Position numbers and translations under genes: made by a program
IMG/VR virus record: IMGVR_UViG_3300010331_000007
Coordinates: 1-38,331 of that record
DNA: 38,331 nucleotides
From: a virus
Direction: 5' to 3' (one strand)
Shown: one piece after another, positions 1 to 38,331 of the stretch
How positions within the stretch are numbered: the first letter of the stretch is position 1
How the letters are laid out: every line of letters begins with the position of its first letter
Notes under the pieces: generated by a model
The model's input: only the letters and a program-made list of their open reading frames with translations
What the model was told of the DNA's origin: nothing
Database searches by the model: none

Positions 1-123
1 AAATACCGCCTCGCAAAACCAGAACAGTGCCGCCAAGAGCACGGCCTCGGCCGCCGGTCAAAAGTACATCGACGAGCAGACCAAGGCGCTACAGGCCGCC
101 CAGGACAAAACGTTCACTGAGCA
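1..123. repeat. Terminal direct repeat (copy 1; assembly overlap of a circular genome)
   Basis: Bases 1-123 are identical to 38209-38331. The tape measure gene is in the same reading frame in both copies, so the repeat is best read as the overlap of a circular or circularly permuted assembly rather than a biological terminal repeat. The unique genome is therefore 38,208 bp. Confidence 0.95.
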
Positions 124-3100
124 AGCCGATCGCTTCATCTTGGCGAACAAGGACCTCACCGACGCGCAGATCGTCACCATCCATTCGTTAGCGGCGGCGA
201 AAGACGCGCAGAAAAAATCGGACGATGCGGCGACCAAGGCCACCCAGGACAGTGGCAGCGCGACCAAAAAGGCCGCCACCGAAGAAGAGGCGCGCACCAA
301 AGCACTCACCGACCTTAAGGCGCAGGCCGACATTGCCATCACCTCGGCGACGGGCCTGGCGGCGGCTTATCTGGCGGGCACGGACAAAAGCCGCGAATTC
401 ACCTTGCAGCAGAAGGTTGAAGAGGCATTGTTAAAAACGGGGGCCGGTGCCCGCGACAAGGTCACAGCGGCTATCGCCAGTCAACAGAATGCCCAGGACA
501 AACTGGCAGTCGCTAAATCTGCGTATGACCTGGGCAAAGAAACCGACGACCTCATTGCTCAAGCCAAAGCCACGCTGATGGGGGCTGATGCGCTCGCGGC
601 GTACAACGCGCAAAAGGCGCTGACGATTGCCCTGGCCGGCAAGAATGTCGAGGTGGGCAGTAAAGAATATGAGCAACTGCAGGCCGCGACCAAAGCCCAG
701 CAGGCCGCAGTAAAGATGGCCCACGAGGCCTCTACGTCTACCGGGATCATGGATCGCCTCTACCCCGCTGCTAAGTTGCTGAAAGATTACACCGACGACC
801 AGAACGCCCTTAACGCGGCAATGGCGCTTTATCCTGCAAACGCGGGGGCCTATGAGTCGGCACTGGTCAAGCTGAGCAGCGAATATGAAGCCAACCGCAA
901 CAAGGCCACGATCTGGGGGCAGATGACCGAAGGGGCCATCGATCGCATCGACGAAGCCTTCGCAAACATGTGGCAGTCCGTTCTAAACAAGTCTGGCAAT
1001 TTCATGGAGACGCTCAAGAACAGCTTCAAGCAGTTCCTGGGCGAGATGCTGCACATGGCGATTACCAAGCCGATCATTGTGCGGATCGCTTCCAGTTTAG
1101 GTATTGGCGGCCTTGCTGGGAGCACCGGCAGCGACAGTGGCGGGGGCATCCTCGCAAGCTTTACCGGTAACGGCATCATGTCGTATCTGAATACCGCTAA
1201 AACCGTCATATCCACCATCGGCAGCAATTTCGGTAAAGCTCTTTCCTCTGGCTGGAGCAGCGGTGAAGGCATAACGGGCGGCCTTCAAAATGCATTTTCA
1301 AACGGCGCTGATTACGTAAAAGACGCAATCACTGGAGCGTTCACCACCGGCTCAGCGGCTGCAGCGTCTACGGCCGCACTCACTTCTGAAAGCATCACGA
1401 CCGCCCTGAGCCAAAGCTCGACGGTGTATGCCTCGCAGTTCAGCGCGTCTGCCGGCGCCGTTTCTTACGACGCAGCGGCCAGTGCTTCAGCGTCTGCGGC
1501 AAGCAGTGGTCTGGCTACATTAGGCAGCGTGCTGGGCTACATCCAGGGTGTCTATACGATCTTTCAGAGTTTCCAGGCCTACGGCTTGAAGGGTGCGGCG
1601 GTAACTGGCGGCCTGGCAGCTGCCGGTGCCTACGTCGGCTCGTTTTTCGGCCCGATCGGCACTGCTATCGGGTTTGCAGTCGGCGCTGTGGCCGGTGCGT
1701 TTGGCGCCGGGAAATTGTTCGGCAGCGGTGAAAAATATGCGGACATGAGCACCTCAGCCCAAGGGACATACTCCAGCGGTAAGTATGTCGGAACTGGCCC
1801 AGTGCCCGGCTGGCAAACCAATGCGCCCAAATATGGGGCTGCTGCCGACGCGCAAATGGACTCAACGGTCAACCAGTTCGCCACCACCCTGGGCATGCTT
1901 TACAAATCGTTGGGCAACGGTGCTGATGTCTACGCCTATGACTTGATGCAGGTCCGCAAGACCTCGGGCAAGTACTCCACCACGTTCGGCGCGACCCTGG
2001 ACAATGGCACCGGGGTGGGTCTGGATTTTCACCAGCAATTCAATGCGGCCGATGCCGCCGCCGCGTTGGCCACCAACTATGACGACATCATGGGGACCTT
2101 CCTCGCGAAGGCGATTGTCAGTTCGGTGTCTCTGCCGGAATATTTCAAGTCGCAGTTCACCGACTTTGCCAACAGTTGGGACACCACGGCCGATGAAGTG
2201 ATCAAGGCCATCGAGGGCGTATTTACGCGGTTCAACGGCGTCAATGATGCGCTGAACCTGATCAACGTCAACAACCTGAAACTGGACAATACCGGGTTGA
2301 TTGCCGCTGACTCGATTCTAAATATGGTCGGGGCGCTGGCGGATCTGGATGTCACTACGGCGTCAGCCAAGGACAAGGTGGATGCCCTCAACACGGCGGT
2401 GGGCACCTACTACCAAGCGTTTTTTAGCGCTGACGAGCAGTTTTCCGACCTGAGCAAAAGCTTGCAAAACGCGTTCGGTGGCTTCGGGCTTGAGCTTCCC
2501 GATACGCGGTCTGCATACCGGGACATGGTGGAAGACATTGACGTCACCACGGGCGCCGGCCAGGCGATGTTCGCCACCATGATGGGGCTGGCCAGCAACG
2601 CCGATGCCTACTACACCGAAATTGACAAGCGCGCCCAGGCCGCCGTGGGTGCAGCCAGTGCCGCAGCAGATGCCGCTAGCGAGGCAGGTCGGGCGGCCAC
2701 TGATGCATGGTCAAACTACTACGGTTTGTTCACGTCTGACACGCAAAAGGCCGCCGATACGCTGGTGTTCGTCAATAAGCAATTTGCGGCGTTGGGCGTA
2801 GTACTGCCATCCACCCGTGATGGGTTTGCAGCCATGGTCGGTTCCATCGACAGCACGACCCAGAAAGGAAAGTCCCTGTTCGATTCGCTGTTGGGATTGG
2901 CAACTAACGCAGACGCGGCCTTCAACATCATTGAGGCAAACGCCAAGGCCGCGACCGAGGCTTCTGCCGCCGCTGCTCAGGCGGTAAACGATGCACTGAA
3001 CCTCGGTGTTACCCACAGCTTTTCGGCCGTACAGCGCGCGATCACTGCCCAGCAGAAAGCTGCGACAGAAGCCTATAACGCAACTACCGCATCGCTCAAC

Positions 3101-4159
3101 GACATGGCCAGTACCGCTTCCAAGAGCATCAGCGATCTGACTTCGGTCAGTAACTCGCTGGATGGTGCCCTGAAGTCTCTGCGCGGATCATCAGACGATA
3201 CCGTCAAGATATTGCGTGCCCAGGCTAAAGCCACACTGCAAAGCGCACTAGCCACGGTGAAGGCGGGCGGATCGCTGGCAGGCATTACCGGCCTTAGCGA
3301 TGCGCTGGATACGGTCAGCAGCAATAACACCGACCTGTATTCGTCCATGGAGGACTTTGCCCGCGATCAAGGCCAGACGGCCAACGTCATTGATGAGCTT
3401 AATCAGCTCAACGGCAAGCAGTTGACCAGCGCGGAAAAATCACTCGCGGGCCTGAAAGAGCAGATCGATGTCGCGAAGGCAGCCTATGACGCTCAGGTAG
3501 CGGCGTTCGACAAGCAGTTGGCATTTGCTCAAGCGCAAGTTGATGCCCTGAACGGGGTGGATACCTCGGTACTCAGTGTCACGGCTGCCGTCAACGCAAT
3601 GAACCTGGCCGTGGTGGCGGCTTTAACCGCGATGGCGGCCGGTTCCGGGAAAACAGCTACGCAAACCAACAACGAAACGCTGGTGGAGTCGATTTACCGG
3701 GCTGTGCTTGGACGGGAATCGGATGCCGATGGTTTGGCGTACTGGGTCAACGAACTGAAAACCGGCTTGCTGTCCTACGACAACATTGCCAAGGCGATCG
3801 CACAGGCCGCACTGACCAATGTCAACGAAACCAATGCTGCAAAAGCCAACGCGGGCGGCTACCTGCATATTCCAGGCTATGCCAGTGGTGGCGATTTTGG
3901 TGGCGGGTTGCGCCTGGTCGGCGAGAACGGTCCTGAATTGGAAGTCACAGGGCCGAGCCGGATCTATAACGCGAACCAGACGGCCGCGATGTTGGGTGCG
4001 GGCGGCAACACGGCGCTGGTCGCTGAGGTGCGTGCCTTGCGTTCGGCGGTCGAGTCGCAACGGGAGCTGATGTATCAAACCACCAAAAACACCGGGCGGG
4101 CGGCTGCTCGACTCGACGACATCCGTGAAGAAGGCATACCGACCATGGTGAGCGCATGA
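1..4159 (+). CDS. Tail length tape measure protein, C-terminal part (residues 593-1977; continues from 36434-38331)
   Basis: This is the larger part of a lambda-type tape measure protein that sets tail length and occupies the tail tube lumen. The reading frame enters open at base 2 and joins in frame with 36434-38208, giving a 1977-residue protein. It is rich in Ala, Gln and Asp, with long helical stretches. Around 960-1100 there is a segment like the C-terminal domain of lambda gpH tape measures. A hydrophobic Gly/Ala-rich stretch near 1590-1720 may insert in membrane on DNA entry. A duplicated unit of about 103 residues is centred on the LPDTR and LPSTR motifs (2495 and 2804). A DUF4214-like segment (SIYRAVLGRESDADGLAYW) lies near 3690-3760, followed by a Gly-rich GENGPELEVTGP tail that is common at the end of Pseudomonas tape measures. 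By the usual 1.5 angstrom per residue rule the tail would be roughly 300 nm, an inference. Its stop overlaps the next start (ATGA). Confidence 0.93.
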   Translation, partial: NTASQNQNSAAKSTASAAGQKYIDEQTKALQAAQDKTFTEQADRFILANKDLTDAQIVTIHSLAAAKDAQKKSDDAATKATQDSGSATKKAATEEEARTKALTDLKAQADIAITSATGLAAAYLAGTDKSREFTLQQKVEEALLKTGAGARDKVTAAIASQQNAQDKLAVAKSAYDLGKETDDLIAQAKATLMGADALAAYNAQKALTIALAGKNVEVGSKEYEQLQAATKAQQAAVKMAHEASTSTGIMDRLYPAAKLLKDYTDDQNALNAAMALYPANAGAYESALVKLSSEYEANRNKATIWGQMTEGAIDRIDEAFANMWQSVLNKSGNFMETLKNSFKQFLGEMLHMAITKPIIVRIASSLGIGGLAGSTGSDSGGGILASFTGNGIMSYLNTAKTVISTIGSNFGKALSSGWSSGEGITGGLQNAFSNGADYVKDAITGAFTTGSAAAASTAALTSESITTALSQSSTVYASQFSASAGAVSYDAAASASASAASSGLATLGSVLGYIQGVYTIFQSFQAYGLKGAAVTGGLAAAGAYVGSFFGPIGTAIGFAVGAVAGAFGAGKLFGSGEKYADMSTSAQGTYSSGKYVGTGPVPGWQTNAPKYGAAADAQMDSTVNQFATTLGMLYKSLGNGADVYAYDLMQVRKTSGKYSTTFGATLDNGTGVGLDFHQQFNAADAAAALATNYDDIMGTFLAKAIVSSVSLPEYFKSQFTDFANSWDTTADEVIKAIEGVFTRFNGVNDALNLINVNNLKLDNTGLIAADSILNMVGALADLDVTTASAKDKVDALNTAVGTYYQAFFSADEQFSDLSKSLQNAFGGFGLELPDTRSAYRDMVEDIDVTTGAGQAMFATMMGLASNADAYYTEIDKRAQAAVGAASAAADAASEAGRAATDAWSNYYGLFTSDTQKAADTLVFVNKQFAALGVVLPSTRDGFAAMVGSIDSTTQKGKSLFDSLLGLATNADAAFNIIEANAKAATEASAAAAQAVNDALNLGVTHSFSAVQRAITAQQKAATEAYNATTASLNDMASTASKSISDLTSVSNSLDGALKSLRGSSDDTVKILRAQAKATLQSALATVKAGGSLAGITGLSDALDTVSSNNTDLYSSMEDFARDQGQTANVIDELNQLNGKQLTSAEKSLAGLKEQIDVAKAAYDAQVAAFDKQLAFAQAQVDALNGVDTSVLSVTAAVNAMNLAVVAALTAMAAGSGKTATQTNNETLVESIYRAVLGRESDADGLAYWVNELKTGLLSYDNIAKAIAQAALTNVNETNAAKANAGGYLHIPGYASGGDFGGGLRLVGENGPELEVTGPSRIYNANQTAAMLGAGGNTALVAEVRALRSAVESQRELMYQTTKNTGRAAARLDDIREEGIPTMVSA

Positions 4160-5088
4160 GGGTTATTCAACCGTTACCCATAACGCCGGTCATGCTGACG
4201 TCCAATGTGCCGGAGACCGACGCTCCGGCGTGGGTCGCTGGGTCGTATGCCCTCGGCGCGCGGGTCATTCGTGATTACCACGTCTTCGAGTCTCTGGCGG
4301 ATGCAAACACAGCGGATCCGCTGGCAGATACAACCCCCGCCAAGTGGCTCGATACCGGTGCGGACAATCGCTGGAAGATGTTCGACAAGGGGGCGGCCCA
4401 GCAGGTTGGAGCAACCACGGTACAACGCCAGGTGTTTCTGATTGGCACCGCCACAACTAACCCGACGAGCATTGACCTCACCATCAACCCGGGTGCGGTG
4501 GTGAATGCGATCGCGCTGTTTGGTCTGACGGGTTACCGAGTAACGGTGACCATGACGGATCCGGTCGAGGGCATCGTATATCAGCGGGTGTTTAACCTGA
4601 TTGATCCGTCAGCCAGCGGCATGTGGGAGTGGCTGTTCAAGCCCGCAGACCATAAGGAAGCGGTGACTGCGCTGGACCTTCCGGCCTACGGCACGGCCTC
4701 GATTCGAATCTTGATCCAGGCCGACGCTGGGGGGATGGCGCGCTGCTCGATGGCCGTGCTGGGGGTGGTGACGGACATCGGCGAATCGGTGTTCGGTACC
4801 GGGATTGGGGTGACGGACTTTTCTCGCAAGGAAGTCGATGACTTCGGTAACGAAACCGTGATCGAGCGCGGCTTTCGCGATCGGGTGCAGTACGACGTGC
4901 GCATCGATACGGAAAACGTGTCGTTCGCCAAACGGTTCCTGACCAGTCTGCGGGCGAAACCGGCCGTGTACATCGGTGATGAAAACCGTGAAGAAACCAT
5001 CATTTTCGGGCGTTACCGGGAATTGCAGATTGTGCTCAGCAATCCATCAATTTCTGAATGTGCCCTCGACGTAGGAGCCTTGATTTAA
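4156..5088 (+). CDS. Putative distal tail / tail-tip structural protein
   Basis: A 310-residue protein starting in the ATGA overlap with the tape measure gene. Residues 25-60 (AWVAGSYALGARVIRDYHVF) resemble a small carbohydrate-binding module of the CBM5/12 type, with spaced aromatic residues. The rest is predicted beta-rich, and the C-terminus (YIGDENREETIIFGRYREL) resembles phage tail proteins that sit between tape measure and fibre. I do not recognise a precise family. Position alone suggests it is the distal tail or hub protein joining the tube to the fibre. It is the only gene between tape measure and fibre, where lambda has M, L, K, I and J. Its TAA overlaps the next ATG by one base. 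Confidence 0.7.
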   Translation: MRVIQPLPITPVMLTSNVPETDAPAWVAGSYALGARVIRDYHVFESLADANTADPLADTTPAKWLDTGADNRWKMFDKGAAQQVGATTVQRQVFLIGTATTNPTSIDLTINPGAVVNAIALFGLTGYRVTVTMTDPVEGIVYQRVFNLIDPSASGMWEWLFKPADHKEAVTALDLPAYGTASIRILIQADAGGMARCSMAVLGVVTDIGESVFGTGIGVTDFSRKEVDDFGNETVIERGFRDRVQYDVRIDTENVSFAKRFLTSLRAKPAVYIGDENREETIIFGRYRELQIVLSNPSISECALDVGALI

Positions 5089-7463
5089 TGGACGCACCAA
5101 TCATTCCCATACTGCCGGACGCGCCACAACGGTCTCAGGCCTCGGCAACGTACTCTGCGACCGCTGATGCCTGGGCGGCATCTATTGGGCCGTGGACCGT
5201 AGCGCTGAACCAGTTTGGCGACTACATGACCGCGTCTGCGCCGGGCATAGCGGCGGCAGTCACGGCCGGTGCGGTAGCGGTTGCAGCGGCTACAGCGGCA
5301 GGTATCTCGGCCAGCAATGCACAGATTTACGCGGCAGCGGCGGCGACTTCGGCGGGGGCAAGCGCGACGTTAACGGGTGGTCTGCCTTTCCAGAATTTGC
5401 AACTGGCCAAGGACGGGCAAAGCATTATCTTTGCCGAGCCTGGGCAAACCGGCGATATCCTGTTTTGCACGCGCAACCCTGGCCCGTTGTATCTCCCGGC
5501 CACGGGCGGCGTGCGCTCGCAATCGGCTTACCCTACGTTGTTCGGCGCGCTGGGTATTCAGGGCGGGATTGCTGGACATGCCTGGACCAGCACGCCCGGC
5601 CCAGCGGTCGCAGGTGCGGCGACCATATCCGCTTCAGCGGCGGGCACCCTCGTCCGGGGCGTTGGCTCTACGCTGTATCGCTCGACTGATAACGGTGCGA
5701 CATGGGTGCTGGTCTCGACGATCACCACGTATGTGTTTACTGCGATCGCCAATGATGGCGCGGGCGTGTGGGTTGCGCTGACCAATAACCTAGTGAACAA
5801 CGGCAATACCTATCGCTCGAGTGACGATGGCTTGACCTGGGCCTACGTGCTCAACAACCTCCCGCAAACCGGCGGCTGGGGTGGCCTGGTAACCGATGGC
5901 AACGGCGTCTGGATTATGACGTTTGCCAGTGCTGCTACCTCGGTCGGTCGTTCGCTGGACAACGGCTTGACCTGGGCACTGGTGACCAGTTCCGCCAGCG
6001 CGATTCACCGAGACATCGCTTGTGATGGCCAGGGCGTCTGGGTGGTGCTGGCCGGCTTGTTCTGGCTACGCTCTAACGACAGCGGCGCCACCTGGACGTC
6101 GGTTGGTGGCGGCGGGGCCAACATTCCCTATGCCGTCGCCACGGATGGCCGGGGCACCTGGCTGATTTCCGGCGCGGCGGCCAGCACTAACACCTGGCGC
6201 AGTGTCGACAATGGCCTGACCTGGATCCTGTATGCACCCTCGGTCAGCGTCACGGTGGCCGATATCCTTTACAGCCAGGGCTTTTTCATCCTGGCCACCG
6301 ATGGTTCGCCGAACCTGTACACGGTGGCCGCCGGTGATGACACCCCGCTTTTTGCGGCCAAGGCCACGGGCGTACTGGCCAATGCTTCCCGGCTGGCCAT
6401 CGGCAAAAATAACGCGATCTATTGCATTCCGACCACGGTGACGGCGTCGCAAGCCACGCTGAGAGCCGACCCGTATTACAGCTATGACACTGGGTCGCAG
6501 TTCAAACTGCCGGACGTCTCGGCGGCGATGAACATCAACACCAACCTCAAGCCCTGGATCAAGGCCGGTAACGCCTATCGCCTTACCGCCGCGTCGTGGC
6601 TTAAAGATTCTGCCCCGACGTTGCCAGTCAGGGCGATCTGTGCCGCTCGCGACGGCGTGATTATCGCCACGCAAACAGGCGGCACAGCAGGGGGGATTAT
6701 TCGCTCGGCGGATTACGGCGCGTCGTGGACGGCCATCGCCACGACCAACACTGTCGCCAACAGCAGCAACAACGTGATCGCCACCGATGGCAATGGTACC
6801 TGGCTGGTGGGTAACACTGGCTCGATGTCACGCAGTACCGACAACGGACTGACCTGGACAGCGGTGACGACAGGCATCACTGGCATCAACTATGTGGCCT
6901 ACGCCAATGGGGTGTTCATGGTCAGTGGCTCGACATCCGGTATCCCTCGGCGCTCATTGGACGGTGGGGCAACGTGGACGGCTGCGACGGGCACTGCTTA
7001 CGGGTTTATTGCAACCGATGGAACTGGCGTTTGGCTGACCTATGTCGCCGCCCAGGTCTATCGCTCGACCGACAACGGTTTGACCTGGGCGACGGTGGTT
7101 TCCGGCGCGACGGCTACGGCGGTCAGTGTGTCGATGCATGCCAATGGCGTGTGTTTGATCACCGCCACCACGTCAGGTGCAACCCGACGCTCAACCGACC
7201 GGGGCGCGACCTGGTCAGCAGTGGCTAGTGGCTTTGTCGGCACGGCCGCTGATATGAAACTCAACAGCCAAGGGGTGGCTGTGATCGTCGGGACCTCGAG
7301 TGCCATGCGCGTGAGCCTGGACTATGGCGTGACCTGGGCGCTGGTGCCCACCGCTTCGCAAGTGAGTGGTGCGGTGTATTGCGTTGGCGGTGGCGACATC
7401 GGGCAATGGTTGGCGGGTTATCTGTCCGGTGTCATGGCGTCTCAATCCATCGTAATTTCTTAA
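5088..7463 (+). CDS. Tail fibre / receptor-binding protein with 11 sialidase-type Asp-box repeats
   Basis: A 791-residue protein. I chose the ATG at 5088 (MDAPIIPILPDAP) over 5058 because GTAGGAG lies 9 bases upstream and the start overlaps the previous stop. An N-terminal region (to about residue 110) ends in an Ala-rich stretch that suits trimeric attachment. A short domain (GDILFCTRNPGPLYLP) follows. Then come 11 Asp-box motifs of the form RS-x-D-x-G-x-T-W, at about residues 196, 241, 286, 327, 369, 537, 581, 620, 657, 700 and 740. They are spaced about 43 residues apart in two blocks of five and six. Asp boxes are the hairpins of sialidase-like beta-propellers, so each block may form a propeller or a repeat stack that binds host surface sugar. 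I see no sialidase catalytic signature (such as an Arg triad) that I can place with confidence, so binding rather than cleavage is the safer reading. Confidence 0.85.
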   Translation: MDAPIIPILPDAPQRSQASATYSATADAWAASIGPWTVALNQFGDYMTASAPGIAAAVTAGAVAVAAATAAGISASNAQIYAAAAATSAGASATLTGGLPFQNLQLAKDGQSIIFAEPGQTGDILFCTRNPGPLYLPATGGVRSQSAYPTLFGALGIQGGIAGHAWTSTPGPAVAGAATISASAAGTLVRGVGSTLYRSTDNGATWVLVSTITTYVFTAIANDGAGVWVALTNNLVNNGNTYRSSDDGLTWAYVLNNLPQTGGWGGLVTDGNGVWIMTFASAATSVGRSLDNGLTWALVTSSASAIHRDIACDGQGVWVVLAGLFWLRSNDSGATWTSVGGGGANIPYAVATDGRGTWLISGAAASTNTWRSVDNGLTWILYAPSVSVTVADILYSQGFFILATDGSPNLYTVAAGDDTPLFAAKATGVLANASRLAIGKNNAIYCIPTTVTASQATLRADPYYSYDTGSQFKLPDVSAAMNINTNLKPWIKAGNAYRLTAASWLKDSAPTLPVRAICAARDGVIIATQTGGTAGGIIRSADYGASWTAIATTNTVANSSNNVIATDGNGTWLVGNTGSMSRSTDNGLTWTAVTTGITGINYVAYANGVFMVSGSTSGIPRRSLDGGATWTAATGTAYGFIATDGTGVWLTYVAAQVYRSTDNGLTWATVVSGATATAVSVSMHANGVCLITATTSGATRRSTDRGATWSAVASGFVGTAADMKLNSQGVAVIVGTSSAMRVSLDYGVTWALVPTASQVSGAVYCVGGGDIGQWLAGYLSGVMASQSIVIS

Positions 7464-7475
7464 AGGGCATAACCC

Positions 7476-8012
7476 ATGGTGACTTTTTATAGTTGGGATG
7501 AGCGTTTCTTATTTTGCGCCTCGGTGCGGGTCGACGAGTCGGGCGACCTGCCGATTCGCTCGACGGCCAAGCCGGTGCCAGCCTTGACCGGAACGCAAGT
7601 GGCACATTGGGACGGTGAGGGCTGGCAAGTGCTGGACAGCGCGCCTGAGGTGCCCACTCCAGTGGTGGACTGGCCCGCATTGATCGCGGCGCGCCGCTAT
7701 ACCGCCGAGGTCGCGGGAACGGTTTGGTTAGGCTTTGGCATTGCCACGGATCGCGAATCGCAAAACAAGGTGGACCAAGAGCTGCGGGCCGTCGAGCGCG
7801 GGTTGCGCGAGGACGGGGCGGGCTGGAAGTGCCTCGACCTGGCGACCGGGCTGGTGGGGTTTCGGCCGACCTCAAATGCCGAGGTGGCCGCCATCGCCGG
7901 CGCAGTGTACCGGCATGTCAGCGGGTGTTTTAAGCGCGAAGACGCATCGCTGGCCACCGTGCGAGTCGGCAATTACAGCGCCGAATTACTCGCCGAGGAA
8001 TGGCCGGTTTAA
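7476..8012 (+). CDS. DUF4376-type tail fibre-associated protein
   Basis: A 178-residue protein downstream of the fibre gene, started by AAGGG 8 bases before the ATG. The region around residues 72-98 (RRYTAEVAGTVWLGFGIATD) matches the DUF4376 pattern seen at the end of phage tail operons. There it is usually taken as a fibre assembly or chaperone-like protein. The role is inferred from position and family. It is the last gene of the tail operon before a terminator. Confidence 0.75.
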   Translation: MVTFYSWDERFLFCASVRVDESGDLPIRSTAKPVPALTGTQVAHWDGEGWQVLDSAPEVPTPVVDWPALIAARRYTAEVAGTVWLGFGIATDRESQNKVDQELRAVERGLREDGAGWKCLDLATGLVGFRPTSNAEVAAIAGAVYRHVSGCFKREDASLATVRVGNYSAELLAEEWPV

Positions 8013-8042
8013 GCCCTCCGAATAATCTGGATTAGTAAAGAG

Positions 8043-8065
8043 CCCGCCCATCGCGGGTTTTTTTT
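8043..8065 (+). terminator. Rho-independent terminator after the tail operon
   Basis: A 5-bp stem CCCGC/GCGGG (8043-8047 and 8053-8057) with a 5-nt loop is followed by eight T residues. It separates the tail genes from the lysis genes and lies just before the endolysin ribosome binding site, so endolysin expression probably needs read-through or antitermination. Confidence 0.8.
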
Positions 8066-8080
8066 CGCATGGAGAAAAGT

Positions 8081-8629
8081 ATGGGCGTTATTGAAAACAT
8101 CATTGCTGAGGTCATCAAGACCGAAGGCGGCTACGTGAACAACAAGGCCGACAAGGGCGGCGAAACCAAATTCGGTATTACCGTTGCGGTGGCTCGTGCC
8201 AATGGTTACGCAGGCGCCATGGTTGATATGCCCAAGAGCCTAGCCGAATCCATCTACCGTAAGCGCTACATCACTGAGCCGCTGTTCGACCAAGTGCTGG
8301 CAATCAATGAAACGGTCGGCGTCGAGCTGATTGATACCGGCGTAAACATGGGGCCCGCCCGCGCAGCGGAGTACCTACAACGCTGGCTCAACGGCTTCAA
8401 TGTGGCGTGTTCCGGTTATCAGGATCTGTTCGTTGATGGTCGATTGGGGGCGCTGACCCTAGATGCGCTGCGCTTGTTTCTGAGCGTTCGCGGTGCTGAT
8501 GGTGCCTGCGTGCTGCTTCGCGGCCTGAACAGCAGCCAGGGTGACCGCTACCTTGAACTGACCGAAGCGAACAAAACCCAGCGCTCATTCCTGTACGGCT
8601 GGGTGCGTGCTCGGGTGGTGATCGCATGA
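8081..8629 (+). CDS. Endolysin, glycoside hydrolase family 108 N-acetylmuramidase
   Basis: A 182-residue peptidoglycan hydrolase. An upstream in-frame ATG at 8069 overlaps the ribosome binding site, so the ATG at 8081 preceded by GGAGAAAA is preferred. The N-terminus carries the GH108 signature: KTEGGY (catalytic Glu about residue 15), then N-x-x-D-x-GG-x-T-x-x-GIT. The C-terminal half (about residues 105-165, DLFVDGRLGALTLDALRLF) fits the peptidoglycan-binding domain that accompanies GH108. There is no signal peptide or SAR segment, so release should depend on a holin. The candidate holin is far away, at 25431. The stop overlaps the next gene by 4 bases. Confidence 0.92.
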   Translation: MGVIENIIAEVIKTEGGYVNNKADKGGETKFGITVAVARANGYAGAMVDMPKSLAESIYRKRYITEPLFDQVLAINETVGVELIDTGVNMGPARAAEYLQRWLNGFNVACSGYQDLFVDGRLGALTLDALRLFLSVRGADGACVLLRGLNSSQGDRYLELTEANKTQRSFLYGWVRARVVIA

Positions 8630-8964
8630 CAGCCTTTACCTGGTTATCCCCCGTGCTGGCCAAGTCAACGGACGACCGGCTTTTCTTCTTTTGTCCTGGC
8701 TGTCAGCATCCGCATGGAATATCTCATGGCGCAGGGCCTGGCCCGCGATGGAGCTGGAACGGCAGCGTGGACCGCCCGACGTTCACGCCATCCGTGCTGG
8801 TCAGGACGGGCAGCGCTATCGACCCTTCCATTCAGTGGGAGGAAGGTGATCCGCCCCGGATCTGCCACACGTTTGTAACCGATGGCCAGATTCAGTTTCT
8901 GAGTGATTGCGACCATTCTCTGGCCGGCCAGACGGTCGATCTTCCTGCGTGGGGTGAGCAATGA
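8626..8964 (+). CDS. DUF6527-family phage protein
   Basis: A 112-residue protein overlapping both neighbours by ATGA. It has a FCPGCQHPHG motif (Cys-x2-Cys, possibly metal binding), WSWNGSVDRPTFTPSVLV, and C-HTFVTDGQIQFLSDCDHSL. This pattern is found in small proteins annotated as DUF6527 in phage lysis regions. The biochemical role is unknown to me. The conserved Cys and His residues (C28, C31 and the C-H pairs near 87 and 97) would suit a zinc site. Confidence 0.7.
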   Translation: MTAFTWLSPVLAKSTDDRLFFFCPGCQHPHGISHGAGPGPRWSWNGSVDRPTFTPSVLVRTGSAIDPSIQWEEGDPPRICHTFVTDGQIQFLSDCDHSLAGQTVDLPAWGEQ

Positions 8965-9422
8965 CGGGCCTATTCCTCGACCCGCTCATCGTCCAAGCCT
9001 ACGCCAAAGGTGCCTGGGTACTGATGAGCGACTTCCGCTATCAGGCAGCCGACGGCACGATCTACACCGCACCGAAGTACTTCATCACCGATCTGGCCTC
9101 AACGCCGTGGCTGGTCAAGCCGTTGCTAACTGGCATAGAGGATCGGGCGTGCGGGGTTATTCACGATTTTGCGTATTGCCAGAACAAGCTATCCCGCGCC
9201 GCGTGCGACACGTTGTTCTACGAGATGCTGCTGGCCACCGGTGCAGATCTGCGCCGAGCACAACTGATGTTTTCGGGTCTGCGCATTGGTGGCTGGTACC
9301 GCTACAACCAGTGTGCGGGCGGGATGAAGGTCGAGGATCTCGCCTTTGAGCTGATGGGGGATGCTGATCGTATCGCCTGGAAGCGGCGGCTCGCGGTCGG
9401 ACATGAACCGGTGGCGGCTTAA
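8961..9422 (+). CDS. DUF1353-family phage protein
   Basis: A 153-residue protein translationally coupled to the previous gene. The motifs ITDLASTPWLV, GVIHDFAYC and LSRAACDTLFYEML match DUF1353. That family is common next to phage endolysins and contains conserved Asp, His and Asp residues. Its role is not established, although a lysis or cell wall role has often been suggested from position. It is the last gene of this block. Confidence 0.8.
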   Translation: MTGLFLDPLIVQAYAKGAWVLMSDFRYQAADGTIYTAPKYFITDLASTPWLVKPLLTGIEDRACGVIHDFAYCQNKLSRAACDTLFYEMLLATGADLRRAQLMFSGLRIGGWYRYNQCAGGMKVEDLAFELMGDADRIAWKRRLAVGHEPVAA

Positions 9423-9451
9423 CGCATGTTAGTTCGGAAGATTTAAAAGGA

Positions 9452-9557
9452 GCGCCCCGTCACCATGCTTCAACATGGTGGCGGGGCGCCGAACCCGCAG
9501 ACACTCCCTGCAAGTCCAGCCAAGACTCCCGCTTCGTGCACAAAGCGCGACGAGTCT
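9452..9557 (+). other. Two strong stem-loops between lysis genes and the adenine methyltransferase
   Basis: A 16-bp hairpin pairs 9452-9467 with 9474-9489 (one G-T pair, 6-nt loop CTTCAA). A second outer stem AGACTC/GAGTCT pairs 9523-9528 with 9552-9557 around an inner CGCTT/AAGCG stem. Neither hairpin is followed by a T-run. They could form an mRNA 3' end structure, a factor-dependent terminator or a small RNA. The two hairpins occupy most of the 172-bp space without a gene. Confidence 0.6.
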
Positions 9558-9562
9558 AGCGC

Positions 9563-9578
9563 CTGTTTATCCATACAG
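9563..9578. promoter_or_regulatory. LexA (SOS) box upstream of the adenine methyltransferase
   Basis: The 16-mer CTGTTTATCCATACAG has the perfect CTGT-N8-ACAG form of a gamma-proteobacterial LexA operator. It ends 16 bases before the methyltransferase ATG, so it would overlap that gene's promoter. I infer host LexA repression and SOS induction of the gene. Confidence 0.8.
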
Positions 9579-9594
9579 TAAAGGCTTGCTTTAA

Positions 9595-10389
9595 ATGACC
9601 AATCCTATCGTTCCATGGATGGGCGGAAAACGCCGCCTCGCCGATCGTCTCATCCCTCTTTTCCCGCCTCACGAATGCTACGTTGAAGTATTCGCGGGAG
9701 GTGCGGCCCTCTATTTCATGCGTCCCCAGGCTGCCCCCGTCGAAGTCCTCAACGACATCAACGGCGACCTGGTGACCTTGTATCGCGTCGTCCAGAATCA
9801 CCTTGAAGAGTTTGTGCGCCAGTTCAAATGGGCACTCAGCTCACGGCAGGTGTTCGAGTGGCAGAAGATGACCCGTCCCGAAACGCTCACCGATATCCAA
9901 CGCGCAGCCCGATTTTTTTACCTGCAGCACCATGCCTTCGCCGGCAAGGTCACCGGGCAGACGTTCGGCACGGCGACCACTGGCCCTGCTATCAACCTGC
10001 TCCGGATTGAGGAAAACCTATCTGCAGCGTGGCAGCGGCTGTCCGGCACGTATGTTGAGAACCTGCCATGGCTCGACTGCGCGGAGCGTTATGACCGCGC
10101 CCATACCTTCCATTACATGGACCCGCCTTACTGGCAGACAGCCGGCTATGGCGTCGACTTTCCCTTCGAGAATTACGAACGGATGGCGGATTTCATGCGT
10201 CGGTGCAAAGGCAGGGTCATGGTCAGCATCAATGATCACCCGGATATCCGGAGAGTATTCGACGGCTTTCATTTCGAGACGGTAGACATCCGATACACCA
10301 CTACAAACCAGCGCCAAGGCAAAGCCGAGGTCAGTGGGGAACTGGTGATCATGAACTGGGAGCCAGCGGCATTGGGAGGGTTGTTCTAG
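9595..10389 (+). CDS. D12-class (Dam-like) N6-adenine DNA methyltransferase
   Basis: A 264-residue DNA adenine methyltransferase that would transfer a methyl group from S-adenosylmethionine to adenine N6. PWMGGKRR (residues 7-14) and VFAGGAAL (32-39) form the AdoMet-binding motifs. D176-P-P-Y179 is the catalytic motif IV, and the order (FxGG before DPPY) is that of the alpha/D12 class. The target site cannot be read from the sequence. No restriction endonuclease is adjacent, so it is an orphan methyltransferase, probably protecting phage DNA or altering regulation. It stands alone behind a LexA box, with only a weak ribosome binding site (AAAGG). Confidence 0.92.
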   Translation: MTNPIVPWMGGKRRLADRLIPLFPPHECYVEVFAGGAALYFMRPQAAPVEVLNDINGDLVTLYRVVQNHLEEFVRQFKWALSSRQVFEWQKMTRPETLTDIQRAARFFYLQHHAFAGKVTGQTFGTATTGPAINLLRIEENLSAAWQRLSGTYVENLPWLDCAERYDRAHTFHYMDPPYWQTAGYGVDFPFENYERMADFMRRCKGRVMVSINDHPDIRRVFDGFHFETVDIRYTTTNQRQGKAEVSGELVIMNWEPAALGGLF

Positions 10390-10445
10390 AAGAGATAATG
10401 TCGTCAACCTGATGACGGGTATTGGAACAGGGGAGTTATCTCAAT

Positions 10446-10674
10446 GGGGCAAAAATGGGGCAAACGGTACGCCAATCAATGCCCTTTAATGCCTTTTGAA
10501 CGTTTTTTATGAGTTGTCAAATTAGCCCTACAGCCCTTGTTATTTGGGGCTGTAGGGCTTTTTGGCGTTAATACCCCAACACAATCGGGGTGTGGGAGGT
10601 TAAATCTGAAATAGCTTTATTCATCAATTGGTTAGGGGCGTGAGTGTCAAAGTTAGGGGCAAAACCGGGGCAAA
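10446..10674. other. Putative attP region with paired integrase arm-site repeats
   Basis: The octamer GGGGCAAA occurs four times, in two pairs: 10446 and 10457, then 10656 and 10667. Within each pair the spacing is exactly 11 bp, one helical turn, and the pairs are about 200 bp apart. This is the layout expected for P and P' arm sites flanking a crossover core, in the only long non-coding region near the integrase gene. The core itself cannot be identified without the host attB. The 523-bp gap 10390-10912 otherwise holds a terminator and an AT-rich stretch with no gene that I accept. Confidence 0.55.
10524..10563 (+). terminator. Strong terminator hairpin inside the att region
   Basis: A perfect 13-bp stem pairs 10524-10536 with 10547-10559 (AGCCCTACAGCCC and its complement), with a 10-nt loop and a T-run to 10563. 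It would terminate transcription arriving from the methyltransferase. It could also be part of a bacterial gene terminator captured at the attachment site. Confidence 0.8.
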
Positions 10675-10912
10675 TCGCCGCGCGGATCGTTAGTTGGACA
10701 TGAGTGCCGCGGTGCCGGTGTGTGCGCCTCTCTTTGATGTGTCCGATAGCGGCAAGACTATCACGCGTTCATTTGCAAACACATATCGCCGGAGGCTGCT
10801 GGCCGGGTCGGTTGTGCAACAATATTTAATAAATTCCACCTCAAGGCTATCGTAGTGGCGCACTGCTCCTATAGTATTCACAACCGAAATTTCGAAGGCT
10901 GGTGAGGTATTC

Positions 10913-11608
10913 ATGGAAGTGACAGCTAGCGTGTCAACTAACGCGGAGCCTGATATCGGCACCGTTCAACTGGTTGATGGCTCTGAACCTGAGATCAATG
11001 CTGCTGTCACACCTGATAGACGCGTCATCAAACTCCATGGCGCAGTGAGTGCTGAAACAGTCGAACCGATCATTCAAGATCTTGATCGGGCTGCACCTGG
11101 TGAAAAACTGATGATCTACATCCGCGCCAACGGTGGGGGTGACGTCTATTGGCTGATCCAGCTTGTCAAGGGGTTGTATCGGACTGAGGCGAACGTCGAG
11201 ATCGCGATTGGCCGTTATGCCATGAGTGCAGCTGCAACCCTTTGGTTTGAGTTTTTCATCACACCGAGAGTCGGTGTTGATGGTGTGGGGCGTGTAGTGT
11301 CTGTCGACCCTATCAAACCTGCTGTACTTCTTTACCATCGGCCTCGTTGGCCCCATGACCATGACGACAGATATCATTGTTTCATGGAACATTTCGAAGA
11401 CGAGGCGGTGCGTCAAGAAAAGGAGGAAATGGTTGCAATTTTTGACGAACTGTTTGAACGTATCCTTGAAATGCAAGGATTCGGACTGATCCATGCCGCT
11501 ACGATGAAGCATAATGGCGCTACGTATAAGCACCATCTACACTTCGCTCGTGAGGCATATCTTGGTAACAACGACTACGTTATCTCCATGAAAGGAGTCG
11601 AAGAATGA
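10913..11608 (+). CDS. ClpP/crotonase-fold serine protease-like accessory protein
   Basis: A 231-residue protein with GAGGT 5 bases before its ATG. Residues 38-112 read like a ClpP core: VIKLHGAVSAETVEPIIQDL, then YIRANGGGDVYW (the oxyanion Gly-rich turn that follows the strand), then GRYAMSAAATLW with S105 at the nucleophile position. LLYHRPR (H142) fits the ClpP His. The third triad residue is not clear: the segment aligned with the ClpP Asp region reads TYKHHLHFAREA. The His-rich insert WPHDHDDRYHCF (146-157) is unusual for ClpP. It lacks scaffold or capsid-maturation features and lies apart from head genes. Codon use is more AT-rich than in the structural genes, suggesting acquisition. 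It forms a two-gene unit with 11605-11787, so it is a moron candidate. Its function is unknown. Confidence 0.65.
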   Translation: MEVTASVSTNAEPDIGTVQLVDGSEPEINAAVTPDRRVIKLHGAVSAETVEPIIQDLDRAAPGEKLMIYIRANGGGDVYWLIQLVKGLYRTEANVEIAIGRYAMSAAATLWFEFFITPRVGVDGVGRVVSVDPIKPAVLLYHRPRWPHDHDDRYHCFMEHFEDEAVRQEKEEMVAIFDELFERILEMQGFGLIHAATMKHNGATYKHHLHFAREAYLGNNDYVISMKGVEE

Positions 11609-11787
11609 AGTGTCTAGTAGCTGGTGAGCTCAGAGCTAAGCTTGAAGAGTCCCGTAAACACCTATCCGGCCAGGGTGAGGATTTCACCATGGAACGTGTA
11701 CGCCGGTTCGAGCAGGCCGACCAGCGTTTGCAAGAGGCTTGCGCGCGTCTAGGCATTAGAAAGCCGCAAATGATCGCCTCGCACTGA
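11605..11787 (+). CDS. Small partner protein of the ClpP-like gene, unknown function
   Basis: A 60-residue charged, helical protein with a strong ribosome binding site (AAGGAG, 8 bases before the ATG) and a 4-base overlap with the protease-like gene. Residues 8-50 are rich in Glu, Arg and Gln in a coiled-coil-like spacing. I do not recognise a family. Tight coupling suggests that the two proteins act together, for example as substrate adaptor or inhibitor, which is inference only. Confidence 0.6.
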   Translation: MKCLVAGELRAKLEESRKHLSGQGEDFTMERVRRFEQADQRLQEACARLGIRKPQMIASH

Positions 11788-11788
11788 G

Positions 11789-11816
11789 AAAAAAAGCCCC
11801 GTCAAGGGGCTTTTTT
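11789..11816. terminator. Bidirectional terminator between the accessory pair and the integrase
   Basis: A GCCCC/GGGGC stem (11796-11800 and 11806-11810) is flanked by an A-run (11789-11795) and a T-run (11811-11816), so it works on both strands. The integrase stop codon lies inside the hairpin, which serves the two convergent units. Confidence 0.85.
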
Positions 11817-13070
11817 ACGTCTGTCCTCATCTGTTTTTGCGGACAATCCAGCCCAAATCCTTTCAAGTTCTGCTGGCGACTCATCATCCATCCATTTTGC
11901 ATAGACCTCCACCAACATCGTGAAGTCCTTGTGGCCCATCTGCTTGGCGATGAATGCTAGGTTGCCTCGCGCCGTTAGGCACCAGCAAGCGTAGGTGTGC
12001 CTAGTCTGGTAGGGCCGGCGCGAGCGAATGCCCGAACGCTTTTGAATGGCTGCCCACTTTGTGTTCCATGACGTGGGAACAAACCAGTGGTTGATGATTT
12101 TCTTTCTGGCTTGCGTTGTCGGGGACAGTAGAGGGGTAACTGTTTCGACGCGGCTTTCGTGGCGGTTCATGTATACCTCAATCGCGCGCGGTGCGTGGTC
12201 GGCCACCAACCCCATCAGAATTTTGCAGGCCTCGACAGCTGGTGGCATCAGAAGTACCGCCCGAGGCTTTCCAGTCTTCGGGACTTTGAATGTGCCATCC
12301 GCTGTGATCGCCCGGATGATATTGATCTGTCCAGCGACCAGGTCGATGTCTTCTACAGCTAGCGCGCACATCTCACCCGGGCGAAGGCCTGTGTACACGG
12401 CGAGGGTGATCGCTGCTGAGTCCTGCGGGTGGAGGCATCCTTTGGTGAGCAGCTGTTCGAACTCGGTCTTTGTCAGCGGATCCGGTTCACGTCCGATCAT
12501 CGCGAATCGTATGCAAGCGGTGGACAGGCCTTTGCGGCAGTAGCCGTTGTTCTCGCACCAGGCCAGGAAGCCGGCGAACGTTGCTAGATAATGGTTCGCG
12601 GTCGAAGGCGCTCTGGTGGCGATCAATTGAGTTCTGAGCAGTTGGATATCTTCGGGCAAGAGGATGCCTGCCAATCGGTCTGGCCCCAATAGTTCCGTGC
12701 AGATATCCAGTGCGTAACCGTATTTCTCCTCGGTCATCGGCGTGATGTCGACAGCTTTCAGCGGTTTGTACCGGGCCAGCAGTGCGGCTAAGCGTTCATC
12801 CTTTACGGTGCTGTAGTTGGTCGCGTTTTTCGAGTTGGGAAAGTGACGGTTGTAATCGAAATGTCCTGTTTTGATCTCATGAATGATTGCCGCCCTGAGT
12901 AGGGCGGCATGTTTGATGTTGGCTTTTGTTACCGGGAGGCCAAGGGATTCGCGGCAGCGGACTCGCCGCCACATGAACACGACGCGAATGTTACCGCCGT
13001 GTAACTCAATCCCTTTATGCTTGACCAGTTCGGCTTCTAGGCTGCTACTTGTGGCGCGCTCTCGGCCCAT
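11802..13070 (-). CDS. int: Tyrosine recombinase integrase
   Basis: A site-specific recombinase of 422 residues when started at 13070, where GGAG lies 8 bases upstream. A longer frame reaches 13142, but it would overlap most of the excisionase start region. The N-terminal part (GIELHGGNIRVVFMWRRVRC) is the DUF3596-type arm-binding domain. A SAM-like core-binding domain follows, then the catalytic domain: R230 in TGLRPGE, K265 in VPKTGK, R357 in YQTRHTY, H380 in QMGHKD, and nucleophile Y390 in VEVYAKW. The usual first His of the HxxR box is Tyr here. It is the last gene of the leftward operon and ends in a bidirectional terminator, pointing at the putative attP. Confidence 0.95.
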   Translation of the reverse strand: MGRERATSSSLEAELVKHKGIELHGGNIRVVFMWRRVRCRESLGLPVTKANIKHAALLRAAIIHEIKTGHFDYNRHFPNSKNATNYSTVKDERLAALLARYKPLKAVDITPMTEEKYGYALDICTELLGPDRLAGILLPEDIQLLRTQLIATRAPSTANHYLATFAGFLAWCENNGYCRKGLSTACIRFAMIGREPDPLTKTEFEQLLTKGCLHPQDSAAITLAVYTGLRPGEMCALAVEDIDLVAGQINIIRAITADGTFKVPKTGKPRAVLLMPPAVEACKILMGLVADHAPRAIEVYMNRHESRVETVTPLLSPTTQARKKIINHWFVPTSWNTKWAAIQKRSGIRSRRPYQTRHTYACWCLTARGNLAFIAKQMGHKDFTMLVEVYAKWMDDESPAELERIWAGLSAKTDEDRRKKAP

Positions 13071-13234
13071 CGGTCGTACTCCGTCATATTTATTGCGATG
13101 CGTCCGTCTGGAGCTTTTCGCCATACCCGGCCTTGAGGCCAAGTCCCGTCTTTAACTTTGTGGCGAATGGCGTCTTCGCTATACCCGGTAAGTTCGGCTG
13201 CCCGTTTGATCATTACCCAGCGTGGTAGGCTCAT
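13037..13234 (-). CDS. xis: Excisionase-like DNA-binding protein
   Basis: A 65-residue protein. The motif WVMIKRAAELTGYSEDAIR is a winged-helix/MerR-like recognition region. GRVWRKAPDGRIAINMTEYDRW is the wing and tail typical of phage excisionases. It overlaps the methyltransferase stop (ATGA) and extends 34 bases past the preferred integrase start, so xis and int are coupled. Its role would be to direct the integrase to excision. Confidence 0.8.
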   Translation of the reverse strand: MSLPRWVMIKRAAELTGYSEDAIRHKVKDGTWPQGRVWRKAPDGRIAINMTEYDRWAESAPQVAA

Positions 13235-15159
13235 GCCGCCTCCTTAATCTGTTCGGTCTGTCGCCACGGATCGTTCGCCCGGGCCAATGCAGCCATCGGT
13301 GGAGGGCTTACGCTGTTGCCGCACATGTGGACCTTCTGGGTCTTGGTGAATGGCTTGCCGTCCGTACCCTTGTCGATGATGTAGTCGGCGGGAAAGCCCT
13401 GTGCCCGGTATAGTTCTGCCGGTTGCAACATTCGAAGGCAGATGTCGACGATCACGTAAGGCGCACCCTTAATCATCACTGTGATCAAGGCCAGCCGATC
13501 CTTCGTGGTTATGGTTGGCGCCGGCTTGTTGAGTCCGCTCATGTTCTCGGTGCCGTAGTAGCTGATCAGGAATGCCGCGACCCGCAGGGCACCTTCTTCG
13601 TGTTCGGATGAAAGCTGAAATGAAACCAGCGAACTCTTCCCACCGCCGCCTGCCGTAATAGTTGGCGCGGGTCCGTCGATGCCCTGGCCGATGCTGGCGC
13701 CGAACTGGCGCTCGAGAAATGCACTGGCCAGGCCGTGGTGAGTTCCGCCAGCGCTAACGGTGTGCAGAGGCTCAGTCAGGGCACGGGCATCGCAGTTACC
13801 GCGAAAGTGCACCAGGTTGGCGGCGACCAGCTGCTGTTGGCTGCCGGTGTTCGTCACGGTCGTCATTGGCTCGTCGATGCCCTTAGCGTCGGTGGTGTTG
13901 AATCCGCCATTCATCTGCGCCATGAAGGTGCTGACCAGGGCGTGTTTAACGCCGCCAGCGACAACGGTGCCAAGCGGTTGGTTAAGCCCCGGAATTCTCG
14001 GTTGTTGTCCGTCTCGCTCGCCGTAACCGGTTTGGATCAGGGTAGGGCTGATCAGTGTGAACTCGCCGCGGTTGGCGCATGTAACCGTTGGCAATGGCTC
14101 AAGTGGATCGTTGATCCGGTCGCTGCCCTGGTGGGTTGCTGGCGCAATGATGGGGCTGACCACCGAGAATGCGCCGCCTTTAGGGTAGGAGGTAATAGTC
14201 CGTAACGGCTCATCCATCGACTGCACTGTCTCGGTCGACCAGTTCGCGATTGGCACGATGAAAGGTTTCGGGTTGTCGATGACGAACTTCTTCATGCCCT
14301 TCGCTACGCGCCGAAGCGTGGCGGGTGCCGGGTCCTTCTTTCGTCCGAAAATGCTTTTGCCCAGGTCGCTGAAATCGATGCACTCGGCGGCGGTGCGCCA
14401 CGGAAGCTGACCCTTTGCTGGTTTCTTCGCATGGGTTGGCTCTGGCCATACGACTGGCTGACCATCGCACCGCGCTATCATGAACAGGCGTTCACGACTA
14501 GTCGGTGCACCGAAGTCACAGGCCTTGATCACGCGCCATTCGACGACGTAGCCCATACCCTGCAGTTCGGCGACGAATCGCGCCCAGGTCTGGCCTTTGC
14601 GTTTCGGATCGGGTACCAGGAATTGCTGCTCGAGCGGAACGACCTCGCCCGGTTCCGCAATGTCTCCACCCAGCTTTACGACGCGCCCGGTCAGCTTGCA
14701 TCGCTTGGCGATCAACGGTCCCCACTGAAGGATTTGCTTCACATTCTCCAGGCTGATCACGCGCGGCTTCTTCTTGCCACCCCATTTCAGGCCGATCCAA
14801 GACAGGTTTCGAATCTCGCGCTTACGCGGCTGGCCACCAGCTGCCTGGCTGTGATGCGTGCAGTCTGGCGACATGTGGAACCATCCGACCGCCTTGCCTT
14901 CGCACTCGGTGTCAGGGTCGCCCTCGAACACGTCGGTGGTGTAATGCCTGGTATGCGGGTGATTGGCGGTGTGCATGCTGATCGCTGCGGGGTTGTGATT
15001 TTTCGCAACATTCACCGCACGGCCAAGGCCCATCTCCAGACCAGTACCGGCACCGCCGCCACCGCAGAAGAAGTCGACAACGATCTCATCGTCCTGAGTA
15101 CTGAAGCCGAGTCCGTATTGAGTTTTGAAGTCGAACGGAGGCTTTTTGATTGTGGTCAT
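13231..15159 (-). CDS. C5-cytosine DNA methyltransferase with seven-fold expanded PLxTIT repeat region
   Basis: A 642-residue enzyme, longer than a typical 330-450-residue C5 methyltransferase. Motif I is VDFFCGGGGAGTGLE (28-42). Motif IV is MSPDCTHHS with catalytic C100; it has PDC rather than the usual PPC. Motif VI is SLENV (136-140), motif VIII TSRERLF (220-226), motif IX RMLQPAELYRAQGFP, and motif X MCGNSVSPP (612-620). Between motifs VIII and IX, residues 312-560 hold seven units beginning PLRTIT, PLPTVT, PLGTVV, PMTTVT, PLHTVS, PAPTIT and PAPTIT, spaced 33-49 residues apart. This is where the target recognition domain belongs. No restriction enzyme gene is adjacent, so it probably protects phage DNA. 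It is coupled to the upstream phosphoesterase by ATGA. Confidence 0.93.
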   Translation of the reverse strand: MTTIKKPPFDFKTQYGLGFSTQDDEIVVDFFCGGGGAGTGLEMGLGRAVNVAKNHNPAAISMHTANHPHTRHYTTDVFEGDPDTECEGKAVGWFHMSPDCTHHSQAAGGQPRKREIRNLSWIGLKWGGKKKPRVISLENVKQILQWGPLIAKRCKLTGRVVKLGGDIAEPGEVVPLEQQFLVPDPKRKGQTWARFVAELQGMGYVVEWRVIKACDFGAPTSRERLFMIARCDGQPVVWPEPTHAKKPAKGQLPWRTAAECIDFSDLGKSIFGRKKDPAPATLRRVAKGMKKFVIDNPKPFIVPIANWSTETVQSMDEPLRTITSYPKGGAFSVVSPIIAPATHQGSDRINDPLEPLPTVTCANRGEFTLISPTLIQTGYGERDGQQPRIPGLNQPLGTVVAGGVKHALVSTFMAQMNGGFNTTDAKGIDEPMTTVTNTGSQQQLVAANLVHFRGNCDARALTEPLHTVSAGGTHHGLASAFLERQFGASIGQGIDGPAPTITAGGGGKSSLVSFQLSSEHEEGALRVAAFLISYYGTENMSGLNKPAPTITTKDRLALITVMIKGAPYVIVDICLRMLQPAELYRAQGFPADYIIDKGTDGKPFTKTQKVHMCGNSVSPPPMAALARANDPWRQTEQIKEAA

Positions 15160-16265
15160 TGATTCACCTGCGCGGCGTCGAGTGCAGCGATGCAGGCCTT
15201 GAGTTGGTCAGCCAAGTGCCACGGAGTCCAATATCCATCTTCCATCGGGACAGCTAATGGTTGCTGCGGACCATTCCACCGCAAGCCGTAACGAGGCAGG
15301 CCGGAGCCTTCAGGTGGTCGGGGCGGAAATTCCGGTTGTAAACCTTTCAGCCGTTCATTCTCAGCCAGCAGCTGGACGACATGCTGATCAGAATTGGCAA
15401 GGGCGTGATCGAAAGCAACTCGAAAGCCAGCGGCATTGCGGTGTCCGCCACCGCCATACTGCTGAGCGATTGCCGAGACATCCTCGCCAGCATCAGAGCT
15501 ACGCAGGCTGAAGGATCGGCCTTCCGGCGTGTCCCAGTAGCAGGCGGCGAAGGGCTCGCCGGCGGACATCAGGGCCCCGGCATCGCTGGTCAGCGTGTAC
15601 GGCAGGTTTGCCACTGGCACGTCATGGCCACCGATTATCATCCGGCGCTTGGTCACCCCAACCAATTCCGCGACGTCCTTGTGGTGCTTGCGCTCGATTG
15701 CACGGCCATCCGAGCGCAAGGCGCTGACGTCGGCGGCGAACAGCCCATCCCAAACCTCGAAGTCATACGGGTAGCTGAAGACGCTGGCCTGTATCTCGCG
15801 AGTGCCTTCCAGCTTAAACAGCCACAAGTCACGGTCCTCGATGTAGTTGATCAGTGCGGGGCGGGGCGCGTCTGGAAAGAAGAAGTCCCAGGTGATTCCG
15901 GCGCCGGATCGGTTCATGTCGAACAAAGCGCCAATTTTGGTGCCGTTGAGAACTGGCTTGCAGCAATCGTTGAACTGATCGAAGTTCGCGCCGGCGTAGG
16001 GCAGCGCCTGCAGACCCGCCTGCGCCGTCTTGTGGTGATCCAGAATCAGGACAGACGCAGCGGTCTCAGCCATCGCTACCAGCGTGGCAAAGGGAAACGA
16101 GAAATCCACGATGACGACGTTCTTGCCCGTAACGTCCGGCACCGGCTGGCCGTAAGTGGCGGCGTGAAACTCGATATCGGCGCCCAGGGCTTTGCGTACA
16201 ACCCAGGCGGCGCCGAAGCCATCGGCGCAATTGCCGTGATAAATGCAGATCGTTGGCGTACTCAT
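15156..16265 (-). CDS. DHH/DHHA1-family phosphoesterase
   Basis: A 369-residue protein of the RecJ/NrnA/GdpP superfamily. Metal-binding motifs are HGNCADG (H10, D15), VDFSFP (D54), LDHHKT (D76-H77-H78) and YIEDRDLW (D145). GGGGHRNAAGF (271-281) is the DHHA1 substrate-binding motif. The length suits NrnA-type nano-RNA or cyclic dinucleotide phosphodiesterases, with an added C-terminal tail of about 70 residues rich in Pro and Trp. It could degrade short oligonucleotides during phage replication or cyclic nucleotide signals. The substrate cannot be read from the sequence. Both ends overlap neighbours by ATGA. Confidence 0.9.
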   Translation of the reverse strand: MSTPTICIYHGNCADGFGAAWVVRKALGADIEFHAATYGQPVPDVTGKNVVIVDFSFPFATLVAMAETAASVLILDHHKTAQAGLQALPYAGANFDQFNDCCKPVLNGTKIGALFDMNRSGAGITWDFFFPDAPRPALINYIEDRDLWLFKLEGTREIQASVFSYPYDFEVWDGLFAADVSALRSDGRAIERKHHKDVAELVGVTKRRMIIGGHDVPVANLPYTLTSDAGALMSAGEPFAACYWDTPEGRSFSLRSSDAGEDVSAIAQQYGGGGHRNAAGFRVAFDHALANSDQHVVQLLAENERLKGLQPEFPPRPPEGSGLPRYGLRWNGPQQPLAVPMEDGYWTPWHLADQLKACIAALDAAQVNQ

Positions 16266-16774
16266 GCTGCTTCACCTGGTATGACAGCGGGTATAGCTGC
16301 CAATGCTGCTGGGCTGTCTGCACGGATAGCGCCAAGGATGCGATGCGCGATGCCGTTCAACTGTTCCATCTGGGTTGCTGCTCTGGCACGCCAAGGTTCT
16401 GTACCTTTCACGGGTAACCAAGTTTTATGGGCCAGGCTGAGCGTGGCGGCGGTATCCACCAACACCTGAAGGTCAGCTTTGTTCAGCGTGCTAGCTGCGG
16501 AAGCATCCAGTTGCCTCTGGAGGTCTTGGATAAAGTGGTTTTTGAATTCGATGGTCTCCAGAAATCCCTTTCGCTCACGTGTGCGGCGAGATGCCAGCGT
16601 GGCCAAGTCTGCATTCAGCGCGTTCATGCGGACGCTGCTATCTGCGACGCCGGCAGATTTTCCGATCGCGTATGCCTTGCGCAACTCACGCTTGATCGCT
16701 TTGGTGATGAAGTGGATAAGCAGGGTGCCACCCAGGATGATGCCAATCAGAATTACAAAGTGTTGTGTTTGCAT
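16262..16774 (-). CDS. Membrane-anchored protein of unknown function
   Basis: A 170-residue protein started at 16774, with GAGGA 8 bases upstream. A longer frame to 17005 runs into the previous gene and has no good start. Residues 5-24 (HFVILIGIILGGTLLIHFI) form one membrane segment, followed by a basic, helical, Gln-rich cytoplasmic or periplasmic domain. It lacks the size and position of an i-spanin, and being an early-operon gene argues against lysis. I do not recognise a family. Confidence 0.7.
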   Translation of the reverse strand: MQTQHFVILIGIILGGTLLIHFITKAIKRELRKAYAIGKSAGVADSSVRMNALNADLATLASRRTRERKGFLETIEFKNHFIQDLQRQLDASAASTLNKADLQVLVDTAATLSLAHKTWLPVKGTEPWRARAATQMEQLNGIAHRILGAIRADSPAALAAIPAVIPGEAA

Positions 16775-16793
16775 GTGCTGTGTCCTCAGGAGA

Positions 16794-16832
16794 GCCCGCC
16801 GCCGGATCGGTGGTGAGAGGACGGCGGCGGGC
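16794..16832 (-). other. GC-rich hairpin with CCTCTCACCAC loop (nut-like element, copy in left operon)
   Basis: An 11-bp perfect stem pairs 16794-16804 with 16822-16832. Its 17-nt loop, read on the minus strand, contains CCTCTCACCAC followed by CGATC. It lies in the gap between the DUF2303 gene and the membrane protein gene. The same loop motif occurs after cro (20900-20910) and in the PL leader (19781-19792). Confidence 0.65.
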
Positions 16833-16842
16833 GTTGGTTTAC

Positions 16843-17664
16843 TTAGATAGTTGCTTCGTACAGAGGTACTTCGCCGATCGCTTCTTGAATCTTGGTGCGG
16901 ACGGTGGTGTAGGCCTCTTCGAGAACCTTGTCCGGACGTACCAGTTCGAACCACATCACCAGGCGGCCTTCCTGGATGCGATAGCGGAAGCGAGCGGGTA
17001 CGCAAAAGGCGTCGCCGCCGAGGAAGGGCTTAACGGCGATATAGAACTGTTCAGGGATATTCAGTTGCCCTGATTCGCCGGCGCGGTCGTCGATCTGCTC
17101 GTTGTAGGTGAGCTGCACCTGGCCGTTGTCGAGGCGGGTACCTTGTCGGAAGCTGATGTTCTTCTTTGCTTCCAGGGTGCGGCTGATTTCCAACATATCA
17201 GCAGCGTTCGGTGCCGTTGGTACACTGTCCGGAACGGTGATGTCTTTTACGTTTTCCTCGAAAAACTCAGCAAAGGCCGCCTGGTCCATTCGCTTACGGT
17301 CGGCACTTTTCCAGCGGCCCCATTCGATGGTGATCGGGCAGCAGTACGTCGCAACATGGTTTCCCCACGATGGGCTTTCCGGCTGGTGGTAATCGAGCAC
17401 GGCAGTGAAGGTGCGGCCTTCTGGCCCGTCGCAGAACACCGATGCGGCTGGACTGGTGAAGCGGTTTACGTAGGCGATGAACGTGGCTGCATCCAAGATG
17501 CGAATGGCTTGGCGGATGCGGGTTGGGGCGGGCAGCAGATGCTCCAAGTCCTTAATGGCGACGCCAGTCGGGATCAGTGCGACCGGGGCAGACAGGCCGG
17601 GGTGATCGATGGGTTTACCTACCTGTTGCGCCAGGTGGACCAATTGGTTAAGGGCTTCTTGCAT
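16843..17664 (-). CDS. DUF2303-family phage protein
   Basis: A 273-residue protein with GGAG 9 bases before its ATG. Motifs such as FIAYVNRFTSPAASVFCD, TAVLDYHQPESPSWGNHVA, FAEFFEENVKDI and VPARFRYRIQEGRLVMWFELVRP match the DUF2303 pattern (phage early proteins). The function is unknown. These genes are often near recombination or single-strand annealing genes, and none of those is recognisable here. It belongs to the leftward early operon. Confidence 0.85.
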   Translation of the reverse strand: MQEALNQLVHLAQQVGKPIDHPGLSAPVALIPTGVAIKDLEHLLPAPTRIRQAIRILDAATFIAYVNRFTSPAASVFCDGPEGRTFTAVLDYHQPESPSWGNHVATYCCPITIEWGRWKSADRKRMDQAAFAEFFEENVKDITVPDSVPTAPNAADMLEISRTLEAKKNISFRQGTRLDNGQVQLTYNEQIDDRAGESGQLNIPEQFYIAVKPFLGGDAFCVPARFRYRIQEGRLVMWFELVRPDKVLEEAYTTVRTKIQEAIGEVPLYEATI

Positions 17665-17697
17665 TGGATGTGCTCCAGTTTTTGGGGTGAGATTTCG

Positions 17698-18042
17698 TTA
17701 CTGCGAGACGTGTCGCAGCCTTTCCATTGCTTCATCTTCGGCGACCGGGCGTAGCGCCAGATCCTGTTGGCGAGGGTCGCGGCGTGTGAGGTTGCCTTCA
17801 GGCGTAAGGAAGAACAGTGATGTGCCGCGAGAAAGAACCGGCTCTTTCACTTTGACGTCAGCCTTTACGTTCATCTGGCCGCGCCCGTCCGGCTTGTACG
17901 AGAGCTTGATTACGATGTCGCCGCCCTTGCCAGCCAACCGAATAGCGTCAATCAGGCGGTGTTGCGATTCGGAGAGTTCATCGAGCAGGCCACCGGCTTC
18001 AATGTCGCGCAGGGTGTCGATAAATGGTCGTGCTTTGCTCAT
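17698..18042 (-). CDS. Conserved phage early protein, unknown function
   Basis: A 114-residue protein. Its middle (GGDIVIKLSYKPDGRGQMNVKADV) looks like a beta sheet, with charged helical flanks and no motif that I recognise. It sits immediately upstream of DUF2303 in the operon, a pairing that recurs in related prophages as far as I recall. The ribosome binding site AAAAAGG is weak. Confidence 0.65.
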   Translation of the reverse strand: MSKARPFIDTLRDIEAGGLLDELSESQHRLIDAIRLAGKGGDIVIKLSYKPDGRGQMNVKADVKVKEPVLSRGTSLFFLTPEGNLTRRDPRQQDLALRPVAEDEAMERLRHVSQ

Positions 18043-18091
18043 GTGCTGTGCCTTTTTGGTTGGTTGCCCCTGCGGGCCGGGGCCGCCTGTA

Positions 18092-18334
18092 TCACGCCGC
18101 TTTTGAACGTGCTTGTGTGTCCAGGTATTCGGCGAGGTCGTGCAGATACACGACGGCTTGCCCCTTGCTGGATCCGCCTAGGCGCGTGATCTTCAAGTTG
18201 ATACTGCCTGCGCTGACTTTGCGCAGCAGGTACCGGTCGCTTGCAATGTGCGAGAAGTACCGCTCGCGAACAGCGCTGAGTGTTGGGCACGGTGTGGCGA
18301 ACTCTCCGCGTAATTGATCCAAGGTGCCACTCAC
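18092..18334 (-). CDS. PrtN-like pyocin activator protein
   Basis: An 80-residue transcription activator of the pyocin activator (PrtN) family. LLRKVSAGSINLKITRLGGS followed by VVYLHDLAEYLDTQ is the conserved DNA-binding core of that family (residues about 36-73). It starts at a GTG overlapping the previous stop (GTGA). In P. aeruginosa, PrtN binds P-boxes and turns on pyocin genes after PrtR is cleaved in the SOS response. Here the gene is in the PL operon under the CI-like repressor, so it would be made only on induction. A P-box-like array at 25195-25238, ahead of the late genes, is the obvious target. Alternatively it could act on host pyocin loci. Confidence 0.85.
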   Translation of the reverse strand: MSGTLDQLRGEFATPCPTLSAVRERYFSHIASDRYLLRKVSAGSINLKITRLGGSSKGQAVVYLHDLAEYLDTQARSKAA

Positions 18335-18705
18335 GCTGAAACCTCCCCGAACCCCTCCTTTCGGGGCACCAACTGAAGGCGGATCAATTCGGCCAGACCT
18401 TCTTTCGTCTTACCGGTAGCGGTTGCGCAGAGGCGTCCGAGCTGATCAGCCACGACGGCTCCGTAGGGGCGTTCGGGGCTTCGGGTTGGCGTGACGTAAG
18501 CGACTTGGCCGTCGAGCAGCACGGCATCAACCATGCGGAAGACTTCGACCAGTTCTGCGGTAACGGGTGGTAAGCCTTCGAGCAGGGTTACGGCTTCATG
18601 CGCTGCACCGATGATGGTTGCGCGGCTGATGATCCCTGGGCTATTGATGAAAACTGGCACTAGTTTCAGGGCGCCAACAGCTTGGGTAATGGCGTTCTGG
18701 CTCAT
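18331..18705 (-). CDS. Unknown early phage protein
   Basis: A 124-residue protein coupled to both neighbours by ATGA or GTGA overlaps. It has a hydrophobic Ala-rich N-terminal half and a C-terminal helix (EGLAELIRLQLVPRKEG). I see no recognised motif. The overlaps on both sides and good codon use support it as a real gene. Confidence 0.65.
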   Translation of the reverse strand: MSQNAITQAVGALKLVPVFINSPGIISRATIIGAAHEAVTLLEGLPPVTAELVEVFRMVDAVLLDGQVAYVTPTRSPERPYGAVVADQLGRLCATATGKTKEGLAELIRLQLVPRKEGFGEVSA

Positions 18706-18983
18706 GCTGCGGCGTCCTTATTTGGATTTTTGACGGCAATGTCGAGTTTCTTTGCAAGCCAGGCGATGCCGTCCTCCCGAACCATTACCACTGCGTAGTG
18801 GCTGAAGGTTTTGATGCTTGGGTTCCAGCGAGATCGAGGATCGGAATAGAGGTGGCCCTGGTCGCGGTGCTTCGAGGCAAGCTCGCCGGACTGGGTCAAA
18901 ATGCCAAGTTCGCGCAACTTAGTGCGGAATGCCCTTGGCTTCATGCCAAGCACTGCAGCGGCGGCGTCCAGGGTTCTGTTCAT
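18702..18983 (-). CDS. KilA-C-like (antirepressor C-terminal) domain protein
   Basis: A 93-residue protein started at 18983 (MNRTLDAAAAVLGM), with GAGGG upstream. LDAAAAVLGMKPRAFRTKLRELGIL is the helix-turn-helix of the phage antirepressor KilAC domain. The remainder (YSDPRSRWNPSIKTFSHYAVVMVREDGIAWLAKKL) continues that domain. There is no N-terminal BRO or ANT domain, so it is a stand-alone DNA-binding module and may modulate early transcription. A start at 19046 would overlap the kinase gene and is less likely. Confidence 0.7.
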   Translation of the reverse strand: MNRTLDAAAAVLGMKPRAFRTKLRELGILTQSGELASKHRDQGHLYSDPRSRWNPSIKTFSHYAVVMVREDGIAWLAKKLDIAVKNPNKDAAA

Positions 18984-18993
18984 AGCGAATCCC

Positions 18994-19566
18994 TCAGGCC
19001 ACTGCGCGCAAGGTGCGTGCGCGTAGAGCTTGGTAGAGCTCATCAATTTGCCCGATCAGTTCCGCCATGCCGCCATCGTTGCGCAATACCAGATCGTCAT
19101 CGCCGATAGAAACACCAGCTTCACTGATGTGAGGACTCACTTCTGCGGCGTCAGGGCGGATCACGTGGATAATTTTTCCACCACGTTTGCGAATGAAGTC
19201 AGCTTCGTTCTCGAAGCGGACATCGCTGATGACGAACCCTGGTGCGCTGTCGAAAACGGCGCTCAGGCAATCGAGATTCTGTTCGGCCAGGTCGATCCAA
19301 AGGTTGGCGCTGATCATGTGGCGTCCCCACTCAGTGCCCAGCAGCTGCATCAGTTGACGTGGTGAGCGCCCCAGCCATGCAATCGGTTGCTCTTTGGCGT
19401 CGCCTTCGAGATCTTCCGGGCTGAGGTTGAAGATCGCCATTATTCCCTCGCGTAGCGGGTCGGCGAATGCATAGCACTCGAAACCATGCTCGGTGGCTAG
19501 GTGTTGGGCGACGGTTGTTTTGCCTGAACGGGCTAGGCCGGTGAGGCCAATGAGTAGTTGGCTCAT
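18994..19566 (-). CDS. Deoxynucleoside monophosphate kinase
   Basis: A 190-residue P-loop kinase that would phosphorylate dNMPs to dNDPs using ATP. LTGLARSGKTTVAQHLA (residues 8-24) is the Walker A region. ADPLREGIMAIF and LLGTEWGRHMISANLWIDLA match the nucleotide-binding and lid segments of T4 gene 1-type dNMP kinases. FVISDVRFENEADFI is the Walker B and adenine region. It probably raises dNTP supply, including modified precursors. Its start overlaps the upstream stop. Confidence 0.85.
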   Translation of the reverse strand: MSQLLIGLTGLARSGKTTVAQHLATEHGFECYAFADPLREGIMAIFNLSPEDLEGDAKEQPIAWLGRSPRQLMQLLGTEWGRHMISANLWIDLAEQNLDCLSAVFDSAPGFVISDVRFENEADFIRKRGGKIIHVIRPDAAEVSPHISEAGVSIGDDDLVLRNDGGMAELIGQIDELYQALRARTLRAVA

Positions 19567-19769
19567 GCTGCGTCACCACCCCATGGACTGACGTGATCGG
19601 CAGCCATTGGAGCTGGTGCGGGCGGTACGGCCAGAGCGGCGCGGCCCTTGGGCGTGATGATGACTAGCAAGCCGGTGCGGCGCTGGACGGCCTCAATGGA
19701 GCTGAGGTTGGAAGCTGCTGCCGGATGTAGGTACACCGGGCAGCGAGAGTTGTGCTGTGTCGTTTGCAT
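19563..19769 (-). CDS. First gene of the leftward operon, small unknown protein
   Basis: A 68-residue protein at the position of lambda N in the PL operon. It is Ala/Pro-rich at the C-terminus, with RRTGLLVIITPKGRAAL in the middle. It is not obviously Arg-rich like lambda N. I do not recognise it. Its leader carries the CCTCTCACCAC motif 12 bases upstream of the ATG and no good Shine-Dalgarno sequence. Confidence 0.6.
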   Translation of the reverse strand: MQTTQHNSRCPVYLHPAAASNLSSIEAVQRRTGLLVIITPKGRAALAVPPAPAPMAADHVSPWGGDAA

Positions 19770-19780
19770 GGCTCGTACTC

Positions 19781-19792
19781 TGTGGTGAGAGG
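19781..19792 (-). promoter_or_regulatory. CCTCTCACCAC element in the PL leader (nut-like)
   Basis: On the minus strand the 12-mer CCTCTCACCACA lies between PL and the first ATG. It is flanked by a short CGTA/TACG pairing that leaves a 17-nt loop. It matches the loops of the hairpins at 16794-16832 and 20887-20929. Confidence 0.5.
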
Positions 19793-19804
19793 TTTACGGA
19801 ACAG

Positions 19805-19847
19805 ACAATACAAATACGTATTGGATTAGTCAATACGTATGCGTATC
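19805..19847 (-). promoter_or_regulatory. PL promoter with two repressor operators
   Basis: On the minus strand, -35 TTGACT (19828-19833) and -10 TATTGT (19805-19810) are 17 bp apart. Two 16-bp imperfect palindromes of the form AATACG-N4-CGTATT overlap them at 19807-19822 and 19832-19847. They match the perfect operator at 20633-20648, so the CI-like repressor or Cro should shut off the leftward operon here. Confidence 0.75.
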
Positions 19848-19864
19848 GTTTTTTTGATATGCAA

Positions 19865-19886
19865 TAAAAAACCCGCATTAGCGGGT
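19865..19886 (-). terminator. Terminator after the repressor gene
   Basis: Read leftward, a stem ACCCGC/GCGGGT (19871-19876 and 19881-19886, loop of 4) is followed by a T-run at 19870-19866. It ends the repressor transcript before PL. Confidence 0.8.
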
Positions 19887-19903
19887 TGGTGAGTTGGTCT
19901 GTA

Positions 19904-20596
19904 TTAGAAAATTTCTAGCTTCGAAATCACGACTCCACAGATGATCCCATCCGGTGGTATTTCAATGATCGGCTCGGGCCACGAGGGATTTAGTGGCCTT
20001 AGAAATTTACGGGTTCCTTCCATGACGAGCTGCTTGAATGTTGCTTCATCGCTATCCATCAGCTTGGCGATGACTAGGGAGCCGTTTTCAGCATCGCGCT
20101 CGGGGTCAACATAGATGATGTCTCCTTCGCGAAATGAGCGGCGCTCGTGCGGATTGAACATTGATAGCCCGCGCACCCTTAGAGCGTATGTCTCTTTACT
20201 GTGGGAAACTGCGCAAGGAAGCCATATATCAACATCATCAATATTGTAGACGTCGCTAATCTCGCACCATGATCCTGCTTGAACCCACGAGATCAGAGGA
20301 ACGCCTCCTTTAATAGTTGGCCCTGGGCCGATATTTGATTCTTCCTTAAAAAGCCGTCCCGTTTGCGGTGATATTGGCTCCGAATTACTGCCGCCATTCC
20401 AGAGCCAATTACTGTTCACCTGCAGGGCTTTTGCAATTCTTTCGACGTTTGCGTGCCTGGGGCTGAGCGATTCGCCAGTTACGATTCGGTGGATTGTCGG
20501 TTGAGATACACCTGAGCGTCGACCTAGCTCGCCTTCTGAGAGTTTTAGCTCTTCCATGCGTTTGGCAATACGTTCTCCGATCATTTTGCGGCCCAT
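19904..20596 (-). CDS. CI-like phage repressor with S24 self-cleavage domain
   Basis: A 230-residue repressor. Residues 6-45 form a helix-turn-helix (ERIAKRMEELKLSEGELGRR, then GVSQPTIHRIVTG). The C-terminal S24/LexA-like domain has cleavage site A107-G108 (SWVQAGSW), nucleophile S145 (VRGLSMFNP) and base K178 (SLVIAKL). The intervals resemble those of lambda CI and LexA, so RecA-stimulated self-cleavage is expected. The start may be 20596 or the ATG at 20584; neither has a clear Shine-Dalgarno sequence, and a very short leader is possible. Divergent from cro, it should maintain lysogeny by binding the AATACG-type operators at PL and PR. Confidence 0.93.
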   Translation of the reverse strand: MGRKMIGERIAKRMEELKLSEGELGRRSGVSQPTIHRIVTGESLSPRHANVERIAKALQVNSNWLWNGGSNSEPISPQTGRLFKEESNIGPGPTIKGGVPLISWVQAGSWCEISDVYNIDDVDIWLPCAVSHSKETYALRVRGLSMFNPHERRSFREGDIIYVDPERDAENGSLVIAKLMDSDEATFKQLVMEGTRKFLRPLNPSWPEPIIEIPPDGIICGVVISKLEIF

Positions 20597-20615
20597 GATT
20601 CATAAACGTATCAGG

Positions 20616-20658
20616 ATTGTATTGCCTTCATCAATACGCTTGCGTATTATCCTGTCAA
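20616..20658. promoter_or_regulatory. Divergent PR/PRM promoter region with perfect 16-bp operator
   Basis: Rightward, -35 TTGCCT (20622-20627) and -10 TATTAT (20645-20650) are 17 bp apart. The perfect palindrome AATACGCTTGCGTATT (20633-20648) fills the spacer and touches the -10, so bound repressor blocks PR. Leftward, a TACAAT -10 (20616-20621) or a TTGACA -35 (20653-20658) could serve the repressor gene. A weaker half-site ATACG lies near 20607-20612. Confidence 0.75.
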
Positions 20659-20682
20659 TGCGAAGGCGCATCGGTGAATGCA

Positions 20683-20880
20683 ATGACTATTCAGCAAATG
20701 TTGGCGGACCTCCTCAAGCGCGGCTTCTCGCAGCGGGCAATTGCCGATCAGGTGGGAACCACGCAGCCCACCATTTATCGCGCCACTAAGGGTGCAGATA
20801 TTCGATACGAAACCGGCAAAGCAATTGAGCGCATGTTCTACCAAGAGAAAGACGCAGCCGAGCGAAAGTCGGCAGCTTAA
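20683..20880 (+). CDS. cro: Cro-like regulator
   Basis: A 65-residue helix-turn-helix protein (DLLKRGFSQRAIADQVGTTQ, then PTIYRATKG). It is the first gene right of PR and is divergent from the repressor. The ATG at 20683 is preferred; an in-frame GTG at 20674 with AAGG upstream is an alternative. A longer frame to 20617 would start inside the promoter. It is expected to bind the AATACG operators and promote lytic development. Confidence 0.8.
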   Translation: MTIQQMLADLLKRGFSQRAIADQVGTTQPTIYRATKGADIRYETGKAIERMFYQEKDAAERKSAA

Positions 20881-20886
20881 AAAGGT

Positions 20887-20929
20887 GCCGGAACTGGGGC
20901 CTCTCACCACAAGATTCCCCCAGTCCGGC
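20887..20929 (+). other. Hairpin with CCTCTCACCAC loop directly after cro (nutR-like element)
   Basis: A stem GCCGGAACTGGGG (20887-20899) pairs with CCCCAGTCCGGC (20918-20929) with one bulged A. The 18-nt loop begins CCTCTCACCAC and contains AAGATTC. It begins 6 bases after the cro stop and has no T-run, so it is not a simple terminator. Its position equals that of nutR/tR1 in lambda. Confidence 0.65.
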
Positions 20930-21019
20930 TTATGACGACACAGCACATGCATCGGTCATGGTCATAGAGTAGGGAATGCCTTGCTTTATTGCCACACCGT
21001 AACAGGGGTATTTACGGTT

Positions 21020-21508
21020 ATGAGTCGTACGGATCTATTGCCTGACGCTGGTCAGGTCCTTTCACTGCGTCAGGCGCTGTATCGCGCAGGGCGTGACTAC
21101 AAGGGCGGTATCACTGCCCTTGCCTATGACATGGTGCTTGATAACGACACCGTCCAGAAGAAACTCAAGCTTGATGAGGAGCGTCGTTGGTTGACTCCCG
21201 ATGAGCTTGAAGAAGTGATTCGGTTGACCGAAAGCCCGCTGCTGCTTGACGCCTTGATGCGTCCGGCGGGCGCCGTTTGGTACAAGCCTGAGCCAGTAGC
21301 AGCAACTAAAGATGCACTGAAGGCCGTCGGCGAGTTACTCGCGGAAACGGGTGAGTTTGTGTCCAGCATGCACAGCGGCGCAGCGGACGAGATCTGGGAG
21401 TTGCACGAGGTTGCGCTGCTTGATAAGCACGGCGTAGACGTTATTCGTGCGGTGCTTGGCATCATGGCAGGTGCACGCCAAGCGATGGGGGGTCATGACA
21501 ATGGCTGA
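21020..21508 (+). CDS. CII-like phage regulatory protein
   Basis: A 162-residue protein started at 21020 (MSRTDLLPDAG). LRQALYRAGRDYKGGITALA, then MVLDNDTVQKKLKLD and LTPDELEEVIRLTESPLLLDALM, match the phage regulatory protein CII/YmfL family of transcription factors, distinct from lambda CII. The C-terminal half is helical, perhaps for oligomerisation. It is in the PR operon after cro. It probably tunes the lysis-lysogeny decision. Confidence 0.75.
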   Translation: MSRTDLLPDAGQVLSLRQALYRAGRDYKGGITALAYDMVLDNDTVQKKLKLDEERRWLTPDELEEVIRLTESPLLLDALMRPAGAVWYKPEPVAATKDALKAVGELLAETGEFVSSMHSGAADEIWELHEVALLDKHGVDVIRAVLGIMAGARQAMGGHDNG

Positions 21509-21707
21509 TGTCATCGATCTGGCAAACGATCATGCCGAGCATATGCTGCAGCTTGCTCTCAATCGCGCCACGCCGGAGCGCACAGTTCGAGCCAGTGCAC
21601 AGTTCTGTGAAGACTGCGGCGACGCGATCCCTTTGCTACGTCAGCAAGCGATTGATGGTTGCGAGACCTGCGTTAGTTGCCAGGGCAATCGGGAGTGGCG
21701 CAGATGA
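21501..21707 (+). CDS. TraR/DksA-type zinc finger protein
   Basis: A 68-residue protein. The ATG at 21501 is preferred over 21495 because GGGGGG lies 8 bases upstream. FCEDCGDAIPLLRQQ followed by CETCVSC forms a C4 zinc finger (C-x2-C-x17-C-x2-C, with CEDC near residue 36). The family is phage TraR-like, DksA-related proteins that bind RNA polymerase in the secondary channel. It overlaps both the CII-like gene and the primase, so it is coupled to replication gene expression. Confidence 0.85.
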   Translation: MADVIDLANDHAEHMLQLALNRATPERTVRASAQFCEDCGDAIPLLRQQAIDGCETCVSCQGNREWRR

Positions 21708-24376
21708 GTGAGCGTCCTGCAGTAATTTCGACATGGGCGCGCCGCTACATCGAAACCTTTAACCTTGCACTGGTGCCGATTGAGCCCGGTGAAAAGGCAC
21801 CCAAGGGTATGGGCTGGAATAAACCAGGTGGATACATCACCGATGTTACCCAGGCCGTAGATTTTTGGAAAAAGAACCCATCGCACAACCTTGGCGTTGT
21901 GCTTGGTCCGAGTCGTGTCTGTTCGCTGGACGTTGATGATGTCCAGTGGACCCGCCACGTTCTTTATGAGCTGCTCGGGTTAGACCTGGATGCAATGGCG
22001 TTGGCCTATCCGACCGTGGTGGGCAATCCTCTGCGGTTTCGTATCCTGTTCCAACTGCCCGATGGCATCGATCTGACTCGCCACTCGCTGGCTTGGCCGA
22101 ACGAGAAGGATCCTGACGGGTCGATACTCAAGAGCATCATGGCGCGGGTGAAAGCGGCCAAGGATGCGGGGGATTTAGCACAAGCGGCGATAGAGAGCGG
22201 TGAGGCAGAGAACTACAAGCGCTTTACTGTTTTTGAATTGCGGGCTGGGTTGGTGCAGGACGTTTTGCCCCCATCAATTCACCCGGGTACCGGCAAGCCA
22301 TACACCTGGCGCACGGCGCCCGACCCTGCTGGGCTTCCCACGCTAACCACTGACCTGCTGTCCATTTGGCAGAATTGGGACATCTTTAAGCGGGATGCAG
22401 AAGCCGCATGCCCATGGGCGCCAAAAGCCACGAAGCCAGTGGCGAAAGCTAAACCGAGTCCTGTACCAGCTTCTGGTAACCGTCCTTCGGTCATTGATGA
22501 ATTCAACCGCGGCCATGATGTGGAGGAGCTGTTGCGAGCGCACGGTTACATCAAGCGCGGCAGCAAATGGCTTTATTCGCAGAGCAGCACCGGGCTGCCG
22601 GGCATTACCATCACTGACGATAAGGTGTATTCGCACCACGGTGCGGATCCGCTCGCTAACGGCCACCAGAATGATGCGTTCGAGGTTTTCTGTTTGTTGG
22701 AGCATGGTGGTGATCAGTCGCGGGCGGTCAAGGAAGCGGCGCGAATGCTGGGCATGCAGTCGACTAGGCCTAGCGCAAGCGATCTTCCCCCACCCCCAAC
22801 TGTTGAGTCCGGCGAGCAGGACCCCGTCAGCGCGGCGGCTCCTGCGTCTCACGGGGGCGCGGGGGAGGAACTGACCAGCGAGCAGGTGTTACGACGGTTT
22901 GCGCTGGTAGAGGGCACTACTCACGTTTGGGATATCGACAAATCGCGGGTGATGAAAAAGTCAGCGTTCGAAGCGCTCATCGGCAAGCCCTTGGCTAAGT
23001 TGTGGGTGGACAATACCGATAAGAAATTGATTGCCGACGACAAAGTTCGGGAGATCGAGCAGGCCAGACGCATGGCGGGTAAGAAGGGTGGGGCGTTCGG
23101 CATGCCACCAACTGAGCGTTATGTGTACATCGACGGTACCAAGGATGTTTGGGATCGGGAGAAAAAGCGACGGATCGCCGAAGGTGCCGTAAAGATGGCC
23201 TTGGGTGACACGTACCCGCTTTGGTTAAACAGCAGCGAGCGACGAGTCGTTGATGTTGAGCACATTGTCTTTGACCCGACGATGACCAAGGATCCCAGCG
23301 TCTACATCAATACATTCGATGGCTTGCCTATGGAACCGGTCAATGATGACGAGGCATGCGCTAACCTGCGCTGGTTGATTTCGTTTCTCTGTAACCACGA
23401 CGAACCTGCGTCGCTCTGGCTGACTCGCTGGCTCGCTTACCCATTGCAGCACCTGGGTGCCAAGATGGACACCGCTGTCCTTATGCACTCAACGATGGAG
23501 GGGTCGGGCAAAAGCTTGCTGTTCGCTGATACGTTCGGTGCGCTCTACGGTCAGTACGCCGCTACGGTTGGCCAGACGCAGCTGGAAAGTAACTTCAACG
23601 CCTGGCAAAGCCGCAAGTTGTGGGCCGTCTTCGAGGAAGTGGTTAGCCGTGACCAGCGTTACAACCAGGTGGGCAAGATCAAGCACCTGGTCACCGGCAA
23701 GACGGTGCGGATGGAATCGAAGTTCATCAACGGCTGGGAAGAATCCAACCATATGAACGCGGTGTTCCTCAGTAACGAGATTTTGCCGTGGCCCATCAGC
23801 GATAGCGATCGGCGGATGTTGGTCATGTGGCCCATGGAGACGTTGCCGATAGCGAGACAGAAAGCAATTGGTCATGAGCTCGATAATGGTGGTGTCGCGG
23901 CTCTTTATGGCTGGCTGCTGCGTGTCGGTCTGGATGATTTCAACGAGCGAACCCGTCCGCCAAGTACGGCATCACGTGAGCGGCTGGTTGCGCTCAGTCG
24001 GGCAGGGTGGCAGACTTTCCTGCATCTCTGGCAATACGGTGAGCTGGGTCGCGGTCTTTGGGGGGCTTGCCTTTCGACTGATCTTTACGCCCTGTTCCTT
24101 GAGTGGTGTCAGAGAAACAAAGAGCATGTGATGAGCCACACGAAGTTCTCTCTGTTCATCAGTTCTGAGGTTGAAAAGACCAGATCTATCCCTTGGACGG
24201 AGCGCAATGATCGACGCTTCGGGGCTTTTTTCTTTCCTAATGACCCTGATGCTTCCCTGCCCCCATCGTTGAAAGCGCCGGACTTGGGCTCGGCGGTCAT
24301 AAATTGGCGGGGCAAGGCGCGCCTCGCAGGCTGGAATGTGGATGGCTGGGACCACATGAAGGCGGCAGCAGCATGA
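21704..24376 (+). CDS. Primase-helicase (Prim-Pol N-terminal domain, SF3-like helicase C-terminal domain)
   Basis: An 890-residue replication protein. The ATG at 21704 follows GGGAG and overlaps the previous stop. Residues 10-130 resemble the bifunctional primase-polymerase domain: LVPIEPGEKAPKG, NLGVVLGPS, and the metal-binding SLDVDD (D76, D78). A Pro/Ala-rich linker follows (about 370-400). The C-terminal helicase (DUF5906/D5-like) has Walker A STMEGSGKSLLF near residue 600, Walker B KLWAVFEEV, and AVFLSNEILPWPI-SDSDRRM as sensor and Arg finger region. A single protein with primase and helicase activity suggests origin recognition and initiation as in satellite phage P4. It is followed at once by the iteron region. 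Confidence 0.9.
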   Translation: MSERPAVISTWARRYIETFNLALVPIEPGEKAPKGMGWNKPGGYITDVTQAVDFWKKNPSHNLGVVLGPSRVCSLDVDDVQWTRHVLYELLGLDLDAMALAYPTVVGNPLRFRILFQLPDGIDLTRHSLAWPNEKDPDGSILKSIMARVKAAKDAGDLAQAAIESGEAENYKRFTVFELRAGLVQDVLPPSIHPGTGKPYTWRTAPDPAGLPTLTTDLLSIWQNWDIFKRDAEAACPWAPKATKPVAKAKPSPVPASGNRPSVIDEFNRGHDVEELLRAHGYIKRGSKWLYSQSSTGLPGITITDDKVYSHHGADPLANGHQNDAFEVFCLLEHGGDQSRAVKEAARMLGMQSTRPSASDLPPPPTVESGEQDPVSAAAPASHGGAGEELTSEQVLRRFALVEGTTHVWDIDKSRVMKKSAFEALIGKPLAKLWVDNTDKKLIADDKVREIEQARRMAGKKGGAFGMPPTERYVYIDGTKDVWDREKKRRIAEGAVKMALGDTYPLWLNSSERRVVDVEHIVFDPTMTKDPSVYINTFDGLPMEPVNDDEACANLRWLISFLCNHDEPASLWLTRWLAYPLQHLGAKMDTAVLMHSTMEGSGKSLLFADTFGALYGQYAATVGQTQLESNFNAWQSRKLWAVFEEVVSRDQRYNQVGKIKHLVTGKTVRMESKFINGWEESNHMNAVFLSNEILPWPISDSDRRMLVMWPMETLPIARQKAIGHELDNGGVAALYGWLLRVGLDDFNERTRPPSTASRERLVALSRAGWQTFLHLWQYGELGRGLWGACLSTDLYALFLEWCQRNKEHVMSHTKFSLFISSEVEKTRSIPWTERNDRRFGAFFFPNDPDASLPPSLKAPDLGSAVINWRGKARLAGWNVDGWDHMKAAAA

Positions 24377-24708
24377 CAACCTATCCATCTGTGTTAGGTG
24401 TGCTGGGTATGTGTTGGGTTGATTCTGCCTACTCGACACAGCAAGAACTCCCTATTTCCGTGGCTCCTAGACCCCTGTGTTGGGTGTGTTGGGTTTATTG
24501 TCGCGTGCGCGCGTGCGTGACGTTATTTACTCAACTCACGGCAGAAACATTTTTTTCTTATGCGAGGACCAATAAACCCAACCAACCCAACACACTCAAC
24601 ACACATAGTTATAAGTCATTGAATTTAAAGGCTGTTAGCTGTGTTGGGTTTGTGTTGGGTATGGGGTTTTCTGTGTTGGGTTGGTTTTGTCGGGGGAATG
24701 GGCAGTGA
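24373..24708 (+). CDS. Small ORF embedded in the iteron region, uncertain gene
   Basis: A 111-residue frame starting at ATGA with the primase stop and ending at GTGA with the antiterminator start. This double coupling favours a real gene. The protein is odd, however: repeats of VLGVLGMCWV and PLCWVCWVYC simply translate the DNA iterons. Composition is rich in Cys, Trp, Val and Leu, with no recognisable domain. It may be a coding remnant of the origin, or only open by chance. Confidence 0.35.
   Translation: MTTYPSVLGVLGMCWVDSAYSTQQELPISVAPRPLCWVCWVYCRVRACVTLFTQLTAETFFSYARTNKPNQPNTLNTHSYKSLNLKAVSCVGFVLGMGFSVLGWFCRGNGQ
24391..24681. repeat. GTGTTGGGT iteron cluster (putative replication origin)
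   Basis: The 9-mer GTGTTGGGT occurs exactly at 24411, 24477, 24486, 24641, 24652 and 24673 on the plus strand, and at 24585 on the minus strand. One-mismatch copies are at 24391, 24400 and 24594 (minus). Three sets are head-to-tail with no gap (24391/24400, 24477/24486, 24585/24594). An AT-rich stretch (24603-24630) lies among them. Iterons beside a primase-helicase gene suggest an origin bound by that protein, as in P4 (inference). Confidence 0.65.
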
Positions 24709-25175
24709 TCAGGGAAATAGAAGAGTTGATGGTTCACTGGGGTGTGCAGTCGAGGGAGTTCGGCCTGGGTGGCGGACTCGGTAGTCAAATGGGCTCGATC
24801 ATTGAATGGGGCGGTGCACCTCCTCGTGGTACGCCGGGGTCGCGGATTCTGGATGGTGCGGGTATTGGGATGGACGTGATCGCCACCGAGATCGATGCAA
24901 CCGTCGCTGAGCTTGAACGCAAGGGTTATAGCGAGCTGGCTGTTCTGGCCGTCCACCGGTATTGCCACCTGGCGTCGGTGCGCGAGCAGATGCGAGTGGT
25001 GGGGATCGCCGAGGGGGCAGATCGTACGTACCGCAATTGGGTGCAGCGACTGCATCAGCAAGTGATGCTGATCCTGGTGATTCGCAGCGGCACCACGCGC
25101 GGTCGTGCGGGGCAGCGGCAAGAGGGTGACCATTGCAAGGTAACGAACCACAGCGGCAGGCGAGCGCGTGTGTAA
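24705..25175 (+). CDS. Phage antitermination protein Q family
   Basis: A 156-residue protein started at GTG 24705, with GGGGGA upstream and overlapping the preceding frame. IREIEELMVHWG, GLGGGLG, and ATEIDATVAELERKGYSELAVLAVHRY followed by SVREQMRVVGIAEGADRTYRNWVQRLHQQV fit the PF06530-type antitermination Q family, including a C-terminal sigma-like helix-turn-helix. It is the last gene of the PR operon and stands just before the late control region, as in lambda. It should act on RNA polymerase leaving the late promoter. Confidence 0.75.
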   Translation: MIREIEELMVHWGVQSREFGLGGGLGSQMGSIIEWGGAPPRGTPGSRILDGAGIGMDVIATEIDATVAELERKGYSELAVLAVHRYCHLASVREQMRVVGIAEGADRTYRNWVQRLHQQVMLILVIRSGTTRGRAGQRQEGDHCKVTNHSGRRARV

Positions 25176-25194
25176 CCGTTCGTCGGGGTGCTTT

Positions 25195-25238
25195 GTCGTA
25201 TTGTGGTCGTATTGATGTTGTATTGCTGTCGCATTATG
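25195..25238 (+). promoter_or_regulatory. P-box-like tandem 11-bp array upstream of late genes
   Basis: Four 11-bp units (25195-25205, 25206-25216, 25217-25227, 25228-25238) have the consensus GTCGTATTGNN. Read from 25200 they are ATTG-TG-GT-CGT, ATTG-AT-GT-TGT and ATTG-CT-GT-CGC, then a degenerate ATTATGTC. This is the repeated ATTGnn(n)GTnn(n) pattern that defines the PrtN-binding P-box of pyocin genes (recalled from the literature). A possible promoter lies downstream (TACAAC near 25281). The rest of 25176-25430 holds a terminator and GC-rich inverted repeats but no gene. Confidence 0.7.
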
Positions 25239-25371
25239 TCCAACCGTTAAACACCGCTTTTCGGTCTTTCCGAACGCAGGTACAACGTAGGCACGATCTG
25301 CGATTTGCGTCTGAGTCGCCAACTGAGCACGTGCTGTGCACGCAACACCCGGCTTCCCCAGGCCGGTCACC

Positions 25372-25395
25372 AATCCCGCTTCGGCGGGATTTTTT
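25372..25395 (+). terminator. Strong terminator between late control region and holin (tR'-like)
   Basis: A perfect 8-bp stem AATCCCGC/GCGGGATT (25372-25379 and 25384-25391) with loop TTCG and a T-run to 25395. Its place between the putative late promoter and the holin is that of lambda tR', which Q-modified polymerase reads through. Confidence 0.85.
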
Positions 25396-25430
25396 ATTCT
25401 CCCGGTTTATCTTTGTTCTTGAGGCACACC

Positions 25431-25778
25431 ATGACTACTGAGCAACAAGCGCTGTTCGATATGCCGATTTGGTTAGTGATCGTCCTGGCCCTGGTCGGTG
25501 GTGTATCTGGTGAGATGTGGCGAGCAGACAAGGATGGTGCGCGAGGGTGGTCTCTGGTGCGGCGCCTGGCGTTGCGATCCGGTGCCTGCGTTGTCTGCGG
25601 CCTATCGACGATGATGCTGTTATACGCGGCGGGTGTATCGATATGGACTGCTGGCGGCTTCGGTTGCCTGACTGCGATGGCCGGCGCAGATGTAGCGATA
25701 GGGTTGTACGAACGTTGGGCCGCCAAGCGACTCAGTGTGTGCGAAGTTCCACCGGGTGCTGGTAACAGTGGCCAGTGA
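25431..25778 (+). CDS. Putative holin (holin superfamily III / LydA type)
   Basis: A 115-residue membrane protein with GAGG before its ATG at 25431. Hydrophobic segments lie at about 12-27 (IWLVIVLALVGGVSG), 48-68 (ACVVCGLSTMMLLYAAGV) and 72-88, and a short charged tail follows. The layout and the GGVSGEMWRADKDG loop resemble LydA-type holins. It would permeabilise the inner membrane to release the GH108 endolysin, although the two genes are about 21 kb apart along the late operon. It is the first gene after the late terminator. Confidence 0.65.
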   Translation: MTTEQQALFDMPIWLVIVLALVGGVSGEMWRADKDGARGWSLVRRLALRSGACVVCGLSTMMLLYAAGVSIWTAGGFGCLTAMAGADVAIGLYERWAAKRLSVCEVPPGAGNSGQ

Positions 25779-26130
25779 CGACCGGGGCAGTAGCGCCGAG
25801 CGTGGTTACGGTTACCGTTGGCAGAAATCGCGGGATGCATTCCTGCGAGACCATCCGTTCTGCTGCATGTGCTCGACTGATCTGCGGCCAGTAGCCTCAA
25901 TCATCGTCGACCACAAAGAGCCGCCCCGGCTCAAAGATGCCAAGGTCAGCGGCGATCCGTTACGTATCAAGACTGCGTGGAAATTGTTCTGGAGCCTGGA
26001 CAATTGGCAGCCGCTCTGCAAGTTCTGCCATGACTCGACCAAGCAAAGGCTTGAGAAAAGTGGACGAATGGTCGGCTGCACACCGGCTGGATTGCCCCTA
26101 GATCCGAATCACCACTGGAATCGGCGCTGA
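25768..26130 (+). CDS. HNH homing-type endonuclease of the packaging module
   Basis: A 120-residue protein started at GTG 25768, overlapping the holin stop. RGYGYRWQKSRDAFLRDHPF is the usual opening of phage HNH proteins beside terminases. Cys-x2-Cys pairs (FCCMC and LCKFC) form a zinc site, and IIVDHKEPPR with NWQPLCKFCHDSTKQR is the HNH active site. HNH proteins of this type are needed with TerL for cos cleavage in HK97-like phages, which supports cos packaging here. Confidence 0.88.
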   Translation: MASDDRGSSAERGYGYRWQKSRDAFLRDHPFCCMCSTDLRPVASIIVDHKEPPRLKDAKVSGDPLRIKTAWKLFWSLDNWQPLCKFCHDSTKQRLEKSGRMVGCTPAGLPLDPNHHWNRR

Positions 26131-26164
26131 GGCCAGGAATCGGCGATTCCGCACGGTTTTGGTG

Positions 26165-26273
26165 CATAGGCAGAGCCTATGGGGAGGGGGGGTGAAAATG
26201 TTTCAGACTATCCGTAGCTAGACCGCCTCTCGCCCTCCGTGTGCAAAGTCGGGAAAAATGGGGAGGGGGGGGT
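26165..26273. other. Candidate cos region upstream of the small terminase gene
   Basis: A perfect inverted repeat CATAGGC-AGA-GCCTATG (26165-26181) abuts ATGGGGAGGGGGGG (26179-26192). The same G-rich box recurs 79 bp later (26258-26272, one extra G). HNH-terminase phages usually have cos just here, between HNH and TerS. The exact nicks cannot be read from the sequence. Confidence 0.45.
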
Positions 26274-26294
26274 ATCAACTTTTGGAGGTGAATT

Positions 26295-26828
26295 ATGGCT
26301 GGAAATGGAAGTTCTGGACGCCCGGCCAAGCCTGCGGTGCTCCATGTGCTGCAGGGGAATCGTAGCAGAAAAAACCTTGATCAGCTGATCAACGAAGTGA
26401 AGCAACCTGCGGTACCAGTGTGCGCACCGCCCATGCCTTCGGTGCTGACCGGCGATGCCGTGGCGGAGTGGGAGCGGTTGGTTCCGGATCTGATAACGCT
26501 GGGTCTGATTTCTACGCTGGATCAGATGGCGCTCGCGACCTACTGCCAGGCGTACGCCGATTGGCTGAAGTATCAGCGCTTGATTGCCACACGCAACGCT
26601 GCCTCTGCTGACGAATTGGGGGGTGACATTCAGACCTTCAAGACCGGTGCACAGCAACTGCATGTACTCCGGCAGCTGGCAAACGATGCCGAGAAGCGCG
26701 CTAACGCCGCTGGAGCGTCGTTTGGATTCTCCCCCATGGCGCGCCGCAACCTGAAGGCGGCCATCCAGCCGCAAGGCGAGCTATTCCCCAATGACCAACG
26801 AGACGCAGCAAGCCGATACTTTAGCTGA
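26295..26828 (+). CDS. terS: Terminase small subunit, P27 family
   Basis: A 177-residue protein with a near-perfect GGAGGTG ribosome binding site. RPAKPAVLHVLQGNRSRKNL at the N-terminus is the P27-type DNA-binding start. Then come EWERLVPDLITLGLISTLDQ and YCQAYADWLKYQRL, and FGFSPMARRNLKAAIQPQ at the end. It should recognise the packaging site and recruit TerL. It overlaps TerL by 38 bases. Confidence 0.9.
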   Translation: MAGNGSSGRPAKPAVLHVLQGNRSRKNLDQLINEVKQPAVPVCAPPMPSVLTGDAVAEWERLVPDLITLGLISTLDQMALATYCQAYADWLKYQRLIATRNAASADELGGDIQTFKTGAQQLHVLRQLANDAEKRANAAGASFGFSPMARRNLKAAIQPQGELFPNDQRDAASRYFS

Positions 26829-28617
26829 TGACCGCGTCACCGCGTTCGCGCATGCGGTGCTCAACGGCGAGATAGTCGCCGGTCCCGACATTCGCAATGC
26901 CTGCAGCCGCCATCTGCGCGATCTTGAACATGGTCCGTCCCGTGGTTTGATCTTTGATCTGGAGTTGGTGAACCGCGCCATTGGTTTCTTCGAAGACGTG
27001 CTTTGCCTCAATGGGGGCGACTATGAGGGGGCGCCGTTCTTCCTCGCGCCTTGGCAGGCGTTTGTTGTTGGCAGTCTGTTTGGGTGGATGACCGAGGATG
27101 GCTACCGGCGTTTCCGGTTGGCCTACATCGAGACGGGCAAGGGCTCCGGGAAGAGTCCCCTGGTGGCCGGTATCGGCCTGTACGGCTTGGTAGCCGATGG
27201 TGAGCAGCGCGCCGAAATCTACGCTGCCGCGACGAAACGCGATCAGGCCATGATCCTGTTCCGTGATGCCGTGTCGATGGTATCCATGTCGCCGTTCATG
27301 GCGAGCCGCGTGGTGCAGTCGGGCCGAGACGAAAAGGTCTGGAACCTGTACTACCCGAACACCAGTTCGTTCTTCCGGCCCATCAGCTCGGATGAAGGGC
27401 AGTCTGGCCCACGTCCGCATATCGGGCTGCTCGATGAGGTCCACGAGCACAAGACTGCAACGGTCGTGAACATGATGCGCGCCGGTACCAAGGGCCGTCG
27501 TAAAGCCCTGGTGGTGATGATCACCAATAGCGGGTCGGACAAGAAGACAGTTTGCGGTCAGTACCACGACCTCGGGGTTCGCATCTGTGCTGGCCAGGAA
27601 GATGACGACAGCTTCTTCGCTTTCATCTGCTCGCTGGATGAGGGGGACGATCCGTTCAAGGATGAGAGCTGCTGGCCGAAGGTCAACCCATCGCTCGACT
27701 TCATTGCCGAAGGGCAGAGCGATGGCATTCCGGGCCGCAAGTATCTGCGCGAGCAAGTTCAGTCGGCACGGGGCTTGCCCGCTCAGGAGTCGGTGGTCCG
27801 GCGTCTCAACTTCTGCGAATGGACCCAGGCCGAGTCGCCATGGATTTCTTGGGACGTCTGGAGTCAGGCCGCCGAGCGCGTACCGATGCGGCTTCTGCGT
27901 GATCGCCCTTGCGTCGCGGGCCTGGACTTGGCCAGTACGACGGACCTCACAGCTTTCGTGTTGCTGTTTTATCCGACTGTTGCCGATCCGCACTGGCGGC
28001 TGCTTTCGTATTTCTGGATTCCGGACCATGACCTGGCCGAGCGCGAAAAACGCGACAAGGTGCCGTATGCATTGTGGGTCAAGCAAAAGGAACTGGAAAC
28101 CACACCCGGACGCGCGATCAGCAAGCTGCATGTGCTACGGCGACTGCAAACCATCTGCGCGTATTTCGATGTTCGCAAGATTGCGTATGACCGCTGGCGG
28201 ATTGAGGACTTGGTGCAGCTGATGAGCGAGCACGATATCGAGCTGCCCGAAATGGCGCCCTTCGGCCAGGGCTACAAGGACATGGGGCCTGCGGTCGATG
28301 AGTTCGAAAGGCGTTTGCTGGGGCTTCCGCCCAAGGCTGATGACGATGAGGTTATCGATCTGTCGCCCGATGACTATGAGGTGATCAGCGAAATATTCGA
28401 AGTCGAGACGTTGCGCCACGACGATAACCCGGTGATGACCTGGTGTGCCGGTAATGTGGTGATCGTGAGCGACCCCGCCGGTAACCGTAAGGCAGACAAG
28501 GCCAAAGCGACAGGCCGTATCGACGGCATTGTCGCAGCACTGATGGCTACCGGGCTCAGCGGCACGGCCATCGAAGGCAGCGGTAAATCCATTTATGACG
28601 AAGGGGCAGGCATATGA
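26791..28617 (+). CDS. terL: Terminase large subunit (Terminase_1 family)
   Basis: A 608-residue packaging motor. Walker A is ETGKGSGKS (K121), Walker B HIGLLDEVHEH (D215, E216), and motif III is MITNSGSD. The nuclease domain begins with GLDLASTTDLTA (catalytic Asp near residue 377). It belongs to the HK97-type TerL group, consistent with cos packaging with 3' overhangs and an HNH helper. A 436-codon antisense frame in this gene is a shadow. Confidence 0.95.
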   Translation: MTNETQQADTLADDRVTAFAHAVLNGEIVAGPDIRNACSRHLRDLEHGPSRGLIFDLELVNRAIGFFEDVLCLNGGDYEGAPFFLAPWQAFVVGSLFGWMTEDGYRRFRLAYIETGKGSGKSPLVAGIGLYGLVADGEQRAEIYAAATKRDQAMILFRDAVSMVSMSPFMASRVVQSGRDEKVWNLYYPNTSSFFRPISSDEGQSGPRPHIGLLDEVHEHKTATVVNMMRAGTKGRRKALVVMITNSGSDKKTVCGQYHDLGVRICAGQEDDDSFFAFICSLDEGDDPFKDESCWPKVNPSLDFIAEGQSDGIPGRKYLREQVQSARGLPAQESVVRRLNFCEWTQAESPWISWDVWSQAAERVPMRLLRDRPCVAGLDLASTTDLTAFVLLFYPTVADPHWRLLSYFWIPDHDLAEREKRDKVPYALWVKQKELETTPGRAISKLHVLRRLQTICAYFDVRKIAYDRWRIEDLVQLMSEHDIELPEMAPFGQGYKDMGPAVDEFERRLLGLPPKADDDEVIDLSPDDYEVISEIFEVETLRHDDNPVMTWCAGNVVIVSDPAGNRKADKAKATGRIDGIVAALMATGLSGTAIEGSGKSIYDEGAGI

Positions 28618-28805
28618 ATTTTCTTGAACTGCTGGCATGGGTCACGGGCCTATTGGGTTTCGGCTCGCTGGTTTTCGGTGTCGCACAGCTCAGCGTGCCG
28701 GCTGCATTCATTGTCGCGGGGGCGTTGCTGATGAGCTGGTCTTACCTCGCTGACAAAGCGTCGGCAGCCTCCTCGGGTGCTCCGCGTAATTCCGGGGGAG
28801 GTTGA
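28614..28805 (+). CDS. Small membrane protein between terminase and portal
   Basis: A 63-residue protein overlapping TerL by ATGA. Two hydrophobic segments at about 7-23 and 27-44 (WVTGLLGFGSLVFGVAQLS and AAFIVAGALLMSWSYL) are followed by a short Ser/Ala/Gly tail. Small membrane proteins at this position are frequent in HK97-like phages. The function is unknown; a holin-like or exclusion role is possible. Confidence 0.65.
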   Translation: MNFLELLAWVTGLLGFGSLVFGVAQLSVPAAFIVAGALLMSWSYLADKASAASSGAPRNSGGG

Positions 28806-28807
28806 CC

Positions 28808-30082
28808 ATGTTCTTCAGTAAACAGCGTAGCGAGTCGATTGGCAGTGTCGGCGACGGGAGTACCAGTTTCTGGCGTGGCCTCATCGGTTCGGGCAAAAGT
28901 AGCGCTGGAGTACAGGTCACGCCGGAATCAGCGATGGCGGTGCCGATCGTGCAGAACTGCGTCACGCTGCTGGCCGAAAGCGTTGCTCAGCTGCCGCTGG
29001 AGTTGTACTACCGCACGGCTAATGGTCAGCGTGATGCCGCGATCAACCATCCGCTGTACGACGTTCTTCGGTACCAGCCGAACGGTTTTCAAACACCGTA
29101 TGAACATCGTGAAGGGGGGCAGTTGGCGCTGGGGCTGCGCGGCAACTGTTACAGCTTCATGGAGCGACGGGATGACGGCAACATCACCGCTCTTTGGCCG
29201 CTGCACAATGACAAGGTCATTGTTTGCAAAGGCCCGGACTTGTTGCCGTATTACCAGGTGGGAGCTCACACCGACCGATTTGCCATGCGGCAGATCCACC
29301 ATGTTCGGTGGCACTCGCATAACCATTACGAAGGCATGTCGCCAATCATGCTGCACGCCGATGCGGTGGGCCTGGCCCAGGCTGTGCGTCAGTACACTGG
29401 CAAATCGTTTGCCAATGGCGTTTCGGTTTCCGGCGTGATCGAGCGGCCACGCGAAGCCCCGGCGATCAAGGATCAAGGTTCGATTGATCGCGTCCTTGAC
29501 CAGTGGGGCAGCAAGTTCGGCGGCATGGATAACGCCAAAAAGGTTGCCATGCTTCAGGAGGGCATGACCTTCAAGCCGGTATCGATGACCAACGTGGATG
29601 CCGAAATCATCGGCATCCTCAAGCTCTCAGGCGTCGACTGCGCACGGATCTACAAGATCCCGTTGCCCATGGTCAACGACCTGGACAAAGCCAACTACAA
29701 CACCATCGAGCAGTTGTTGATTCAATTCGTGGTGTTTGGCTTGTTGCCGTGGATCAAGCGCCATGAGCAATCAATGATGCGCGACTTCCTGCTGCCGCAG
29801 GATCGGCGTGATTACTTCATCGAATTCAACCTGGCTGGACTGATGCGGGGCGACCAAAAAAGTCGCTACGAGGCATATGCCATTGGCCGGCAGTGGGGTT
29901 GGCTTTCGGTCAATGACATTCGCCGGCTGGAAAACATGCCTCCCGTTATGGGCGGCGACGTTTATTTACAGCCGCTGAACATGGTGGGCGCGGGCAAGGA
30001 AGCGCCCAATTTGACAGACCCCAAGGTGCGGGCGCAGCTGGAGCTGCAACAGCACGAGATCGGAAGGATGCTTGCGCAATGA
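28808..30082 (+). CDS. HK97-family portal protein
   Basis: A 424-residue portal started at 28808, with GGAGG 6 bases upstream (a TTG at 28802 is less likely). VPIVQNCVTLLAESVAQLPL, NHPLYDVLRYQPN, RGNCYSFMERRDDG, GVDCARIYKIPLPMVND and GLLPWIKRHEQSMMRDFLLP are typical HK97 gp3 segments. Twelve copies would form the ring at the capsid vertex. It is coupled to the protease gene. Confidence 0.95.
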   Translation: MFFSKQRSESIGSVGDGSTSFWRGLIGSGKSSAGVQVTPESAMAVPIVQNCVTLLAESVAQLPLELYYRTANGQRDAAINHPLYDVLRYQPNGFQTPYEHREGGQLALGLRGNCYSFMERRDDGNITALWPLHNDKVIVCKGPDLLPYYQVGAHTDRFAMRQIHHVRWHSHNHYEGMSPIMLHADAVGLAQAVRQYTGKSFANGVSVSGVIERPREAPAIKDQGSIDRVLDQWGSKFGGMDNAKKVAMLQEGMTFKPVSMTNVDAEIIGILKLSGVDCARIYKIPLPMVNDLDKANYNTIEQLLIQFVVFGLLPWIKRHEQSMMRDFLLPQDRRDYFIEFNLAGLMRGDQKSRYEAYAIGRQWGWLSVNDIRRLENMPPVMGGDVYLQPLNMVGAGKEAPNLTDPKVRAQLELQQHEIGRMLAQ

Positions 30083-31026
30083 GAAATTACTTACGGGCAT
30101 CCAGCTTGCTGTTCAACCAGCCTTTGCTGGTGGCGCCTGACATGCTGGACCTCGGCGTTCGTTGGGCCAACCAGGCCATGAACCTCAACATCATCAACCT
30201 TGGTGGCAATGGCTCGGCCAAGATGTTCACGGGCGACGATGATGCCGGGGAGCAACAGCAGCAGGCAGAGCAGCGGCGCAGCACCATCGCCTCAACGGGC
30301 ATCGAGGTCGTGCCGGTGCACGGCGTCCTGGTCAGTCGTGGCAGCCACCTGAACGCCTGCGAGACCATGACCAGCTACGAGGGATTGCGTCAGCAGTTGC
30401 GACAGGCCGTTGCTGACCCGATGGTTGAGCGAGTCGTGCTCGACATCGATAGCCCAGGCGGTGCAGCGGTGGGGGCCTTTGAGTTGGCCGCTGACATTCG
30501 CGCGCTTTCATTGATCAAGCCGATCACGGGCATCGTCAACTTTATGGCCTACAGCGGCGGCTACCTGATAGGCAGCGCCTGCAGCGAACTGGTGGTGAGT
30601 CAGACCAGCGGAGTCGGGTCCATTGGCGTAATTGCCAGTCACATGGACCGCTCCAAGCAGGAAGAGAGCATGGGCGTGAAGGTGACCACCGTGTATGCCG
30701 GTGCTCACAAAAATGACCTCAGTCCCCACGAACCGCTGACGGATCAGTCTCTGAAGTTTCTGCAGGACCTGGTGCAGGAAAGCTACCAGCTGTTCTTGAG
30801 TGCCGTGGCTGAGTATCGCGGCATGAGCATCGAAGCCGTACGGGCCACTGAGGCCGGTTTGTATCGCGGTCAGGCTGGTATCGCGGCGGGTCTGGCCGAT
30901 CGCCTGCAAAGTCCGCAGGACGCAGTCGATGAAATCTCTCGCGCCGTTGCACAAAACCGGATGCAATGCCAGACCGGCCGGATCGGCCTACGGGCTTCGG
31001 CCCTGAATATTCAAGCACGTCTCTGA
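30079..31026 (+). CDS. Capsid maturation protease, S49 (SppA-like) family
   Basis: A 315-residue protease. VVLDIDSPGGAAVGAFELA is the substrate-strand Gly motif. The nucleophile is S159 in MAYSGGYLIGSACSE, and the general base is probably K211 in YAGAHKND. The interval of 52 residues equals that of single-domain bacterial SppA. It should process the capsid delta domain. It replaces the ClpP-like or U35-type protease found in other HK97-like phages. Confidence 0.92.
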   Translation: MRNYLRASSLLFNQPLLVAPDMLDLGVRWANQAMNLNIINLGGNGSAKMFTGDDDAGEQQQQAEQRRSTIASTGIEVVPVHGVLVSRGSHLNACETMTSYEGLRQQLRQAVADPMVERVVLDIDSPGGAAVGAFELAADIRALSLIKPITGIVNFMAYSGGYLIGSACSELVVSQTSGVGSIGVIASHMDRSKQEESMGVKVTTVYAGAHKNDLSPHEPLTDQSLKFLQDLVQESYQLFLSAVAEYRGMSIEAVRATEAGLYRGQAGIAAGLADRLQSPQDAVDEISRAVAQNRMQCQTGRIGLRASALNIQARL

Positions 31027-31049
31027 CCGCGTTCGCGGCAGTTACCACC

Positions 31050-31071
31050 ACCCGCTTCGGCGGGTTTTTTT
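31050..31071 (+). terminator. Terminator between protease and major capsid genes
   Basis: A stem ACCCGC/GCGGGT (31050-31055 and 31060-31065) with loop TTCG and a T-run. It lies inside the late operon, so it probably reduces polymerase flow unless antitermination is active. It could also define a separate capsid mRNA end. Confidence 0.75.
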
Positions 31072-31087
31072 ATGCCCTGGAGGCACC

Positions 31088-32404
31088 ATGTCCCTTGTAA
31101 TTCAAATGCGAAGCGAACGCGCCGCGCTCAACGTTGCTATTCAGGCGTTGGCAAAAGTGGAGGCGGGTAGCGCCAGTCTCTCGGCCGAGCAGTTGGCTCA
31201 GTTCGTCGATCTGGAAGCGCAGATCAACGCCATCACCGACAAGATCAGCCGCGCCGAAGTTGCGGAGCGTCTAGCTGCCGCCTCTGCGGTACCGCTCAAC
31301 GAAAGCGCCCAGGGCATCAACGGCCCGCCCGCTGGCCATATCTCTGGTCCGTTCAACGAAGTCACTAAGCCTGGCGTTGCCATGGCGCAGATGGTGCGGC
31401 TGCTGGTGCAGGCCGGGGGTAACCAACATCAGGCGGCCGAGATGGCCAAGACTGGTGGCTACGGTGCCGACGTGCACATGGCGCTCTCAACGGTGACGCC
31501 TGCTTCTGGCGGCGTACTGGTGCCGGAAAATTTCAGCACCAGTGTGATCGAGTCGCTGCGGCCCAAGTCGGTGGTGCGCAACATGGGCGCCATCAGCCTG
31601 CCGCTGAACAATGGCAACCTGACCATGCCGCGTGTGTTGGGCAACACCCAGGTCACTTACATCGGTACCGAGGAGGACGTGCAGGTTACCAGCATGCAGT
31701 TCGGCGACCTGAAACTGTCTTCCAAGAAAGCCGCAGCGCTGGTGCCGATCTCTAATGATCTGCTGGCGTATTCGGGGGTGAACCCGCGTATCGACGCGCA
31801 AGTCAGCGGCGATCTCGCCGTCAGTATGGCGCTTTCGGAAGACCTGCACTTCATCCGCAGCGCAGGCAGCGCAGTGCTGCCGAAAGGGCTGCGCTACTGG
31901 GCTCCGGCGTCCAACGTACTGGCGGCCCCGGCTGGCGCCACGCTGGCGATCGTTGATTTGTACCTGGGCGGCATGATGCTGCGCCTCGAGGCGGCCAACG
32001 TGGATCTGGCTGCGTGTGGCTGGATCATGGCGCCACGCACCATCCGCTGGCTGCAATCGCTACGTGATGGCAATGGCAACAAGGCATACCCCGAAATCGA
32101 CGGCGGGCTGCTCAAGGGCTACCGCTTTGCACTGACCACCCAGGTTCCGGTCAACCTCGGCGCGAACGGCAACGAGTCGGAAATCTACTTCGTCAATTTC
32201 TCTGACTGCTATATCGGTGAAGACACCAATTTGGCTGTCGCCATCAGTACCGAAGCTTCCTACAAAGACGCAAACGGCGACACCGTCAGCGCCTTCCAGC
32301 GAGACCAAACCCTGATCCGCGTGATCAGCAAGCACGACTTCGGCCCGCGTCACCCCGAGTCCGTGGCTGTGGGTACCGGCATTACGTGGGGCGCCGGTAT
32401 GTAA
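31088..32404 (+). CDS. Major capsid protein, HK97 fold
   Basis: A 438-residue protein with GGAGG before its ATG. The first 110 or so residues are a coiled-coil delta domain (RSERAALNVAIQALAKVEAG and onward) that acts as internal scaffold and is removed by the S49 protease. The mature fold begins near TPASGGVLVPENFSTSVIE, then LRPKSVVRNMGAISLPLNNG and the P-domain and A-loop segments. Chemical cross-linking as in HK97 is not predictable. Confidence 0.93.
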   Translation: MSLVIQMRSERAALNVAIQALAKVEAGSASLSAEQLAQFVDLEAQINAITDKISRAEVAERLAAASAVPLNESAQGINGPPAGHISGPFNEVTKPGVAMAQMVRLLVQAGGNQHQAAEMAKTGGYGADVHMALSTVTPASGGVLVPENFSTSVIESLRPKSVVRNMGAISLPLNNGNLTMPRVLGNTQVTYIGTEEDVQVTSMQFGDLKLSSKKAAALVPISNDLLAYSGVNPRIDAQVSGDLAVSMALSEDLHFIRSAGSAVLPKGLRYWAPASNVLAAPAGATLAIVDLYLGGMMLRLEAANVDLAACGWIMAPRTIRWLQSLRDGNGNKAYPEIDGGLLKGYRFALTTQVPVNLGANGNESEIYFVNFSDCYIGEDTNLAVAISTEASYKDANGDTVSAFQRDQTLIRVISKHDFGPRHPESVAVGTGITWGAGM

Positions 32405-32460
32405 CGCCTGCTCCTGCCATGGACGGCGGGGCTTTCTTCTGTTTCTACCGAGGGTTTGGC

Positions 32461-32724
32461 ATGAGCAATATCATTGTGAAGTTTCTGAAGGCGTGGCGCG
32501 GCTATTCGGCGGGTGAGGTGGCGGGTTTTCCTCAAGATCAGGCCGAGGCATTGACCGCTGCCAACGTCGCAGTCATGACCGATAAGAAAACCGTGTTGGC
32601 TGACGGCAAGGCTGCTGCCGTGAAAAAGGCTGCCCCTGTGACGCCAAAGCAGGAAGGGATACCGCCCGTGGATGACGACTCTGGCAGTGTCGATGACGTG
32701 GAAGACGACGACGGGAAGCCGTAA
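32461..32724 (+). CDS. Small head-region protein, unknown function
   Basis: An 87-residue protein started at 32461 (MSNIIVKFLKAWRGYSAGE), with GAGGG upstream. The N-terminal part (YSAGEVAGFPQDQAEALTAA) resembles a small beta module seen in phage head proteins; the C-terminus is acidic (DDDSGSVDDVEDDDG). It may be a minor capsid or decoration-like protein. A module with the same theme (DEFDVSQTLANELVEQNLVE) occurs at 33612-33797. Confidence 0.65.
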   Translation: MSNIIVKFLKAWRGYSAGEVAGFPQDQAEALTAANVAVMTDKKTVLADGKAAAVKKAAPVTPKQEGIPPVDDDSGSVDDVEDDDGKP

Positions 32725-32726
32725 CC

Positions 32727-33278
32727 ATGGCCCGGCGCATCGCTTACATCGGTGAACCGGTGCTGACGTTGGATCAGGTGGCGTATCAGTGCCGCCTTGA
32801 CCCCGAGGACGTGCAGCCGGAGTTGATCGAAGGTGTGATCATTCCCGGCGTCACTGGCCAGGCAGAAAGTCGAACCGGCGCCGCAATTCGCCAGGCTGAA
32901 TATGAAGAGGAGTGGCCTGAGCATTACCGCTCGGGTCATGCGCTCGACATGGGGCAGGCCACCGAGATTATCTCCATTAGCCAGATTCTATCGAGTGGCG
33001 ATGTCGAGCCGCTGACGGTTGCGCACAACCTGCGTAATCGAGGCCGCGAAAGCTTTCTGTACTTCCCTGATGGGCGTCCGGACGGTGACTTGATGATTCG
33101 TTACAAGGCGGGTCTGGATTTGGATCGGAACCCGGCTGTGCGCTCCTGGTTGCTCATGCAGGCCGCAACGGCGCATGAGTTCCGCGAAACGCTAATCAGC
33201 GGCACGATCCTGGCTGAACTGCCGGGTTCGATGCTCGATTCGCTACTGGCCGAAATCACAGTCCCGCCGAGGTTCTGA
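32727..33278 (+). CDS. Head-tail connector, HK97 gp6-like
   Basis: A 183-residue protein. LTLDQVAYQCRLDPEDVQPE at the N-terminus and RSWLLMQAATAHEFRETLIS near the C-terminus fit gp6-like adaptors that form a ring under the portal. It has an unusual middle insert with ILSSGDVEPLTVAHNLRNRG. It follows the previous gene by 2 bases. Confidence 0.85.
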   Translation: MARRIAYIGEPVLTLDQVAYQCRLDPEDVQPELIEGVIIPGVTGQAESRTGAAIRQAEYEEEWPEHYRSGHALDMGQATEIISISQILSSGDVEPLTVAHNLRNRGRESFLYFPDGRPDGDLMIRYKAGLDLDRNPAVRSWLLMQAATAHEFRETLISGTILAELPGSMLDSLLAEITVPPRF

Positions 33279-33279
33279 T

Positions 33280-33615
33280 ATGCGAGCTGGCCCAGCGCGA
33301 CATCGTTTCAGGATCCTTGAGTCGCAAAGTGAAAAAGCGCCGGGCGGCAGTCGGATCGAAACCTGGATGGACATCGGTGGTATCTGGGGAGAGGTCTCAA
33401 TCCCTAATGGACGCACCCTTGCCGTCGCTGATCAGCTACAGGCCGTGGTAGACGCTGAAATTCACACCCGATATCGCTCCAACATCGTCGCAGGGATGCG
33501 TCTGGTCCGAGGCATCAAAACTTACCAAGTCCAAGCTGCGTTGCCCAACAACAATCAGTCGATGTTGCGGCTGCTGTGTTCAACAGTTTTAAATTTCAAA
33601 GGTAAAACGCTATGA
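33280..33615 (+). CDS. Head closure / head-tail joining protein
   Basis: A 111-residue beta-barrel protein. RHRFRILESQSEKAPGGSRI, followed by WGEVSIPNGRT and VVDAEIHTRYRSNIVAGMRL, is the standard head-tail joining pattern (SPP1 gp16/HK97 gp7 type). It would close the connector channel. It ends in ATGA with the next gene. Confidence 0.88.
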   Translation: MRAGPARHRFRILESQSEKAPGGSRIETWMDIGGIWGEVSIPNGRTLAVADQLQAVVDAEIHTRYRSNIVAGMRLVRGIKTYQVQAALPNNNQSMLRLLCSTVLNFKGKTL

Positions 33616-33797
33616 AAGTACGTGCGCTTGCGAATATTTCTGGTCCCGAGTGGGCCCACGTTATTGGTGATGAGTTTGACGTGAGCCAGACGCTTGCAAA
33701 TGAGCTGGTCGAGCAAAATCTGGTTGAAGCGGTAGAGGTCGAAACCGCTTCGGTAAAAGCTTCAAAGCCGAAGAAAACGTCGGCAGTCGAGCAGTAA
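33612..33797 (+). CDS. Small head-tail region protein
   Basis: A 61-residue protein coupled to the closure gene. ALANISGPEWAHVIGDEFDV followed by LANELVEQNLVE is a small beta-plus-helix module, and the tail is Lys/Ser-rich. Similar short proteins occur in Pseudomonas HK97-like phages. The function is unknown. Confidence 0.7.
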   Translation: MKVRALANISGPEWAHVIGDEFDVSQTLANELVEQNLVEAVEVETASVKASKPKKTSAVEQ

Positions 33798-33800
33798 GCC

Positions 33801-34307
33801 ATGGCTGGGCGTAGATCCAGGATGACGGGCGACTTCAAGCTGCGAAAGACGTTGCGCAACATCCATGCGCGTCTGGATAACGAACTGAAACCGGTCATGC
33901 AGGAAGCGGCTGATAAAGTTCTTGCCACTATGAAACAACTTATCCCCAAAGATACAGGGGAGGGGGCTGCAGCATTGACGGCCTTTGTATCGAAAAGCGG
34001 TCTGGATGCTCAGATCGGTTTGCGGGGGAGAAAGCTCAACAAGCGTTTTTATTACCTGCGCTTTTTGGAATACGGAACCAAGGGCTATACCGAAGGGAAA
34101 AAACGCAGTGGCGGACGGAACAAGCGGATCACCAACAAAGCAGACGGTCAGAGCTTTTTCGGCAAATATCCCGACATTCCAGCGCGGCCAGCGCATCCCT
34201 GGTTGCGACCCGCATATGACGTGAACAAGGAGTTTGTCCTTGCAAGCATCAGGCATGCGGTCAGCAACACGCTGAAGCGAGCAGCCGAGGAGTTGGGCAA
34301 TGGCTGA
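33801..34307 (+). CDS. HK97 gp10-like tail completion protein
   Basis: A 168-residue protein. VMQEAADKVLATMKQLIPKD, then TG (PKDTGEGAAALTAFVS), YYLRFLEYGTKGYTEGK, and RPAHPWLRPAYDVNKEFVL are the usual gp10 segments. These proteins act at the neck or tail terminus during joining. It overlaps the next gene by 8 bases. Confidence 0.9.
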   Translation: MAGRRSRMTGDFKLRKTLRNIHARLDNELKPVMQEAADKVLATMKQLIPKDTGEGAAALTAFVSKSGLDAQIGLRGRKLNKRFYYLRFLEYGTKGYTEGKKRSGGRNKRITNKADGQSFFGKYPDIPARPAHPWLRPAYDVNKEFVLASIRHAVSNTLKRAAEELGNG

Positions 34308-34683
34308 TCCATCTTTTGCGCTGCAAGTCGCCCTGTTCGATCGGCTGGAGGCTGAACTTTCGTGTCCGTTCTATGACGCGGTGCCGATGAACTCGGCGTT
34401 TCCCTACGTCACGATTGGTACCGAAATTTCCACCAACGCTGACCCGCTGGCCGGGCGCCGGGACATTCGCCTGTTTTATCTGTCCGTCTGGTCCGACTTC
34501 AAAGGCCAGGAGCAGGTAAAGCGGCTGATGGCTGAGATAGACACCGCGCTGCATGAACGGGCAATGCCGCTGAGCACGGGTCGCGTCGTCTCAATCCGCG
34601 TCATACGCAAGCAAGCGACCCCGGAGCCAGACGGCATGACCTACCAGGGCAGCGTCACGCTGCGGATCGTCACCGAACACTAA
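34300..34683 (+). CDS. DUF3168-type tail terminator protein
   Basis: A 127-residue protein. FALQVALFDRLEAELSCPFY, FPYVTIGTEIS and FYLSVWSDFKGQEQVKRLMA fit DUF3168 tail terminators, which form a hexameric cap on the tail tube. Confidence 0.88.
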   Translation: MADPSFALQVALFDRLEAELSCPFYDAVPMNSAFPYVTIGTEISTNADPLAGRRDIRLFYLSVWSDFKGQEQVKRLMAEIDTALHERAMPLSTGRVVSIRVIRKQATPEPDGMTYQGSVTLRIVTEH

Positions 34684-34738
34684 ACCACTGAACCACTGCC
34701 GCGTTGCGGCTTATCACCTGTCCTCAGGAGGACTACCC

Positions 34739-35209
34739 ATGACTATCAATACTGGCGCCGGCACACGGATCCATATCGGACCCCGTTTGACCGCCGCGCT
34801 TCCGGCGACCTCTGCCGCCGCCATCACCTTGCTGAAGGCGATTATTTACACCGAAGTCGGTGAGGTGCAAAGCATCGGTGATTACGGCGACACGATTGGC
34901 GATGTGAGCTTTTCGGGGCTGGCTTCCGGTCGTGCCCGCCACCTGAAAGGCCTGGCAGATGCCGGCAGTCTCGACGTCGTCGTGGGCTTTGACGCGGGTG
35001 ATGCCGGACAGCTGGCCATGGTGGCGGCGTTTCAGGACCGCTCGCGTTATGACTATCCGATCAAGGTGCTGTACGTCGACGGCAGCGCCGATTACTTCGG
35101 GGCCAAGGTCATGAGCAACAAAAAAGGCGGGATCAGCGTCGAGGGCGTGTTAACCCGCACCGTTGGCCTGGGCGTTAACTCAGAAATCTTTGAGGTGGTA
35201 GGCCCCTAA
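34739..35209 (+). CDS. Major tail tube protein
   Basis: A 156-residue protein with CAGGAGG before its ATG at 34739. It is mostly beta-structured with IYTEVGEVQSIGDYGDTIGD, GLADAGSLDVVVGFDAGD and GVLTRTVGLGVNSEIFEV. Size, position and the strong ribosome binding site fit the tail tube subunit of siphophages. Confidence 0.88.
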   Translation: MTINTGAGTRIHIGPRLTAALPATSAAAITLLKAIIYTEVGEVQSIGDYGDTIGDVSFSGLASGRARHLKGLADAGSLDVVVGFDAGDAGQLAMVAAFQDRSRYDYPIKVLYVDGSADYFGAKVMSNKKGGISVEGVLTRTVGLGVNSEIFEVVGP

Positions 35210-35283
35210 CAGTCGTCCAGCCTGGCGATGCTGCATGTTTGCGGCATCGCCTTCATCCCCATTTTTGATAAAGAGAATTACCC

Positions 35284-35634
35284 ATGTCCAAGACCAACCA
35301 CGGCACCGTCGATGTAACCGTCGGCGAAGAGACCTTCACCCTGAAACCCACCCTGAAAGCCATGAAGGCGATTGAGGGTCGTTTTGGTGGAATCCTGCCA
35401 GCCATGCAGTCAGTCGGTGCGGCGAACCTGTCGACGGTCTGTTTCATTATTGCCGTTGGCGCAGGTGTGAACCTGACCAAGAAAGGGGCGCTCGATCCTA
35501 TCGAAGAGGCGGTATTCGAAGCGGGCCTGAACGAGGTCGGCAGCCAGGTTATTCCCTATCTCAGCGGATTTCTGAACCCGGCCGGCAAAACCGATGCCGA
35601 GCTTGAGGCTCAGGTGGAGTCGGGAAACGAGTAA
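35284..35634 (+). CDS. Tail assembly chaperone, upstream frame (G-like)
   Basis: A 116-residue protein. VTVGEETFTLKPTLKAMKAI followed by FGGILPAMQSVGAANLSTVC and AVGAGVNLTKKG matches the GTA-type tail assembly chaperone family. It helps tape measure and tube assembly. Its last codons carry a GGGAAAC slippery site that leads into a second frame. Confidence 0.9.
   Translation: MSKTNHGTVDVTVGEETFTLKPTLKAMKAIEGRFGGILPAMQSVGAANLSTVCFIIAVGAGVNLTKKGALDPIEEAVFEAGLNEVGSQVIPYLSGFLNPAGKTDAELEAQVESGNE
35622..35628 (+). other. Programmed -1 frameshift site GGGAAAC
   Basis: The heptamer is in the correct phase, G-GGA-AAC, three codons before the UAA stop (35632). It fits the canonical X-XXY-YYZ form. A shift of -1 joins the frame that starts at CGA 35628 and runs open to 35885. 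Confidence 0.88.
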
Positions 35635-35885
35635 AGCGGGATCCCAACCTGTCGGTGGTCGATGAGCTATTCAACATCGCCACCGGCTGGCTTGGCTGGC
35701 CGCCCAGCGAGGCATGGAATGCCTGTGTCGTGGAGATCGTCATGGCGTGGGATTCAAAGCGTCAGTTCCTGATTGACACGAATCCGTTCGGAGGGGGTGG
35801 CGAGGACAAACTGTCGAAAAAGCAGGTGGCCATGGAGGCAAGAATGGGGTTCAGGGTTGCGGCGATGGGCAGGAAAAAGGATTAG
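35628..35885 (+). CDS. Tail assembly chaperone, frameshifted extension (T-like)
   Basis: An 85-residue extension in the -1 frame (RVKRDPNLSVVDELFNIATG, then WLGWPPSEAWNACVVEIVMA, ending MGRKKD). It would form a fusion of about 200 residues with residues 1-115 of the upstream protein. A GTG at 35655 could in theory give an independent product but has no ribosome binding site. This is the G/GT arrangement of lambda, with the minor fusion product needed for tail assembly. Confidence 0.85.
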   Translation, partial: RVKRDPNLSVVDELFNIATGWLGWPPSEAWNACVVEIVMAWDSKRQFLIDTNPFGGGGEDKLSKKQVAMEARMGFRVAAMGRKKD

Positions 35886-35976
35886 CCGGTATCTGTTTTG
35901 ATCACGCTTCCTTGGTAGTGGTAGATTGCCATGTAAGCTGACTTGAGTAGCTTGGATATCCACATAGGAAGTGAGT

Positions 35977-36324
35977 GTGAGAAAAGCCATTGCAACAACC
36001 CTGCTATACCTTGTGATTGCAGGCTCTAACGTGGTTTTCGCTGCGCCATCTGAAGTTGAGATGGTTACCCAGGCAAAAGAGGCGGTAGGCCGATCAGTTA
36101 AGGATGGGGAGTCGATGCGTGTGAACATTTTTTCGGCAAGGCCGACCCCTGCCGACCCGGAGTCATTCATCGTTTGCGGCGAGGTAAATGCCAAAAACTC
36201 ATATGGCGCCTACTCTGGGTTTCAGCGATTTTCGTTTTCGTTCCTCAATAACACGCCATTGCTGAGACTCGACGAAGGCGGCCGCAGCGCACAAATCATC
36301 ATTGAGGCGTTCTGCAGCAAATAA
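35977..36324 (+). CDS. Secreted moron protein inserted between tail genes
   Basis: A 115-residue protein. GTG 35977 is preferred over 35971 because AGGA lies 7 bases upstream. The N-terminus (VRKAIATTLLYLVIAGSNVV, then FAAPS) is a Sec signal peptide with an A-x-A cleavage site near residue 24. The mature part is about 90 residues, predicted beta-rich, with two Cys (FIVCGEV and EAFCSK) that could form a disulfide. It has its own upstream space (possible -35 TTGATC 35898, -10 TAGATT 35922, 18 bp apart) and its own terminators. These are the marks of a lysogenic conversion gene. I do not recognise a family; superinfection exclusion at the cell envelope is one possibility. Confidence 0.75.
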   Translation: MRKAIATTLLYLVIAGSNVVFAAPSEVEMVTQAKEAVGRSVKDGESMRVNIFSARPTPADPESFIVCGEVNAKNSYGAYSGFQRFSFSFLNNTPLLRLDEGGRSAQIIIEAFCSK

Positions 36325-36359
36325 CGCCCACATGGCTTGACCTTAAAGCCAGGTAAAAG

Positions 36360-36381
36360 CCCGCCAAGCGCGGGTTTTTTT
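36360..36381 (+). terminator. Terminator of the secreted moron
   Basis: A stem CCCGC/GCGGG (36360-36364 and 36370-36374) is followed by seven T residues, closing the moron transcript. Confidence 0.8.
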
Positions 36382-36391
36382 ACGCCCGGAG

Positions 36392-36416
36392 ACCGGCCCT
36401 TGAGTCGGTTTTTTTT
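36392..36416 (+). terminator. Second, weaker terminator before the tape measure gene
   Basis: A short stem ACCG/CGGT (36392-36395 and 36406-36409) with a long loop, followed by eight T residues. Two terminators in a row before the tape measure suggest that late polymerase must be antiterminated. Confidence 0.55.
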
Positions 36417-36433
36417 CGCCAGGAGAAAAGCAA

Positions 36434-38331
36434 ATGGCTGATGCCGACGTACAAGGCATGTTGATTCGCATTGAAGCGACAACAGCGCAGCTTCGTCAGG
36501 AAATTGCGCGCGGTGATGCAGCGGTAGCGCAGTCGGCCGGCAGCATTGATGCAAGCCTTGGCAAGATCGACAGCGGTTTTGACCGCACCGGCTCTAACGC
36601 AGGTGTCCTTCAGCGGGCCGTCAGTGCGGCTTTCACGGGGATAGGCTTGGCTTCAGCTGCCGCCGTGGCGGGACTGGTCGCAATTACCGTAAAAACCACC
36701 AACTACGCCCAGGAAGTGAAGAACCTTTCTTCGCTGTCGAAAGCCTCGGTCACGGAGTTCCAGCGCTTTGCCGTGGGCGCCAAGTCGGTCGGCATCGAGC
36801 AGGACAAGCTGGGTGACATTTTCAAGGACACCACTGACCGGGTTGGGGAATTTCTCCAGCGTGGCGGCGGTGAAATGGCGGACTTCTTCAAGGAGATTGC
36901 CCCGAAGGTCGGCGTCACTGCGCAGATGTTTGCCAAGCTTTCAGGTCCAGAAGCCTTGCAGTTGTATTACACCTCGCTTGAGAAAGCAGGTTTAAGCCAA
37001 ACGCAGATGACCACCTACATGGAAGCGATGGCCGATGAGGCCACCGGTTTAATCCCGCTGCTGAAAAACAACGGTGCCGGCTTCAAGGAGTTCGGTGACC
37101 AGGCTGAGAGGTCTGGCCAGATCCTCAAGTCGTTTGAGATTGACCAACTGGTCGCGGTCAATCGCTCGATACAAGCGCTTGAGGGGTCGTTTGAGGGTGC
37201 GTCACGGCAGTTGGTGTTGGGGATGCTCCCAGGCATTCAGAGCGTCACCGACCGACTGACGAGCATGTCCAGCAACGGCGCCATGGAAGCGCTGGGCACT
37301 GGGGTGGGCTTCCTGGCGGATCACCTCAATATTTTGGCCGCTGTGATGGGCGGCAAGGTGGCGGCCAGCTTTGTCGGTTACATTCAGAATCTAGGCGCCT
37401 CGGCCCTGGCGTCGAATCAAGCCGGCGCGGCCAACCTGGCCCAGGCGACCAGCGCGGTCCAGGTAGCCACTGCTAACCAGGTCGCGGCCCAGTCGGCGGT
37501 GGTTCGGGCTGAAAAAGAAGCCATTGCGGCACGCGGCACCGGCGTCCAAACGCAGATGTCGATCCAACTGGCCGAGGCGCGTCTGGCTGAGCGCGCCGCG
37601 ACCGCGCAGTTGGTGGTGGCGCAGACAGGTCTCAAGACGGCCAGTGGCTACTTGCTCGGTATTTTCGGTGGGCCTGCCGGCATTGCAGCGCTCGCTGTAG
37701 GGGCGGCTATTGCTTTCCTGACCCTGCGTGACAACACCAGTACGCTGGAAAAGAAACTGGGTGATCTGGCGGATCCGCTGGACAAGCTGACCGAGCGCTT
37801 TGACAAGCTCAACCGTGCTACGCAGGCGGTGACCCTTCGCGCCCTTCAAGAGAACATCGCCGAGACCCAGGCAAAAGTGGGTCAGATGTCAGGCGCCATG
37901 GCTGACAAGTTTGAAAATGACCTGCGCAACATGGGCGCGGCCGGTGCTGATGGATTGATGGCCGGTCTGGTCAACCTTCCCGCTGATACCCAGGCGGCGC
38001 TGGACCTAGTGCGCAAGACATCGAAGGATCAGGCCAGCGGTATCGCGGTGGATTGGAAAGCCGTTGCTGACCAGTTGCGTACGATGCCAGGCGTCACCGA
38101 AGAAATGGCCCAGGCACTGGAGTCGAGCCAGTCGCCGGTGACTGATCTCAGTGCTGTGCTTCAGAAACAGCAACAAACCCTGGCGGCGCTCACCGCCGAA
38201 ACCGATAAAAATACCGCCTCGCAAAACCAGAACAGTGCCGCCAAGAGCACGGCCTCGGCCGCCGGTCAAAAGTACATCGACGAGCAGACCAAGGCGCTAC
38301 AGGCCGCCCAGGACAAAACGTTCACTGAGCA
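36434..38331 (+). CDS. Tail length tape measure protein, N-terminal part (residues 1-592 and overlap)
   Basis: Start at 36434 with GGAG 7-10 bases upstream. The frame is open to the window end and joins in phase with base 2. The N-terminus is helical (VQGMLIRIEATTAQLRQEIA), followed by AAVSGLVAIT-type hydrophobic residues near 60-80 and a globular segment (KSVGIEQDKLGDIFKDTTDR, EFLQRGGGEMADFFKEIAPK, KLSGPEALQLYYTSLEKAG). A second hydrophobic region lies near residues 405-430 (LGIFGGPAGIAALAVGAAIA). These features are those of lambda-type tape measures. Confidence 0.93.
   Translation, partial: MADADVQGMLIRIEATTAQLRQEIARGDAAVAQSAGSIDASLGKIDSGFDRTGSNAGVLQRAVSAAFTGIGLASAAAVAGLVAITVKTTNYAQEVKNLSSLSKASVTEFQRFAVGAKSVGIEQDKLGDIFKDTTDRVGEFLQRGGGEMADFFKEIAPKVGVTAQMFAKLSGPEALQLYYTSLEKAGLSQTQMTTYMEAMADEATGLIPLLKNNGAGFKEFGDQAERSGQILKSFEIDQLVAVNRSIQALEGSFEGASRQLVLGMLPGIQSVTDRLTSMSSNGAMEALGTGVGFLADHLNILAAVMGGKVAASFVGYIQNLGASALASNQAGAANLAQATSAVQVATANQVAAQSAVVRAEKEAIAARGTGVQTQMSIQLAEARLAERAATAQLVVAQTGLKTASGYLLGIFGGPAGIAALAVGAAIAFLTLRDNTSTLEKKLGDLADPLDKLTERFDKLNRATQAVTLRALQENIAETQAKVGQMSGAMADKFENDLRNMGAAGADGLMAGLVNLPADTQAALDLVRKTSKDQASGIAVDWKAVADQLRTMPGVTEEMAQALESSQSPVTDLSAVLQKQQQTLAALTAETDKNTASQNQNSAAKSTASAAGQKYIDEQTKALQAAQDKTFTE
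38209..38331. repeat. Terminal direct repeat (copy 2)
   Basis: Exact copy of bases 1-123. The frame agrees in both copies (codon starts at 2 and at 38210), so the window is a circular genome with a 123-bp overlap. Confidence 0.95.

Follow-up and report, generated by a model that had tools for sequence, protein, structure and literature searches.

A ClpP-fold peptidase-like gene and its small partner as a candidate mobile accessory module of a Pseudomonas-type temperate phage

The two genes that lie between the attachment site and the integrase of a Pseudomonas-type temperate phage, encoding a ClpP-like protein and a small helical partner, are best read as a self-contained mobile accessory module serving the host or the prophage, and not as virion genes. 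The sequence analysed here (the window) is the whole virus record of 38331 bases, and the closest phage records found with its bases 1-24000 share it only in part, at ~73-78%. We put the probability that the pair is a module of the immunity type whose effector is a peptidase, whether a defence system or a defence-like addiction system, at roughly 0.45. A more specific form of this reading, in which a Ser-His-His ClpP-fold peptidase is the effector and a helical protein the sensor-inhibitor of a two-gene anti-phage system that temperate phages, plasmids and integrons disseminate, is offered tentatively and at appreciably less than even odds. The features of the region are collected in Table 1.

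Table 1. Position and evidence for the gene pair and the features around it in the window
Feature	Position	Strand	Evidence
attP core, a copy of the mutS 5' end (MNKAISDLTSHTP on the minus strand)	10584..10626	-	sequence comparison
Leader from attP core to the pair, presumed promoter carrier	10627..10912	+	no sigma-70 match
ClpP-fold peptidase-like gene, 231 aa	10913..11608	+	ORF, structure model, 32 copies aligned
Helical partner gene, 60 aa	11605..11787	+	ORF; homologue or positional equivalent in 32/32 copies
Rho-independent terminator, symmetric (A-run, GCCCC stem, T-run)	~11790..11816	.	hairpin -17.2 kcal/mol, z -3.85
Tyrosine integrase, convergent with the pair	11802..13142	-	PF00589 2.4e-16, PF12167 7.5e-21

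The two open reading frames overlap by four bases, the start of the partner and the stop of the first gene sharing the sequence ATGA. The initial annotation had described the pair as an independent unit with strong ribosome sites and its own terminator, and this description holds, with a ribosome binding site AAAGGAG in front of the partner and a hairpin behind it that the pair has in common with the convergent integrase. A search of positions 10380-11860 for sigma-70-like promoters found none, against 1.7 expected. The AT-rich codon use ascribed to the pair is borne out for the ClpP-like gene (GC 0.497 and GC3 0.478, against a window GC of 0.579 and a GC3 of 0.72-0.75 in the head genes) but less so for the partner (GC 0.552, GC3 0.574), and an ORF elsewhere in the window (19904-20596) is just as AT-rich (GC 0.501, GC3 0.502). 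As had also been proposed, the pair stands outside the head genes in the manner of a moron, the head protease being a separate S49 gene; it is an insulated unit, low in GC3 in its first gene, and is found at two phage sites as well as on other elements. Elsewhere in the window, a D12 adenine methyltransferase (PF02086) occupies 9595-10389 beside attP, and a long ORF at 13231-15159 has the look of a cytosine methyltransferase, from a motif recognised by eye.

The location beside attP is likewise supported, with the copy of the mutS start to the left of the pair and the integrase to its right. In three relatives (L004, L012 and L020) mutS lies across the junction, on the far side of the pair. 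Since the window carries a copy of the mutS codons and these relatives carry mutS itself across the junction, the attachment core lies within the start of mutS, which would make the pair the first phage gene beside the chromosome of a lysogen. The first codons of mutS form the attachment core in the window and also in L004, L005 and L010-L012. Integration of the phage swaps the sequence upstream of this mutator gene for phage DNA, and the expression of mutS in lysogens could change through it; SpyCI, which integrates in mutL of Streptococcus pyogenes, offers a comparison.

The ClpP-like protein is predicted to have the ClpP fold. An AlphaFold2 model built from 19 sequences reached a pLDDT of 82.8 and a pTM of 0.78, with low confidence in residues 1-23, and all 50 matches listed by Foldseek were ClpP (best E 7.2e-7, TM 0.52 by query). 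VIA gave a best Z of 13.6 (rmsd 4.5, 161 residues aligned) and Z >= 8 in 913 of 1000 chains, and a long helix (residues 164-187) sits where ClpP has its handle helix. The suggestion of a ClpP or crotonase fold is thus borne out at the level of the model. Comparison by hhalign with profiles of host ClpP was weak (probability 1.9% and 33%), and we therefore base the assignment to ClpP on the predicted fold, on the pattern of residues and on matches to PHROG families; the 33% alignment does pair Ser105 and His142 with the Ser and His of ClpP. A profile search of PDB sequences returned no ClpP, its matches being mostly designed alphaRep repeats that we took to be spurious.

Eight residues are invariant in all 32 aligned copies, namely Ser105, His142, Asn73, Gly75, Gly76, Asp178, Tyr216 and Asn219, and the NxGG loop (N73-x-G75-G76) is unchanged throughout. 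The serine and histidine proposed from the window alone are therefore real features of the family, and the accompanying remark that no clear Asp could be seen was right. Position 207, a strand-to-helix turn which we take to be the place of the catalytic Asp in ClpP, was located by the order of the structural elements and by an EA motif; it is His in 28 of the 32 copies, and the four that diverge most have no aligned residue there. The His-rich insert, PHDHDDRYH, is present in the window copy but is peculiar to it, and so is not a trait of the family. Values of dN/dS for the ClpP-like gene were 0.04-0.15 in 10 of 12 pairs, the other two being excluded for saturated dS.

Directly behind the ClpP-like gene, every one of the 32 copies has a gene of 52-70 aa, whose start falls no more than ~35 bases before or after the ClpP-like stop. 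An ORF scan that skipped same-frame ORFs supplied 27 of these genes and the remaining five (L003, L007, L016, L020 and L023) were found separately. In an alignment of 17 sequences (A4) the partners of the Pseudomonas copies can be matched along a C-terminal motif, to which the Vibrio partner conforms loosely; in four loci (L037, L038, L048 and L076) the equivalence of the partner is one of position alone. The model of the window partner is of modest quality (pLDDT 76.8, pTM 0.44) and has two helices, at residues 6-20 and 24-49. The alignment of the partner proved too poorly conserved to serve for scanning a sequence collection; relatives of the partner were counted from the position directly behind copies of the ClpP-like gene, and a tblastn search of phages with the partner itself gave no match. 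Its gene has dN/dS values of 0.00-0.16 in 11 of 12 pairs (one excluded, saturated dS), and on these codon comparisons both genes are, where measured, under purifying selection. The fixed place behind the first gene, the small size and the divergence in distant copies together suggest that the small protein is a controller of the ClpP-like protein.

Searching with a single sequence brought up a phage (OQ658367.1, 40.5%) and a Vibrio campbellii plasmid (30.3%), one of each, and alignment-based searches added 5 Pseudomonas genomes and 20 IMG/VR contigs. In drawn genome samples, alignment A3 was positive in 6 of 398 Pseudomonas species, of which two had been found before, and in 1 of 369 Gammaproteobacteria, where the copy was likewise one found before. 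The wider alignment A9 yielded one further strong copy (G1088, 1.5e-21) among 398 Pseudomonadota and nothing strong beyond the known copy among 390 genomes of the order; weak partial matches in distant Pseudomonadota (7/9 and 3/4 of the A9 matches, E 1e-5 to 7e-4) were left uncounted. Patterns taken from the window protein alone brought up 29 stretches of genome contigs, none of them a relative, and no relative among viral contigs, where a scan with the Pantoea copy gave 7 stretches, again without a relative. Complete E. coli genomes held no match to the copy from Enterobacteriaceae ENNIH2. After removal of duplicates and re-fetches (L002, L009, L015, L017, L025, L027-L034, L049, L050 and L061-L075), 32 distinct copies were kept, the window included. 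They lie in Pseudomonas phages and prophages, in Pseudomonas chromosomal islands, in a Vibrio cassette and on enterobacterial plasmids (Pantoea, Enterobacteriaceae ENNIH2 and Klebsiella). Its recurrence on phages besides this one, on plasmids, in an integron and in islands of bacterial genomes gives the pair the look of a travelling accessory module. Moreover, the integrase of L021 is 68.6% identical to that of the window, yet its ClpP-like protein belongs to another clade.

The insulation seen in the window extends to the family. A terminator follows the partner in 29 of the 32 copies, where dinucleotide shuffles predict 0.65, and one lies within 200 bases upstream of the pair in 8 of 32 (0.4 expected), in one case inside a Vibrio repeat. 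In several leaders (L005, L006 and L010-L014), 60-200 bases before the start codon, short palindromes lie downstream of the upstream terminator; that of L006 is ATGGCG-TAA-CGCCAT, and L005 and L010 have a further palindrome, TGTGACATGTCACA, further upstream. These palindromes may be operators.

The expectation that the pair would recur near other integrases was confirmed. A tyrosine integrase adjoins it, directly or past small ORFs only, in ~24 of the 32 loci, and these integrases are of several types and in both orientations. The integrase is convergent in 16 loci (window, L004, L005, L007, L010-L012, L016, L018-L022, L026, L038 and L076), tandem and upstream in six (L008, L023, L024, L035, L036 and L077), tandem and downstream in L037, and near the pair in the island L078. 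A weak integrase-like match lies ~1 kb upstream in L013 and L014, and a holin-like match lies downstream of the pair in L006 and L014. In OQ658367.1 the pair stands between an antitermination gene and a holin; in that record (14177-14857) the ClpP-like ORF is unannotated and the partner annotated. The Vibrio campbellii locus has three 126-nt repeats (86% and 70% identical to the first), which we take to be attC-like by their appearance, and two of them enclose the pair exactly.

Some copies have defence genes as neighbours. The ENNIH2 plasmid copy directly follows GajA (9.5e-204) and GajB (2.8e-170), and two near-identical Pseudomonas islands, L078 and L079, contain integrases, the pair and type I R-M genes, the R and M genes of L078 lying within 7 kb of the pair by PADLOC and those of L079 being the same by translation. 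Defence neighbours thus occur in three loci, two of which are these near-identical islands. As eight of the ten neighbours submitted to PADLOC had no match (three in L078 and five in L048, L076 and L080), this setting is suggestive only. Several of these loci have further features of their own. Positions 1722-6640 of L038 (CP026189.1), a conjugative plasmid, hold a complete Gabija pair, then the ClpP-like gene with a 57-aa ORF that lacks annotation, and an integrase convergent with them. L078 lies beside tmRNA, and both it and L079 carry a pair of genes (73 and 295 aa) without a Pfam or PADLOC match. On a Klebsiella pneumoniae conjugative plasmid (L048, NZ_CP071081.1, 7830-8638) a divergent pair lies between two IS110 transposases and adjoins a gene of no recognised family.

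From contexts that include a prophage edge, an integron cassette, Gabija and type I R-M islands, it is plausible that the pair is, as the initial annotation supposed, a toxin, immunity or regulator system built on a protease. Two short genes that overlap or lie side by side, carried by plasmids, prophages and an integron cassette, would also suit a toxin-antitoxin pair, in which the small protein neutralises a poisonous peptidase and stabilises the element with no specific anti-phage role; however, the suspected antitoxin comes second in order and matches no antitoxin or DNA-binding family, nor does the suspected toxin match a toxin family, and we consider this explanation doubtful, if worth keeping in view. 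The many adjoining integrases, of different types and orientations, would be accounted for if the peptidase regulated integration, excision or prophage induction by cleaving an integrase, an excisionase or a repressor. Integrase ends are, however, well established as general cargo sites, and copies of the pair also lie between late-control and lysis genes (L001, and L006 with its holin-like match downstream), in the integron cassette (L003) and on a plasmid with no annotated integrase near (L048), which makes such a regulator improbable.

The structure invites a different proposal, that the ClpP-like protein forms rings with host ClpP or competes with it while the small protein serves as an adaptor for ClpX or ClpA. 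The handle-like helix and the closest structural matches, all of them true ClpP, are in keeping with this remodelling of host proteolysis, which we nevertheless judge to have only a slim chance of being correct, given that the N-terminal 23 residues of the model are of low confidence and that we saw no gene for an ATPase next to the pair in the window. A protein that is catalytically dead, or esterase- or hydratase-like, and that acts by binding would explain the absent catalytic Asp and the further loss of an aligned His207 from the four divergent copies; it is very unlikely in view of the Ser, His and oxyanion glycines, which are invariant in 32 of 32. A role in head maturation deserves hardly any credence. 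The weak match to NF045542 (E 0.0085, 16.1 bits against a cut-off of 120) is outweighed by the phage's own S49 gene at 30079-31026 (phrog_53, 1.2e-101), and copies on plasmids and in an integron-like array have no annotated head genes nearby. We rejected the capsid protease reading on the separate S49 gene and on the place of the pair, beside int and outside the head cluster; the homologues, which might have proved to be clear capsid proteases, are of another kind.

In the immunity-type reading that we prefer, the first gene would give a ClpP-fold serine peptidase working through Ser105 as nucleophile and His142 as base, with His207 at the place of the ClpP Asp. The second gene, on the same transcript, would give a small helical protein, whose most likely role is to bind the peptidase and restrain (or target) it. 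Transcription of the pair in a lysogen would be separate from that of the lytic genes, and the complex of partner and peptidase might be disturbed by an infecting phage. The peptidase thus freed would then cut a phage or host protein, halting the infection.

Phage proteins with the ClpP fold are usually classed either with the head proteases or with housekeeping copies. A mobile ClpP-fold peptidase with a constant small partner, without the catalytic Asp and located at cargo sites would point to a separate use of the ClpP fold. Should the pair prove to be a defence or addiction system, it would add a ClpP-type protease effector under the control of a mini-protein, and it is small enough to be cloned and tested in one step.

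Against this background, the pair was compared with known families and systems. Pfam gave 0 families at E<=1 for the ClpP-like protein, with no match to PF00574, and PADLOC 2.0.0 gave 0 families at E<=1 for both proteins. No model in Pfam, PHROG, NCBIfam or PADLOC claims the window pair at the curated or 0.001 level, and the same four collections gave no match to known toxin-antitoxin families; membership of a known defence or toxin-antitoxin family was rejected for lack of a matching model. We found no description of such a gene pair in the literature, as judged from search results. Among phage proteins, phrog_1827 ('ATP-dependent protease') is matched at 0.1 or better by 18 of 20 family members (best 2e-8) and phrog_5410, which bears the same name, by 8 members; the window member matches ClpP-like phage proteins of the phrog_1827/phrog_5410 type only at 0.023.

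The ClpP-like protein resembles ClpP (S14, PF00574) in its fold, in the NxGG loop, in a Ser within an S-A-A motif, in a His within YHRPR (MIHQP in ClpP) and in the long handle-like helix. It differs in that His207 takes the position of the catalytic Asp, so that the Ser-His-Asp triad is not present; unlike ClpP, it is accessory and mobile, with a small partner gene behind it. It shares a broad fold class with the head maturation protease of NF045542 and with S49 (phrog_53), but scores far below the cut-off, has another genomic place and coexists with a separate head protease. As insulated cargo, sited at the edge of a prophage or flanked by attC-like repeats, the pair is like the morons of prophages and the cassettes of integrons. 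A review (PMC12409362), citing Darracq 2025 and Kieffer 2025, reports integrons as stores of anti-phage cassettes, which fits the immunity reading without proving it. Taken against these systems, the pair has an unusual active site, a new partner and a new setting, on a fold that is already known from ClpP.

Follow-up and report, generated by a model that had tools for sequence, protein, structure and literature searches.

A Pseudomonas phage PrtN-like protein as the probable activator of its own late genes at a P-box-like operator array

The closest described system is that of the R/F and S pyocins of Pseudomonas aeruginosa, in which the PF11112 protein PrtN acts at the P-box under an upstream S24-type repressor logic (Matsui 1993, via PMC4905994 and PMC8609362). 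The P-box is the PrtN binding site and consists of four repeats of 10-11 nt with the form ATTGnn(n)GTnn(n) (PMC4905994; PMC8609362). In the pyocin clusters, four direct repeats of about 11 bp (ATTGnnGTnnn) precede the lysis and late genes, and a phrog_4300-like gene lies alongside. A second described PF11112 member, RdfN of the dusA islands, is a proven recombination directionality factor (RDF) (PMC8409611). Phage-borne genes annotated as "pyocin activator PrtN" are widespread and unexplained, occurring in 60 of 94 dusA islands, twice in Pf-5 prophage 03 and once in phage Lodos; such phage and island genes were noted earlier without a function (PMC4482086; PMC2647930), and a pyocin-activating role was suggested for the Lodos gene (PMC11846083). 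The tailocins of plant-associated Pseudomonas have been reviewed as having no prtN orthologues and an unclear regulation (PMC10598620). Our literature search, outside which most subscription journals lay, found no paper describing phage-borne operator arrays.

The DNA analyzed here (the window) is an IMG/VR virus record of 38,331 nucleotides from a virus of Pseudomonas. It carries an exact direct terminal repeat (DTR) of 123 bp (1-123 and 38209-38331) and is therefore, as assembled, the complete genome of a temperate phage; the ends of the record cut within late genes. Its gene order runs int, xis, ..., DUF2303, phrog_204, prtN, phrog_8889, phrog_5689, kinase, ..., cI, and across the operator region continues from cI with cro, cII, ..., primase, phrog_4300, holin, HNH and terminase. 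This order is largely repeated in the Pseudomonas phages Turba, Lodos, PG1 and pAN. The features of the left part are as follows.

11802..13142 (-), tyrosine integrase (PF00589, Arm-DNA-bind_2)
13037..13234 (-), separate canonical excisionase (phrog_539 / phrog_9668)
18092..18334 (-), PrtN-like probable activator, type 1, with the class-A wing RLGGSSKGQ, 80 aa
18331..18705 (-), phrog_8889 gene, overlapping the prtN start (GTGA)
19804..19848 (no strand), two CI-type operators, CAATACAAATACGTATTG and TCAATACGTATGCGTATCG (19804-19823 and 19829-19848), at the start of the left operon
19904..20596 (-), CI/PrtR-like repressor with an S24 peptidase (LexA-type) domain
20630..20673 (no strand), two matching operators on the cro side (20630-20649 and 20654-20673)

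The prtN open reading frame starts with GTG, overlaps the upstream phrog_8889 gene by 4 bp and is flanked in the left operon by this gene and the phrog_204 gene. Homologues with 52-84% identity are present in about 95 relatives, and prtN is therefore no chance reading frame. A profile search matched its product to Pfam PF11112 (PyocinActivator) with 85.6 bits against a curated cut-off of 24.2 (E 2.5e-24), which places the protein inside the pyocin activator family, as an earlier note on this DNA had claimed. That note had also placed the gene in a left early operon, expected to be under AATACG-type operators, in agreement with the AATACG...GTATT operators found ahead of the operon at 19804-19823 and 19829-19848. 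The operators at both sites take the form AATAC(N6)GTATT, and prtN lies, by sequence, behind the operators of a repressor of the S24 (RecA-cleaved) type, as is characteristic of PrtN/P-box regulators. In P. cichorii, the sites presumed to serve the tailocin repressor as operators (L081:9820-9880) read AATAC-N5-GTATT, similar to those of the window but with different spacing.

Three PF11112 subtypes could be distinguished: type 1 of the window, an RdfN-like type 2, and the classical P. aeruginosa PrtN located beside trpE/PrtR. The window protein belongs to the subtype TLDQLR.EFATPCPTLSAVRERYFSHI; judged by sequence features and length, it does not fit the P. aeruginosa type (FGDVLIPL..YFRNLN..SRKA), with which it shares only distant similarity. 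Since the classical protein forms a separate subtype, the window protein is best described as PrtN-like in action but outside that subtype. An AlphaFold model showed a winged helix with the wing loop at residues 53-58 (pLDDT 84). A sequence search of the PDB returned no relatives and Foldseek gave no match to the model at E < 0.001, while a fold comparison yielded weak matches to Pukovnik Xis, RdfS, P2 Cox and BldC (VIA Z 5.0-5.5), the nearest being Xis proteins. The product is putatively a small member of the PrtN family with a winged-helix fold like that of Xis/MerR proteins.

The earlier note had also foreseen a late promoter of the phage's own as a target of PrtN, and a P-box-like array was indeed found ahead of the late operon, 25 bp past the phrog_4300 gene and before the holin/HNH/terminase genes.

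24705..25175 (+), phrog_4300 protein, with a homologue in tailocin clusters too
25192..25240 (+), P-box-like operator array: TTTGTCGT + ATTGTGGTCGT + ATTGATGTTGT + ATTGCTGTCGC + degenerate fourth ATTATGTC
25256..25305 (+), conserved promoter/leader element CTTTTCGGTCTTTCCG..GGTACAACGT..CACGATCTG, common to tailocins
25372..25391 (+), intrinsic terminator-like hairpin between the late promoter and the holin gene
25431..25778 (+), holin (PF16085), the first gene past the array
25735..26130 (+), HNH endonuclease
26295..26828 (+), terminase small subunit
26791..28617 (+), terminase large subunit

The array comprises four 11-bp repeats fitting ATTGnn(n)GTnn(n), of which three consecutive units match exactly (25200-25229) and the fourth is degenerate, so that about four tandem units stand at the presumed target promoter. 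Shuffled sequences gave a mean of 0.04 matches to a three-unit P-box even when up to 3 mismatches were allowed. In a consensus-free scan, the array was the most strongly 11-bp-periodic stretch of the genome (25/33), compared with 18 for the runner-up and a maximum of 22 in 300 local shuffles. When four units were chained under a relaxed score that left the spacing free, the window (21) did not stand out from shuffles (maximum up to 22); the array is significant by the exact match at fixed spacing and by the scan for period 11. When viral contigs were scanned with the bare three-unit P-box, 38 contigs matched and only 4 of them encoded PF11112; the bare consensus is therefore not diagnostic at the scale of a collection. 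A scan of 24300-26000 for sigma-70 consensus promoters gave no match, and the element behind the array at 25256-25305 is presumed to be a weak promoter that would need the activator.

We consider it very probable that PrtN is the phage's own late-gene activator acting at the 25192-25240 array. With its own PrtN and a matching array before the late genes, the phage most likely uses the protein as a late-gene switch and not chiefly as a trigger of host bacteriocins. Compared with the P. aeruginosa pyocins, PrtN would here control the head, packaging and tail genes of a complete phage. The geometry differs as well: about 190 bp, including a terminator, separate the array from the first gene, whereas the P-boxes of S pyocins lie 60-100 bp before the Shine-Dalgarno sequence.

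An array of about four copies with a period of about 11 bp was present at the same spot in all 60 phage loci that had a homologue of the window PrtN, a contig reaching the spot and the flanking anchor sequences. The unit varied by clade, being ATTGTGGTCGT in class A (that of the window), AAAGTTGCGTC in class B and AAGTGTGGTCA in class C, with others in D/E. More distant phages again carried units of their own at this place, namely CCCCCGTCAG in Turba and Lodos, CCAGCGTAGAG in PG1, a AACCGTGTTCA-like unit in pAN and class-B units in KT1 and SC_9. Tailocins had an array as well, followed by the clearly homologous downstream element GGGGTAAAAAGGTCCCACGATATGCGATTTGCG.

These differences followed the presumed DNA-contacting parts of PrtN. 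Among 55 non-redundant phages, which are related and thus not independent, array distance was correlated with PrtN distance in the wing (residues 50-60) once the rest of PrtN and phrog_4300 had been removed (partial Mantel rho 0.56, permutation p 5e-4); the array classes were defined post hoc with the data in view, whereas this test is class-free. The rest of PrtN gave a partial correlation of 0.06. The best single PrtN columns (31, 57, 53, 58, 39, 38 and 32) lie in the wing or in or near the recognition helix of the AlphaFold model. Among natural swaps, the PrtN of L078, 80% identical to the window protein, combines an R..QG wing with a class-C array, whereas that of L056, only 66% identical, combines a KG wing with a class-A array. 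The phage clades thus appear to have changed the operator unit jointly with the DNA-contact residues of PrtN.

The protein recognizing the array could instead be the phrog_4300 product, leaving PrtN with another job; its gene lies next to the array and is common to tailocins, and the partial correlation between phrog_4300 and the array was 0.34. Natural swaps speak against it. L020 and L041 share phrog_4300 proteins that are 98% identical and yet differ in PrtN and array class, and L031/L041 and L032/L055 likewise combine near-identical phrog_4300 proteins with differing array classes that match their PrtN. Conversely, L028 and the window are both class A although their phrog_4300 proteins differ by 64%. 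The P-box of P. aeruginosa, moreover, is acted on by PrtN (PMC8609362). Recognition by the phrog_4300 protein was rejected on these swaps and is extremely unlikely.

The pairing of array and PrtN also held in bacterial genomes. The class-A consensus occurred in 8 of 22 PrtN-bearing genomes, exactly those with a class-A PrtN, and in 0 of the 14 others. In a sample of 398 Pseudomonas genomes, which partly overlaps with these 22, it was found in 7, each with 0-1 mismatch and each with a class-A PrtN. With up to 3 mismatches allowed, a reversed control pattern likewise matched 7 of the 398, and therefore only sites with 0-1 mismatch are regarded as meaningful. In one genome (G537), the class-A site and PrtN were on different contigs.

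The nearest cellular homologues of the window protein (76-78% identical) belong to clusters of Mu-like tailocins that also encode an S24 repressor and a phrog_4300-like protein. The PrtN proteins of such tailocins in P. viridiflava, P. maioricensis, P. caspiana and P. cichorii are of the window subtype (66-78% identical), and the clusters share with the window a class A or C box, the promoter element and neighboring phrog_13491- and phrog_4300-like genes; they differ in being headless tail clusters fixed in the host and in having another repressor. Judged from sequence, one module of PrtN, S24 repressor, phrog_4300, array and late promoter appears to serve both the phage and tailocins from the P. 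viridiflava/P. cichorii group. In Mu-like clusters of plant-associated Pseudomonas (L073-L077, L081-L083 and L236-L238), a type-1 PrtN adjoins the S24 repressor, contrary to the review that reports no prtN orthologue for such strains (PMC10598620), and trpE lies beside the cluster in two genomes, G456 and G537 (L236 and L237). A further cluster, L205, reads gph, prtN, prtR, traR-like, phrog_4300-like and tail genes, and from this order we take it to be a pyocin cluster of the P. aeruginosa type; it showed no clear P-box, and its late part looks rearranged.

This kinship bears on the proposal of the earlier note that PrtN might activate host tailocins or bacteriocins, an idea also raised for phage Lodos (PMC11846083). 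Tailocin P-boxes of class A occur in the P. viridiflava/P. caspiana group, and given the 76-78% identity of the nearest homologues, cross-activation is plausible by sequence in hosts with a class-A tailocin, of the P. viridiflava type or the P. caspiana type for example. The P-box search that the note had called for was run in the lysogen genomes of relatives and lent no support: in eight class-A lysogens (G006, G007, G012, G197, G323, G349, G456 and G537), the only class-A box was the phage's own. Tailocin and prophage both had the window PrtN subtype in four cases, and in each of these their classes differ, the tailocin being class A and the prophage class C in P. caspiana and the reverse in G456, G537 and record G030. 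The Lodos/Turba unit is in addition unlike the pyocin P-box. That PrtN has been selected mainly to switch on host tailocins or pyocins, tying phage induction to bacteriocin release, is thus a quite improbable account.

The excisionase label of PHROG 1300, which the window protein also matches (E 5e-27), the proven RDF activity of its family member RdfN and the Xis proteins as nearest fold matches would all fit a PrtN that serves as the phage's RDF. RdfN, however, shares only the PF11112 fold family; it is of the subtype MNTAFxLMAQYNG..SQKSAKG and sits beside the dusA integrase, whereas prtN is 5 kb from int. Close homologues of the window protein score about 150 bits on the type-1 model as against 18-35 bits on the type-2 model. 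A separate Xis (13037-13234) abuts the window integrase, and type-1 integrases are accompanied by an Xis of 83-92% identity. PrtN is retained whatever the integrase, class A occurring with int type 1 in 8 loci and with others in 7, and class B in 8 and 10. Relatives integrated at dusA hold a second, different PF11112 gene beside int, and no P-box-like array was found near int in the window. Because integrase type varies freely, a separate Xis is present and an RdfN-like paralogue stands beside int in dusA relatives, the RDF role was rejected for the window copy as very unlikely. In the relatives that have it, the RdfN-like paralogue is encoded separately, where the operon meets int, and adjoins dusA in several of them; it coexists with PrtN in the dusA-type prophages L039, L066, L084, L089, L092 and L095. 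All three PF11112 subtypes are present in G349.

With PrtN as the late-gene activator, SOS induction would inactivate the CI repressor, as its S24-type domain suggests, and loss of CI would allow transcription of the left operon including prtN. PrtN would then bind the four 11-bp direct repeats in head-to-tail fashion, with one unit to each helical turn and all on the same DNA face, and activate the weak promoter just downstream, from which the late transcript would read through the leader into the holin, HNH, terminase and late genes. The Ogr protein of P2 and the C protein of Mu are likewise early- or middle-expressed activators of a weak late promoter, belonging to an unrelated protein family with an unrelated operator form.

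The degenerate fourth unit, the terminator between the array and the holin gene and the distance of about 190 bp to the holin start count against an activator. The region 25256-25391 forms a conserved structured leader ending in the terminator before holin, beside the phrog_4300 gene, a layout resembling lambda Q / PR'. As the terminator precedes holin and the phrog_4300 gene is adjacent, this layout suggests an extra antitermination step at the late promoter, with the phrog_4300 protein as a possible antiterminator or late co-regulator; given the intervening terminator and the distance, such a step may be needed for late-gene readthrough. PrtN itself, once bound to the array, might instead play an architectural or antitermination part, or repress the late promoter, which would suit its putative Xis/BldC-like fold and the position of the terminator. 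However, P. aeruginosa PrtN is an activator, and the array lies upstream of the promoter-like element, in an activator's place; we regard such a non-classical role as unlikely.

It is conceivable, though somewhat doubtful, that PrtN and the 4 x 11-bp arrays form mutually specific (orthogonal) pairs with a code readable in the wing loop and recognition helix, and that co-resident tailocins and prophages stay on separate codes so that induction of one leaves the late genes of the other off; the code differences between tailocins and prophages comprise four cases from few lineages and are no proof of selection for insulation. The co-varying PrtN/operator pairs provide natural material from which DNA recognition could be decoded and prophage/tailocin insulation within one cell could be studied. 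On the present data, phage-borne PF11112 genes would fall into two groups, RDFs and late activators whose operator is visible, and type-1 PrtN is a testable candidate activator for the tailocins of plant-associated Pseudomonas.

Between the primase gene and phrog_4300 (24390-24690), the window also contains numerous 10-11-mers resembling TGTGTTGGGT, some direct and some inverted, as do Turba and SC_9, and this region looks like an iteron-type replication origin.

Follow-up and report, generated by a model that had tools for sequence, protein, structure and literature searches.

The stretch of viral DNA analysed here (hereafter the window) comprises 38,331 nt and corresponds to positions 1-38,331 of IMG/VR record IMGVR_UViG_3300010331_000007. 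Directly after a cro-like gene it carries a hairpin whose loop sequence recurs in the left early operon, and the question raised by this locus is what such repeated hairpins are for. In phage lambda, nutL and nutR lie in both early operons, just after PL and after cro, and boxB is a hairpin whose loop has a phage-specific identity common to all the sites of that phage. The original prediction was that the copies in the window occupy the nutR and nutL positions and may form an antitermination or RNA-binding signal unlike lambda boxA and boxB. For the lambda-like Pseudomonas phage YA3, the lack of an N homologue has been reported, and its early antitermination was left open (PMC7326022).

The repeated 11-mer and its hairpins in the window

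An exact search of the window found three copies of CCTCTCACCAC, in agreement with the original prediction, namely one on the plus strand after cro and two on the minus strand, in the PL leader and further along the left operon (Table 1, loops of classes A, B and C); all three lie on the sense strand of the early operons, as had been proposed. The same three copies were returned when one mismatch was allowed (mean in shuffled sequence, 0.57), and the complement of the 11-mer was sought elsewhere in the window and not found. Folding reproduced the two strong hairpins as described, with energies of -23.9 kcal/mol (z -2.9) for class A and -27.0 kcal/mol (z -5.7) for class C. The PL-leader copy had been placed outside any strong hairpin, which is true of the window, where it has just a degenerate 4-bp stem and an unremarkable minimum-free-energy fold (z 0.72), but not of the relatives, where it lies in a hairpin loop. 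In all three copies, ACACAGCACA begins 31-39 nt past the start of the loop core; the GAT-C thought to be common after the motif is not constant across sites. A fourth, degenerate copy (AATCTCACCCCA) is located 5' of the DUF2303 gene (class D).

Table 1. Coordinates of the hairpins, boxes, genes and putative promoters of the early region in the window
Feature	Position	Strand	Basis or remark
Class A hairpin after cro, loop with CCUCUCACCAC at 20900-20910	20887-20929	+	homologous position in ~75 unique relatives; covariation
Second, weaker hairpin AUGAC-GA[CACAGCACAUGCA]UC-G-GUCAU with CACAGCAC box	20932-20959	+	read from sequences
cro-like ORF, end 6 nt 5' of class A hairpin	20617-20880	+	
CII-like (Phage_CP76) gene, 3' of class A element	20981-21508	+	
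Putative PR promoter TTGCCT-17-TATTAT	20622-20650	+	consensus match only
Class B hairpin at PL transcript 5' end, 4 bp CGUA/UACG, loop with CCUCUCACCAC at 19782-19792	19774-19798	-	
Putative PL promoter TTGACT-17-TATTGT, predicted start at class B 5' arm	19805-19833	-	consensus match only
First left-operon gene, 68 aa, phrog_13491	19563-19769	-	
Class C hairpin in left operon, 11 bp, loop with CCUCUCACCAC at 16810-16820	16794-16832	-	
Class D copy, degenerate UCUCACC, stemless, before DUF2303 gene	17686-17692	-	
ACACAGCACA box after class A hairpin	20938-20947	+	
ACACAGCACA box after class B, within codons of first gene	19751-19760	-	
ACACAGCACA box after class C, adjoining ATG	16774-16783	-	

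Site classes and their genetic context

The sites of the window and its relatives, which lie on the sense strand in the relatives as well, fall into four classes: A, after cro; B, at the 5' end of the PL transcript; C, 5' of a left-operon start codon; and D, before the DUF2303 gene. The start-codon sites inside the left operon (C and D), the tandem arrangement of class A and the phage-specific fifth loop base described below were points that the original prediction had missed.

Class A consists of 1-5 hairpins between cro and the cII-like gene, often two or three in tandem, with unlike stems and alike loops; in the window, the hairpin starts about 230 nt 3' of the putative PR. The weaker hairpin that follows it has ACGAC/GUCGU arms in relatives, a compensatory C-G to U-A change (one pair, read from the sequences without statistics). 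The cII-like gene itself has its ribosome-binding site in the loop of another conserved hairpin, of the form ACCGUAA[CAGGGGUAU]UUACGGU in the window (~20996-21019), with counterparts in the related loci L063 (~6065-6095) and L337 (~10502-10526).

Class B is, in relatives, a 7-10 bp UCGUAC/GUACGA hairpin beginning near +1 of the PL transcript; in 73 of 116 relatives, 12-13 nt separate the loop core from a -10-like hexamer. Almost all relatives have the ATG of the first gene 21-24 nt 3' of the loop core, and the Shine-Dalgarno (SD) region is inside the 3' arm. In locus L110 (plus strand, 4736), CCTCTCACCA occupies the loop of a terminator-like hairpin that has a T run behind it and precedes the class B site by about 120 nt.

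Class C is generally a GC-rich hairpin of 10-15 bp located 5' of a left-operon start codon, and in the window it is followed by an SD, ACACAGCACA and then an ATG. P. aeruginosa phages also have a perfect 16-bp hairpin, ttccccatagggctct[CCACG]agagccctatggggaa, in their left operon (L063, ~2590-2630, minus strand). Class D reads CCUCUCACCAMA in relatives, with little or no stem, and lies ~25-35 nt 5' of the DUF2303 ATG, with an SD directly after. In L063, L065 and L100, the h114 gene is shortened to ~43 aa and a DUF2303 match is lacking, apparently by a deletion relative to the window-type phages. As CACAGCAC is also found 5' of genes that have no hairpin, it might be a start-site feature in its own right. 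In this phage group, CACAGCACATG likewise recurs as a start-codon context, with or without a hairpin (window 16774-16783 and 18042-18051, minus strand).

Evidence for an RNA structure

The hairpins are supported as an RNA element by a conserved loop, by stem divergence with compensating changes and by the placement of the sites on the sense strand. The loop core is CUCUNAC(C), in a C/U-rich loop of 8-20 nt that is mostly unpaired in the predicted fold, and it is kept among relatives with diverged stems. When arms were exchanged between sites, own arms paired far better than swapped ones for classes A, B and C, and class D gave no stem; for class A, 95% of arms formed a strong stem with their own partner, versus 45% when swapped within the class and 14% across classes. 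This swap test also serves as the control for the pairing percentages of the pair table, which are inflated by the choice of the best register for each sequence. Compensatory changes were likewise seen as covariation when 18 class A sequences were aligned, with 19 double-change cells versus 6.9 in shuffled alignments (score 0.253 versus 0.140; 0 of 500 shuffles), the double changes falling in 6 of 12 pairs.

Distribution among Pseudomonas phages

The element is present in more than 100 Pseudomonas phage contigs, and in a large group of these phages it marks the left and the right early operon alike. A two-part pattern (CTCTCACCAC, 10-40 nt, ACACAGCACA) matched 46 viral contigs; with one extra leading C it was found in 10 Pseudomonas species in genome_contigs and gave two chance-like matches in unrelated organisms. 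A looser form matched 41 of 398 Pseudomonas genomes, and its reversed control gave one match. Three host genomes searched whole contained 15 copies of the 11-mer, 14 of them in one early-region cluster per genome and the remaining one on a second contig of genome G002. Over 192 loci, CTCTCAC occurs 598 times, versus 53-169 for control permutations (CCTCTCA was dropped from these since it overlaps the motif), and 410 times with a strong stem, versus 1-17; this excess is partly expected, as many loci were selected by the motif, but the copies beyond the selecting copy of each locus were not. Phages D3, F116 and F10 have no strong hairpins of this type, and a literature search for the motif returned unrelated papers only.

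The phage-specific loop base

The fifth base of the loop core is uniform within a phage and is C, G, U or A between phages. A single allele characterises 195 of the 199 loci where strong sites number two or more (shuffled mean 116, sd 3.8), with some contigs counted as more than one locus, and the four exceptional sites resemble chance hairpins. The non-C loci, which amount to 21 distinct hairpin sets, have 101 sites of their own allele versus one of another. The further alleles came from phages fetched by their first-gene protein, with the loop disregarded; they comprise CUCUACA in LPPA56 and its relatives, CUCUGAC, CUCUUAC, and shorter loops (CUCACC, CUUACC, CCUACC) in a P. stutzeri-like outgroup. 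The hairpin variants of the element include CUCUCACC, CUCUGACC and CUCUUACC. The rule does not hold throughout this outgroup, for in prophage L340 the right-operon loop is CCUCACC and the left-operon one CCUACC. At locus L301, the PL leader carries CUCUACC and the site after cro CUCUGAAC.

The clearest case is that of the sister prophages in genomes G575 (G allele) and G582 (U allele), which are ~90% identical over 15 kb and differ in this base at 6 of 6 sites; their alignment contains no complementary site elsewhere that co-varies with the loop base. Such concerted change implies, by analogy with lambda N and nut, a matching trans-acting factor that would read all the loops of a phage, since neutral loops would each drift on their own, and conversion between copies ought to have made the stems alike as well, which they are not. 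A single host, P. aeruginosa, has phages with the C allele and phages with the A allele (Lodos and LPPA56, respectively), which makes a phage-encoded reader likelier than one set by the host. These natural alleles, including the six-site sister pair, provide a ready specificity assay for the factor and the mechanism.

Candidates for the loop-reading factor

No N-like gene was recognised. The first left-operon gene was considered on account of its conservation and its place just downstream of class B; however, its product is not arginine-rich, does not track the allele and differs between the G and U sisters just in its C-terminal tail, and it was rejected as the specificity factor (its AlphaFold model, with pLDDT 64 and pTM 0.39, was unusable). 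PrtN and h94 were rejected, as identical proteins co-occur with different alleles, and similar Cro proteins are also found with different alleles. DUF2303/h115 initially correlated with the A allele, but L063, L332 and L335 keep the elements without a DUF2303 match, and a related protein occurs in L127 together with a C allele. A bulk-similarity screen of the G575 ORFs revealed no early gene tracking the allele, and a screen for G-tracking genes over the fetched prophage regions returned mainly late structural genes.

Comparison with known systems

The PL-leader and post-cro sites do match the positions of nutL and nutR, and also those of HK022 putL and putR. As in lambda, both early promoters (consensus matches only, in the present case) give transcripts that contain sites, and the loop identity is uniform in a phage and different among phages. 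In contrast to lambda, where boxB has a GNRA-like pentaloop, the loop here has 8-20 nt with CUCUNACC, and there are 3-8 sites per phage, internal and tandem ones included. For boxA (GCUCUUWA-like), GCTCTT was found between -40 and +67 in no class A or D site, in 1 of 154 class B and in 8 of 109 class C sites, and matches across the window were at chance level. Thus, as regards the original prediction, an RNA element unlike boxA and boxB stands, and its antitermination role is retained as a tentative reading.

HK022 put RNAs depend on the zinc-binding domain of beta' and on no phage factor, which recalls the present case, where no N-like gene was found. Their positions are also similar: in HK022, putL begins at +2/+3 of PL and putR ~270 nt after PR (PMC9378689), as compared with about +1 and +230 here. 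However, put is a two-stem RNA of ~70 nt with its own conserved sequence and without CUCUNACC; a search of the HK022 put regions for CUCUCACC found none, nor was there any sequence match to put, and the concerted loop base argues for a phage-specific factor.

In Pseudomonas, control at the level of terminator read-through is described in work on AlpA and Q-type antitermination (PMC9371919). AlpA reads a promoter-internal DNA element, whereas the element here is an RNA hairpin. The P. aeruginosa sRNA PhrS pairs with leaders and represses Rho termination (PMC6700203); its creg site would resemble the present element as a Pseudomonas RNA element affecting Rho-dependent termination (PMC6700203), but PhrS is a host sRNA acting in trans. 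Rfam gave no match at the gathering score and, at E<=5, just two sub-threshold matches elsewhere in the region. The best reading is that the element would work like nut without being a member of nut.

Possible function and alternative explanations

We propose tentatively, at slightly less than an even chance, that the hairpins are phage-type-specific, nut-like RNA recognition sites for early antitermination in lambda-like Pseudomonas phages; antitermination is favoured because the sites are found in both early operons, near both early promoters. A stem of variable sequence presents the conserved CUCUNAC(C) loop, and the factor that would read it in trans is most likely a small RNA-binding protein encoded by the phage. 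Bound near the starts of the PL and PR transcripts, this factor might, less surely, modify the elongating RNA polymerase, so that neither terminators nor Rho would stop transcription of the long early operons, in the manner of N acting at nut; the copies inside the operon and those in tandem would strengthen the modification or restore it. That such a multi-site hairpin regulon, common to many Pseudomonas prophages, with allele-matched CUCUNACC loops and a phage factor that is probably an antiterminator without boxA or an N-like protein, constitutes a previously undescribed class is a suggestion made with a little more reserve.

Translational control is the main rival, since classes B, C and D lie close to start codons. 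A phage RNA-binding protein acting on these loops would set the translation or stability of early mRNAs, and the 5'-terminal hairpin would shield the PL transcript. The short distances to the ATG in classes B and D, the SD region held in the class B 3' arm or directly following class D, and the place of class C 5' of a start codon would all suit such a post-transcriptional regulon, which is nevertheless rather unlikely: class A, the most elaborated class with up to five tandem hairpins, is not at a conserved CDS start, and the positions fit both early promoters and not a set of related genes. A put-like hairpin that binds the host RNA polymerase directly, with no phage protein, would agree with the sites at the PL 5' end and at about +230 of PR and with the failure to find an N gene, but it is improbable, as the host polymerase would not explain a base that is constant inside each phage yet varies among phages sharing a host species, and as the sequences do not match put.

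It is more doubtful still that the loop is the target of an antisense RNA encoded by phage or host. Its C/U-rich, predicted mostly unpaired and phage-specific sequence would suit pairing, for which the leader-pairing sRNA PhrS is a precedent in the repression of Rho termination (PMC6700203); against this, the complement of the 11-mer is absent elsewhere in the window, the three host genomes hold nothing outside the prophage cluster except the single copy on the second G002 contig, and the sister comparison gave no co-varying complementary site, although pairing over fewer bases is conceivable. Sites acting as DNA (operators, segregation or packaging sites) might account for several copies per phage, but the arm-swap and covariation results largely refute them, for the stems vary in sequence while complementarity is kept and the orientation follows transcription, so that this explanation is the least credible of all.

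As for the terminators that a nut-like antitermination system would have to overcome, few strong intrinsic ones were found in the early operons themselves, which counts against this reading, as Rho or pausing would have to be what read-through chiefly overcomes. In its favour, the phage is laid out like lambda, and a strong terminator separates the post-primase gene from the holin gene. This intrinsic terminator, in a lambda tR'-like arrangement, is located at 25372-25391 in the window and at 17484-17509 in L342, and the post-primase gene that precedes it belongs to phrog_4300, with a weak match to the PA0613 family.

Follow-up and report, generated by a model that had tools for sequence, protein, structure and literature searches.

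The Pseudomonas phage genome analysed here (the window, a single stretch of 38,331 nucleotides) carries ahead of its late genes a P-box array that, very probably, is bound by the PrtN protein which the phage itself encodes, and the two would form a PrtN-activated late switch. The array occupies exactly positions 25195-25238 (+) and consists of four 11-bp units arranged head-to-tail as direct repeats: GTCGTATTGTG, GTCGTATTGAT, GTTGTATTGCT and GTCGCATTATG. With such a switch bacteria set off their pyocins, which are phage-tail toxins. The published P-box consists of four repeats of 10-11 nt with the pattern ATTGnn(n)GTnn(n) (PMC4905994). Units 1-3 display ATTGnnGT exactly and the fourth is degenerate (ATTATGT). 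The distance from the array to the ATG of the holin gene is 193 bp; the published spacing of 60-100 bp to the Shine-Dalgarno sequence applies to S-type pyocins, and in R-tailocins the distance between P-box and holin gene is similarly long.

Taken singly, ATTGnnGT is found in the 38-kb window at chance level (20 seen vs 18.3 expected). The motif by itself is therefore uninformative, single ATTGnn(n)GT matches were dropped as evidence, and it is the periodic arrangement that carries significance. The best four-unit array with 10/11-bp spacing in the window scores 49/66, at 25192, and the highest score in 300 dinucleotide shuffles of the window is 46 (0/300 reach the observed value); three ATTG motifs with 11-bp spacing were likewise found in 0/300 shuffles. 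A preliminary description of this DNA had proposed four 11-bp units that fit the P-box pattern. Since the published consensus is matched and the array is beyond chance, that observation stands. The description also suggested a scan for further arrays of this type; with the class-A unit defined below, no second array was found in the whole 38,331 bases.

A cognate activator is encoded by the phage. The open reading frame at 18092-18334 (−), previously described as a PrtN-family gene, does belong to this family (PF11112, E 2.5e-24), and its product is modelled as a winged-helix protein (pLDDT 83). By Foldseek probability, the closest fold is that of the phage P2 DNA-binding protein 4lhf (0.93, TM 0.56, E 0.13), which we take to be P2 Cox, an excisionase. 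Cox binds direct repeats and acts in excision as well as in transcription. A search of solved structures with the PrtN sequence gave no match.

The prtN gene is part of a leftward operon with a near-consensus promoter that can be read directly from the DNA, TTGACT-17-TATTGT (19805-19833, −). Two predicted operators (19806-19846), recognized as AATACGC/GCGTATT palindromes, overlap the −35 and −10 sequences of this promoter. The rightward early promoter TTGCCT-17-TATTAT (20622-20650, +) has two predicted operators of this type as well (20632-20647 and 20656-20671, +), and the palindrome is thus present in two copies over each of two divergent early-operon promoters. A domain search identifies the gene at 19904-20596 (−) as encoding a CI/PrtR-like repressor with a helix-turn-helix and an S24 self-cleavage domain; by eye, a terminator-like hairpin lies between this gene and the prtN operon. 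From their position, the palindromes are assigned to this repressor. The layout would fit derepression of prtN once the S24-type repressor is inactivated, and the earlier placement of prtN in a repressor-controlled left operon is borne out by the predicted operators over its promoter. The gene at 21447-21707 (+) encodes a TraR/DksA-type zinc-finger protein (PF01258, E 5e-9; TIGR02419 slightly below cut-off).

Relatives drawn from IMG/VR, INPHARED and Pseudomonas genomes have arrays with 10-11-bp periodicity at the equivalent site, and their motifs differ. Class A (ATTG), to which this phage belongs, has the motif ATTGTGGTCGT, and class B (CAAAG) has CAAAGTTGCGT. Other motifs include CCGTCAGCCC in Pseudomonas aeruginosa phages such as Lodos and CCAGCGTAGAG in PG1, and there are others too. 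When classes A and B are placed on gene trees of 29 loci, the PrtN tree needs one change (mean 9.5 with shuffled labels), the trees of the PA0613-like protein and of primase four each, those of phrog8889 (the gene adjoining prtN) and DUF2303 five each, that of CII six and that of KilAC seven. The A/B split is a single event on the PrtN tree, and its weight derives from reassortment relative to the other genes. About 20 bp separate the array from the PA0613-like gene, compared with ∼7 kb for prtN, so that linkage alone would predict the opposite pattern.

Ten alignment columns of PrtN split classes A and B perfectly, vs 0/144 columns of the PA0613-like protein. Eight of the ten PrtN residues are at 30-40 and 52-57, that is, in the recognition helix (33-41) and the wing (strands 50-52 and 59-61) of the model. 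In partial Mantel tests on 43 loci, where the permutation p values ignore relatedness of the loci, array and PrtN are correlated given the PA0613-like protein (r=0.565, p=0.0005), and array and PA0613-like protein are not correlated given PrtN (r=−0.06, p=0.97). Independent pairs taken from supported branches only number 2-5 and are all concordant (best p 0.0625). In one relative, L107, PrtN is class-A-like but varies in the wing, and the array units are about two letters off class A, which is in line with a graded co-change of PrtN and array. From these comparisons, repeats and activator appear to change together as a matched pair across related viruses.

PrtN is present in 15 of the 17 phage records that have the PA0613-like gene, and the remaining two are short fragments or truncated. 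The array is less regular in its occurrence. One locus (L045) has both genes and no array, the array scores of L007 and L008 are those of the background, and of 74 loci that encode both PrtN and the PA0613-like protein, 31 have scores under 41. In L034 and L035 the array is shifted by ∼300 bp, and the C terminus of the PA0613-like protein is truncated.

Downstream of the array, the element GTAnAAnG is found 30-56 bp away (mode 45) in 60/62 loci, phages and tailocins included, vs 70/14800 random windows. The element has a partner sequence at a distance of 17 bp, which is TTTTCG in this phage and TTGTTC-like in tailocins. From position and alignment, the predicted PrtN-dependent late promoter spans 25258-25286 (+), with TTTTCG as the −35 sequence (25258-25263), a 17-bp spacer and TACAAC (25281-25286), within GTAnAAnG, as a −10-like sequence. 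A consensus sigma-70 promoter was not found in the late region. GTAnAAnG and its partner are predicted to form a weak, degenerate promoter of the sigma-70 type, and relative to the predicted start this would place the array at about −98 to −55, as with an activator.

An intrinsic terminator (25372-25391, +) follows in the interval between late promoter and holin gene, at a position conserved in phages and tailocins. Nearly all loci have a terminator before the holin gene, which in phages lies ∼130-140 bp past the array and in several tailocins 90-115 bp past it. As in lambda, a terminator thus separates the predicted late promoter from the lysis genes. The first late gene (25431-25778, +) encodes the holin Hol (PF16085, by domain search), a member of the tailocin holin family. 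With a terminator downstream of the predicted late promoter, antitermination is predicted, and such a step is likely to be part of the late switch.

The proposed mechanism is as follows. In the prophage, the S24-type repressor would occupy the operators that overlap the promoter of the leftward, prtN-containing operon. DNA damage would inactivate the repressor, and PrtN would be made. PrtN would then line up on the four 11-bp units, which are helically phased, and activate the weak sigma-70-type promoter, whose −35 sequence starts ∼20 bp beyond the array; late transcription would lead to expression of the genes for holin, packaging and head. Regulation would in part be by read-through, and the best candidate for the antiterminator is the PA0613-like protein, or PrtN itself. 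A division of labour with PrtN as activator and the PA0613-like protein as antiterminator is preferred. The central proposal of the preliminary description, that a PrtN-like protein of the phage turns on the late genes through a P-box array once the repressor is inactivated, finds support in the consensus, the covariation, the operators, the predicted promoter and the gene order of tailocins.

The main rival to this division has PrtN in both roles, or at the terminator only. PrtN would be an antiterminator, as is AlpA: the promoter would be basally active, PrtN would load at the array, and polymerase would pass the terminator. That nearly all phages and tailocins have a terminator past the promoter-like element is consistent with this, as is the action of AlpA, which functions in such a way at alpB (PMC7969949) and whose repressor, AlpR, has been described as a PrtR homologue (PMC8609362); the PrtN-AlpA comparison is one of described function. 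However, the AlpA element is between −35 and −10, whereas the array is upstream of the −35 sequence. In addition, an activator seems to be required, given how far the promoter departs from consensus. PrtN as the antiterminator therefore seems unlikely, though not very much so.

The gene directly upstream of the array (24705-25175, +) was initially termed Q, and the array was described as lying between the Q gene and a terminator. Array and terminator are real, but the Q label is wrong. Pfam and structure searches gave no match to Q-family proteins, no credible sequence match was found among solved structures, and the identification as Q was rejected in favour of a PA0613-like protein (phrog_4300), a candidate antiterminator or accessory regulator. 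The match to NF051483 (E 2.3e-5) has 24.6 bits, vs a cut-off of 100 and a score of 174.7 for the tailocin homologue, measured on L140, a sister locus of the R-tailocin locus L142. The product thus appears to be a distant PA0613 relative that falls below the curated cut-off for family membership. A C-terminal helix-turn-helix is predicted (low-confidence model), and there are weak matches to sigma region 4.

Might the array be the binding element of this adjoining protein, as the lambda Q element lies beside Q, with PrtN uninvolved? The order of regulator gene, array and promoter, terminator and holin gene is lambda-like, the protein has the predicted helix-turn-helix, and the terminator after the promoter is conserved. 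Yet near-identical copies of the PA0613-like protein (L037 and L040) are accompanied by different arrays, and the protein offers neither discriminating columns nor a partial correlation with the array, nor the Q-family match that the lambda parallel calls for. In tailocins, moreover, the P-box is ∼500 bp away from the PA0613-family gene, with a GNAT gene in the interval in the one case checked. Such a role for the upstream protein is improbable, and PrtN remains the preferred reader of the array.

In that checked case, the L142 tailocin, the intervening open reading frame (11698-12210) encodes a GNAT acetyltransferase; several other tailocins have similar gaps. On the other side of the PA0613-like gene of the phage, the region between it and the primase gene (24390-24680) has many TGTGTTGGGT repeats in both orientations. 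These resemble replication-origin iterons and are kept in the relatives L107, L173, L175 and L190-L195.

Still less probable is a role of the PrtN-like protein as the phage excisionase, such as RdfN has in dusA islands, with the array as a coincidence or a decoy. RdfN belongs to the same Pfam family and is a proven recombination directionality factor (PMC8409611), PHROG 1300 carries the label excisionase, and 4lhf is the closest fold by Foldseek probability. But a different excisionase gene (13037-13234, −; phrog_539, E 3.4e-15) adjoins that of the integrase (11802-13142), so that PrtN is not needed in this capacity, and the assignment was rejected; a directionality factor of the RdfN type would be without another excisionase. 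Further, the sole array stands at the late promoter, array and PrtN covary, and the pairing is also found in R-tailocins, which do not excise. That the array is a chance product or inert relic of an older element, as its degenerate fourth unit and its absence from certain relatives might suggest, is scarcely credible given that no shuffle reaches it, that the 11-bp periodicity is kept at the equivalent site while the motif diverges, and that the distance between array and promoter element is fixed.

At the RNA level, a leader transcript would extend from the predicted start to the terminator (25293-25395, +), and its function, like its start, is a prediction. It holds the sequence GTGCTGTGCA (25331-25340), which is invariant among close relatives. 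The reverse complement of GTGCTGTGCA is the spacer between Shine-Dalgarno sequence and ATG of early genes; related sites in the window are at 18042 (−), 16775 (−) and 20936-20947 (+), and the ribosome-binding sites read AAGGCACAGCAC-ATG at the gene after prtN (18042) and GAGGACACAGCAC-ATG near 16775. In 29 phage loci, 61/238 copies of ACAGCAC have an ATG directly after them, and the mean is 1.7 for letter-shuffled 7-mers, which include the true word ACAGCAC as the source of their maximum. PG1-like phages display a matched change, with the leader sequence TTGCTGTGTC and ribosome-binding sites GACACAGCAA-ATG. The tailocins examined have neither such early ribosome-binding sites nor such a leader sequence. 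The case for pairing is made up of recurrence, invariance and the one matched change; the length of the match between leader and ribosome-binding site is not significant by itself in individual genomes (p mostly 0.1-0.3), 12 leader sequences revealed no compensatory pair, and matches to known RNA families are all far below gathering scores.

In Stx phages, the small RNA StxS originates from the equivalent PR'-tR' leader and binds a ribosome-binding site (PMC7873438). Like StxS, the leader described here would be a late transcript that stops at a terminator and holds a seed against a ribosome-binding site; unlike StxS it is a prediction, and it would target early genes of the phage itself. Perhaps the terminated leader acts as a small RNA in which the invariant GUGCUGUGC pairs with early ribosome-binding sites (GGCACAGCAC-AUG) and shuts off early genes at the onset of late transcription, with the PA0613-like protein allowing other transcripts to reach the holin gene; this is tentative and on balance doubtful. 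If true, a single activator would time both late activation and early shut-off. The early leaders also have a repeated element, CTCTCACC, two copies of which occupy a hairpin loop; the hairpin is stable (z −2.9 and −3.9) and is followed by ACACAGCACATG. It is found in the window at 20880-20947 (+), 16774-16830 (−) and 19751-19793 (−), and in L012 at 8100-8135 (+) and 4503 (−); it is absent from Rfam.

The possibility of cross-talk with host PrtN was also raised in the preliminary description. It is plausible for ATTG-class phages only, this phage included, because the arrays of other phages have diverged. The PrtN of Lodos was suggested to be able to activate host pyocin (PMC11846083). However, the P. 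aeruginosa phages Lodos, Turba, Presto and Meadow (L012-L014 and L016) have CCGTCAGCCC arrays and not ATTG P-boxes, which makes such activation by Lodos PrtN less likely. Thus, Lodos PrtN probably cannot cross-activate host pyocins, and PrtN of the phage described here might. Matched pairs of this kind should allow a prediction of which prophage PrtNs cross-activate host pyocins. In addition, the natural PrtN/array pairs make the DNA-recognition code of a little-studied family readable, and testable by swaps. Because a terminator follows the promoter, a need for antitermination in pyocin expression itself, perhaps by PA0613, can also be tested.

The R-tailocin locus L142, which was verified, has genes for PrtN, an S24 repressor, a PA0613-family protein, Hol holin, baseplate, fibre and sheath, as well as the P-box. 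The phage thus has the regulatory and lysis cassette in common with tailocins. The cassette had been viewed as a pyocin circuit wired into a lambda-like phage, but it is common to many Pseudomonas phages and tailocins, and a shared ancestry is a likelier origin than a recent wiring event. The pyocin control cassette, in part or in its entirety, is thereby indicated as a working late switch common to many temperate Pseudomonas phages. No paper describing P-boxes at phage late genes was found in a search that reached few subscription papers, and this silence is a weak argument for novelty.

Several known systems share features with the predicted switch. RdfN of dusA-specific islands belongs to the same Pfam family, PF11112, and P2 Cox, which we take 4lhf to be, has a similar winged-helix fold; in contrast to both, there is another excisionase in this phage, and the array stands at the late promoter. 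The AlpA/AlpR system of P. aeruginosa is similar in having a repressor relieved by the SOS response, a positive regulator, and a promoter followed by a terminator and lysis genes, but AlpA is an antiterminator with its element between −35 and −10 (PMC7969949). Lambda Q and PR'-tR' display the same succession of late promoter, short leader, terminator and holin gene, with a regulator gene directly upstream. They differ in that no Q homologue was detected here, and in the multi-unit array upstream of the −35 sequence, whose predicted reader is encoded in the left operon. The PrtN/P-box system of R- and S-pyocins likewise has an activator of PF11112, a repressor of the S24 type and four ATTG..GT repeats of 10-11 bp; its first late gene is that of Hol, a PA0613-family gene lies upstream, and a promoter element of the GGTAAAAAGT type and a terminator are present. 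Unlike the pyocins, the element described here is a phage, whose genes include those for primase, terminase, portal and integrase, its PrtN is encoded ∼7 kb away with other genes between, and phage array motifs have diversified. Strong comparative evidence thus points to the predicted PrtN/P-box late switch as a variant of the known pyocin control system.
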